A stretch of DNA of 64,000 bases from Parapristionchus giblindavisi (Eukaryota; Nematoda; Chromadorea; Rhabditida; Diplogasteridae). The translations under genes and the position numbers were made by a program. Under the pieces are notes generated by a model that saw nothing but the letters and a program-made list of their open reading frames with translations, made no database searches and was not told the DNA's origin. Below, in pieces: positions 1 through 64,000 of this stretch (its first letter is position 1; the number at the start of each line of letters is the position of its first letter). The stretch lies in contig CALSFV010000208.1 of assembly GCA_943737045.1 (NCBI GenBank), positions 62,001-126,000 of the forward strand, given 5' to 3'.

Positions 1-1880
1 TATTGTCGGTATCTTCTGAAATGAGTAAAATTAAACAAAAAAGTTTTAAAAACGGTTAATCTTACCTTTCTCTTCTTTGTTTGGTGTGATCATCACGAAA
101 GGAGAGTGACTTGCACCATAAACAGGCTGGCGATTGTTCAAACTAATAGAAGAACATGGAGTGGATGACATGGAAAATTCATCGTAATCAGTCAAATCTT
201 CTTCCTTGACAACCACTACGGTCTGTTGGCTATTAGATAAAGCTTCAGTTGGCTCTTTCGTCAACGACGGGATGAGATCTTGATGTTGTTGCTCAAGATC
301 CACGGTTGGCAAAGAGCACGCTCTCGATTTAGATTCCGTTGTCGGTATCGTGATCTTCTCACAAATCAGGGCCAGAGAGCCAATGAAACCATAGATCAAA
401 CGATGAATATCAGTGCATCTAAACATATAATATTTAACGACATTCAGGCATGAAACCTTTGGGATAAGAGATTCGAGTTTGTGCTTTCCAGCTAATATAT
501 ACAGCCGATTTAAAAATTCCCAATTCTATTTTTTTAATGTAAATCAAGAAGAATAGATTACTTCTGATTGTCGCGAGCCATCGATAGATCGAGTTGACGT
601 CGAAGCTCACGAAGAGACTGAAAAGAAATTATACTTTATTTAAACTATGTTCCATGAATAAATAGTTACATTATTCTTATCAGTGTGTGATTTGATCGCT
701 TGTAGCAACTCAAATGATCGATAGAAGACTGGAATCAGTTCGGACCTATTCGAATATTCTAACTGAGATGCCTGAAAATTTATGATGACTAATGGGTTGT
801 TGAATGATCACTCATTCAGTCAGATCTACTCATATCTTACTCTACCTCTTTCTCCGTTAACAAGTTGTGATAATTTAGTCATTAGGCCTAATGATAACCG
901 ATGAATCAGGACCGAATGAATGAGAACAATTGGCATATGAGTGACAAGAGCTTATGAACAGATAAATAATGCAAATGGTTCTCTTCTAGTCGGCTCTTAT
1001 TCCTCGGTTATCAGCAGGGTTGTGCGGAAAATTTTCCGGTTTTTCCGACCCCTTTCGGTAAATTTTCCGACCGGAAAATTTTCCATACATATGAAACACA
1101 ACATTTGAAGATTTTTTAGTCATTTTTATCAGACTGGTCATAGTTCTTCCCCATGATTCGATAATAATGATCAACAATCACGTATATGGCGTTGTTGTTC
1201 CTAAACGCGAACATTCAACTCATAGGATTCTAAGCTTCACATTGTTCGTTTATGTGTTTTTTGGGTAATTGTTATCTTTTATTTGCTGCAAAATGAAAAT
1301 GATTTTTGATCATTCCTATGTATGCTTTTTTTTCGTTTTCAAAAGAAATTGTTTTCAAAAGAAATTGTTATATGAAACACAAGAAAATACGTTTTGCAGA
1401 AAATTTTCCGGATTCTCCGATTTTTCCGGTTTTTTTAGACCGGAAAAAAGTTTTCCGAAATTTTTCCGAAAAATATTTTCCGCACAACCCTGGTTATCAG
1501 CCAACCTAGTGCCATAATTTATAATGTCTCTTGTTCTCTCTAGATAGTGACCCTTGTCTCTATACCAGTGAAGAGAGAGAGATAGTGTGTGAGAGGAAGA
1601 GACTGTCGAGTGGGGTCACGTCCCCGCTCTAGTCTACCAAGCTACGTACCATGATCAATATTCTGCATAATCATAAGTGTATGTGAATCATAATAAAGAA
1701 AGAATAAATTAGAGCTCGAATCACCCGCGATTAATGCTTTTTGCAATATATGTAAGTAATGGAAATTATGGAGGAAAAAAAGATTTTAAAGTGACGAATT
1801 AGTGCATCAGTTTAAGTAATACTCACAATGCTTATCCATTCGTCTATCGTCTTACTCTGTCCATCCGTCGCATCCACCAT
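1..1880 (-). CDS. 5' part of an unrecognised gene (partial at window edge)
   Basis: Exons by splice signals and phase (reverse strand): 1880-1827, 771-670, 617-562, 418-66, and 15-1 running off the window. All four internal junctions keep phase. The start ATG lies two bases after a TTTAG acceptor, which fits trans-splicing. The predicted N-terminus (about 75 residues) is probably helical: it begins MVDATDGQ and contains LRRQLDLSMARDNQK. It is followed by a short hydrophobic helix (LIYGFIGSLALI) and then a low-complexity Ser/Thr/acidic tail with VKEEDLTDYDEF. I do not recognise a domain. The exon 1 to exon 2 intron (828-1...) is long, about 1.05 kb, and carries a hAT-type element. The 3' part of the gene lies outside the window, so the function stays open. 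Confidence 0.6.
1015..1492. mobile_element. hAT-type MITE, 478 bp, with 8-bp target duplication
   Basis: The terminal inverted repeats begin CAGGGTTGTGCGGAAAA and end with the complement, CCGCACAACCCTG. The same 8 bp, GTTATCAG, stand at 1007-1014 and 1493-1500, the duplication length of hAT transposons. The interior is full of TTTTCCG/CGGAAAA motifs on both strands and has no transposase reading frame, so it is non-autonomous. It sits in the first intron of the partial gene. Confidence 0.85.
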
Positions 1881-2771
1881 TGCTAAACTAACATGAAAAT
1901 ACAACAAATATACATCATTATAATATAAAAAATGTCTTTGCGCCAACGGACTCGTAAAACACTTAACATTAACGATGAAATACTTTTCAGTAATGAAGGA
2001 TGTACGATTTGAAAGGGTTTAAAAATTAACACGCACAAATTCGAAGCAAAGAATGCGAAAGGAGTCAAATATCAGAGTGAAAATGTATTGACGCACTCAC
2101 AATAACCAAGAGACGCGCGCTTGTCTCTCCCAAGCACACAACGCTATAGTGGCACCCACGCCGAGAATCTGTCTCGCTGTCTCACTCTCTCGTTTCGCGT
2201 ACTCTCTCATCGGTTCTCTCTTTTGTCTAGCCGTTCCACATAGCGCGATCTTCGCAAGCGTACACTCTAACCACTTTGAGGAAAATTCCTACTCAACTAA
2301 AAATAATACAGTAATAATTCACTTGAATATACAATTCATACGATATAGTCGACTGCAATGGCCAAACCAAATATCCATTGCATTTTTGTTGAGATTATTC
2401 TTAGAGGTTCAGAGAGAGGTACACTGTAGATGGTATTACTAATGTCCCTTCTAACTTAAAATAATTAAGAGTTTTTATTACAATCATAACAGTACATACA
2501 TTATTAGGAACAACAGCAAAATGAGCAAAAAAAAGCAACCGATGTGACTAAGATTCTTCAGCACGGCAGACTGAGTGAGTATTGCTTACAAGACGACCCG
2601 ATATAGCGTACAGTACCAGTATACAACCGTAGTTACTTGGAAGTAGTTGTAAATAAAAGAAAGACTGAACATTTGTAGGATATCTGTACAATTAAAACGG
2701 CAATAAAGGCTTTGGGCAATATTATTTTACATATTATATTTTTAAAAAACATGAATAAATGACAGATATGA
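1881..2771. other. Non-coding stretch between the partial gene and the 3' end of the SID-1-like gene
   Basis: No convincing exon on either strand. The part next to 1880 should hold the promoter of the partial gene. The part near 2772 should be the 3' UTR of the SID-1-like gene, with a reverse-strand AATAAA at 2474-2479. Confidence 0.5.
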
Positions 2772-5700
2772 TTAGAATACAGCGATTTTGTCCCTTCTGA
2801 CCCATTGGAGATCATCATCAACGCAATTCATTAGTGAGAACGACATGAATATAGCGATAGATGATAGGAAGTGCCAGACATCATGATTATCGAAAAAGTT
2901 GAATAGAATACAGTCATGGTTCAATTCACGCGAGTTAGCAGGGGTCACCTGGAAATGGAGAACCATATATGTCATACAGTCCCGCAGAATCTCCCCCTTA
3001 ACAGAAGTTTCCGGGGACACTCGGAGTGTCTCCAGGTGTCTCCTAACCCGATTTACTCTCTAGAATTATATAACGTGTTTCAAATGCGTTTATGGAGAGC
3101 CTTTTCGTCATATGCATCAAATGCACTTGACAAATAAATTTTAAATAAATTTAAAAAATGAAAAAAATGAATATTTAAAATAAAATATTCAGTCACAAAT
3201 ATGACACGCTGATACTGTGAATTGAACCAAGGAAGTAGATTACGGTATATCGCATCCGCGTCTCTCGTCCGCGCGGATGAGTTTGGACCAGTATTTTCCT
3301 TCTCTTTCACGATTATTTTTGTTGTTCATTATTGTTTCTTTGTTTATTTCTTTCTGTGCTTGTTATATATCAATTATTAATGTCCTAGACTAGCAAATTT
3401 GCTGCTGCTGACTTCCCTCCCTCACTCGAGACCTCGTTCGACTAGTTGTTCTTCCATCGCTAGTAATGTCGCATTGCAGTTTCATAGCCACATTCCGAGC
3501 GTTCACTAAGATGGGGAGGTCGTTGGCGTCACGCAACTCTCCTCCGCGGATTCTCTGGCGCGAGATACCACCGGAGTCAAGCTTCGACGTAAGTCTTGAC
3601 TATCATTAAATCTATTTTTCCAATTAATATTTAATTTATTATTTATCTTTTGACTAGGTGCTCACCAACCGTGAGTGATTTCGTATTACAGTTTCATGGC
3701 TATGTGCCCAGCGTTCGCTGACATACGGAGGTCGTCGTCGTCACGCCAATCACCGCCGCAGATTCTGGCGCTAGGGACCACCTTGCTCCACGTAAGTCCT
3801 GTCCTAAATCTTCAATCTAGTCTGTAAGTAAGTATTAAAAAGCCTTAAATGGGCCTTGTCCCATTAATATTAAGCCTTATCCCATTAACACATAAATTAT
3901 CTATTTTTCTTTCGACTAGTTGTTCACAAATCGTAAGTGATTTCGTATTGCAGTTTCGGTCGTGTGCCCATCCACTCAATTAGAAGGAGTCATTCTGCCA
4001 CCGCGAAATCGACTTCACGACTCAAGCGGATACGTAAGTCTAGACTATCAATACTTCCAACTAATATTTATATCATCTATTTATTTTACGAATTATTGTT
4101 TATCAGTCATAAATATTGTCGTATTGCAGATTGATCGTCATGATCCCTGTGGCCAATCAAGTCTGTCCTGAGTACCATTCGCCCTCTTCATCTTCTTTGG
4201 CTCCAAGAACTGATCAAGTCTCTCTAAGATGTAAGTCTGGAATATCCATAAATCTATGTTTCCTATTAAGATTTAAATTATTTATTTATTTTACGAATTA
4301 TTATTTATTTTACGGTTTATCAATCGTTAATGTTGTATTGCAGATTTATCGTCATGTGTCCCGTCGGCCACTGAGCCCCGATTGGAATCAATTCTACGCG
4401 AAGGTGAACAACGTAATTTAATAGAAGAAGGAATGGAAGATGAATAGAAGATTATTGTTTAATAAATAATGAATAATTCATAAATATCAATATAAAAGAT
4501 AAAGGATTTATCGTTTGTCTTGCAAATAAACTTGCTTATCATTGTTCATCATATCATATATTTACAACACGATAATAAACAATACGATGAAAGAAAGGAT
4601 CAGCTAGTGGTGGAGGTTACTGGCACCAACATAAAGAAGGTGGAGTGACGCGAAGATTAGCCTCCTAATCGAGCACATGACCTGCAATACAACATTAACG
4701 ATTGATAAACAATTATTCGTAAAATAAATAAATAATTTAAATCTTAATAGGAAACATAGATTTATGGATATTCCAGACTTACATCTTAGAGAGACTTGAT
4801 CAGTTCTTGGAGCCAAAGAAGATGAAGAGGGCGAATGGTACTCAGGACAGACTTGATTGGCCACAGGGATCATGACGATCAATCTGCAATACGACAATAT
4901 TTATGACTGATAAACAATAATTCGTAAAATAAATAGATGATATAAATATTAGTTGGAAGTATTGATAGTCTAGACTTACGTATCCGCTTGAGTCGTGAAG
5001 TCGATTTCGCGGTGGCAGAATGACTCCTTCTAATTGAGTGGATGGGCACACGAAATCACTTACGACTTGTGAACAACTAGTCGAAAGAAAAATAGATAAT
5101 TTATGTGTTAATGGGATAAGGCTTAATATTAATGGGACAAGGCCCATTTAAGGCTTTTTAATACTTACTTACAGACTAGATTGAAGATTTAGGACAGGAC
5201 TTACGTGGAGCAAGGTGGTCCCTAGCGCCAGAATCTGCGGCGGTGATTGGCGTGACGACGACGACCTCCGTATGTCAGCGAACGCTGGGCACATAGCCAT
5301 GAAACTGTAATACGAAATCACTCACGGTTGGTGAGCACCTAGTCAAAAGATAAATAATAAATTAAATATTAATTGGAAAAATAGATTTAATGATAGTCAA
5401 GACTTACGTCGAAGCTTGACTCCGGTGGTATCTCGCGCCAGAGAATCCGCGGAGGAGAGTTGCGTGACGCCAACGACCTCCCCATCTTAGTGAACGCTCG
5501 GAATGTGGCTATGAAACTGCAATGCGACATTACTAGCGATGGAAGAACAACTAGTCGAACGAGGTCTCGAGTGAGGGAGGGAAGTCAGCAGCAGCAAATT
5601 TGCTAGTCTAGGACATTAATAATTGATATATAACAAGCACAGAAAGAAATAAACAAAGAAACAATAATGAACAACAAAAATAATCGTGAAAGAGAAGGAA

Positions 5701-8700
5701 AATACTGGTCCAAACTCATCCGCGCGGACGAGAGACGCGGATGCGATATACCGTAATCTACTTCCTTGGTTCAATTCACAGTATCAGCGTGTCATATTTG
5801 TGACTGAATATTTTATTTTAAATATTCATTTTTTTCATTTTTTAAATTTATTTAAAATTTATTTGTCAAGTGCATTTGATGCATATGACGAAAAGGCTCT
5901 CCATAAACGCATTTGAAACACGTTATATAATTCTAGAGAGTAAATCGGGTTAGGAGACACCTGGAGACACTCCGAGTGTCCCCGGAAACTTCTGTTAAGG
6001 GGGAGATTCTGCGGGACTGTATAAGTTAACGACATGATGCTTTCGCGAATATATGTTGCTTAAAATTTGTGTACAGTAATGCAATTTTTTGATTTATGAA
6101 AAATTGTTTAAAAAATTCTGTTATTTCTACTATGCTATAGAGTATGACACTTACGCTCCAGTCGGATACGTTATGCAGGAAGAACCATCCTGCAGAGAAC
6201 CAACAAATTGCAGACAATAATAGGAAAGCGATGGCTCGAGGACGAAGCTTCTCACGATGGACAAACTGAACAAGTCATACCATCAGCTAGGTCAAAATCA
6301 TGAATCAACATCAGAAAATACCTTCATGATGATATAGTAGAGCAGATACAAGAAGAGATTGGCAATGAATGGTCCAAGAAGGAAAGATGGGAAGTCTTTC
6401 GGTCGATGAATGAGGCCTACTATGACCATTCCAAAGTTGATAACATTACCGATTATGAGAAACAAGAATCGACTCTGAAAAAAAAAAGAATTATTGGAGT
6501 GAATGATGGTGATTGAGCTCTTTCTAGGTATTAACTATTGCAATATTTTCAATCATATTACGGAACCACTATCATCTTCTCTACTTTCGCCTTTAGGAGT
6601 GAATGAAGTTATTATGATACAATATAAGCTGCTGGATATGGTATAGAATGATAACTAACTTTATAAGCAGGAATCATGCATGAACACCATCTCGAAGAGT
6701 AGAAGGCATATTGAACAGAGCGGAAGATCTCCATAGGATTGAGACGCCAAAGACCCTTTAAGGACAAATTAGAAGAAAGATCAGTGATTGGCTGATATAA
6801 TTACCTTGAAGTAGAATTCAACCGAGACAAGGAACATGGTTACGAGATACGACGTGGTAAAGAAGATCCAGAACAGCAGGGTATTCAGATACTGCAGTTA
6901 ATAAATATCAGTTTAGCATTGTGAACTGTCATTTTTGAAAAGAATAATTTATTAAGTATTATTGTTCCGTAATAGTATTTCGCTAATTCATCCTGTTATA
7001 CATAAAGTACCGTACCACTCCGAGCATAGCAATGAATATGAAGAAGGCAGAGAGTGCAAAAGCAACGTGAGCATTGGCATTGATATCTGGATGACGAAGT
7101 TGATAGATTTTGAGCATTCCAAGAAGACCAATGATATACATGAATGATGTATCTGTAATGGGGAAATGATCAGACTCCTATTAATATTCAATCAATCTTC
7201 ATACCAAATTGATAATTGCTCGATGATGGACAGATATGGTAAGAGGCAGATAGCACTCCTTCCATAACTACGGCTACTCCTATCGCATACATCAGCCCAT
7301 TGTGCTGAGGAATTCCATATTCCTGCAAAGGGGCACCAGAATAGGAATATTCAACAAATGGATGATGATTAACTCACGTTCATAAGATCGAGAGGGAACA
7401 TTTTACATAGAGATCTGTATCGCATCTCCCGTTCTTTGACCATAAGAAGGAATAGAAGACCGAGTGAGATGTATCCAATGTTGGATATGACATTGTTGAA
7501 GGCGAAGAAGACAGAGAATGGACGGGCACAACGGAAATTGTACCTGTAATATGAGGTATTTACAAAACGGACGTGTCACTAATAACAGCATTTTTTCATG
7601 AAACAATCTTAACAAGACCAGTCTGAATAATAGTATGACAGAATCGTTCCTTTCTTGCGAGTTTTTGGTTTGAATAAGATCTACTCACCAACAAAGATCG
7701 AGATTGCCCGATAGTCTGACCGTATCTTGCCAAGTCAATACGAGTTGAACAACGGGAAGACCATAGAAGAGCGCGATAGTCATTAGAGATCTGTAATGCA
7801 TGGTAATTCCAGTAAATCGTTCAATTGACATGTAACTTACACAACATATCGAGTGTATTTCTTGTCGCGTTGTTTAAATTCTTTCAGAGATAAGTCGGCC
7901 ACTGTGAGATGCAACTGAATAATATCGATCAATGATGCGCTTTATTCAACTTTGTTCAATTACATTTTGTCTCACGACGAACTTATCTCTCGAGTCATGC
8001 ATCATATCATAACTCCTCATACTGTCTGAATCCTCAACGTGATTAGATGATGATGGTTCGTTATTCAACGCCGAATACTCAAAGTTATCAGTGACGAAGG
8101 AAGGACCTGGTTCTGTAATTATATTAATTGTTATGCTCGAGTTAATCTGAATTGCGAAATCGTGCGCACACCTTGGTCATCTCCAGTTGGGTTCAATAAT
8201 AACCGTCCTTCTCTCTCAAGTGATCGTCTTTCGTATATTCCCATTGTAATCATGAAAACTACAGCGAGAACATAGATGAAAAGAAGGGCGGAGAACGTCA
8301 AAGATATAGGAAGTACGTAGTCAACAACTGAAGAGATATTAGGTTTTCCACGTTGTAATCACAATAAAATATACGTCATTTTGATACATTGTTCATAGTG
8401 ACGTCATACTTTGAAAATACTGGCCAGAATCGTTACTTTTTACTATTAAAGTAGGCATTTTCAATAATTAAGCATGTCCATTATAAAAAATACAATAATT
8501 GTTTATGTAAAAGTTGACACCGTAACTCACTATTCGGAGCAGTTTGTATCGTAACTGTGAATTTTTTCTCTCGTTCTTTGATGTAATGAGGATGAGGTGG
8601 AATGATTTCTTCCATTGTTGAACACTCATCGTCATTTGGACGAATCACAAAAATTACAAAGAATTTCTCATAGAAACGACGCTAAAACGAGAAGGATTAA

Positions 8701-10492
8701 TCAATTTGAGTGATTACATTAAAGGGAGCGTAAGAATAACCTCTCCCAATGGTCTTTTCGACGCGCAATGCTTTCTCGTTGTTAGAGAACAGAGAAATAG
8801 TGTGCGTAATGAAGAGGCCATTGAGAGAGGTAACGCTCCCTTTAAATTAGATGCAGGATGATCATGCTTATCGGAACAGTAAGTCTGTTGGAATGATTCA
8901 GATTGATCATGATCTAGATATCTCTGGGCACTACAATAAAAAGATAACATAATAAATAACTGCCTACCTCTACCGTAATAGATCCAGCCTTAGTCATTGT
9001 TTGATGTACTCCCGATACGACGTTGTTCTGGAGATCAAACACCGGACACTAAAATACGTTCCTATCAGATAGATATGGATCGAATTTTATCAACACTCTA
9101 TGTCTACTTCATGCTAGCTGTACAATCATATAAAGCCATACCAATATTTAATATTCACGTTTAAAAAAAAATAACATAGTAAATAAGTAAAAAAAGGATA
9201 AATATGTAATAGTTACTTCTGCTTTTTGTATCGACACAGTCATACATATGGAGCTATTGGATTCGATCCAAATGACCACAGAATCGAGGTCGGGAGGAAA
9301 ATCATATTGATAGAATACAGGTCCAGAGGCAGATGCTGACGATAGCAAAGGCTCATTCAGTCTGAAAAGGACATATTTAATATTTGATCGCTATTGCATT
9401 CATTACATTTAACATATACAAGCTCCAACAAAGTGCATGCAGATCAACATCTCTTAGTATGCAGTTATTAACAAGGTATTATATTCCTATTACGTAATGG
9501 TTCATTGGAAGTGATGTCACAATACTGAATCACGTTTGTTTTCGATCAACTGCTCGATATGATAACAACCTCTGTTTTTGCAGGTCGATCTGTGATTTGT
9601 AAACATCACTGTCATTGCTATTCATAGATCATTTGCACAAGATATTTGTTTAAATAAGTCATCGTCTTAGTGATAGTAAGGCTTCATCAATCGGTTCACA
9701 ATAATGAATAACTGACTTAAGCATGAAATTCTCGACGAACGTTGCCATGAAATCGTAGTGAATAGGCTGATAGCTGCTTAATTCAACAGATATCGTTAGA
9801 TTGTTCTCATCGATATGCCCATTAGTCAGCGAGAATGGACAAATAGTGCGCGCAGTCGAATAATACATATAGTTCTTGATGATGATCGGCAACTGTAAAA
9901 TACTTCATAGAATATGATGTAGCGAGCGGATACAGTATCTTTTCCATAGTGGTTATTATTGAGGAAACAAAAAATAGAACCATGTTTACCTGTACTGAAA
10001 TGATAGTAGCCGGTTCCCTGAATACAGCAAGGAGGGGTGTACTCATATTAGCATCCTTTGAATTCATTCGGATACGAACAACGGCATGCTGTAACAGAAT
10101 TGTGATTATTAGGACATGTGACATTCTGGCTATAATCGTTGAGATATTATAAGACCAAATTTGTTTATGAAGCCGTCTAACTATGAACATATTCCAATCT
10201 CTTATGTTGTTTTAAATATCAAATTGCTTGAATGAAATAAAAGTGCACTCATAGTGCAATGAATGGGTCAGCTGGTCAAGAATAGTGGAAGAGTGGGCCA
10301 TACCTGATCGACAGTGTAGTGGTATACTGATAATAATCCACCGGACCGAGTGATTCCAGAATAATTACGCCCAATCTCTCCTTCTTCACGAACGATGGTT
10401 GATATATCAAATGTGGCGACATATGGTAGTAGAAGAATACAGACGAATAACCAAACGATAGTGATTTTATCCCGCAAAGGAGGCACCCACAT
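2772..10492 (-). CDS. sid-1-like: SID-1/SIDT family dsRNA channel-like membrane protein
   Basis: Eighteen phase-consistent exons (reverse strand): 10492-10304, 10088-9990, 9892-9717, 9361-9217, 9048-8968, 8681-8531, 8327-8172, 8112-7964, 7914-7841, 7790-7689, 7543-7378, 7322-7205, 7152-7016, 6891-6805, 6755-6660, 6474-6322, 6265-6155, 2948-2772; about 788 residues (C. elegans SID-1 is about 776). A signal peptide is followed by an ectodomain with [11 protein letters not shown] and [10 protein letters not shown], a membrane helix near residue 290, a linker, then about ten more helices. Family hallmarks include [59 protein letters not shown] and, at the C-terminus, FFDNHDVWH. The Ser/His/Asp and paired His pattern of the CREST metal site is kept (about residues 521, 525, 536, 752, 756). 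An acceptor lies 5 bases before the ATG. Similarity is high to vertebrate SIDT, so it may be the TAG-130/CHUP-1 paralogue rather than SID-1 itself. The last intron is about 3.2 kb because of a foldback transposon. Confidence 0.93.
2977..6019. mobile_element. 3.04-kb foldback (palindromic) transposon with TA target duplication, in the last intron of the SID-1-like gene
   Basis: The ends are CAGTCCCGCAGAATCTCC and its complement, flanked by TA at 2975-2976 and 6020-6021, as for Tc1/mariner-type insertion. The arms (about 2977-4343 and 4682-6019) match nearly base for base over about 1.35 kb and enclose a loop of about 340 bp. Differences I see are two or three small indels: the right arm lacks about 17 bp containing a TATTGCAG acceptor present at 3947-3963 on the left. 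The left end is only about 28 bp from the acceptor of the last SID-1-like exon. There is no transposase. Two short relatives with the same ends lie at 57006-57497 and 58597-59056. Confidence 0.93.
3480..4230 (+). repeat. Tandem exon-like modules with their own splice sites inside the foldback arm
   Basis: Module A 3480-3588, B 3692-3791, C 3954-4033, D 4130-4230, and a further start at 4344. Each begins after an ATTGCAG- or ATTACAG-type acceptor and ends before GTAAGTC. Modules A to D start with related DNA, (T)TTCATGGCTATGTGCCC-like. A and B are clearly duplicates: in the frame starting at the second base they read [10 protein letters not shown]... and [10 protein letters not shown]..., both ending SPP(R/Q)IL. 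The lengths 109, 100, 80 and 101 do not keep one frame on joining. The same series is mirrored in the right arm on the other strand, with a variant module next to the loop (about 4610-4681). Confidence 0.8.
8723..8841. mobile_element. Short TTAA-flanked MITE in a SID-1-like intron
   Basis: TTAA at 8719-8722 and 8842-8845 flank ends AGGGAGCGT and ACGCTCCCT. The arms continue with ACCTCTC...CAATGG and its complement. TTAA target sites are typical of piggyBac-type elements. It has no coding capacity and lies between exons 5 and 6. Confidence 0.7.
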
Positions 10493-10497
10493 AGTAC

Positions 10498-11297
10498 CTG
10501 CAAACAAAAAAAACAAACATATACAAAATAATTAATGAAAAAAACATGTATACTATCAAGGCACGGTATTTCATCCCTACCCTAACTGAAATAGTGAACT
10601 TTGAATACCAACCGTATACCGTGCGCGATTTTCAGGGTTTTCATGCGGGGAGTCTCTATCCTTCATATTAGACACTCGTTATTTTTTTGTACTTATACAT
10701 GATTTTTCTGTTCTTTCTTTACAATTTAATTTTAGCATATTCTGCTAATTTTTTTATCTCGCCAATGGTGCTGAAAAACATTGAGTCGTTGGAAGTTGGT
10801 TAATGAGATGTGAGGCTTCTAAGATGGGCAAAAACAGAGATAATAATAAGAATCATCACGAGATTGGAATAACAAGAGGATATCATGTGCAAGAACTTAT
10901 AACCCTTGCTTCTTCTCTGCATTGATCATACTAGAGACTCTATGTTCTTTCTGAAATTTCCTCCTTTCTATATGTGACTACGGTATATTATCTCTGGCAT
11001 ATTCTGCCTATGCTACATTTCTCACCGTATTTTGTTTCTTTATTTATCTTGCTTATATAGTCTTCTCCTTTAACAATAAAAACTGACAAATATTTCAATT
11101 TATCTAGCACAATATCCAGTGAAAATAAGTCGAATGTTTACAATTCGAAGTGATAATGAAGATTAAGTCATAGAGTCATAGTGATGAGTAAGTACTCGTG
11201 GATAATGTATTATGGTCATGAGATAAATTGATGAACTAGTACACAGTACTAATCAAAATGAGGCAAGACATTGAAAAGTGACTACGATAAGCATCAA
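10498..11297. other. Non-coding stretch between the SID-1-like gene and the 14-3-3-like gene
   Basis: No exon seen. A T-rich tract and TTTGCAG acceptor (reverse strand, ending at 10498) stand right before the SID-1-like start. The remainder should hold its promoter and the 3' UTR of the upstream gene, which is on the same strand. Confidence 0.5.
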
Positions 11298-12706
11298 TTA
11301 TTCACTGTTATCTAGAAGTAGTTCTTTCTCGTGCAAAGCATCGGAAATGTGCTTTTTAATGTCCTCAATGGCCTGGAATTAGGGAAATTTACATTTTTTT
11401 CAGAATTAGTTACTACTTTATTACAACCTTATTAGCATCTCTCCATTCATCATCTTCCATCGAACCCTTTCCCATAAATTTGGCCTCCTTCGCTGCCTCC
11501 GTGCACATCTGATACAATATTGATTGATATCTGGATTAAGCCACGCCCATTTTATTCCTTCTTTTTTCCTTTTGGATTTCCATGGAGACAATTCCAACCA
11601 AATTTATAGTCAATGTCATATAGAGGAAGGACAGGAAAAGGAGAAGACTAGATATTATTCCTGATATATCTATCTCATTCACGCGAATACACTACGATCT
11701 CTTATTTCTCTTGTCCCTCCTCTTCTTGTACTACAATATATTCACTTACATTCATTGTTTCCTCATCTGCTACGTCCAAGTAACTCTTACTCAACTTGGC
11801 TAATTGTAGATATATCTTTAATTAAAAATAATCATTTAATTACACTAGTTGCATTTCATACCTGCAATCTCTCTGGATGATTCTTGTCCTTCCACACCTT
11901 TCTGGCCATCATCAATACCTCTAGATACAACTCCTTAATGTATACTTATCTCTACCACTCTATTTATAGTGTTTGTTCACTAATCAAGCATGTTGAGTGG
12001 ATTTCTGTTGTCTTACACTATCGTCTATCTTATGACCGATGAGTAGTCAGTCTATCAACAATCCCCTTAATCGATAGATCGACCAACCTTGAGTCTGCAC
12101 CATGCATTCTCCCTCTCCTCCTCTCTCGCACATCTGTTCATCTTTGAGAAGGACTCATACAGAATCTCAGCGTACTCGTTCAACCACAGGGCATCTTTCC
12201 TGTACAGTACGACAATAGATATAGCAATTGTACCATAGAATTAAGAGAACAGAAAATCTAAAATTGTAATATTGAGGCTCACACAAGTTTCATTCCATCG
12301 AGAATATCTATGGCTTCATTGCAAGCTGCCTTCTTCTCGTCTCCAAATCCAGAACTCAAATTTTTAATTTATTTTAATTTTTCGAAATTGTTATTTATAT
12401 AGATATCCTATTACATATCTGTTGAGGCTTTGTGAGAAAGGTACAAGGACAACAACAACAAGCATATTGGAGGATAACTAAAAGGATAAAAAGAAGGATC
12501 AATATGAATTAGATAAATATGCGCGTGTACGTGACTAACCTGGTTAGCTTCTCCGACAATACGTGAGAAAGGATTTCCATTTCATTAGGAGTGAACTCGA
12601 CCGATTTATCTGCAGAGAAGGAAGCAAGGGCTTCCATGGCCTCATCGACCTTCTCATCGTCAAGAAGTGATTGAGCACTCTTAAAGGATTCTTCACGAGA
12701 AGACAT
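11298..12706 (-). CDS. Divergent 14-3-3-like helical protein
   Basis: Eight phase-consistent exons (reverse strand): 12706-12540, 12477-12415, 12354-12283, 12199-12088, 11933-11862, 11815-11750, 11508-11428, 11372-11298; about 235 residues, close to the 14-3-3 length of about 245. All-helical. The order of features follows 14-3-3: an N-terminal hairpin (KVDEAMEALASF ... TPNEMEILSHVLSEKL, compare the canonical D-M-A-x-x-M-K and L-S-x-E-E-R-N-L-L segments), a middle helix (DALWLNEYAEILYESF), then NHPERLQIYLQLAKL at the place of the canonical THPIRLGLALNFSVF, and a helix ETMNMCTEAAKEAK at the place of KACxLAKxAFDxA. The basic phosphopeptide pocket (Lys, Arg, Arg-Tyr) is not visible at the aligned positions, so phosphoserine binding is doubtful. 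This is an inference from remembered sequences; an unrelated TPR-like helical protein is the alternative. The chosen start is the second in-frame ATG. Confidence 0.55.
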
Positions 12707-13997
12707 ATCGAGTAGTCGACGAATATATCGAGTAGGGGGGAGACACAGAGATAGAGAAGAAGTCAATCGACACAATCGTCTCTATCTATCTCCTATCGTC
12801 TCTTCAGTCGTCTCTTGTCTCTCGTCAGTCTCTTCGCCCTCGCTCATCCTTACACTAAGGGAGAAATGGAAGGCTGGAAAACACTCAATGTGTCCTCGTC
12901 TCATTATCATTTTTCTCCATCACCATATACATCTTGGATAAGCCATGAGATTCAACCATGCATAAAGCATAATAGCACCAGTTAAGATAGAGATCATACT
13001 GAGCATAGTTACTGTGATGAACCTAGCAACTATACTGTAATATGTGTTGTATACCTATAGGAATACATGATAACAATAATGTATCCTCTTCAACTAGAGT
13101 TTAGCATTCGTTCTATTCATCCTTTCTTTCTTTCTCTTTTCTCATCCAATACACATTTAGTTCCCCCATTGCCTCAATCTATCCTCTCGATGCTCCGTTC
13201 TCTAACTTCTACTCCTTTTCCTTCTTCTTCTTTCTCACAATATAAAAAAAATTCCGCGAATCTTTGAGATCCCCAACCCTGCTTCATTCTGTATTATCTT
13301 GTTTCTTTCTACTGTATTGGTCGAGAGAGATAGAGAGGGCGAACACGGGATAGTATTCTTTAACTCTTCATTTTTTCCTGCTCGACAACTTTATAGTTTT
13401 ACTGACGTACATATCCAAGTTGACAAATATTTTCATTTAAAATGTGCTTCGAAAACACATCAAGATCAATTTGACAGGTCTAGGATGTCGGCGAGATTCG
13501 GGTTCTACAATAGCATTGAATGGAATGAGACTAGAATTATGAAATATCACAAACTTACATGTGAGAATTGGTTTTTTATTATGAAAAAAAATCCGCAAAA
13601 TTTATATATACTTTCAGGGAATATCTTATTGAAACGGGCTATCAAGAGAAAGAATATACAACTAACTGAATGGCAGAATACTACTAACCTCACATTCGAA
13701 GTTTGACCTTTTTTGAATGTTTCCTGCATGGCTCAATTATAGTATCCGGCAATGCTTTCCGATGAGAACTTTGGATTTAAATACTATAATAGGGATCATT
13801 TAACCAACGATTGGACAAAGTTGCAGATTTGTAAGAATTGTTGCATTATTATCCAGAAGTCGATGATATCCTTGTTTAGGCATCGCCATTTTTATTCCTA
13901 CTTCATTCCTCTTCATAATGTGTATTCTTTGTCTATGCTTCCTTCTTCCTCACAAAGTTTGGGAGTATAAATGCCGAATCGTCAGAGATATCATGTA
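12707..13997. other. Non-coding stretch upstream of the 14-3-3-like gene
   Basis: C/T-rich runs near 12720-12850 fit a promoter for the reverse-strand gene. Open frames of up to 135 codons between 13299 and 13970 have no matching splice sites, no family similarity and unremarkable composition; I see no gene here. Confidence 0.4.
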
Positions 13998-14546
13998 CAG
14001 TACAGCCCGATCTAATTTTGTACACGAGTGACACTGCGGCGCCCTGCGGCGCTCATTTGCGCTCATCATTTTTTTCTGTGAGTACTGAATATTTTTCGAT
14101 TCTCACAGTCTTAATCATGAGTTTCCGTTATGAAAAGTTGTTTTATGAAAAGTGACTAAAGAAACTGAAACAAAATTTTTATTAGTGAGAAAAAACAATT
14201 AAAAGACAAATCACACTGGTCCGAAAACGATGGGTACTGTATATTTCGAAAAATATCTTACGGCGATCGTGCGATCGATGCGCACTATTACAGTATACCT
14301 TTCCAGTAAATAATTACCCATCGTTTTCGGACCAGTGTGATTTGTCTTTTAATTGTTTTTTCTCATTAATAAAGATTTTGTTTCAGTTTCTTTAGTCTTT
14401 AAAACAACTTTTCATAACGGAAACTCTGATTAAGACTTTGAGAATCGAAAAATATTCAGTACCCGCAGAAATAAATGATGAGCGCAAATGAGCGCCGCAG
14501 GGCGCCGCAGTGTCACTCGTGTACAAAAGGAGATCGGACTGTACTG
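13998..14546. mobile_element. Inverted-repeat element (MITE) of 549 bp with TA target site
   Basis: The ends CAGTACAGCCCGATCT and AGATCGGACTGTACTG are flanked by TA (13996-13997, 14547-14548). The arms run inward for about 270 bp each with few differences, including a GC-rich GCGGCGCCCTGCGGCGC block near each end. There is no coding frame. The ends differ from those of the CAGTCCCGCAGA family, although both insert at TA. Confidence 0.85.
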
Positions 14547-14637
14547 TATAGTAAACATCTTTCCTTATTTTTAAAGTATTACAATCAAAATATGAATTAT
14601 GATACGATAAGAAAAATCAAATATTTATAATACTTAC

Positions 14638-14732
14638 GTAATAGGGGAAATGATGCTGATGAAAGTGGAAATGAAGCTATATTTGTATCTGGCATGTAGA
14701 AGATTGTTCGATTGTAGTCATGACGACGTTTA
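14638..14732 (-). other. Isolated exon-like segment on the reverse strand
   Basis: An ATTGCAG acceptor (reverse strand, just above 14732) and a GTAAGT donor (14632-14637) bound 95 bases that are open in one frame, reading RRHDYNRTIFYMPDTNIASF and on. I found no partner exon on either side: the adjacent downstream DNA is the 13998-14546 element. It may be a remnant of a gene broken by that insertion, an exon of an undetected gene, or chance. Confidence 0.25.
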
Positions 14733-14808
14733 CTGCAATAATTAAAATCATAAAAAGTATTTAATTATTATTTTTAAGCGATGGAATATTTGCAGTGATG
14801 CTCAAGAA

Positions 14809-16180
14809 ATGACAATGAAACAGAAGAGGATTGCTGAAGCATCGGGAGTCCTTTGGGTTCCTCCTCCTGAAGTTCCTCCAACTAAATCAATGAGTGATCA
14901 TTTTATAAAGTGAGCTATCTAAAGATGAAATAGCAACGATCCTTGATCAAAAAATAAATCGCTCAAAGAGATGTACGCTCGAATTTTTCGTGTCAAACTG
15001 GCCGAGCAGAGCAATAGATAACATCTCTCGGAATACAAAAAAAATCTCTAAAATAATCGATGCCCCGAAATACCGTAATCTGACAATGAGCTGAAAGTTC
15101 ATTGTTGCTCCAGAGAAGACGCGAATTTTCGAATTTGAAAGATAAACATATAGAAAAAAAATTGAAATTTCTTTCCGGATTCGAACCCTTGTTGCGAGTG
15201 CTGACTAGTAACCAGTGAGCTACACAAGCTACGCTTGCTGCCTCTAGAATCTATAGGAGAACAGAATGCCACATCGTTGGTCCCGCGTTCTTCATGATAA
15301 AAGCGCACCCAAATCTTCTGGTTCCCATTCTTTAAGACAAATGACTAGAATTAAGGTGGCTCAATGCTAGACGTGACGATGGTCGCAGAGGAATCCACCT
15401 ATTAGCTGTGCGATGTCGCATTCGTAAAAGAGACGACGGACGAGTGATATTCAAGAAGGGTTCGCGGAAGGTTATATGCAGAACTACTCGCGGAACGTGA
15501 GATCGATATTATTATCTTTAGTACAAACATATGGTGTGAAATCTATAATGACAACAATGATAATAATGCAATAAAAAAGATTGATAAAAGCGAGAAATTG
15601 CTTTGAATTCTTCTTAGCGAGCAACGCTTGTTGTCAACTCTCCCATCCACAAGATGGCTCCCATAGATAACTGATAACGAATTGTCATTCAGCGAACACC
15701 AATTCGTAGAGATTCGTATATCTGATAATGACGACATCGATGAAGAAGTAAGCATCCACTTACCTCAAGAATCCGACGTCGATGATGTATGTCCAAAATG
15801 GAAATATTAAAGTTATTGTCTGCTATTTATTATTAGATCATAGACTCTGTCGGATGTATCAAAGGAAAATGAGAACTCTTCCCCTTTAGGACACTACAGT
15901 ATACGGAGATTCCGCACTATCCAAGGCGCCCTCAGCTATTTCATCAACTAATGAAGTGAAGATAGAAGTTCACAGACAGCAATGTCCAATAAACATTCCG
16001 TCCATACAAATTCATCCCTATCGATCTGAATCATCTGATTTTATCTCTCTCAGATACGATAATGAATCGATATTCATTGATAACCATCTCGTATCAACCG
16101 TATCACTCCCAGATCTCACTCTCTCTTCTCTAGACTGTCCCGATCGTACTTGTTCTGAACCCAATGTCAGTATTGTGTAG
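14809..16180 (+). CDS. Small unrecognised protein (about 208 residues)
   Basis: Four exons with matching phases: 14809-14909, 15356-15496, 15693-15786, 15890-16180 (a donor at 15738 instead of 15786 would also keep frame). A TTTGCAG acceptor at 14789-14795, followed by a 13-base leader and the ATG, fits trans-splicing; a tiny upstream ATG frame lies in the leader. The product has a Pro-rich start (WVPPPEVPPTKS), a very basic middle (WLNARRDDGRRG ... FKKGSRKVICRTTRGT), an acidic patch (DNDDIDEEVS ... ESDVDDDTT) and a C-terminal 95-residue region rich in Ser, Asp and Ile that ends EPNVSIV. No signal peptide or membrane segment. I do not recognise the family. The first intron contains a tRNA-derived sequence. 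The tetraspanin gene starts only 287 bp downstream on the same strand, close enough for a nematode operon, but I see no clear spliced-leader acceptor at its ATG. Confidence 0.55.
15170..15235 (-). repeat. tRNA-derived sequence (pseudo-tRNA or SINE head)
   Basis: On the reverse strand an A-box-like TAGCTCACTGG (15222-15212) is followed, 24 bases later, by a perfect B box GGTTCGAATCC (15187-15177). Real tRNAs have about 32 bases or more between them; here the anticodon arm is shortened and the T stem is mispaired. It is therefore a pseudogene or the RNA polymerase III head of a SINE, inside an intron. Confidence 0.6.
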
Positions 16181-16466
16181 TCTGAACTATGTTTGTTGAT
16201 CTTTGATATTTGATCTCAATTGTAAACTTCTGATCTCATGAAACCATAAAGTTATTGATTGATAGACTGAAATATTGGGATAGGTAGAGGATTCATGCCT
16301 GACTTCTTCAGCACGGGCAGATGTCTTCTCTCAAGTAAGAGAAAATAAAGAGAAAGGCAGGAATAGAGAAAGAGATAGTGAGAGAGATAGAGAGTCTCCT
16401 CCCCCGCTTCTTCGTCTTCTCTCGTACTTCTTCTTTTCCTCTTAACTTTTCACAACAACGGCAATC

Positions 16467-19400
16467 ATGGCCGGTTGTGTAAACGCCCTTCGATGTATTG
16501 TATTCGCCTTTAATTTACTGTTCTGGGTTAGTTCTTATTTTATTGTTTTTTTTAAATATTTTGTTTTTTGTCCACAGGTCATGTGAATTTCTTTGCGCAT
16601 AAGATAAGGCAAGAACAGACCCATCTTTCTAGTCAACACTTACATTTTCCTGACAATCCGTCAAATTTCTTTGAATCATGTGAATCTTATCCGCCCTTTC
16701 TTCACATTCCTTTCTTCTCGTTTCATTCAGTCTATATTTCATTAACAATTTAAATAATTTATTGCACTAGGCAACTATCAGATCATGGTATATGTTCGCT
16801 TACAATGATATATACCCCTAGTGATACAAATAATTAACAGATCATGAATGAAACATGTACGAAATATCCAATTATACAGAGGAAATATCGTCTCCGAGGA
16901 ATAAAGAATGAGAGAAATTTGATAGGCCACGTCTTAGGGCGTAGATAATTTGGTAGATTGGAAGACATATGAGAGTAGGAATGAAGGGGAAAAAATGGAG
17001 CTTGAGGCAGAAAAAAACAAATTCAAAAAACGAATGGAATGACTGTTGTTGTATGCGCTAGACTTGAAATTGATTTACTGTAAAAAGGCAGAGTGCGCAT
17101 CAGAAGCTACCTTTTCTTGAGTTATATCATATTTTGCAATGTTTTCTCCTAATCCTTAACTACTCCTATCAGGACAGATGTTAAGATTTTTAACGTTATG
17201 GATAGCCTTATTGATCAATTTATCGTTACAGATCCTCGGTATTATCACTCTCGGATTGGGTCTCTGGTTACTCTTTGATCCTTCTGCTTCCGATTTCTTC
17301 GCTCTTCATTCATCCAGTGAAGGTACTTATTTACTTTAATCTCCTCTCTCGTCTACACTAGAACTGCATAAGAAATGATTGGTTAAGACGATTCTTTCTA
17401 TTGGTTGTCTTATGACGTTCAAGACATAGAGAGAGGCGGGAACATAAATCTAAATGATGAAGAGGATGGGGGGGAAGATGACTAAAGATGTTATAGATGA
17501 AGTTGATGAGTGTGACGATTTGAAGAAAGGAAATGGGGCAGATGTGATTTCACATCGAGAGAGAGAGAGAGAGGAATCAGATTTGTGATTAGTGTGGTCG
17601 CGTGACTGAAAGACCCCCCCCCCAACATCCAGTCTTGTTATGGCCTCATCCACACCCCGAACACATCGTAAACATGTGCAAAAACGCCTCGGGGAGCAAT
17701 AATAGCCTTGCTCTGTACAAATTTCTCGAACCTCAAACAAAATGAAACAGAGGCATCTTCAGGAGTCAATTTCAAAAAAAAAGAGCAAATCATGGAAGAT
17801 ACGTTGTGTTTGATAGGTTAAATATTCTCTCATAGCCAGAGAGAATTAAAAAATGTGAAAAAGAAGATTTCGCGCCATGCCATATCCTGAATCTGGCTAA
17901 TTGAATGGTATTTTGATTCAGGTTCATATCGTACGGTAGCATGGTTGATGATCGCCGCAGGTGTTATTATCACATTCATTGGATGTTTCGGTTGTTGTGG
18001 AGCATGGAAACTGAGTCAAGGAGCCCTCACAGCAGTATGATCTTTCTATCTCTATCTTGTTCACTCTCCGCATTCCTGAGCAATAAACATTGCGAAATCG
18101 GATATACCGGAAAATAATGTAATTAGTTGTTGTGATTGTTGAGGTAGATTCGGGTCTTGCGACCAATATGTTGTGATCTGTGAGTCATTATGTTGTGAGA
18201 CAGAGACCGCATAGTACTGATCGACTCCCATTCCTCTGCATCACACAATAGATCACTGCCAACGAGGGATCCATCCGGCCCAAGTTACTTTTTCCATCGC
18301 GTCTCACTCTCACTTCTCTCGCCGTCTCTTCACGCTCCGACGCTCTCTCGTCGCATTCTACTTCTTCTCTACGACACACACAACAGCTGCCGTGCCAAAG
18401 AGAAGAAGAAGAAAGACATGAGAAGAGGAAGAAGAAGATACGAAGAAGAAGCACTACATTAGCCACAGCATTCTATTTCATTGCATCACAGATTAAGGGA
18501 CCTGTTCCTCAACCCCAAGCGCTTTATTCTCCTTATAAAAATAAATATATTTTCTGCATTCTTGACTAAATAAATAATTAAATCCCTAATTTCATATAAC
18601 AATGATATTCTTTGCAGTTCTTCATCATTCTCGTTATTGTCTTCTGTCTGGAAGTCGCCGCTGCCTACATTGCCTACAACAAACAGGTAAGATTACAGTA
18701 TCCATCTGTATAATTGATCTTTTATCTTCGACCAGGAGACCATCCGACAGTACGTGGAGACGAGTATCGTTGATACGATCAGAAATCGATATGGAAGCGA
18801 CGAGAAGCACAGAAATGCTCTTGATTACATTCAGACATCGGTGAGTGGTCAATTGACTAGCAATTGGATGTCAGAGATACTCAATGGGAATGTAAATGTC
18901 AATGGTGATGAATTTATTGCAGTTTGAATGCTGTGGATCCAAGTCTTATCTTGATTGGCTCCAAGCGAGTTGGGATCGACGAGGAAAGGTAGGGTGATAA
19001 GGATGAAGAAGAACCGAATGGGCAGAGAATTTTACATTGTTAAATATGATTGATGGGACATTGTAGATAAACGAAAACACGCACAAACTCGAGCATGGAA
19101 TCGGAGCTATTGGAGGAGGAAGAGGCAATGGATATGGTGAGTTGGATTATATGCCATCTTTATTGATTGAATAACTTTACAGGAAAAGTACCATCATCGT
19201 GCTGTAACGAGCTCGGAATGGCCAACTATCCAATCAAGTGTGGAGAGAGTTTCACTTCTCTTCAATTGCACACCTACGCTGATTTCATCCATCCTAAGGT
19301 TTTCGAATATTACTTAATCTATATACATAATCTTACGATTCCATGCACCAATCATTTATAAAATCAAGATGAAGTATTGCCCAAATATAATATAAGCAAC

Positions 19401-19655
19401 GGTATTCATGTACTACTAAGTAACTTTAAATCTCATCAGGGTTGTTCTGAGGCTCTACATAACTGGATCTATAACTACCTCAATTATGCCATCTGTGTCT
19501 GTGTAATCGCCGGAGTTATTCAGGTGAGTAGATCAATCAATATCAATCGATATTCTGTGGTAATTGATTTTGTATGGTTTCAGTTGATCGGAATGGCTTT
19601 GTCAATGATCCTTTGCTGTTGTGTCAATCAGGAAAATAAGAAATACGAATATTAA
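16467..19655 (+). CDS. Tetraspanin
   Basis: Ten exons, all in phase: 16467-16526, 17232-17322, 17922-18034, 18618-18686, 18736-18840, 18923-18988, 19067-19136, 19183-19298, 19440-19523, 19584-19655; about 281 residues. Four membrane helices: TM1 split over exons 1-2 (LRCIVFAFNLLFW, then ILGIITLGLGLWLLF), TM2 (VAWLMIAAGVIITFIGCFGC), TM3 (FFIILVIVFCLEVAAAYIAY) and TM4 (AICVCVIAGVIQLIGMALSM). The large extracellular loop has the diagnostic FECCGS and PSSCC motifs plus further Cys. Juxtamembrane Cys (start MAGC, and CCCVNQ at the end) are likely palmitoylation sites. Tetraspanins organise membrane microdomains and partner receptors; the specific partner cannot be read from the sequence. The short tail ENKKYEY ends in a possible tyrosine sorting signal. 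The layout resembles the CD63-like nematode tetraspanins, but I cannot assign a named orthologue. Confidence 0.93.
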
Positions 19656-21293
19656 AACGACGAAAATAGTATATAGACATCAAATTATATTTGCTCTTTT
19701 TCTCTTTCATGTTTCCGCCCAAAATTGTTGTATCTCATTGATATTTGCTCTGTGTTTATTATCGTGCCTTTTACGAATCTCCGACCATTTGCTTGCCATA
19801 ATCGTCCACATCTCTAGTCGCTATCTCTCCTATTACTACTAAACGTGTTAGTTCTTATCCTCTACGACCTGCATTGTCATCACATATATCTAATTTGTAT
19901 TGTACAGTTTCCATTCGAGAAGATATTGTTTTTGTAACAGAAGCAAATATTATACATAATGGAGGCAGAGAAAACCAATTAGGGAGAATGGGTGAAGAAT
20001 GTTTTTGAAAGAAGGAAGATCACGGAGTAAAAAGACAACGCAAGAGTTGAACAAATAACCGAGAAAGAATAATGGATGAATAATATGCATGAGTGCATAT
20101 TAGGGTTCCGCATTCGTGCACTAAGTCGTGCAATTCGTGCAATCGTGCAGAGTCGTGCATCATTTTTATTCATCAGCGACATTTAGCGGTCGCTATTTGT
20201 AATACTTTACTGGAATTTGCATCTATATAACAAAGAAAATTCCGATAAACCATTAAAGATAGCGACCGCTAAATTTCGCTGATGAATAAAAATGATGCAC
20301 GACTCTGAACGATTGCACAAATTGCACGACTTAGTGCACGAATGCGGAACCCTAGTGCATATATCATATTGTCTTATTATATTCGTAAGCGTGGAGTCCA
20401 CGTCACACCGAAGAGAAATCTGACGATGATAGAATGGAAAAAAAAACTCTAAAGAGAAACAGATGGGAGCCTAGAAATTGAACAACGATCGTCAAGAATA
20501 AACAAAAGATTGGGAATAATAACATAAAGGAAGCTGCAATATTGTTTGCCTAAAAACAATATAAAATATGAATAAAAAAGTAGAATTTTGAGTACAGTAA
20601 AAGTATCAAAGGTGAACAAACAATGAGGAGATGTCTCATATGTTAAAACAAAGATATTTTATAAGAAGTATAACAAAAATAAGAGAACATGTCGTTATTA
20701 ATATTTTTTTCAAACGAAAAAAATAAACAGTGAATTTTAGCAACTGGTTTTATAGAAATACCAATATAAGATTCTGTTCGTTGTTCAGATTGGAATGGAG
20801 AATGAAAGAGTATAGAGTCGGACTCCTACATTCTTTCGCATTCTTAATGGAAAAAATGAGAAAACCGCGAATGGGAGTGGAAGACTGTGGAGGGATTAGG
20901 GATTACCAATTGGAAGAGAGAGAAAAACAGGACTACTTACAATGAAATAGAAAACAAAACAAATCAGATTGTTCTCTGACACGCAAATAGCAATGACTAC
21001 TGGCGATCATTAAAGAGTGCTAAATGAAGCGAGGACAAAGATGGAATTAATGGTTGTTGTTTGGAAGAAAAGGATGAGGGTTTTTTTGAAAATTAAAAAA
21101 AAAATGAAACTAAGGAGTAATAATCTTAAATAAATTGATTTGAATACTTATGAAAACAAATAACAATAGCCAAAGTACAAAATGAATGGAATACAAAATT
21201 GCACGGTAATATTTACGATGATCGTTAATATGCATTTAATGACTAGGTCATGGATAAAATACAAGGACATAGATGATTGAATTGATTGTGTGT
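19656..21293. other. Convergent 3' intergenic stretch with a hAT-type MITE
   Basis: Holds the 3' ends of the tetraspanin and GW182 genes and the element at 20101-20354. No exon seen. Confidence 0.5.
20101..20354. mobile_element. hAT-type MITE, 254 bp, with subterminal CGTGCA repeats
   Basis: The ends TAGGGTTCCGCATTCGTGCA and the complement are flanked by a perfect 8-bp duplication, GTGCATAT, at 20093-20100 and 20355-20362. Five or so CGTGCA motifs follow the left end at 5-10 base spacing and are mirrored on the right, like hAT transposase binding sites. The arms pair over almost their whole length. No coding capacity. Confidence 0.9.
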
Positions 21294-24200
21294 TCAGTTT
21301 CTCGAAGTTGAGGGCCAGAATCTGAGTTCCATTTGCACTTGTTCATCTGTAGCGAAGCCAATTTCTCCGTCAACTGTAAGGAAAGTATTAAACAAGAACC
21401 AAAATAATTGGCTGACTGATAGGATGGATGGCAGAGAGATGTCTGGCAGCCTCGTATGGATCGATATCATTGGACCATGTAAGGAAGACGTTGACGTTAT
21501 CGAGCTTGAAACGACCAATGCTAGCTACTTGAGAGCAGAGTTGATAGAGGTCTTGACTCTGAAAGAAAAGGAAGTGTGAATGCTTGAAATTGATTTATGT
21601 TCATTAGATGTATTGTTATGGAATTGGCATACAGAATGTTCATGATGAGGGAAGAAGGTCCATATATCTGAAGTAAACTTTGGAATCTCCTTCGATGCTT
21701 TCGCTGTCTTCTTCTCCTTGAGGATCTTAATTAAACAATATTAAAATATGTTTCTTGTTACTTAATTATGATAAGTTTGTCTATCGGTCTTTCCGTCGTC
21801 ATTCTTTTCATTCACATTCTTCTTCCTTTCTCTGCGTGGTGCGGTCGGTATGTCTATTCTCTCTTATCCTTAATGCTCTGCTCCATCTATCCCCATTCTT
21901 TGTGTTACTAGTCTTTTTTGTTTATTCAATTATTTATTTTTTTCTAATAATTGATAATTATTATATCCCATTTTGAAATTCCCGCGTTACCCTGAATCCC
22001 TGATACTGAAAAAGAGAGTGCGCTGGTGTGATTTGGTTCCATTTTTGTAAACCAATAAACATTTGAATTTTTGTTTTTTTTGTGGCGATCGTAATAATAA
22101 GTAGTCAACTGGATAAATAGTACGAGAACGCCTACCACATCAGCAGACTTGATAGCAACGAGTGGAGAGAGTTTTAGCTGAGCGGGAGTCATATTTGGAT
22201 CTTGAGCGAGCTGCAAAAGTTGTTTTTTCTCTCTTTTCAACGTTATTTCTCACCATCTGTGGATCTTCCCAGTCCCATCTCTGTCCAGGAATGAACTCTT
22301 TCGGTTCAACAATAGGTTCGGATGGTGCAATCGCTGAAGGGTGTCCGCAGTTGTCGGCATCAGGATGCTGAAAGGCAAAACCCATTAGATTGCATCTATA
22401 ATTTTCCATTGAAATTGCTCACCACGGAACGTGGTTCAAGTAATGGTCGTCCGTAAATGGGCAATTCATGGTCGAAACCAACAGAGGGACGAGAGTCACG
22501 AAGAGATAGACTATCAGCAGCTGCAGTAAGTTGATCCATGGACTCTGTATTAGTCCACTGATAAAGACGAGAACCATCTTGTGTAGCCTCGACTGGAGGA
22601 ATTGCGTCGATATTTAGACCAAATAGCATACTAACCACTATTGTCTTGATGAGAAATCTCGTAGATGATTGCTGATCTTTCATTCATGATTTCATTGCGA
22701 GCATGTGCTATGGAGGCATCGATCTCCATCAATTGCGTATTCTACAATATGGTTGATTCGTTTAGTATAGCTTTATCTTACGCCAGTGATTCATTCGTTG
22801 ATTGCGTTATTTTATGCGTTAGAAGTGACTTTTAAAAGTACCCTGATCTCATTGGAACTCTCTGATCCCATGATTCTGGCTCTCTCTTGACTGAGATGAC
22901 TGAGTCTCGATAGTAAACGAATCAAATGTTCGAGACGACTGATCGATGATGATGTCATGTTCATATTAAGAATTGACTGGGGAAGAATGCCTCTCTCGAC
23001 AATGACACGGATCTGTAAAAGATCAAAATTTGATGATGTCGTGAGATTACTGTAATATAATATAAGCTCTTTCATGCATTGGCAAGACATTAATCACTCA
23101 AAAACAAGAATTAGTGTTTCGCATTGATTTATGCAGCGGGGAGTCTTAGCAAACAATGAGTGATAAAGTAATGTTCCGTGATACTGATGCCTTACCTTAC
23201 ATCATATGCTGGATGGTAGCGATGGGAAAGTATTGCCAACAGAGAGGGGTTTGTGGAGTTTGCCCAAGCTTCTACCAAAGGATTATACAACACTTTGTGT
23301 CAACAAAATCTGCACGACACATCTGATTCACACAGATACTAGACATTCTATCAATCACGTTGTACCTGATCGGCTATTGCTTTGTAATGCCTCTCTCTAT
23401 CAATCATGCTCTGTAACATCGACAATTAAGGGTTGATAAGCTAAGAATTGGAAAAATAAGTATGAGAAGTGATCACCACTACATATCAAATGATCAAAGA
23501 AAGGTTCTTGTTCTCGTATGGGCAGTGGGCCCTCTTGGGTTACAACAGTTATGGAAGACCAAAGCGTGAGTGAGCAGATTTCGCATTGTTAATGATAGAA
23601 AGAAGCAAACGGTAAAGTGGGGGGGGGGAGTAAGAAGCTTAGATGCAAGGAGAGGAGGACACCACCACTTACGACATTACAAGTGAGATAGGTTGATTGT
23701 GGGATATGATCATGTGTTATGCACTCTTCCCACCCAAGCGTGACAACATCAATCACATTTTCCGTGTTCCAATCGGTTTCGAGTCCAGAACCATCCGCCC
23801 TCATCCATCCATTTATCTGCTGTAATGAATTATCGATTGAATAAATAACAAATAATTCCTAAATAAGTATGTAATTCATTATACTGCATAAATTAGTCCT
23901 AAATACTGCTAAGTGTTCGGATAATGACATTGATTGGCGGTTTAAAACACGGAATTGTACCGATCGCCGAACTAGAAATTATACTTACTCCTTGGTTGGC
24001 AGGATCTCCCCAGATGGCTGTGCCATCATCACGAACATTGTTGTCACGCTTCCGTGGAGTCTCCGGATTGTGCCAAAACATATCGTTCTGAAAATATCGA
24101 AGTCTAACTATGGTAGGATTATCGATTATTTTTGACGAATAACAAAATGGCTTGCCCCACTCCCACTACTACTCTGTACAGTACTGATAAGATCAATATT

Positions 24201-27200
24201 GTAATATATTGACTTACATTTGTATTATCACCGTTTGCGGTCCAAGTGCCCATGGTATCAGCAGGAGTATATCGATTGGTCACCATTCTCTGAAAAAAAA
24301 TAATGTGCGCCGGGAAGGAAAAGGTAGCAGCAATTTAAAATGACTGAACGTATTTAGTAACGTTTACTGTGCCACATCACAACATCTGAATATTATATTC
24401 TCGCATCATCTAAAACTGCAGAAATTATAGTTGTAATTATTATCATCTTGCACTACCGTCAAAACGAAAAAAAGTGAAACATTTGTCAAATAATTTGACA
24501 AAATTTGACAAAAGTTCACAAGATTTTGAAAATTTTGAATCATGATATCTAAACGCGGTTGCTATTTTTTAAATAGACAATAGTGTATTTGAGCATCACT
24601 GGGCTTGCCTATTTGACCTATGAAGAAAAATATTTAAATGAATAACTGGGAACGCTGTTTTGTGAAACTGGTATACGGTAGGATTTTCTACAGTATACCA
24701 CTTTTGCAGTCTGATCTACGACATGATCCAAACAGTGCACATTCGCTATAGGAAGTCAATTAATGCTATATATATATCCATGATTTGACGAAAAAAGCGC
24801 GATGGAAGCAGTTTTACAGTAATATTCTACAGTATGCTACAGTATACCAATTCTGCTCCGCAACGCTCCTGATTAATTTTTTCACTTTTGTCGTGCATAT
24901 CTGGATTGGGCAAACACATCTACAAAACAAAATCTGAGATAAAACATCATCAAGATCATGAAAAATCAGGAGAGAGAAAGGAAACAAAAGTGAAAGAGAA
25001 TGAACAAAACAAATAAGTCATAGTCAGAGAGAGTCTTCCATCTCACTTTTTCATTTACTGGTCTTCCTTCAATATATCTCACACCTCTTCCTCTCTCCCT
25101 CCGCAAACTATACCTTTCTCTCCTTTAGTTCACTTTGACCGAATGAGAAGATTGCCTTTGGGTGTGGATAAAGGCCAGGCTAATGGGCCTATGTATAGGG
25201 TGAACACAAAGGGAGGAGAAGAAGAAGGATCAACTACGGTAGTTAATGGGCACGGAAACAAAGAATGGCCCCTCATTACATATGTGCATCTAATTCATGC
25301 CTCTACCGTCAGAGTTTAGTCTTGAGTTGTTGAGAATTGATGGTATACACGCAGACGTAATTCACACGTCTAGATGACTATCTCTCTGTTTCCATTTTAT
25401 GATATTCATTGATTCGATGAGATATTAGAGGTGAGATAAGGAAGGAGAAGGTGGTATCGAGGTGTCTTACAAAAGTACACGCAAGGTTGTTTTTGACCGT
25501 TAATCTAAGAACTGCACTATCAAAAGCTACGTCAGAAAGGGCATATAGCTTTTGTGCTTGCTGTGTACTGTACACAAGGGCATTCGTTGCAGGATATAGC
25601 GCAATCAATGTATCAGATCTACAAAAAACGATTGATATATGTATATATGACTGATCTACCGTACGCAATATTACGTTGTCAATCTAGTAACTCAATTTAT
25701 GCACTGAACTTTGATCTTTATTGAGTAAATTCATAGAGTTAGTTTCATACTTCTACAGTTGATAAACGGGGTAATGGAGTGGACTTACTAGAAGGGTCTT
25801 CAATGCCGGTGCAATTATATCAGTGATTCGTTGAATAAGGTCGAGAATGCGATTGACAATGAGGAATATTGTAGTAAAAACAATCGAAGATCGAATGGGA
25901 AGGGCAGAGGGACAGATGGACAGTAGTGCCATATAGAAGAAAGGAGAAGACTATGGTCAAAAGAAGAAAATGGGGATGAAGGAAAAGGAGAAGAGAGAAG
26001 AGAGTGTGAGAAACAGAGGCAACTATAGATGACCTTTGTTGTTAGTTTCGCGTACACTGTTGGGCTTCATTAAACGTTATATGATACAATACAGTGAATA
26101 GAGACCCAGACAAAAGAATACCGATATTCAGTCATTAGGATAAATAAACAAATTGGAATGGTTATTGCTATCTAAACCCAGGTAGATATAAATATACATA
26201 CGAATTTCTTACCCAAATTTCTTTTTTTTTTCTTCATTTCTTATCCACATCGAAATCAAAGAGGAAACATTGAATTTAGAAATATTGTAAATATTTTTAA
26301 AAAAGAATGGGGTTATGAATAAAGGAGAGAATTCTAACGAATGAGAGAATAACAAGTTGACGATCGATCGATTCTGGTAAGTCAGAGAACATATTGGGTG
26401 GGAGGCCGGTTAGGTGAGAATCAGCAAGTAACAACTATACGAATGTATTGTTTTCTAGTGGCAGCAATCATTGCGATGAAGGTGTTGAGAAATGAAATGT
26501 GTTCTGTCCATAATTCAGTACCCGTGGAATACATTATTATCTAGTTTCATGTATGCTATATGAAAGGTAGTGAACAAGAGAAGAAAAAAAGATATCAAAC
26601 ATAAGCATTAAAAGCGTATTTACTTTTTAAAGAACGAGGAATTTTAAAAAGAATTAACAAAATATAAAAAAAAGAAGTGATGCAGGGAGGGAGAATGCGA
26701 TGTCTATGACAACGAGGAGTAGGAGGAGATTCGATTAAATAAACTGATGATGGCCATGGAGGAGACAGAGAATATAGGTGTAAATTCTACTACACTGCTC
26801 GAAATCATTTTAACAAACACATTTGTTGGGCAACGACTTCCTTCGCTGCGCATTACCAAGTTAACCATAAAAAGGTTCTCAATTTAGTAAGTAAGGTTGA
26901 TGTATTATATTGGTGTATGACCTAGGTTGTTTTTCATGTGACATTTTGAATTTTCATAGAAAGTAGCTAACGAATTAATCAACAACATACATCATTTCGT
27001 CGATTCTGTTGTGATCCTTCTTCATTCCAGATTTTAGCTATATCAGAATTTCTTCTCAGAGCATTTCTCCAATTGCCTTCACCTCCTCCTCGACCTCGAT
27101 TAAATCCTGATCCTCCTCCTTCACTATTACTCTGATCATTCTTCCTTCCTTGAGCAGAATGCCAATTCGATGAACATCCTCCTCTATTCCTATATCCTCC

Positions 27201-29226
27201 CCCACTACTATGATCACTATTGTGACCTCTACTACTCGATCCAACCATAGCTTGATAGTGATCCGCCACAGTGTTTGGTTGATAGTAATTGTAATGACCA
27301 TTGGAGTAGTTGAGAGAGCTGCTCGGTCCTGAAAATACATTGATTAATGCTACAGCCAACTGTTATATTGGTGTTACTAACTACTTTGGTTGTTCTGCCG
27401 TGGATTCTGTCCATGATAGTATCCAGAAGTACCCGGACCTTGTGTATTCCCGCTATATTGACCAAATCGGCCTCCTTGATTGTATGTATGAGGAGCTGAT
27501 CCATTCATAGATGATGGTACACTGGATGATGTGGATGGAGGAAGAGTAGAGGCGTTAGATACGTCGACTCCATTGTTCCATTGTCCACCCTATAAGAAGG
27601 TACTCATCTTCTATATTCGTTGTATTGTTCATTAGGCTCGTCTTAGACCATAAAGTACCAGTCTAAACTTCTTCTCTTAATATGCGTTGCATTTACTCAT
27701 GCTTGTCTAATCTTTGTGCTACTCTCAAACTGATAGATTGTGTCATTATTGTATTGTATCGTAAAATATATTAAGAGTGAATTTTAGAGTATGTAAGGTG
27801 CTACCCATTTCTCAATCCTATCTCCGCAATCATTGAAGTGACGAATGAACAAAAGAGAAGCAAAAAAATGCAATCGGAGTTCTTTATTTTTCGACGTGAG
27901 ATTGCAAACCAGTTTTGTAATCTATTCAAACTGTAAAACTTGGATTTTTTTAGTCTATTGCTTACCAAATCATGATACCCAATGTGATCGCAGGCGATGA
28001 TAGTTCAACGATATTTGCGAATACGAAAATTAAAAAAAAACAACATTTTGCAATTATTCATGAGTTGATTCGAAATTTTTTAATGCACAATCGATTTCAA
28101 GCGATTGTGGATCTGATTCTTGGGGCAGTTTCGTTTTTGGCACATTATCTCTTATTGTAATATAATACTACCAATATCTATTTACCTGCCATGGTTGATT
28201 GTGGTCCCAATTGCTGTATGCAGCGAGGTGTCGCTGTTGCTGCATCAGATAGTGATACCCATTATTTTCCTGATAGTTCTCTGGATTTGCTTGTGAGTTT
28301 TGGTAGGCTTGGTAGGCTTGATAGACTGAATTAGCGGCCTGTGGAGGCTGTTCAACTTGTTCTTGATAAGCCGGAGGTTCAGCCTGTTGTTGTTGTTGTT
28401 GCTGATTAGCATGATAAGATTGGTTGTGGAAATTCTCGTTTTCGTGATTACACACATTACTATCATTTCCTCCATTCATGTATAATGAAACCTGAAATAG
28501 GCTAGAATAATCAGAGATTTGATCACAAAGCACGAAATATTCTAGTTGGGCCATAGCTTTTTCGAAACTGAATCATAACTTGTTGCAGATCATGAGTGGT
28601 ATAATATCGTGTTACTATATAATATATTTCAAATATAAAAGCATACACGAGGTGTTGAATACGTGGTCGGAGCATTATGTTGACCACGATTCATATATGA
28701 TTCATTAGACTGCGGTTGTTGCTGATGATGATTAGAAGACTGAAAAGATTGAAGATGAACTTGAAAATCGATTCACTTGTATGAGAATAGAGACTGTTAA
28801 TCTCTAAACAACAGGGCCACGTGGAATGGAACGATCAATTTCCTACTAGGCCTGCCTCACTTTAATTCAGAGAAAATCTCTGGGAGAAGATAGATTGGGT
28901 GAGGCATGGGCCCAAAGAGAGAGACGGACATAAAATAAAAGATTTGTGTGAGATAGAAGCAGACATGTGATGGCGTCCGTGTAAATTGCTAATTTTTATT
29001 CTTTTCCTTTTTTCATTGATTGGTCCTTTTTGATAGTTTATTGGATCAATCTATGCATTTTATGAAATTCTTTATTTCGCTATTTTCTGTTAAAAAAATT
29101 AGTATGATAGAGTGCGGGACAGAGGAGACAGCTAATTGATGAAAACCATACTTCGGAAATATATAACGGAGGAGGTTGACTGAACAGAGGAGGTATGGGA
29201 GGAGGACGACCATCGTCTCCCCACAT
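21294..29226 (-). CDS. ain-1-like: GW182/TNRC6 family miRNA-silencing effector (AIN-1 type)
   Basis: Seventeen phase-consistent exons (reverse strand): 29226-29152, 28739-28647, 28491-28186, 27589-27382, 27328-26991, 24289-24218, 24087-23989, 23819-23673, 23410-23366, 23012-22842, 22741-22636, 22592-22423, 22367-22254, 22210-22136, 21725-21633, 21558-21417, 21373-21294; about 776 residues. The ATG directly follows a TTTCAG acceptor. The N-terminus is low-complexity, rich in Asn, Gln and Gly, with scattered Trp (MWGDDG, GGQWNNG, TAIWGDPANQG, INGWM, TLGWEE) that would bind Argonaute. Next come a Q-rich-domain helical pair (ADQIRVIVERGILPQSIL, LEHLIRLLSRLSHLSQ), PKEFIPGQRWDWEDP equivalent to the conserved EFxPGxPWKG segment, and a C-terminal RRM-like fold ending EIGFATDEQVQMELRFW. 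Introns of 43 nt lie at 22593-22635 and 22211-22253; tandem acceptors (CAGCAG) precede exon 8. The exon at 23410-23366 and the 2.7-kb intron 5 are the weakest parts. Confidence 0.85.
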
Positions 29227-31906
29227 CTGAAATAACAATATAAAACATCACAGTAGGAAAGGGTTGCAAATGTAGTTCCGAATGTCACGGGGTTTTCAAA
29301 GTCATAAAGTAAGGCAAGTGAAAAGGAACATAGGCGAAACGTCGAAGAGGAAGGGGTTAGCGATAGATTAAAGAGCTTGTCTACTTCTACATCTCATCTC
29401 CTTTTCACCATCACAAAGATGATTGCAGACTGATGGAGAGAAGAATAAGAGGAATGTCTCTCTCACTGAGTCTTTGTCTTACACGGAAGACCTTTGTTCA
29501 ATGCGGAATCACTGAATATGGCACAGAATGGGACAGAAATGGAGTTGCTTTATGTTTATTGTACGGTTTCCAATGAGATATAAGAGTGGGAGAAGGATAT
29601 GGTGGGAGAGAAGAGAAGGAGGAGGAAATGGTGGAGGAACAGTGAGCTGTCATGGAGAAGACGTGGATATGATTGAGCCGAAGAGGAAGGAAAGGGGATA
29701 GTGGATAGAGAAACCATAAGAAAGGAGCTATTGAACACGACTTGAGACTGAATACTGTCAACTTAGATAGATAGGATGTACAACCGTCCCCAAGAATTAA
29801 ACGGTGCTAATTTCATAACATCGTATTTTCATTCACGAAAATAGCACTTTCATTTTTGGCTATTGTATGTATCAACAGCAAAACAAGAATCCGATAGTGT
29901 TATGTGTGACAATGAGAATAAAAGGAAATTTGAGATTATCATGAAAAAATATTAGGTTGCCGCATGCGTATTTACCATTTTGTGGTACACATTAAAATTA
30001 AAATAATTTTATTCATTGACGAATGTGATGATGAGTGGGAGTGTTATTGAGTTTTTTTAGTTGATGGTATTGTGTTATTATCAAGATTGATGGTGGCCAC
30101 AGTTATTTCAGAATAACTGGGGTTATGATGCGAAGTTTGAGGCCAACCACGCTTCGATATACCCCTTTTATTCTTTAACGTTTTGTTCACTAGAGCAAGT
30201 TACATGCCTCGTGTCTGATTTTAAATTTATGTGAAAATTATATGGAAAATTGATACAGTTAAAGTGGTGTGTATATAAACTAGTTGTAGATTGATGATGG
30301 TTAAAGGTGCGTGAGAGGGAGCCAATAACAAATTGCTTTTCATAATGTGAGATCTTCGACGAACATGCGAGGCATACTCTTGACTATAGAGGCATGACAG
30401 GATCTGTGACTATATGCGATGTATAAAAGGAGCTAAAACTGATACCTCCGTTGACAACGGCGAGTGTAACAAAAGTGCGACCAGTGCTTTAAAAATGAAA
30501 GCTTCATTTTACAACCTGATAGTTCTATTCCTATTTTCATCTATTATACAACGAATAATTCAGCCAATGAGTGCCGCAAACCTAGTCGTGATTCTTTCGC
30601 GAATTACTTTACTGAAAACATCTACGTTGGTTTAACTAAAGGAAAGAGGAAAGAATTACTTTAGAGATTGAGCAGGATAATGAAAATAGTGAAGGAAGAA
30701 AGAGCGCGAGATTGAAAGTAAAAGTAAAGGATGATACATCACTTTGCCGAACCAAGAATGAAAAATTACAGTCTTGTTTTTGATCTACGAATCGACAACT
30801 TTATCTAAGTTCGTGCACAACTGACGACAGTAAAGACACTAATTTTGGGAAGAGACACACGAACTTACAGTTAATTAGAATACAGATATAGTTCAACTAT
30901 ATGCTAAAAGAAAAAAATGGAATGAATCACAGTGTCATATGAGATCAATGACTGTTTCGCACCTTGTGGCTATTTGCACTTCCTACAATTTGCCCACACT
31001 GTAGTACATACTACGCAACGCACCTCTGTACAGTACGAAAGCAAAGTGTACGGGTGGTGGGAAAATGATCACTTTAGATGAATGTGAGAGACTGAGAGTG
31101 GAACATGCATATTGTATACAATTCAAAGTGATAGAGAGATCAGTCCCACTTGAATGCACAACTATTAGTCAATATTCACTCAATATTCTCAATACTCTGA
31201 GTTCACGGAAAATATTTTTAAGGATATCCTTCTATTGCTACACGGTGAATGCGCCGCATTTTCGACTAATTGAAGTTAAAACGAATTTATATCGAATTTT
31301 AGCCACAATCATATTAGCAGAATGAAAGAAGAAGAATGAACGGCTTATAACCCTCAGGATATGATAACTGGAAAAGAATAATACAAGCTGTCAAGTTAAG
31401 AGGCATAGCGTAACAACGGAAGGGTTATTGTTGATATAATTACAAATACTTTGATACTTGAAACAGTTGTAGAAAGGTGTATTTGGCCTCAATCGGATTC
31501 CCACATGGCCAAGGACGAGTAGTCGGTGGTCTGGCCAAAGAAAGAAATGTCTACATGCCCAGAGAGAATCGAAGAAAGTCGGCAATATTCGTGTAGGCTC
31601 TATTGCTCATTTTTATCGTAGAAAGAGAAGAATATGTTTGAGTGTGCGGGGTCTGCGCGCGATGTGCCTGTCTACCGTAGTTTGTGCTCTCTCTCCTCTC
31701 AAGGACGATAGAGAGGGGAGGAGTGTGAGAGAGCAAACACCTCACTCCTCCATCCAACGTTATGAACCCTTCATTTCCGGGTTTCGATGATTCCATTTTC
31801 TTTGAAACTTTCTACACCATTCTCTACTACAGTTGTCTGCCTTGATCTTCTTGTTTTGCAAACAGTCTCTTGATTTAGAGTGCATAACAGTGTATTCCCT
31901 TACAGG
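29227..31906. other. Divergent promoter region between the GW182 and epsinR genes
   Basis: A 2.7-kb stretch between two genes transcribed away from each other. No exon recognised. C/T-rich tracts near 29600 and 31680-31750 may be promoter-associated. It may hold non-coding first exons, since both start codons follow acceptor-like TTTCAG and TTACAG sequences. Confidence 0.45.
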
Positions 31907-36703
<4,797 letters not shown>

Positions 36704-37905
36704 ACGCTTCTCATCATCAATCAATTCATCGAATCAACCCCTACGGAAACATTCTCCATTTCCCAACTGTGATCAAATTCATTTCATACATTGATTCCAC
36801 TCACTGACTTTAATAGAGTTCATATAATTTATTATTATCCAGAGCCTTATCATACATATATTTATTATCCATCTATCCATAGTTTGTAAGAAAAGTAGAC
36901 AAATATATATTCCATATTATTATATATTATCGCTACTGAAGAAAGTTTAGAGTTGAATGTGACTGTTGTACAATTGTCCTATAGTTTATTGGTTGCTTTT
37001 CAGCCCGATTCAAATTTCGTCTGTCAACATTTCATTAACCTTTTTTCCCTTTTCGCCTTGTCATTTTCCTCATCTATTCATTCAATTTAAGACATACCTT
37101 TTCCAATTACCGATTGATAGATCAAATCACTGTACCCTTATCACTCTTATGACCGTATCTCTCTCGAGGTCTTGTTTCCATCTTATCAATCAATAATCCA
37201 TTGAACCAAGTCACCGCACAACTCCTGTGATTATTGCCGCTTTTGCTTCCGCCCCGCCCCCTTGATTACACCTCATATGAACCTATTCGACAACTGATTT
37301 GAGATATACATCCTCTTGCTTGGGCATTCTTGACTTTTCTCTTAGTGATATCGATAACTAATATCATTAGTGTTTGCACTACTCTATATCACTCTTCTTT
37401 GTGCCTTCATCTACATTCTGTTACCAATCGATCATTATTTTGGGAATAAAGGATTATTTATAAATTGCCGTGTATGAGTAATGATCAGCGGCTCCTGTGA
37501 AGGTTTCGCAGGAGTATAAGTTGAATGTCTTATATTATTATTTGAGTGAGATTGCCTTAACCTGAATGCTTTCATTTAATACGCAAGCCACACCCCTTCA
37601 CCGTTCAGGTTGAACCTTTCTGTCTTTCGACTCACTTCTCTTTATCATCCATATCTCATCTAAAGAAGGTCATCGTCGCGAGAAAGGTATGCATTCCCTT
37701 GGTTTCCTCATTCAATTCAATAAATAATTTGATGTGCAGAAGTGACATGCATGCACAGATTTTAGAATAACTTGTTACAATAAAACATGTATTGGTATAT
37801 CCTATGCGCATTACATAATAGTAAATAGTATAGTTAGCGTTTGCGTTTGGCTTAATCATTTGTGATGTATGGTCACTTGTGTTATAATAAAATGAAATTT
37901 AGAGG
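36704..37905. other. Non-coding stretch between epsinR and the first of the paired membrane-protein genes
   Basis: No exon seen. The start should hold the epsinR 3' UTR; the end has a TTTAG acceptor at 37896-37902, 3 bases before the next ATG. Confidence 0.45.
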
Positions 37906-39705
37906 ATGAAAGTGCTCTTCTTGCTCCTTCTTCCTCTGGTCCTCTCTGTGCCCACATGGCCATTGGTTAGCAACGCCATTCCAACGAAACGTGTGAGGTT
38001 CTTCAATTGGACTTCGGATGCAACACAGTAAGATGAAAACGTATTATTGTTTAATGGTAATTGATTGATGTTTGTAGAATCTTTGTCAATAACACGGACA
38101 TGGGTCCTCTCAAGAGATCCGTTTTCAATATTGTCATTCTCTGTATTGACCGTATTCCGGCTGCCATTCACTTGGTAAATTACGTTTTGTAATATATTAA
38201 CAGATATATCATGACAGTGTGCGTCATACTGTTTGGCATTTCAAAATCAAAGTGGGATAAACTATTGTCGATGATGTAATAACAAACAATGTTGCATCCT
38301 GAAATCTATTGGTATCTGCTACACGTTTCAATTAAAATTAATAGCCGATGATTTTGAGTTTGATATAATCATTTCATCATCAAACTCCTTTAGGTACCAG
38401 AGAGTCTGGCCAATGAGTGTACCAACATCAATGGCACCTATATTGGGACCTGCCCGAGTCCGACTGAGCTCATAACGATCAAACTGGAGAATTACGATGT
38501 TGGCACATACGTCTTTACTAGTGAGTTAATCTTCATTCAATCGATAGTTTGTAAATTTCAAGACATGGTTAGATTTCGCTTATAATATCGTGATAAAAAA
38601 TCACTCAGATAGGCCTCGCGACGCAAACGCCTACCATAGATGATAATAATATCCTGGATATAGTGATTATGAAAAAAAATCAATCAAGAATCTTTAAATT
38701 ATTTTTATCTACTGTCCAGTTGGAGAGTAGAGAAGTGTTTTATGTACACGTATTTTGTGATTTAAAAAGCGAAATCTTTTGTTTAGAAATGAGCACTGTT
38801 TTGGAATAGGTTCCGATAGATAACTGTCCATGAATGATCGTTGTTTATTCAGCGTATTCGAATAAGACGGATGATGGAACAGATGAAAGTGAAGGAGGAT
38901 TGTGTAGTGATGGACTCAAGTTCAAAGTTGTTCTCACTGATGAAGGATCGGTTGATGCGCCGTCTTTTGATTCCAGTAAACCTCTCACTCTCACTAAGGT
39001 ATGCAAATTTACTGTTCATTCAAAGTATAAGTCAATTTACATTTTTAATGTTTTTGTTGGTAGTGAATCATTTTATTAGTGTCATAGAGTCCATGCAAGA
39101 AAAGATATGAACGCTTTCGTTGAAGGAAGGATTAATTTATTGAAAATTAATGATTGCAGAAAGAATTGACGTTGTTTTAAGGGAGACTTAATATATGTAT
39201 TGTAAATCAATGATTACAGGAACAATCGGCGGAGATTGAGAGAAAGAAAGCTGAACTTAAATTGGGTCTCGTCAATAGGATCAGCGAGGAATACGTCAAG
39301 TCACATAATATGAATGGTATTGATCCAATATCCGGATTATTCTCTATATTTCGTACATCTTATCTGTAATTTCACAGTCCTAATACAATTTAAAACCCAT
39401 GATTATACTAATACCGTTCCTTTACAGAAACTGCACCACTGTTCGATGCGAGTGCCCTCGATGATTCTGCCACTTTGCCTCCATTCAAGTATAACTCTTC
39501 CTCCTCGTCATCTCATCTTTCATCATCTTCGTCTCCTTCTTCTTCTCTTTCAACAGTTGCCTGTGTTCTTCTGTGGTTATCCGGTATCGCTCTAATCGTG
39601 CTCGCGGTTACCGGAGTTGTCATGTATAAACGAGGATATTCGATCGAAGCCATTCGATCCAATTATATCCGTATGAAGGATCTCATAACCAGCGATAATA
39701 GCTAA
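37906..39705 (+). CDS. Single-pass membrane protein, tandem copy 1 (unknown family)
   Basis: Six exons, in phase: 37906-38027, 38078-38174, 38394-38520, 38853-38998, 39220-39316, 39428-39705; about 288 residues. A signal peptide (MKVLFLLLLPLVLSVP) is followed by an ectodomain of about 150 residues with few Cys (IVILCIDRIPAAIHL, ANECTN, GTYIGTCP, GGLCSDGLK), a DYDVGTYVFT-like strand reminiscent of the last strands of an Ig or other beta sandwich, an acidic hallmark NKTDDGTDESEGG, a helical stalk (EIERKKAELKLGLVNRI), a Ser-rich linker, one membrane helix (VACVLLWLSGIALIVLAVTG) and a 33-residue basic tail. Several N-glycosylation sites (NWT, NNT, NGT, NKT, NSS). A type I surface receptor or adhesion protein is an inference; I do not recognise the family. 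A TTTAG acceptor just before the ATG suggests trans-splicing. Confidence 0.8.
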
Positions 39706-40351
39706 TACTTCAGCTATTGATAACTAAATAATTTAATTTTTATTTTGTACATGTTTTATCTGGTCTTTCCCATCATTCCTCTGTGTATTGATCTCGTCGT
39801 CTTCTTAGTCATTACCTCTGTCCGCTAGTACATGTACACTACGTCATCGAGATTCTATTCATAGGTTTATCAGAGATTTATATGTATTTATTAGCTCATT
39901 CATTGGTATCTCATATGTGTAATTGTCATAATCGAACTCTCATTATATAATATACTTCATATAAATTTATAAATGAATAATTTATTGGTTACTATGAACT
40001 TCATGCTTTTACACTATCAAATAACGTTGGTTTCGGTTTGGAGAGGCAAATTTATAAACGGAATTTGCATCAATTTGCCGCGTTAAAGTGGAAAAATGAT
40101 AAAATAATGCAAATTACTTTCGTCAATCTTCCTAGAACATTTGATATAAACCACTATCTCCTACAAGAGTATAAACAATATCTTTCTCTTTCCGTTTAAT
40201 TCTCTCCAATTCACATTATCTCTCTAATAAACACAACACACTATGACTACTTTGACGGTCTAGTCTATTGAAACTCCACCCCTTTCCGAAAGCTTTGTAT
40301 ATCATGTCATATAAACGAACTGTTACTGGATGCTGATCGAGAAACATTGAC
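39706..40351. other. Non-coding stretch between the paired membrane-protein genes
   Basis: No exon seen. It should contain the 3' UTR of copy 1 and the promoter of copy 2. Confidence 0.45.
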
Positions 40352-42287
40352 ATGAAATACAATCTATTGATTGTATTCCTTCTTCTTCCTTTATCTAACA
40401 CTTCTTTTCCACACAAATACACGGCCAAGATTGTAAAGTTCATCAACTTCTCAACTAATCCAACGGAGTGAGTTACATAACTTTATACGTTCGTTATTAG
40501 TTTCATTGTAATGTAGACTCATAGGGAACAATCATCTTCCTCCGATCAAAAGGACTTCTACATGCCTTGTATTTTTGTGTAGGGATCCTATTCCGGCCGC
40601 TATCCATTTTGTGAGTCATTTCATAACTCGTGGTTAGCATTAGGTTGAACCGTATTTAGATCGGACTTTCACATTGGTTTATGAGTATAAAACTTAAATA
40701 GTAACTGTTGTGACAATTAATTGTAAGTGTGTATTTTTTTCTTATGAGCTGAAAAACCTGAATTCAGGTATCATCCGAAGTAAAGGAGTGTAGAAATGCG
40801 CCTGGAACACTCATCGGTACGTGCCCGAATACAAGGATGATCACTCTTGATCTGGAACAGTACCATGCTGGTGAATACTATATAACGTGTGAGTTTTAAA
40901 TCACATACATATGACACGGTTTTAGAAAGAGAATCGTCAAGGGGGGGTACTAGAATTTCAGATTTAAAAAAATCCAGTGGCCTTTTTGGTGAAATAATGG
41001 AGTACTATCAATTTTTTGAAACCTAACTGCCAGGCGAACAAGCGATAATTCTTATAGGAAAAGTATAATTTTTGGATTCGATTTTCGGGATCAGTATCGA
41101 AGGTTGTCCTAAACCAGTGCTGAGCCACTGAAAATTTAAAAAAATCTGAGATTCTAGAACAGTACCACCCCTGGTTGGATTTGGTCGATTGTCTCACGTC
41201 ATATCGTGGAAAATGAATTACTGTGTTTGTAACGATATTAGCTGTGATTGAAGTAAGGATAATAATCCAGAACAAATAAGTTATGGTATAGCTTAAAATT
41301 GTATACGCACACTTATTCTACAAAACGGAAAGCAACCTGAACAGCGTGTGTCCAGTGCATTGTATACATTATTGAGAGGACAGCATGAAGAGAATAACAA
41401 TATTTGTTGATTAATAGCTTTCTCAACTAGTACTGACGACGGAACTGATGAGTCATCTGGAGGATTCTGTGCGGAAGGATTGAAGTTGAGTATTACCCTC
41501 ATTGATGGAGAAGACTCAACTGCTGCTACTATTTATCATGACCGACCATTTACATTAGTGAGTATATATGCTTATAAGCAATATAGCACCGTGAATACCA
41601 ATAAACAGTTATATTAAACTAATTTTAAACATAAATCTTTATTTGTAGTTACGTGAGTACACCTATCGCTATAGCACATTTTAAATGACTCTGTAATCGT
41701 TTGGCAGAAATGAATTGCAGGAGGAAACCGAAGAGATGAAAAAGATAAAAGCCGATCTACAATTGGATAAAGTAAATGAGATAGCAAGACATTATGCGTC
41801 TGAGCATAATAAGAGCGGTCGGTAAATTAATATTTATTATTGAAAAGGGAAATCCGCAAATTATTCTTTAATGCGTGAGCACAAAAAATATACATTTCAA
41901 TCGTATTTCACATGAAACATCTTTGTGGTGTATGATAAGTGAATATTAATTGGTGAATAATATTCTGTTCGATGAAATATTATTGCAAGAAAATCCATTT
42001 CAGATCCAGCACTCTTCAACGAGCCTGACCCGAGTCGTATTTATATTAATACCGATGATCAAAGTCGATATTTTAGTCTTCTATTTTTTCTATCGACCCT
42101 AACTGTATCCGTAGTCGTGCTGGTACTACTCTACAAGACGAGGGAGAAAATCTCGAAATATTTCATTGGAACATCATCCAGTTCTGATATTCAACAATCA
42201 ATCGATTGGTTGCAACAGACCGATCATGCTCGCGACTCAATTGATGTTATAGAACTGATTGAAAATAATCACGACGTGGGTAAATAG
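40352..42287 (+). CDS. Single-pass membrane protein, tandem copy 2 (unknown family)
   Basis: Six exons with the same phases as copy 1: 40352-40467, 40583-40610, 40768-40888, 41418-41557, 41721-41817, 42004-42287; about 261 residues. Signal peptide MKYNLLIVFLLLPLSNTS. Matching blocks with copy 1: DPIPAAIHF (DRIPAAIHL), GTLIGTCP (GTYIGTCP), AGEYYIT (VGTYVFT), STDDGTDESSGGFCAEGLK (KTDDGTDESEGGLCSDGLK). Exon 5 is 97 bp in both. Differences: exon 2 is only 28 bp, so about 23 residues including one Cys are missing, and the cytoplasmic tail is longer and unrelated (ends IELIENNHDVGK). Membrane helix FSLLFFLSTLTVSVVVLVLL. The donor after exon 5 (GTCGGT) is weak; an alternative 5 bases on would shift the frame to an early stop. 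Confidence 0.75.
40941..41173. repeat. Degenerate inverted repeat (probable old MITE)
   Basis: Left GGGGGGTACTAGAATTTCAG pairs with right CTGAGATTCTAGAACAGTACCACCCCTG, and the match continues through TTTAAAAAAAT and CCAGTGGC/GCCACTG. No clear target duplication. Lies in intron 3 of copy 2, which is longer than the corresponding intron of copy 1. Confidence 0.6.
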
Positions 42288-43753
42288 GCTAAAATACATA
42301 GTGCGAAGAAATATTACAGTTTTTTATCCACGTATTTATTTTTTACCTTAACATTTCATGATTTCACGAGTTTAGTGCTGTTTCGATTATTGGTTTTAGC
42401 AATAGTGCAATAGCAATAGCAATAGCAATAGCAATATCTATGGCTAGAAAATTACAATATTAGTAATTAAACTGGATTGAAATGAATCGAAATGATATTC
42501 TTCCTGTGTAATGTGCATATCTTTTATAACTACGCTTTTATTTCACGTAGGAATAGTTCTATCGTAGTAACAGAGCTTAAATTATTTAATACGTACCAGT
42601 TTAAATGAAGTCTTGTTTGAAGTAAGATTTATATTTTCGCCAACTGTCAAGCCATTGCTCCACTGTCTATTTGAATTTTATATCACGCTGAATAAACTAT
42701 TTTAAAGCTCTTTTGATTTTCACTATTGTTGATGCTATTCCTTCATCATATTTACCTTTTTTCCAATGTACTGCTTGAGAAATCTGTCATTTTTTATTTG
42801 GTTAACCATTCTGAATGTTAACACCTTCAATTATGATCCACTCAAATCTTAATTAATGTAATTGTTGGGCGAAGTACAGAAATCTTTAAACATTTCTTCA
42901 ACAAAAATTACTACAAAAACACATGGAAACATTGCACGAAATCTAAACGATTGAACGATTGAACGGACAAATTATTTTCTAATTCTAATTAATGACCAAA
43001 TACGACAGAACATAGTTGTACCCGTTGTTGTTGTGATAATCTCTAGTTGTTATTATGAATATGTACTATGATAGTAGGATATAGAGTTGATTTAGGTCAT
43101 ATTAAGATTCGTCATGGATGTCGCTGTTTTCCTGTCTCGTCTCATCTTTCGATACTTACGAAAGAATCCTTGTCGAGTCATTCCTGTTGGATTGGATGAT
43201 GCGATGGACATATTGTCCGAGGTAGTTGATTGCTCACCCTGTCATATCAGAATATTAATAATATGCTGCATGACAATAAAACGTTTAATTTAAATCAATT
43301 TCGGTATTGGGACAACATTCACAGGTTTAGTACTTTTCACTGAAGGTGTTGGGGAAATGAATTCAGTAAATTCAGTGTACCTGTGAGATCTTTCTAGGGT
43401 GAAGTGTAGAGGACTTTGACAGTTCGCGATTCAGGCCAGATTGAATTGCCTAAAAGGTAAATTCAAGGATAAACGAAGAAAGAAAGTCCAATCTGACCGG
43501 TCGAGCACATTCCTCATTACAAGAGTTGGCCTCCGAAAACGGAGACACTGACAAAAAATGTGGTATGTCTGTGTCTCCCCTGCCCGTATACTATCTCCTC
43601 TCGAACTACATCATTGGTCCCCTGTTTGATTGCAAACGACTTTTTCATTCATTGGTCCGTATTCCAATCCGATTGGAGTATAAAAGGATAGCTTCATGTA
43701 TCAGAAACAGACATCCGCTCTCAAGTCTTCTCTTCTCCTCCTCTTCTCATCCA
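42288..43753. other. Intergenic stretch upstream of the cuticlin gene
   Basis: No exon seen. A hexanucleotide (AGCAAT)n run lies at 42399-42436. C/T-rich sequence and a possible TATAAAAG (about 43679-43686) precede the cuticlin start. Confidence 0.45.
42399..42436. repeat. (AGCAAT)n microsatellite
   Basis: Six or so consecutive copies of AGCAAT/AATAGC just downstream of copy 2. Confidence 0.9.
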
Positions 43754-45748
43754 ATGGCTTATCTTCCTCTTCTATCTCTTTTCTGCCTTCTTCCTTTCGT
43801 TGCTTCCATTCCTGTGGACAATGAAGTCGTAGGGGAGCCTGAGATTGAGTGTGGACCAACTTCAATCACCATCAATACCAATGTTCGCGAAGCGTTCACT
43901 GGACATGTCTACGTCAAGGTCAATCACTAATTTCATTTAATTTTTCTACTCTTTCAACTCTCTTCTACTCTATTTCCTACCATTTTGTACTCTCCATCCC
44001 AATCAAACCATTCTTGCCATTTCAGGGACTGTACAATGATCCCAACTGCCGCAATGACATGACTGGAAACCAGATCGCGACCATCTCTCTTCCATTCGAC
44101 ACTTGTAATGTACAGAGAACCCGGTCATTGAACCCCAAAGGAATCTTCGTCTCTACTACAGTAGTCATCTCATTCCATCCTCAATTCGTTACCAAGGTTC
44201 GTTCTCAATTCCAATTCCTCTTATCCAGTTCATTAGTACATCCCTTACTATTCATTCGTTCACTGTGCTCCTATGCTCAGGTTGATCGAGCCTATCGTAT
44301 CCAATGCTTCTACATGGAGTCAGACAAGACCGTCTCCCAGGACATTGCTGTGAGCTTCCTTTCCATACTTTAGTAGCAATGTTTTCAAATCCTTTGTCCA
44401 CTAACCAGTGCGCAACACAAAGCACCATACAACACATATAAAGCTGTTTGTTCGTTTAGGTATCCGACCTCACCACTGCTTTCGCCACCGTTCAAGTGCC
44501 TATGCCCATCTGTAAGTACGAGATCCTTGAGGGAGGACCCGAAGGAGAACCAGTGAACTTCGCTCTCGTAGGAGAACAGGTACACTATCAGTACTTCCAT
44601 ATCTTCTTCATGAACACCTTCTATTCTATCATCATTGCAAGGTGTACCACAAGTGGACCTGCGAGTCTGAGACCACCGACACCTTCTGCATGGTCGTCCA
44701 CTCCTGCACCGTCGATGACGGAAACGGTGACACCATCCAGATCCTCGACGACAAGGGATGCGGTCTTGACAGGTTACCATTCCAAACAATATCATTCAAG
44801 CGACACTTTAATAGTTTCATTGACAATTTTAATTTTTAAAAAAACCTCAATCATCACGTTAATTATAACTTAGCTTGGCATTGATATTTACATATATTCA
44901 TAATTCATCCAGATTCGTCCTCAACAACCTCGAGTACCCCGCTGATCTAATCGCCGGTCAAGAAGCTCACGTCTACAAATACGCCGACAGAGAACAGCTC
45001 TTCTACCAGTGCCAGATCTCCATCACCATCAAGGTACAATGACCTATGAATCATCCCACTTTACTCATCCCCCCTCATAGGAACCCAATGGCGAGTGTCC
45101 TCGTCCCGAGTGTCCCGTTCCCGATGGATTCAACGCTGTCTCACTCAAAGAAGGAGGATCACCCGCTGCCGCTGCTGGAGAGGAAGCACCCGTTGAGCCT
45201 ACCACTGAAGTATACTTTATTCTCGATATCGTATTCTCAATTACGACATCTTTCTAATCATTCTGGGACTGCAGGCAGTCCGTCGTGCTCGTGGACGTCG
45301 TGTCTTCAAGAGGGAAGCCACTCCCAACGAGGCCGTTCTCGACGTTAGAGCCGAACTTTCTGCCCTTGAAGTTAGCGGAGACGTAAGTGTATTCATTCCT
45401 TCCTTCCTATTCTCGTTTTGTATTATACCTCACTTGTTTTGTGTACTTCCGGTAGGGAACATGTCACAGTGAATTAATCATTCAATCAACCCTCCTTATC
45501 ATTCACTCCTCTAATTCATCCCATCATTCCAGTCATCTCTTCGTGCCCTTCTCCATCTCAACGAGGACCCCTCTCATATCGTCATCGACAAGTTCACTGC
45601 CTCTTCTCCTTCTCTCACAGCTGATTACTGTGTCTCACCAATCTCATTCACTCTTCTTATCTCCGGTGCTTTCTTCTGTGCTCTCTTCATTCTCATCGTC
45701 TTGAGCTTTAACATGAAGCAGACTATTAAGGCCAAATCATTCAACTAG
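43754..45748 (+). CDS. cut-1-like: Cuticlin (zona pellucida domain cuticle protein, CUT-1 type)
   Basis: Nine exons, in phase: 43754-43918, 44026-44196, 44281-44349, 44460-44579, 44642-44772, 44913-45033, 45081-45209, 45275-45382, 45533-45748; about 409 residues. Signal peptide MAYLPLLSLFCLLPFVAS, then a full ZP domain starting IECGPTSITINTN and including CRNDMTGNQIATISLPFD, RTRSLNPKGIFVSTTVVISF, ITVHSCTVDDGNGDT-like VVHSCTVDDGNGDTI and LFYQCQISITIK, with the Cys pattern of CUT-1. After the ZP domain come an Ala/Glu linker, a basic furin-like site (RARGRR, VFKR), a further 60 residues, a membrane helix (TLLISGAFFCALFILIVLSF) and a short tail NMKQTIKAKSFN. Cuticlins are insoluble non-collagen components of the cuticle, often of alae in dauer or L1; cleavage at the furin site would release the polymerising ectodomain. 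GC-richer exons and strong codon bias suggest high expression. Confidence 0.96.
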
Positions 45749-45904
45749 GCCGCTAATCATTAGGGTTTGCTTTACTAATAATGTAGTTAACTAGTTCATG
45801 ATTGATGTGCATTACACCTGTTCCTTAACTTATTCTTGTTACGGTTACTTCGTCTAATCACTCATTTCGTCTTACTTGTTTCGTAATAATGGGAAGGATT
45901 GATT

Positions 45905-45910
45905 AATAAA
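45905..45910 (+). terminator. Cuticlin polyadenylation signal
   Basis: AATAAA about 157 bp after the stop codon, the only canonical signal before the convergent DOK7-like gene ends at 45977. Confidence 0.6.
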
Positions 45911-45976
45911 TTCGTTCGTCGTCTATCTACTGATTCGTGTGTACATTATCATACCTTCTTTATTGCTTGAGTGCCT

Positions 45977-48900
45977 TCAGTGTCCAGTACCATGTACGAG
46001 AAGTCGTCGTTCAGCTGGCAAGCACTGGTTGCTCGTGTTGAATGATAAAGATCACAGTAGTCCACAGTCTTCGGCACTCGATTTGGCGAACCTTCACGCA
46101 TACTTATTGCTACTATTCAGTTTCCTTTTCTTACCATGAGAACTTCCTGACGAATTTTGCTGTCTTTGCGTGTAGGTTCGCTTGGGAAGAGGAGGAGGAG
46201 TGGGCGCTTTGGTCGGCGTCCTATCTGACCTCACACTGTCATTGGAAGAAACGCGATTCTGAAATGGGATAGGATAAGAAGGAGCAAACGGAGCCTGACT
46301 TACAACTAGTGTTGATGTACTCTCTTGTCTTGGCAGACCAGGTGCCTCCGTAAGAGGTGGACTACATGAACCAGCTCGTTTTATCGACACTTGCGTTACC
46401 TTCAATAGATTCAATGAACAGGGTCAGACATAGAGGCACTTTATTCATATCTTAGAGACTTGGTTACTTTGGATTTGGTGTCAGATGAGAGCGAATCACT
46501 AGAGGATCGAGTGGATTCAGAGAGTGACGTCGAGTTCCGAGGAGAAGTGAAGAGAGAGAAGAATCCTCCACGACCATCACCCTTCTCCTTACGCTCTTTC
46601 TCTTTCTTCAAGGGTAACAGAACGGATGGAGGGTTTCTGGGAGAATTGGGGTTCTGACAGTACACTTGGTCGAGGTCCACTGTCAACTGAAAGGAGACAA
46701 ATATGACAATGACAATATCAATGACTATGACAGTAGCTGAAGAATAATGAATATAGGATACCTTCCTGGCCTCCTCAGTCTGTTTCTGTATCTCCTTCTT
46801 CTTGTACTCATGGAACTTGTGCATTATCGGATCTTTCACGGGGACTTCCTCCTCTTCATCTTCCTACAACATCTCAAATTAGTACTGATGAAATTAAACT
46901 GCACTCAAAATTTGGGGGTATACGGCGATATCAAATACCAATTGATACTTGGTCATTTCATCATAAATTCAACCTTAAGTGGATTTACGTGATAACTATG
47001 CGTTGACTTGTCGCGGCCATCGTACTTCTGAAAGTAGCCAGAGTAACTTCAAGAGACTGACGAATATTTACCGCGTATGATCCTTGAATCGTGCTATTGA
47101 GTCGCTGTGACAGACGAGGAACAGTTCGAGGATGAGGATGAAGGTGAATTTCCCCACTTGGACGAACTAATCCAGCGATCGGAGGTTTCTCCGCTCTCTG
47201 GAAATAGGGAAGCATAAAAATAACGTCAATGTGTTTAAAGTCACTTTATTTTGAAAGAGCTAAGATAAACACAAGTTGCCAGAATTACTACTTCGCCATT
47301 ATATCATGGCATCAATAAATTACAATTATAATAGTATGTTGTTGGGAATAAATACCAAAATCATACCAAATGAAGATGATGAAATGGGTCATCATCGTTC
47401 TTTGATACCGACGCATCTAATTGAGGTGGCGATTGATCATGAGAAGACATCTGATCCATCAAGGCACACCACTGAGCGTCTAGACTCTGAACAAGGATAC
47501 AGTATATTATCCAAGATCGAGATGAATGGTTCACCTGTTCGCTCCTTTGATGATTGTTTCCTAACGCGAGAGTGAGAGCTCCGGTACTCGAGGATTTCGC
47601 GAGATCCGACTGGTAACAGTTGATTGTAAATGACAGATAAGAAAGAAAAGAAGGAATGGAGAGACAGAGAGACAAGGAGGGGGGAGAGTAATGTGGAAGA
47701 AGTGATGCTAATCACTATTGAAAGGTCGATTTCATTAAACACATGATCCTTCCATTTCCGACTCCCTCCCACTCTTGTTACTTCTAATGCATTTTAATCT
47801 GTTCACAAAAAACAATCACATGTACAGTTGAGGTGTTCGATCAAGGATAAAGAGGAAACACTGGAACTAATGACTCTCCCATGTGATGGTAAATGATGCC
47901 GACAAAGGAGAGGTAAACTCTGATAGTTTTGTTAAGAGTTAATCATAATTTTAGATGAACAATCCGAAAGTGATATACTTTATCTTTCAAACTCTAATCA
48001 ATCGTCAAATTTAAGTGTCTCGTTTCGTGCATACGCACGTTGATAAATTGTAATATAATAATATGAATACGTCATAATATATTACACCACAATGACGGTT
48101 GAGTATATCACTTTACTGCGAGATTGCAAAGATACCTGAGAAACGACAGGTCGTGGTCTGAATGATGAAATGAATTTCTTGGCCTTCTTCCAATTCTCGT
48201 AGCGATCCATCAGATCTTCATTACCTCCGTCAGTAAACTCCATCATAGACCGTTGTTTACTGTAATGATTCTTTTGTATCGATTCATTTTATAATTAATT
48301 AATTAAATTAAAAAAAAAACAATAATAATTGCTAATTATGATTAAATATTTCGCAGTTGCATCGGTATCATTACAATGTTACAATTACAATTACTTTTTT
48401 AATAACAATTACTTATTTAATTACTTATTTATTATTATTATTATTTATTACTTATTTATTTAATTACAATGACTCTCTTAGACTAGAGTAAATGAATATC
48501 TTATAGAAATGGTTGGCCAACCTCAAATTTATTCGCCGTTTGAGAAATCCATGAGAGTTACTGCTAACAGAGTTGTCACTTCGTCTTCTTCCATGACCTC
48601 GATCAATCGATGTTGAATTGTCACTCGAAAGGGAAAGTTTCGATCGAGATATCAATCTACTACCGTTGTTGTTGTTTATCACTGAAATAGAAAATGATTA
48701 CTTTTTAAATTAATGTACGTGTGCACAATTATTATATGCCATGGATGATTCAAGACTTAACTTTTTTAAAGTTTAGAATATTAATTCAAATAATCAATTC
48801 GTCATGTGTAATAAGGATTGTGATCTTCCCTTAACGACCAAAATCATCTTTCATTCACTTCTCGCTAATCATTATTTCCTTTTTGAAAAGTTATCGATGA

Positions 48901-51900
48901 GATACTTTTACAATCCAATCTTTACGCAATAAATTACATTTAATTACCCACTTTTGCCATCTCTAGCTGCGTCAATGTTGATATAGTTTCGTTGATAACT
49001 CGACGCTGAAAATAAGAAACTATAAGTGCACAAAACTGGCAAAGGATAAAGCGATGAAGAGTACGTTGTGGGTGATGGTGTGCCGCCTCGGTAATAGTGA
49101 AACTATTCTCGTACTCGTCTCCCACATTCGAATTCGAACGGAAACTCGATTCACGACTCAGCGCTCCGTCGTTCATTACAACAAATCGAGGAATCTCTTG
49201 AAATGCTTTGTAGCTGGCCACTGAAAAAAAGGCGATGACATATAATAATAGATATATTATAGATGATTACGTTACTTCATTGCAAATATAGACATTATGT
49301 GGTATGGCGAAAGAATGAAATTGTTGAAAAACCATGAAAGAGACAGATCACTCACATGACATTGTCCTACACATCTTCGCAACAGCTGGTAATTCGGCTC
49401 CATAAAAATGTCTATAAAAATGGCAAAGAGATCTCGACGAAGAACCAAACTAGTGACATACCCAGAATGAGATTTGTCTTTATTAAGGATAACATGATGA
49501 TGCGATGACCCGTTCTTCTTCGCATTGTATACTGCATTAAAGCTCTCAGAGTGAGTTCGACTGGCTACTTTCTGGAAGTTTCGGGTGAAAATTCGGAGGT
49601 ATAGGCTTTAAAAATATCTTTTTTTTTCAGATCTAATGTTTCTGTGATAAAAACTATTTTAGAGTGAATGATATAAACATATTTCTTACTTTTTTCGCTT
49701 GTGTAGCTTCATGTTTCTGTTGTGGTATATACTCTCCAATCCATTCTCCTTCTCCTCCGCCTGTTCGATTCAAAAAGAGTTCCAGTCCGTTCTGTAAATG
49801 ATCATTGTCTATATATACACCTAATCAGTTCCGTTTTGTTAACATCGACAGCTTTTTGTCGTCTCTTCTTCTTCTATTCACTCGAAATAGAAATAGAGAG
49901 GGGTGAAACTCGTTGGGTCTCTCTCTTCATTCATCTCTTTTCTATAATCCTCTCTCATCTTTCTCAATCTCTTCTTCCACTGCTCTTCCTCATCCATATT
50001 TGTTCTATATTTTCTTTCTTCTTCATTTCTCAGTACTTTCCACTGCTTCCTTTCTTATCTCCCATTTTTTCCTCCTATTCACCCGTCTCTTCAGTGGCTC
50101 TTCCTCTCTCACTACTCCTCGAGATGGGTGATTTATGCATTTGTCTTCTCTCATTCAGTGATTACGACCGGCTGAGTAAGGGAAGTAACCCATTCACGCA
50201 TTCCATTCCACTCTGACATGAGAAGAGAGATAACTGGAGAAGGAACCATTGTCAGAGAAGAAGATATGATAGAGAGGTAGACAAGAGAAGTGGAGGCACG
50301 ATGCAAGGTCAAATATGATATGTGATTAATAGCGAAAGTGAAAACTTAAGAAGGATATGAGGAAGATGAAAGAGGATGTCACTTACCAGATGCATGGCTC
50401 TATCTAGCGTCCGATAAAATATATCGAGTCTTGCACACTTGAATGAGTAACAATTGGAGTGAGTCTCTGAGGGAGACGAAGCAAAGGAGAATTTCAATGG
50501 AGTTCGAGTAAATATTCGAATATCAGATAAGTCGACCGATAGAAGAACTTCTTGAGGACGGCCGTGAATTATAGACAAGTGTGAATTCTGGAAGTGTTGA
50601 TGATATTTCAAGGCAATGTATGGACAAACACGCATGTTGAATAGATAATGGGACTTACGTGTAGATGAACACGGACTTCTTTACATGAATGCGCGCGAGA
50701 ACCGACGGGGGCACTTAGAAGTTGAGTGAAGAAACATTGACCTGTAAAAAGTCTGTAGAAAACAATAAAAAGCCATCTTGTGTGTACTCTTAACTCGATT
50801 TATTGCATTTCAACGTCTACCACGAAGTACATTTTAGAGTAAATTGTTGGAACAAAAAGCTAATTTGTTGTTCATTGTATCTAATTCTCCGATTTTCTGT
50901 CGAATATTTACGTAGATGAAAATAGCTAACTAGGTCCACACGCGTTCTTGATCCAAGATTCCCACACAATGGCGTTCTTCAATTCAGAAAAGGCTAGAAT
51001 CAAAACGGTTTCTCGTGTGAGTATGGCCAAAGTGTGCGATTGACGATGCAGTTCAAAACCTTAACAAGACAAAATTACGAAATAAAGTAAAGATGAGAGA
51101 AATGACTCACAACTTTCTATTCCTATAAACGATTCGAGATTAACCGTGTATTTGTAGTGGGAGGAACGTCGTCGTGAGGCGTTCTTGTAGACAAGGAATA
51201 GAGGTGCGGATATATCTGACTGCTTCTTGCACACAAAGTACCGGCTAGACCACTACAATTAAGAATTACAAGGAATTGCTGGTTAATCATCGGAAAACTA
51301 GTGCGTACCAATGTTTTTGCGCTCTTAAAAGATTAATGTACAAGACAGTACAGAATGACTAATCCCGAACATCACTTACATGATGTCACAAACATAATTA
51401 TCAACGTCATATGTTAATTAGAGAATATCCTGGTTCAGTCTACCCTATTCGAGAGTGGATAAGGAAGAAAGAGGCATAGAGAGAGAGGTAATAGTGTTCA
51501 ATGAAAGAAGATATCTCAATGATCGCCTTCACTATTCCGCTCTCCCGTTTTCGCACATCTGTGCAACATAAGGTCCATCTCATCAGCTTTAGCACAAAAT
51601 ATGGCGAAAAAATGAGGTGGAAGGGACAGAGAGAGATAGAGAGAGAGTCAAGTTTAAAGTAGAAAAAGATTGAATTGGGAGAGATAAAAGTCTGAATCGG
51701 TACAGTTCCCAAGGATTAAACTTATGCCTCTAGTGTGCGGTACGAGTCCCATCCAGCACGATCCCAGCAATTTTTTTCGCAACAAATCACGTTTAATTCT
51801 ACATCACCTACATCACAGGGTAGAATACCCATTTGGTGATGCGGGCTCACGGGGGTATCCACAAAAAAATTTTGAGCCAAATCGAAAATTATTTATTAAT

Positions 51901-52005
51901 ATTATTGGTTAAATAAAGGGAGCCACTAACCGATTGACCGCGCAGAATTTTTCCGGTCGATTCAATGGATAAACCATTGCTGTTGAGGTCGACCACCTCT
52001 CGCAT
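45977..52005 (-). CDS. dok-7-like: DOK7-like adaptor: PH and PTB domains plus a long Ser-rich tail
   Basis: Twenty-one phase-consistent exons (reverse strand): 52005-51931, 51252-51111, 51059-50942, 50752-50659, 50587-50387, 49791-49690, 49571-49462, 49411-49356, 49220-49065, 49019-48948, 48681-48522, 48259-48136, 47609-47535, 47486-47367, 47197-47072, 47027-46974, 46863-46762, 46686-46468, 46399-46304, 46258-46135, 46014-45977; about 790 residues. PH domain at residues 15-115 (GKILRGQSWSSRYFVCKK, LFLVYKN, HTLAILTRETVLILAF, AIVWESWIKNA), closest to DOK7. PTB-like domain at about 116-220 (CKEVRVHLHNSHLSII, LLSVDLSDIRIFTR, CARLDIFYRTLDRAMHL). The rest is disordered, with basic/acidic helices (VKDPIMHKFHEYKKKEIQ) and an SH3-type site PTPPPLPKR. 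DOK7 activates the receptor kinase MuSK at vertebrate synapses; a neuromuscular or Ror/CAM-1-type partner here is inference. The last exon is weak. The first in-frame ATG after a GTAG acceptor was taken as start. Confidence 0.75.
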
Positions 52006-53469
52006 ATCACACACGGCACGTAGAGTCTCCGTATTTTGACGAGTTTGTGAGACGAACTACATCAACAGCCAGTTAGAGAAACAAACGAACGCATAGACGG
52101 AAACATACGAATGGAGAATTGATAGAGAGAGAGAGAGAGTGGGGACAGACCATAAAGGAGGTAAGAAAGAGAAAAGGAACAGTACATTACTCGATGGTAG
52201 ACTATCTGTACCTTATCGATAGTGGTCAAGGGAAGGAAAAGGGGGAAGCAAAGCGATTGGAGTGTGTTGCAAAGATAGAAGAGAAAGGAGGGAAAAGGAG
52301 GAAGAGGAGAAGGTAGGCGAGGAAAGAGAGAGGTAAGGGGAGGAGGAGGAGGAGTGAGGTAGAGGATCCTCGAAGAGGATGGAGTACCTGAACAGTCACT
52401 ATTACCATTGAGAGATTGTATAGGAGAAGAGTGAATAGAGATAGTGAAAGACAACCAGATCATTCCTAATCAATTGATAGAGATAGAGAGAGGGGACTCA
52501 TCCTCTATTCTCGCTCTGATTAACGATCACATTAATTATCTAACTAACGTTTCCCTTTCATGGCTCTTCTATTGACAAACACCTCGAACAAATGTTCAGA
52601 TCGCTTATTTTGCATTGTTTCGGTCATTCTTGGTGAAAATTTTGCGGTTGGGTAGGGAACATATCTCTTTGACTATGTGGCTTCATCTTGTTTTTTCAAA
52701 GTGTGTCATTATTTTCTTTTGTTCATTATTCCTCGTTTCATATTTCGTTTGAGTGACGCCTCCGTAACCCTATTTATGCCTTTACTCTTCTTCCATTCTG
52801 TCGTTCTTTTCTCGTCTCAAACCTTATTTGAGCCTTCGCTGGCTGTGCTTTCTGCATTGATTGTGTCGAAGATTGAAAGAAAGAAAGAAGAAGAAGAAGA
52901 AGAAATGGAAACATTGAATCTCTCTCGACTTCAATACCCTATACTTCTATATCTCGCTGATGCTTTAAAATACTTCATTGTGTGGTATGTAATGAAAATT
53001 TGATATTTGGAAACGTACAATAAAATTATTAAATACTGGAGCAAAGGGGCTGCAACGAAATACCAGCGAACATCGAAAATTAAGATAAGACTACATATAA
53101 TTGATTTTTATTGCAATTGAGAGTGGATCTACAAGGGTGCGTACGAAGAATGTGATTCTGTGTAAAACCTTGGTAAACTCTAGTTTATAGGCAAACAAAT
53201 CCAGATAGATTCAGATTCTTCTCATCCCTTCTAATATCCCTTTTCCTTCTATTCGTTTCTTCACTAGAACTCATATTTCTGCACATAAGTCCACGGGAAT
53301 AAAGAAATGGAAAGAGTGAAGGGATGGATAAAAAAGAGAAGATAGAAGCGAGGGGGAGGACCGCCTCCTACCCCCTTTCGTGCGAAGAATACTAGCAGAA
53401 GGAAAGAGAAGAGAAGAGATTCGAGTCCTCTTCTTTCCTCTTTTTTTGGTTCTATTCTTCTACAACAAA
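52006..53469. other. Divergent promoter region between the DOK7-like and AGTRAP-like genes
   Basis: Contains C/T- and G/A-rich tracts (52280-52350, 52450-52490), a short GAA repeat at about 52876-52903 and no exon I can support. The frame at 52463-52062 on the reverse strand could be an upstream exon of the DOK7-like gene but shows no domain. Confidence 0.4.
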
Positions 53470-54517
53470 ATGCAAGCCCCTTCGAACCCCATCACTGATA
53501 CCTCGAACAAGTTCGATCTTCTGCCCAAGAATCTCGACCATCAGGTAATCATGCCAACTATACTTTCTGGTTATTTATTTTAGTCTCATACTGTTCAGAA
53601 AATACTGCAAACATACCGTTCATTTTGTAGGCAATATTGGAAATCTATGCTTCCGGGTATCAACGCTCAATTTGTATTTAGGAAAATATAATTTATTTAA
53701 TGGAATAAACAGATTCCGCTTTGCAGGTGATTCTTCGTGCAGCATTCGGTGTTCATTTTCTCTTTACCTCTCTTGTATATCTATCCGCATGGACGCCCAA
53801 TGTCTACGCTTACTATAATGGATTTCTAATTGCTGGCTTCTGGATTGCGTCTACAACAATTCATATTGATCTCGCTCTACTCAAGCTAATGTATGTCCCC
53901 GGGTCTCAAATCTCACGCTCTCATCTATCTCTTCTTTCTTTCGTTTCTCTCTAATTATCTTCACTTCAGGGCGATGGAAGCTGCCTCTTCTCTGCTTGAT
54001 ATCTTCGTCATTGCCATTTACTATAATAAGAGTAGTAAGGAAGGTCGGATAACCAAACTAATATAATAGGCGCAAACTAGAATGCTTTGCAGGACTCGAC
54101 TTCTACTGCTTCCTCGCTTTCGTTGTACAACTTCTTGCAAGATTTGGTGCGATGCTCGGTATTCATCGAATCAGAAAGGTATATTTATATCTGATTTTTT
54201 TGCTATTCAGCATTAAGAGATAGATACGAGTATTTTACAAAAAAATCAAAAATTCCATTTTACAATTAGACATGCAACTATTTACAACGATTTATATGAT
54301 CCAATGAAAAAAGCCTCTACAATAAATTTAGGAGCGTCGAAATGCTGGTATTCGTCCATCAGACAATCCATCATTTTCTAGAATGGATTATCAGCAAGTC
54401 CAATCATCTTCTGTTCAACAACCGAGTGAACATGTTGGATATGACTATCAAGTACCCACTAAGATGGAACCACTCCCAAATTTCGCCCAGGGATTCACTC
54501 AGGGATATCATCAATAA
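53470..54517 (+). CDS. AGTRAP-like four-helix membrane protein
   Basis: Five exons, in phase: 53470-53544, 53727-53890, 53970-54034, 54093-54178, 54332-54517; about 191 residues (human AGTRAP is 159). After a soluble 25-residue start there are four predicted helices: AAFGVHFLFTSLVYLS, NGFLIAGFWIAS with TIHIDLALLKLM, AASSLLDIFVIAIYY and FYCFLAFVVQLLARFGAMLG. The SLLDIFVIAIYY segment corresponds to the FLDIxxISIFY core of the type-1 angiotensin II receptor-associated protein family, and RIRKERRN to its post-TM basic stretch. The C-terminal 60 residues are polar and Gln/Tyr/Pro-rich. The family regulates receptor internalisation; with no angiotensin receptor in nematodes the partner is unknown. 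The polyadenylation signal AATAAA at 54513-54518 overlaps the stop codon, so it is either unused or the 3' UTR is extremely short. Confidence 0.75.
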
Positions 54518-55989
54518 AATTATTATTAATGACACAACTACATTTTTATTTGTTATAAATATTATAATTATTTTATTGTAGACTATTAGTTGTATTAATA
54601 GAAATGAAATTCAACAAAGTGATACTTTTCCGCTTCACTCAACTATATTCATTCAGAGATTCGTTTCTTGACTTGTAATTACGTCAAATAATGTCATATT
54701 ATTGTATATAAAATAAGACATAAAAATGTTAATAGAACAGCTATCCTTGGGTGTTGTGTATCGAGTGTAGCGAAATGGCCGGTCTCAAAACACAGGCGAC
54801 AAGGACAGCCCTGCTCTCTCATCGGCTGGAACTGTTTGTCCCTTGCTCCTCCTGGCTGCCGATCCGTTCCTCCTTCCGTTGTTCGCTGCTTGACCATCTA
54901 CAATAAAAATAATTATATTTATTTAAAAATAGATGATAGCCTGCCGCAATGTTGCGAGGATCATAGATTACCGTCATCCTAGTGAACAAAGCGTTCTCTG
55001 AAAGGCTAGATGCATAGATATGGACCACTCTGCTCCGCAATTTTAGTAGGATAAATAATTTGGTCGAACCTTTTTGAGTGCCTAAAATTTGGCTACAAGA
55101 CAAGCCCCACTATTAAGTTGGGCCAATAATTTGGCGGTTGGCCCTAAATTTGGTTCGAAGTGGGGCTGTTATTTCCTTCAACCATCCTTCCACCTCTCTC
55201 GTTAGTCTTCAAATATGTGACCCCACAAATGTAGGAGGCTCATTAGGCAAAGACTCTTCTTATGATCATGTGTTATTGAATATTTCATTCCTCTTTGTTC
55301 ATTTTATGCATAATTTGCATTTGTAATAGTTTAGTCTCCATATGCATATGCAGCTGAAATTATCATACAATACGTGCTATCATTCTTGTTCACTTCATTT
55401 TATTTTTCGGTCATCTTGTACATTCTTCCATGCATTTGTTTCCATATTTTTACACATTTTTCTTGTCCCATAGTTCTTCAAATGCTGTTACATGTCGTGA
55501 TATGAGTTTTAATGTGAGTTTTAAGTTTTGAAGTTAATGTTCTGACCATGCTCTCGCATGTTTTTACTCTTTTCTCATTGCTTCGCTTCTTCAAATGCAC
55601 GAAACGAAAATGAGCATTACTCCAGAAGCGTAGATCACCTCACAGAAGTGTGTGAATCCAGGGTCGAAGTAGATCAAAGATCAGTCACTCCGTAACTATA
55701 ATTTAGCTCTCGAATCCTTAAACTAGGCTGTCCCTTTTACCAGAGCACTCCGACTCCCTATATCTCTTCAAAGGTTCCACCCTCCATTCTGGGCTTCTGG
55801 AGTAGTGCCCGAAAATGATCTTGTTGTTTGAATAAACCAGAAAGTGTTGCCATAACGGAGACTTTTCAGTTATCATATTGTGTGCATATTTGTATGAATT
55901 AAAGTGTATCTCAGCTGAAGCGTGAATCCGTGTTCATGAAGCTCAGCAATCCGCTTGATGACATACGTGAAGTCAAAGGAGGGAATTGA

Positions 55990-56023
55990 CTGTGGCGTTT
56001 ACCAAAACACCAAAACGCCACAG
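55990..56023. repeat. Short perfect hairpin
   Basis: CTGTGGCGTTT and AAACGCCACAG form 11 base pairs around a 12-base loop. Confidence 0.7.
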
Positions 56024-56262
56024 CCCTCACGTTTGTCGGACAAAGGGCGTACCAAGCTTCATGGATACGACCACTGTTGCAGCCGACATGCCGACGTGAG
56101 ATGATCTTCGACGGCGTCACTACCCAGTTCTGGAGCGAGACATTCTGGTACGCCGACCTTGTGAATCTCGTTTCTACTCGAAAATAGACTTTCAGGATGT
56201 CTCGTTCTAGAATGGGTATTGTCTATACGACTTACGTCTCATCTATTATATAATAAATGTAC

Positions 56263-56327
56263 TACTCTTGAAGGTGCGATCATCTATATGTTTCCTGGTC
56301 AGATAGATGATCGCACCTTCAAGAGTA
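56263..56327. repeat. Perfect 25-bp stem hairpin
   Basis: 56263-56287 is the exact complement of 56303-56327, with a 15-base loop (ATGTTTCCTGGTCAG). The size is like a microRNA precursor but the stem has no mismatch. No flanking target duplication stands out. Confidence 0.85.
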
Positions 56328-56709
56328 ATCTCTTTGAGTAAGGAAAAGAATAATTATAATTACAGTTCAAAAGTTGCGAAAAGCAGAGAAAAAAGGAGAA
56401 AATTCTATGCTTTTAGCACAGTCTCTCCTGTTTCTAGTTTCGTAACTTTTGTGCTTCAGAGAGAACTTTTGCGACAAAACAAAACAAAATCAAAATAATC
56501 TAATCTATTATAATTTCGCACCACTCAAGTCGACGTCATTATCGTTCACAAGAAGTGCTTAATCATCGTCTATGATGATCTACTCGAGGGACTTTTGCTC
56601 GTGCACACTCTATTGAAGGCGGCAAATTTAAGGCTAGATTTTGCAATGGCTTATCTGACTTTTTTCTAGCGTGACACCAACGTTATCTGACTCCGTCCGT
56701 ATAAATATA

Positions 56710-56805
56710 CCGTTTGCTGAGAAACGTGACGTCATAAGCCTTGGGAGGGGGATTTTAGCAAACGACTCCGTCTACGGCTTTGACGCCACATTTCTCGGCA
56801 AACGG
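56710..56805. repeat. Imperfect 30-bp inverted repeat
   Basis: CCGTTTGCTGAGAAACGTGA at 56710 pairs with TTTCTCGGCAAACGG ending at 56805; about 25 of 30 positions match, spacer 35 bases. Confidence 0.65.
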
Positions 56806-57005
56806 TTTTCCAGCATTTTTTAACGTTCTTTTCCACAATTCTCTTCACTCTTCGCAACTTTTCGTTGGCAAAGCTCTGCGAAAGTGCAAAATGAGGGTGT
56901 TGCAAAGGTAAAATCGTTGTACCTATTGCAATTTATCATTCTTGTGTTGGAATCGTCGTTTGGTCATGATCGTAGATGGCGTCTCCAGAAAGACTTCGTC
57001 ATTTA

Positions 57006-57497
57006 CAGCCCCGCAGAATCTCCTTTCGTGCATGTGATCCCGGGGATCCCGGGGATCCCCCCGTGCTCCTCGAATTATTGTGCTTTCAATAATGAATATC
57101 AGGTGTGACAATTGTTACTATTGTTTTCCTCTTTACTTGAACTATTTCATCAAGGAAAGTTTGGAATTTTTGAAAGCTTGTCAACTAAATTGTGCTAAGA
57201 AATAGAAACGACGAAAAAGTCACTTTGAGATTGATAAAGCCGAACGGTGCGCGAGTTCTTCAATATTATTGCGCGGCATTTGCAAAAAAAAATTAATATT
57301 TTCAATATTTGTTCTCGGGATACGTAATCGATAAAATTCCAAACTTTCCTTGATAAAATAGGTCACGTAAAGAGCAAAACAATAGTAACAATTGCAACAC
57401 CTGATATTCAATATTGAAAGCACCATAATTTGAGGAGCACGGGGGGATCCCGGGGATCCCCGGGATCACATGCACGAAAGGAGATTCTGCGGGGCTG
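57006..57497. mobile_element. MITE of the CAGYCCCGCAGA family, 492 bp
   Basis: The ends CAGCCCCGCAGAATCTCC and complement are flanked by TA (57004-57005, 57498-57499). Next to the ends is a GATCCCGGGGATCC block that is palindromic by itself. Arms pair over most of the length; no coding capacity. Same ends as the 2977-6019 foldback. Confidence 0.9.
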
Positions 57498-58261
57498 TAC
57501 TCAAGATCTGCACTGCGTGCGTCTGAATTTAAGGATGATGATTAAGGAAGTTGCTGCACCGTCTGTTAGGAATCTTTTATCTTTGTTCGGTCTTCTCCCG
57601 CTCGCGAAGGCTTCCGGTTCTTCTCTTTTCAGGAAATAATAAAGATTTTGGGTTGTGCCCACATTATGTGTAGGGTGCCCAAGCCCGCGAAGTTAAATGG
57701 GCGGAGTCAGAAATGTTATATATGCATAGTCTCTGCGAAAGACGTGACTGAGTATATGTGAATCGTTTGGCATATAAACGGATAAGAGCTCGAACGGTCA
57801 ATCCATTCAGTTGGTCTGCAGTAAAGTTCCCAATTTCTCAAAAATATCCGATTTCCAATTTCACTTCCCAAAAAGGGCAAAAGAGGAACCCATCTCTAAT
57901 ACACTGCTATATTTTTGCTATTAATGGTTAGTCTGGTAGAGAGATGTAGAAAACACTAAAAAGTTAAAGTCTGCGACCATACCTCTCTCAGACGCGTGGA
58001 CAATAAAATGTTAAAATGTTATCCATTCAATTGTCTGAAGTTTTCAATACGTGTTCCAAGGAGACTAAATGCTTGGCCAAAAATAAAAATATATTTATTA
58101 ATTTTATAACTAAGCTTAGTCCATTGCAACACCTCAAAATAATTAAAGGAGTTATCGGGAGGTGCGCGCTCTCATCACGATTGTTGGCATACGGTAGACA
58201 CTTGCGATTTGGATCTTTGCCAACACTGCACCACACCACACTTCGTTTCTTGTTTTCTTCG

Positions 58262-61200
58262 ATGGATTCTTCTACAATTCTTAGTTTGGTGAGTTATAAT
58301 TCATTTGTAATTAGTCTAACATATACATATTGCAGAAATCCGGTGGAACGAGTCCTCTCGATTTCGTTCAGAGACTCTGTTCTCTTGACTTGAATGGAGA
58401 ACAACGAAGAACGGCTCTCGGCCAAGGTTTGATCATTATAAGTCCTCTATTTCTCGAAACTCCATTTCGATTTCAGCCTTGAATTCAATTGAGTCCGAAT
58501 ATTCCTCCCAGGCAGCGGATTTGTCCAGGAGAAAGAAGGAATTGCAAGAGACGAAGTACAAGTAAGTGTGCTGATTGGTTGATAGGGATATGATTACAGT
58601 CCCGCAGAGTCTCCCCCTTAACAAAAGATCTCCGAGAGTCTCGGAGATCTCCTGGTGTCTCCGTCCCTGCTTTGCACTGCTCGCTTTATATAACGTTTGC
58701 CAAATACGTTTTCTGAGAGCCATTTAGTGATGTGCACCCAATGACCAAGAAAAAAACATAAAAATATTTTAAATTAATTAGAAATTAATTTTAAAAATAC
58801 AACCGCGACGCATGTGTTACGTGCGTCGCGGTCGAATTCTTCCAGTTCATATTTATGATTGATTAATTTAAAAATCATTATTGATTAATTTAAAACATAT
58901 TTTTATATTTTTGTTTGTTCATTGGATGTACATCACCAAATGGTTTCCCAAAGACATAATTGGAACACGTCATATAAATCTAGCAGGGTAGGAGACACCA
59001 GGAGATCTCCGAGACACTCGGAGATCTTTTGTTAAGGGGGAGACTCTGCGGGACTGTATGTGAATATTCTATCATTGTATTGTATTGTAGGTATGAAAAC
59101 CTTGCCGAATTGGCTGAATCCATGTCTCATCTTCAGGAATCCATTGATGATCACAGGAGACAGGTTTGATTAGTTGCAGTATCATTGTTTACGGAGGATG
59201 TAGTAGACATAAATATATCCTGCAGTAGCAGATGACAAAGATTGTGAAATGAATGACTATTGAAATGTTTTTACACGATAATGACTATTTTTGTTTAGTT
59301 GAAACACAGTGAGACATCGCTTACATCGACCGGAAATGTGCTCGAGTATGATGCGGCCAAGAACAGGAGCAATAAACTTATCCAGATCATAACGGTTCGC
59401 TGTATTTCTTTGCCTTAAATATGTTGAACACAAGAACTTTAATGTTCGAGCTTCAAAGTTAGAAACGTTGGAATATAAAAACAACGGTACTTGGTATCTA
59501 TTTCGTCATCTACGATACTCACCAGTTTTCTGAGTGAATGGTATTCAGGCCCAAATGCAGTATGAGAGAGCGAAGGAAGCATTGAAGGACGCTAATGGAG
59601 AAGAACCATCAAAGAGATTGGCGTATATTGTGGACTTACAGAATGCTCATCAGACTCTGCAAATGGTGCGTATTATATATAATGTTTGTCCAATAATTGT
59701 AATTGCTATATATTTCTTATCATTTTGAAAGTAAGATTCCGTAAAATCGTACTGTTATACAAAGATATGCGATGTAGTGAAGTGTTCGAAGCGATCATGC
59801 ATTGTTTTCTCGCAGCATCTCCCGAATTCAACGGTGAATCAAGAATTGGAAGAGCTCAAGGACGGATTTCTTGCGTGGCAAGGAGCAGCTCTTGTCTTTG
59901 CCATACAACAAGCAGACTATAATAAATTACTCGACATCCAAAAAATCTATCAGAGTCTGTCTAGACAAGACGGTTAGTTACTCTTTCACTAAAGGAGAAT
60001 TATTATGGATTTATTGTTCTCTCTGTGTCACGTTATGATCGTGCGTTGGCATGATGTATCATAAATATGATCATACATTTTCGGTGCTATCACCGATTTA
60101 TTTTTATATAGTGGGTCGATGTAGAAAAATCGTTATTTTTCGCTTAAATTGTAATCTTTCATATAAAAATGAGCTTTATATAGTGGGTCGACCCTGAAAA
60201 CGAGCCGTATATAGTGGCTCAATCCTCACATTGTGAGGGTATGAAAATGTATGAATATGATGTAAAGATTCTTACCCACGACGCATAAGAAAATTATATT
60301 AAATATTGAATTGTATGAAAATATATTGTGTGCCAATGATCATGACGTGATGCAGACAGATATCCAAGATGAATGTGATAATTCGTTGTATTCTCACTAG
60401 TCACTATTCTCTCATTCAGAGTTCACATCAATATTCCGTCGAGTATGTTCATCTCGTCTCAAGGATACCGATCTATCATCGATAGATTCCATTCAATCAC
60501 TATTCGCTGTTCTGCTCAGAGAAATTGAGTACATTCTCGATCACTATCTGAGGTAGTCCAGACAATCCTCTGACTATTCTATTATCCTTGCTTGCAGTGT
60601 TATCCGTCGATTCCAAGATGAGACTGAAGCAAATGCCATCATCACGAAATCGGTAACGGAGGGTCTCGAGGTATAATAACAATTCCAGTATATTATTATG
60701 GTCTTTCTCTGTTCGTAATGGTCGTGTTTTCATCGCAGAGTAATGATTAAATTTTCCATTTCAGTCACTTAATCTATCAACCACCCTATCTTCACTGATT
60801 GGAGAACACGAAGATCCCATAATATTGTGTTCTACTCTCAAGAATATCTTCAATGACCTGAAAGAGAAGTTTAGTCAGGATTCGGGACGGGTGTTGTTCA
60901 CTGATATCATGCTAATTCTCAAGGTTGGTCTGTTATATTGTGAGAATTACCAAATATACATGTCATTGATAAAGTATCGGTGTGTTATCGGATACAACTA
61001 GTATATGGTACATTATAAGCTACCACTAATAACTAAGTTGTCATCTTTCACATTTCATCGTCTTTTCTGTGGTTCTCTTGTCGGATTAGACAGTTATTTA
61101 ACCTTACCTGTTATAGGAGAAGGCTCTAAAGAGCATGGAAGCTCCTCTGCGATCAGCTTTCACTAACATGACGCTCAATAAAGTCAACGGACTAGAATTG

Positions 61201-62882
61201 GTAATTCAGTTTACGACAAGAGTTAATATAAGAGTTATATCTTAATATAATATCTTTTCGAGTTAATTACAGTTAATGAATCATTTTCTGCTTTATTTAA
61301 CATCTTACGTCCTTTGAAGAAGGGCTCTTCTCATCGGCAACACGTCGATAATCTCAATACATTCGTCATTGAAATGATGCAGTTACTAGATGATGTAGTC
61401 AAGAATTCAATCTTCTTGTATGGAGAAAACGATGCTGCCAAAGTGTACAAACAAGCGTTAGAGGTAATCCTTATTCCAGACATAATCATCATCGATCTGT
61501 TTTTTTATTTAGCGTTGCTTGGAGAATTTCGGTACAAAGTTGAAGGCATGGGAGTATTTCAAGTCGAGTAGTGGACAACTACGATCGGTTAGTTGATACC
61601 AAAGCATCATAAGAGAGTGTAACAGAAAAGTAGCTTTCATCGATGATGTCGTTGCGGACTGAATACCAGATGTAGTATGGAATTTCGTATAATTTTTAAG
61701 TGCTGTACAGGTTGATGATCTCTTCCTTGTATGCTCCGCTTCTGGTCATATCGTCAATGTACTACAGGAACTGAAGAAGATGGTCGATACAGGTACTCTC
61801 CGTATACTTTTGGAATGACCTACACAATCTCCCGTTGCAGACGATTTCAAGCTGAACCTGAAGACATTCACTCGATTCAACACACAGAGTTGCGATAGAA
61901 TACTCAAGAGAGCAGCAGAAAGTGTAGTCGACAAGATGACAGAATCTATCGAAAAGATTGTGGGAATATTTGATAATACATGTATTAACTAGCAACATAA
62001 GTCTTGTTGATTTTGATAGTTATGTGTTTGCACTTTTGTTGCTCGCTTAATTTTCTTCAACACGGCATACCTCAATACCTTGGAATAATAATAATGATAG
62101 TGAGCATAATGATAGCAATAATAAGAATTGCAGAAGAAGGACGAAACGGACGACACCCACACTCGATCTCTGCCTCTATTCAGTATCTCTCCTCATGAAT
62201 ATATGACTAATGCAGGACAGGTTAGATATATTCTTGCATTTACCCTGTAGCCCGCTATTTCGGTATTGACGTTATAACTTAGACACGAAGGGGAGACTGG
62301 CATTAAAGGTTTCCATGTTGTTAATCATCTCTTCAATTTCAGGATCTTCTCCATCTATTTCACAAATTTGAACAGTTCTTCCTTGATGATAATGTACTGA
62401 ATGCATTCCATGTTGCACTCAAAAAGAAGATGGAAGGTAGCTAATATTTTTACGAATTATTTTCATCTTTGAATAACTGATTAGTTGATGTCTAACATCC
62501 GCATCGTTAGTCTTACCAATGTATCTTACATTCCTAGGTGATGAAATTCTTAAATGTATCATATCTGATGTTTCGTACAAAATCGTGGCTGAATACGTCG
62601 ATACTATTGGAGATATCTCACAACTGAAACATGCTCATGCTAAGCAATTCCTTGTCGATTCAAGTACGTACTTCATTTAAGCATTTAACCAACTTTGCCT
62701 TCTAAAATGAGTCAACAAACACCTTGTGAAATATTTACGGAAATTATACTTAAACTAATTATATAATCATATCTCTTTCAGTGTTCTTGAAGGATGCTTT
62801 GTTTGACCTACGATATGATAATCTGGATGAGCTCAATAAATTGGAAGAAGAATTGAGAAAAGTTGTCGATGCCAAGAAATGA
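58262..62882 (+). CDS. cogc-7-like: COG7-like Golgi tethering complex subunit
   Basis: Eighteen phase-consistent exons: 58262-58288, 58336-58426, 58477-58561, 59091-59163, 59299-59394, 59549-59665, 59816-59972, 60420-60552, 60598-60670, 60765-60923, 61117-61200, 61320-61463, 61513-61587, 61711-61792, 61841-61959, 62343-62436, 62538-62663, 62782-62882; about 610 residues. All-helical, with an N-terminal coiled coil (LSRRKKELQETKYKYENLAE ... SLTSTGNVLEYDAAKNRSNK), then a segment resembling COG7 (AKEALKDANG, LAYIVDLQNAHQTLQ, LEELKDGFLAW) and a C-terminal AKQFLVDSMFLKDALFDL like the COG7 AKQLATDIDYLxxVMDAL. Human COG7 is 770 residues, so it is short. COG tethers retrograde vesicles at the Golgi. 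Other CATCHR-type tether subunits (COG5, COG6, COG8) cannot be excluded. Intron 3 carries a MITE. The donor at 61960 (GTGGGA) is weak. AATAAA at 63035-63040. Confidence 0.55.
58597..59056. mobile_element. MITE of the CAGYCCCGCAGA family, 460 bp, in a COG7-like intron
   Basis: The ends CAGTCCCGCAGAGTCTCC and complement are flanked by TA (58595-58596, 59057-59058). Subterminal TCTCCGAGAGTCTCGGAGATC is itself a small palindrome. The centre has ACGCATGTGTTACGTGCGTCG, also self-complementary. It begins about 35 bp after the exon 3 donor and ends about 34 bp before exon 4. Confidence 0.92.
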
Positions 62883-64000
62883 GAAAACTTTGTACATTTT
62901 GATAGTATGCATAAGAATATATAATGATTCGATGTTGTTAATTTATTGAATGGGACTGTAATACATATATGCTACATACAACATAAATTATGTATAGTAT
63001 TTCATAATTTAATGGTTAATGAACGTAACTGGTGAATAAATTATATGTGGCTAAACACCGTATCATGATATACATAAACATGACACACCTAAATACGATG
63101 TCATACTAATAGATAGTACGACATAGTATTTTCATCTGCTAGGTAGGCAATTCGAGGCCTTCATTCAGTCCGGAGGGTCTAATCTATACTTCGGACCTAC
63201 TTTATGATGATGAAGAAGAGCTATGAAAGTAGTTTCATATAAAAAAAAGCTAGATATAGTATTGATTCCAAGATAGGAAGTGGTTCCGTCTCAGTGTTAG
63301 ATCAGTGATAGAGTGGCCAGATGATCAGACTAGATCGATGGGCAGAGACGCAAAGAGTCATCGCGCGCACTGAACTTGATATACCACCACTGTTGAGAAG
63401 GGCGGGCGGGGAACTTCACTGATTTTGCACAAAAAAAATTAAAAATATTAATTTTGATAAAATAAAGACTCTAAATGGTTCTAATAATTCTCCTGGCTCA
63501 GATTTCGTATAAAAAAGTCGAAATAACTGCGAAAGAAAAGATTACTGACGGCCAGAAATGTACTTTCTAAATGTATTTAGAAAGCCCATAAATGAATTTA
63601 GTTGATAAAGCTGAGTAGGATGCGCAAACCAATATTTATGATCACCTGCTATAACTGTAATAAATAGAACTGGCAAGGCCAGCTACAGTACTTGAGAAAA
63701 AATCAGAATGGCTAATTAAGATAGGGCTATTTTCAGCGATGTGTATACAAGATTGCTCTTTTGGAAAAAATTATATTTTTGCGACTTTGGAATCCTTTAA
63801 ATTGACGCTTAATAATAGTATGATCGTGGTAGATTCTATAACTACAGTAAAATCTCCGCCAGATCTCAGTGACCGTATGCTTATAATTTCTAATACTAGG
63901 GTTAGTTTTTCAGTGTGTATTATTATTTTAGATCATTAATTTTATTCCATTTTGACTGCACATACAAACTTGTAAGATTCATTGTATCAAGAAAATATGT
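62883..64000. other. 3' flank of the COG7-like gene, no gene seen
   Basis: AT-rich. A polyadenylation signal lies at 63035-63040. The 66-codon frame at 63739-63939 has no splice signals or similarity. Confidence 0.45.

Follow-up and report, generated by a model that had tools for sequence, protein, structure and literature searches.

The window, the whole 64,000-nt stretch of Parapristionchus giblindavisi DNA that we analyzed, carries a cuticlin gene (CUT_N, E = 8e-20; CUT_C, 1.6e-9) and, at positions 2977-6019, a 3,043-bp element with TA on either side, an almost perfect palindrome whose two ends start or finish with CAGTCCCGCAGAATCTCC. Self-comparison aligns 2974-3946 with 5050-6022 over 973 nt at 100% identity, and 3960-4308 with 4705-5053 over 349 nt at 99% identity. 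Together with the TA on both sides, these arms strengthen the proposal made in the initial annotation that this is a palindromic transposon. Long arms make up most of the element, which is a trait of foldback transposons. The element contains no open reading frame (ORF) of 110 aa or more, and it is therefore non-autonomous. No Rfam family reached the threshold in the window. Elsewhere in the window, at 57006-57497 and 58597-59056, lie two short palindromic MITEs that have TA and an almost identical 18-bp end motif. The first starts like the end of a transposase-bearing relative in C307 described below (GATCCCGGGGATCCC palindrome), and the second resembles the outer arm of the window element (72% over 212 nt). 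When the end motif has a C at position 4, it occurs in many pairs of about 470 bp among the places listed.

Inward of its outer portion, each arm consists of exon-like blocks that alternate with intron-like spacers (Table 1). In the left arm, the donor is GTAAGTC in all four modules and all five acceptors end in CAG (CATTGCAG, TATTACAG and, three times, TATTGCAG), exactly where splice-like borders had been placed initially. The four spacers have a GC content of 0.22-0.33, versus 0.57, 0.60, 0.51 and 0.46 for blocks A to D. The right arm mirrors the left one, except that the acceptor of its C module is gone via a 17-nt deletion. The blocks had been described as at least four related ones plus the start of a fifth. 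Relatedness stands for A and B, which are 74% identical over 121 nt, the end of the preceding intron included, with an exon-only local score of z = 26.5; as exons, C and D are unrelated to A and B. As for the fifth block, its start at 4344 stands, and it is a terminal block with a polyadenylation signal, whose counterpart on the other strand has a different sequence.

Table 1. Features of the window element (positions in the window) and, in the last four rows, arrays beside two transposases elsewhere in the genome (positions in C231 and C307).
Feature	Position	Strand	Basis or remark
TA target-site duplication, left	2975..2976	.	flanks of window and fetched loci
Outer left arm, first letters CAGTCCCGCAGAATCTCC	2977..3479	+	homology to other palindromic subfamily
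Exon-like module A, 109 nt, GC 0.57	3480..3588	+	splice-like borders
Intron-like 1, 103 nt, GTAAGTC...TTACAG	3589..3691	+	homologous to introns 3, 4 and relatives' introns
Exon-like module B, 100 nt, GC 0.60	3692..3791	+	duplicate of A, z = 26.5
Intron-like 2, 162 nt	3792..3953	+	borders only; outside homology test
Exon-like module C, 80 nt, GC 0.51	3954..4033	+	no exon similarity to A, B, D
Intron-like 3, 96 nt	4034..4129	+	homology test
Exon-like module D, 101 nt, GC 0.46	4130..4230	+	borders, homology test
Intron-like 4, 113 nt	4231..4343	+	homology test
Non-palindromic loop	4344..4681	.	in ten subfamily copies including the window's, 93-100%
Terminal exon-like block E, AATAAA at 4461	4344..4497	+	3' limit inferred
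Terminal exon-like block E' of opposite arm	4590..4681	-	by eye; limit inferred; relative in L069
Mirror of module D	4783..4883	-	identical to D
Mirror of module C, acceptor deleted (17 nt)	4980..5053	-	arm comparison
Mirror of module B	5205..5304	-	identical
Mirror of module A	5408..5516	-	identical
Outer right arm	5517..6019	-	100% to left arm
TA target-site duplication, right	6020..6021	.	flanks of window and fetched loci
C231 array	867704-871498	+	genome matches
C231 array	876630-878858	-	genome matches
C307 array	181594-183912	+	genome matches
C307 array	187680-190662	-	genome matches

The genome (251 Mb searched) contains about 20 palindromic relatives of the window element. As queries, the window array has at least 23 matches and the outer arm at least 41, the latter a lower bound from 40 scored of 110 candidates. 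The end motif, allowing up to one mismatch, matches 29 times in forward and 29 times in reverse orientation, versus none for a reversed-pattern control. We fetched 20 loci, and both ends are present in 18 of these and in the window; TA lies on both sides of all 19 copies, and also beside C25 and L070. The long inverted repeat is 98.4-100% identical in those 18 loci and in L057 up to the contig end, and C25 is palindromic at 99.9%. The initial annotation had looked to copies elsewhere for a loss of the modular structure; the eight subfamily copies that we scanned keep most modules, and every donor found by the search string in both their arms is GTAAGTC or GTAAGCC. The string search misses B in the arms of L051, L052 and L054 and D in one arm of L050, and module A was not located in the arms of L055, where it is deleted.

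We rejected the idea that the whole finding is an assembly artifact, since in 17 of the 19 copies, including that in the window, the flanks on the two sides differ, with 8-17 of 40 nt in common. The flanks of L049 (C400) and L053 (C675) mirror each other in 40 of 40 nt, L053 and L054 (C20) have flanks in common, and L057 (C689) has the same 15 nt on its left. These copies, on which the argument does not depend, may thus be one insertion, snap-back assembly artifacts or cases of real flanking palindromes. Further places show partial likeness to these elements. L069 (C202:550600-551200) is a relic that is not palindromic and contains sequences related to exons C, D and E' and to their introns; one of its internal segments is inverted relative to the window loop, and no element end was found there at up to three mismatches. 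Five places (C76:112589, C290:437508 and C202:968443, 971957 and 1691816) are similar, at 71-77%, to the inner portion of the exon-intron set of L058. A repeat of about 147 bp, probably a nested palindromic MITE, is inserted in L073 (611-756) and in the L064 element (1784-1930), at 94% identity and at 82% in the other orientation.

Two 7,054-bp elements, L070 in C7 and another in C278, have the same ends as the window element. Between these ends, L070 has a gene for a Tc1-like DD34E transposase that seems to be divided into several exons. The DDE_3 domain (PF13358) is found in L070 (3.2e-9), L072 (9.5e-10) and L073 (1e-15), and the DD34E spacing, with 34 residues from the second D to the E, and the motifs FSDES, QDGAPAH and IEYxWxELK can be recognized by eye. 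The best protein match of the transposase is from the nematode Pristionchus mayeri (50% identity), which, with the cuticlin gene, speaks for a nematode host and against an insect, and a protein search identified further transposases in C231 (71% identical), C307 (65%), C155 (52%) and C212 (48%). The C307 element ends in TA/CAGCCCCGCAGAATCTCC and thus belongs to the same group. By its ends, its TA target and its arms, the window element is classified as a non-autonomous palindromic (foldback) member of this Tc1/mariner group. An open stretch on the minus strand of L070 (3083-3331) may stem from a host gene or another element, from which it would have been captured.

Clear arrays are present in three of the five transposase lineages examined; in C155 and C212, no such array is evident on the one side covered. 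In the three, the transposase is flanked by inverted, inward-facing exon-intron arrays, with units of 202, about 236 and 266 bp. In L070, a tandem-repeat tool counts 5.2 units of 202 bp in the left arm and 8.9 in the right, all facing inward, each consisting of a 104-nt exon (GC 0.69), then GTAAGTC and a 98-nt intron (GC 0.27). L070 has 14 GTAAGTCATC donor strings for the approximately 14 units of the tandem-repeat tool, a count that is built in because unit borders in L070, L072 and L073 were set by donor and acceptor string search; its acceptors are CAG in 11 of 14. On one side of C231, 15 units were read, with exons of 98-132 nt and introns of 100-107 nt, the opposite array being defined by genome matches, and in C307, 14 units were read, with exons of 171-175 nt, except for one of 113, and introns of 91-92 nt. 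Tandem repeats inside the arms, another trait of foldback elements, are strong in L070, L072 and L073. The tandem-repeat tool finds no such array in the window, where the repeats are only A/B and the introns. Exceptions to the AG/GT borders are three of the 14 L070 acceptors, one L064 acceptor and module C of the right arm in the window.

Apart from the A/B duplication, it is the introns, together with their splice sites, that recur in the window element. A second palindromic subfamily (L058-L067 and C25) has the outer arm in common with the window element at 82-86% identity. Under stricter alignment settings, this homology extends as far as the first acceptor (3479), and there is a second match to that subfamily in intron 1 (88% over about 67 nt); under permissive settings, alignments also cover exon A and reach about position 3652 within intron 1, with an overall identity of 79-80%. 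The window's exon A and the first exon of L058 show no likeness beyond shuffles (z = -0.6). Between the subfamilies, the exon is thus unrecognizable while the element end and the intron persist.

We then compared, pairwise and against dinucleotide-block shuffles, nine exons (A-D of the window, 1-2 of L058, and those of L070, L072 and L073) and eight introns (1, 3 and 4 of the window, 1 and 2 of L058, and those of L070, L072 and L073), with window intron 2 and block E outside the test. Of the 36 exon pairs, only A-B rises above noise, the other 35 having z-scores of -1.4 to 2.1. Window introns 1, 3 and 4 resemble one another (z = 3.8-11.5) and the L070 and L058 introns (z = 3.6-13.2); 14 of the 15 intron pairs from the window, L058 and L070 reach a z-score of at least 3.6, the exception being window intron 3 with L070 (z = 0.8). 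The L072 and L073 introns are similarly rich in AT and are unlike any other (z up to 2.6), an argument against composition alone as the source of the high intron scores. Therefore, in the related elements (window, L058 and L070), homologous introns separate unrelated exons. L072 and L073 follow the same plan with unrelated sequence, and the plan either goes back to an ancestor, with complete sequence turnover since, or arose convergently.

Exons also change faster than introns in several comparisons; in L058/L060 they outpace the element ends as well. Between L058 and L060, the exons differ by 0.166 and the introns by 0.074 (p = 2e-5, from a Fisher test that, like the others here, treats sites as independent). 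Within the L070 array, 9 of 104 exon columns are variable versus 1 of 80 intron columns (p = 0.04) after omission of an exon that lacks 11 nt and of a truncated intron, which leaves 13 of the 14 units for each; the full set of 14 gives counts of 10 of 104 and 27 of 85, the latter due to the truncated intron. In the L072 and L073 arrays, exons are likewise more variable than introns, by counts over distinct sequences only. The generalization that exons always evolve faster than introns was rejected, since the difference from introns is not significant for C25/L064 (p = 0.20), and no such difference is seen within the window element's own subfamily, where the values against L056 are 0.023 for exons and 0.030 for introns (p = 0.53). 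Exon GC is 0.46-0.69 versus intron GC of 0.21-0.36 in the window, L058, L060, L064, C25, L070, L072 and L073. Unconstrained drift would not be expected to keep this contrast in a window of 38% GC.

For the array, its orientation, its pattern of homology and its link to a transposase, the reading that we favor, with a probability of roughly 0.53, is that inward-facing arms in this Tc1/mariner group are transcribed and spliced as a non-coding RNA that was ancestrally the leader of the transposase. The arms look like long foldback arms of splice-ready exons with free sequence, a trait of the group, which suggests an undescribed spliced RNA used by these transposons; this is a reading of DNA sequence. 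A promoter in the outer ~480 bp would drive inward transcription of each arm, the units would be spliced as untranslated exons in which any sequence is tolerated as long as GC is high, and the arm RNA would end at the poly(A) signals near the center of the element. In transposase-bearing elements, the array would originally have served the transposase gene as a non-coding leader and, since all of this leader sits inside the inverted repeat, would have been copied to both arms. Arrays would grow through unequal exchange, and gene conversion would keep the two arms alike. The window copy would have lost the transposase and kept the arms, and in the palindromic copies the retained arms would produce a transcript that terminates near the center.

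The start of the transposase gene bears on the leader part of this reading. In L070, L072 and L073, a candidate first coding exon (ATGTGG, with an N-terminal pattern common to them by eye) begins 0-1 nt after an acceptor, the contexts being TTTCAG/TATG, TTTTCAG/AATG and TTATAG/ATG. This suggests that something is spliced onto that exon, so that the transposase message would undergo splicing ahead of its start codon. We identified no donor that would connect the innermost L070 unit with the ATG exon. An acceptor directly ahead of an ATG may, in nematodes, just as well be a site for trans-splicing of a spliced leader, for which leader exons upstream are not required. In that alternative, the arrays would remain separate non-coding transcripts. 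A search for the SL1 RNA family gave no match, and gave none in its 14 control genomes either. The leader part also has to contend with the arms facing inward on both sides, since only one of them can lead to the transposase in sense.

According to the main rival, the unit is repeated as a DNA element that binds transposase or has an accessory role, which has been proposed for the tandem repeats in Galileo and Tetris arms, and its likeness to splice sites is incidental. The slower-changing AT-rich "intron," which is the conserved and repeated part of the unit, fits such a repeat and to that extent counts against spliced arms. Moreover, when the outer 250 nt are compared with the unit, the best local match is better than in most shuffles for three lineages out of four (7/300 shuffles reach it for the window, 8/300 for L070 and 0/300 for L073; 50/300 do for L058), and foldback arms with tandem repeats of about 220 bp are on record (PMC4079207). 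However, these matches between outer end and unit are short, that of L073 being an AT-rich 26-nt stretch, and the AG-exon-GT plan is the same in L072 and L073 although their introns are unrelated. Where present, palindromes that lie about 30-58 nt from the end and differ per lineage are better candidates for binding sites. We consider a DNA-binding repeat rather unlikely, although it is a serious contender.

These palindromes, of 19-29 nt, are present in L070, L073/L076, L074 (C155) and the two window MITEs, with a sequence that differs in most of them, and they are candidate co-evolving transposase recognition sites. The same scan found none in the window element, L058, L060 or L064, an imperfect GACACTCGGAGTGTC being visible by eye.

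A more far-reaching proposal, which we regard as doubtful, is that the arrays are "sequence-free" exons that act, in an arms race between host and transposon, as a licence-and-escape device occurring in three or more transposase lineages whose sequences are unrelated. Splicing and composition would be kept while the exon text turns over faster than introns or ends. The mature RNA would thereby keep showing new sequence to small-RNA surveillance, and splicing would mark it as a legitimate message.

Improbable in our view is a chromatin device, in which GC-rich blocks of about 100-170 bp and AT-rich linkers of about 95 bp, recurring every 200-266 bp, would position nucleosomes on the arms. All three array-bearing transposase lineages show the alternation and a suitable unit length; nevertheless, the spacing varies from 176 to 267 bp, and nucleosome positioning predicts neither GT/AG borders nor a single orientation.

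The initial annotation had proposed that an exon was captured and then amplified in tandem, as in a Pack-type element. One tandem duplication (A/B) survives from this proposal and, with the exon-like borders and the five places that show 71-77% similarity to the inner part of the L058 units, is what speaks for it. The capture itself does not: no host source gene was identified among the matches listed for DNA queries with the window array and the L058, L070, L072 and L073 units in the 251-Mb genome, nor among those listed for a protein search with one L073 module. With the window array and the L070, L072 and L073 units, the matches listed are the transposon group and one relic, L069. Furthermore, apart from A/B, modules within one element share no exon, and several unrelated module sets would need several captures with an identical layout. 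The same architecture recurs in transposase-bearing relatives with unrelated exons, and so it looks like a trait of the transposon group and less like a captured host exon. We consider host exon capture very improbable.

An RNA-structure role, which had been raised initially as a possibility, found no support at the level of single exons when six whole ones were folded (z of -0.5 to 0.8) beside an L073 piece covering only 36 nt of a 174-nt exon. The coding potential of the modules is as low as initially proposed, when a protein was considered unlikely: exon lengths are mostly not multiples of 3 (104, 130, 98, 107, 175 and others), exons carry indels of 4, 2, 13 and 7 nt, and in the five sets to which the test was applied, L064, L072 and L073 being outside it, spliced ORFs do not exceed those of single-base shuffles of each exon (the closest is L060, with 17/300). 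On the minus strand of a 175-nt L073 variant, there is an open 58-aa stretch for an acidic, coiled-coil-like peptide with 13-residue repeats. This antisense peptide has at least 20 genome matches, which among those listed are to its own arrays only and of which 16 of 20 contain a TGA, and it matches no Pfam family. That the modules belong, or belonged until recently, to the coding sequence of a rapidly evolving cargo gene is hardly tenable and the least credible of these explanations: the blocks are GC-rich and exon-sized, and most L073 exons have 174 nt (58 codons), some being open in frame on either strand, but the lengths and indels above break the frame, spliced ORFs are like shuffles, and the L073 peptide has neither a Pfam match nor an intact frame in most of its listed matches.

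If the arms are spliced, as in the reading that we favor, a group of cut-and-paste transposons would have built multi-exon non-coding genes into the very ends that it needs for mobility. Introns would be conserved and exons disposable, which is the reverse of normal genes. Such elements would offer a natural system for separating what splicing needs from what exon sequence encodes, and a way to test whether splicing shields transposon RNA from small-RNA silencing.

We found no exon-intron arrays in transposon arms in the literature searched, by title or abstract. Introners are defined as homologous introns between unrelated exons, and in this they are like the introns of the window element, L058 and L070. 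Many introner families have terminal inverted repeats or target-site duplications (PMC9860276). They differ in that introns of the window group are seen in the transposon group and a relic, with no host gene recognized among the matches listed at the sensitivity of BLAST, the five places with 71-77% identity standing besides. Among nematode DNA transposons, the Tc4 and Tc6 foldback elements of Caenorhabditis elegans are almost wholly palindromic, and we know of no exon-intron arrays in their arms. Tm1 of Meloidogyne (Mutator/Foldback) is also a nematode element with composite foldback-like arms, and the transposase gene of Tm1-A has multiple exons, but its repeats are of about 14 bp and its target duplications of 9 bp (PMC3169594). 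Mcmar, a further nematode element with composite foldback-like arms, is a Tc1/mariner element, like the window group, and has 355-bp arms of direct repeats and palindromes; the portion of PMC3169594 covering Tm1 and Mcmar mentions no exon-intron units. Tandem repeats in arms are thus already known from Tetris, Galileo and Tm1, and in the source texts available none is reported with splice sites; the words "splice" and "intron" have no occurrence in the text on Tetris in PMC4079207. Tetris, or DAIBAM, is a foldback element of Drosophila virilis with arms of up to 1,735 bp and tandem repeats of about 220 bp. Like the window group, Tetris and Galileo have long arms with an outer domain, a variable number of tandem repeats and a variable middle, as described in that text. 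According to the same source, the Tetris repeats differ in being about 70% AT, its transposase was not found, and that of Galileo has a THAP domain; the window group, in contrast, combines a Tc1-like transposase and a TA target with units of a GC-rich exon and an AT-rich intron.
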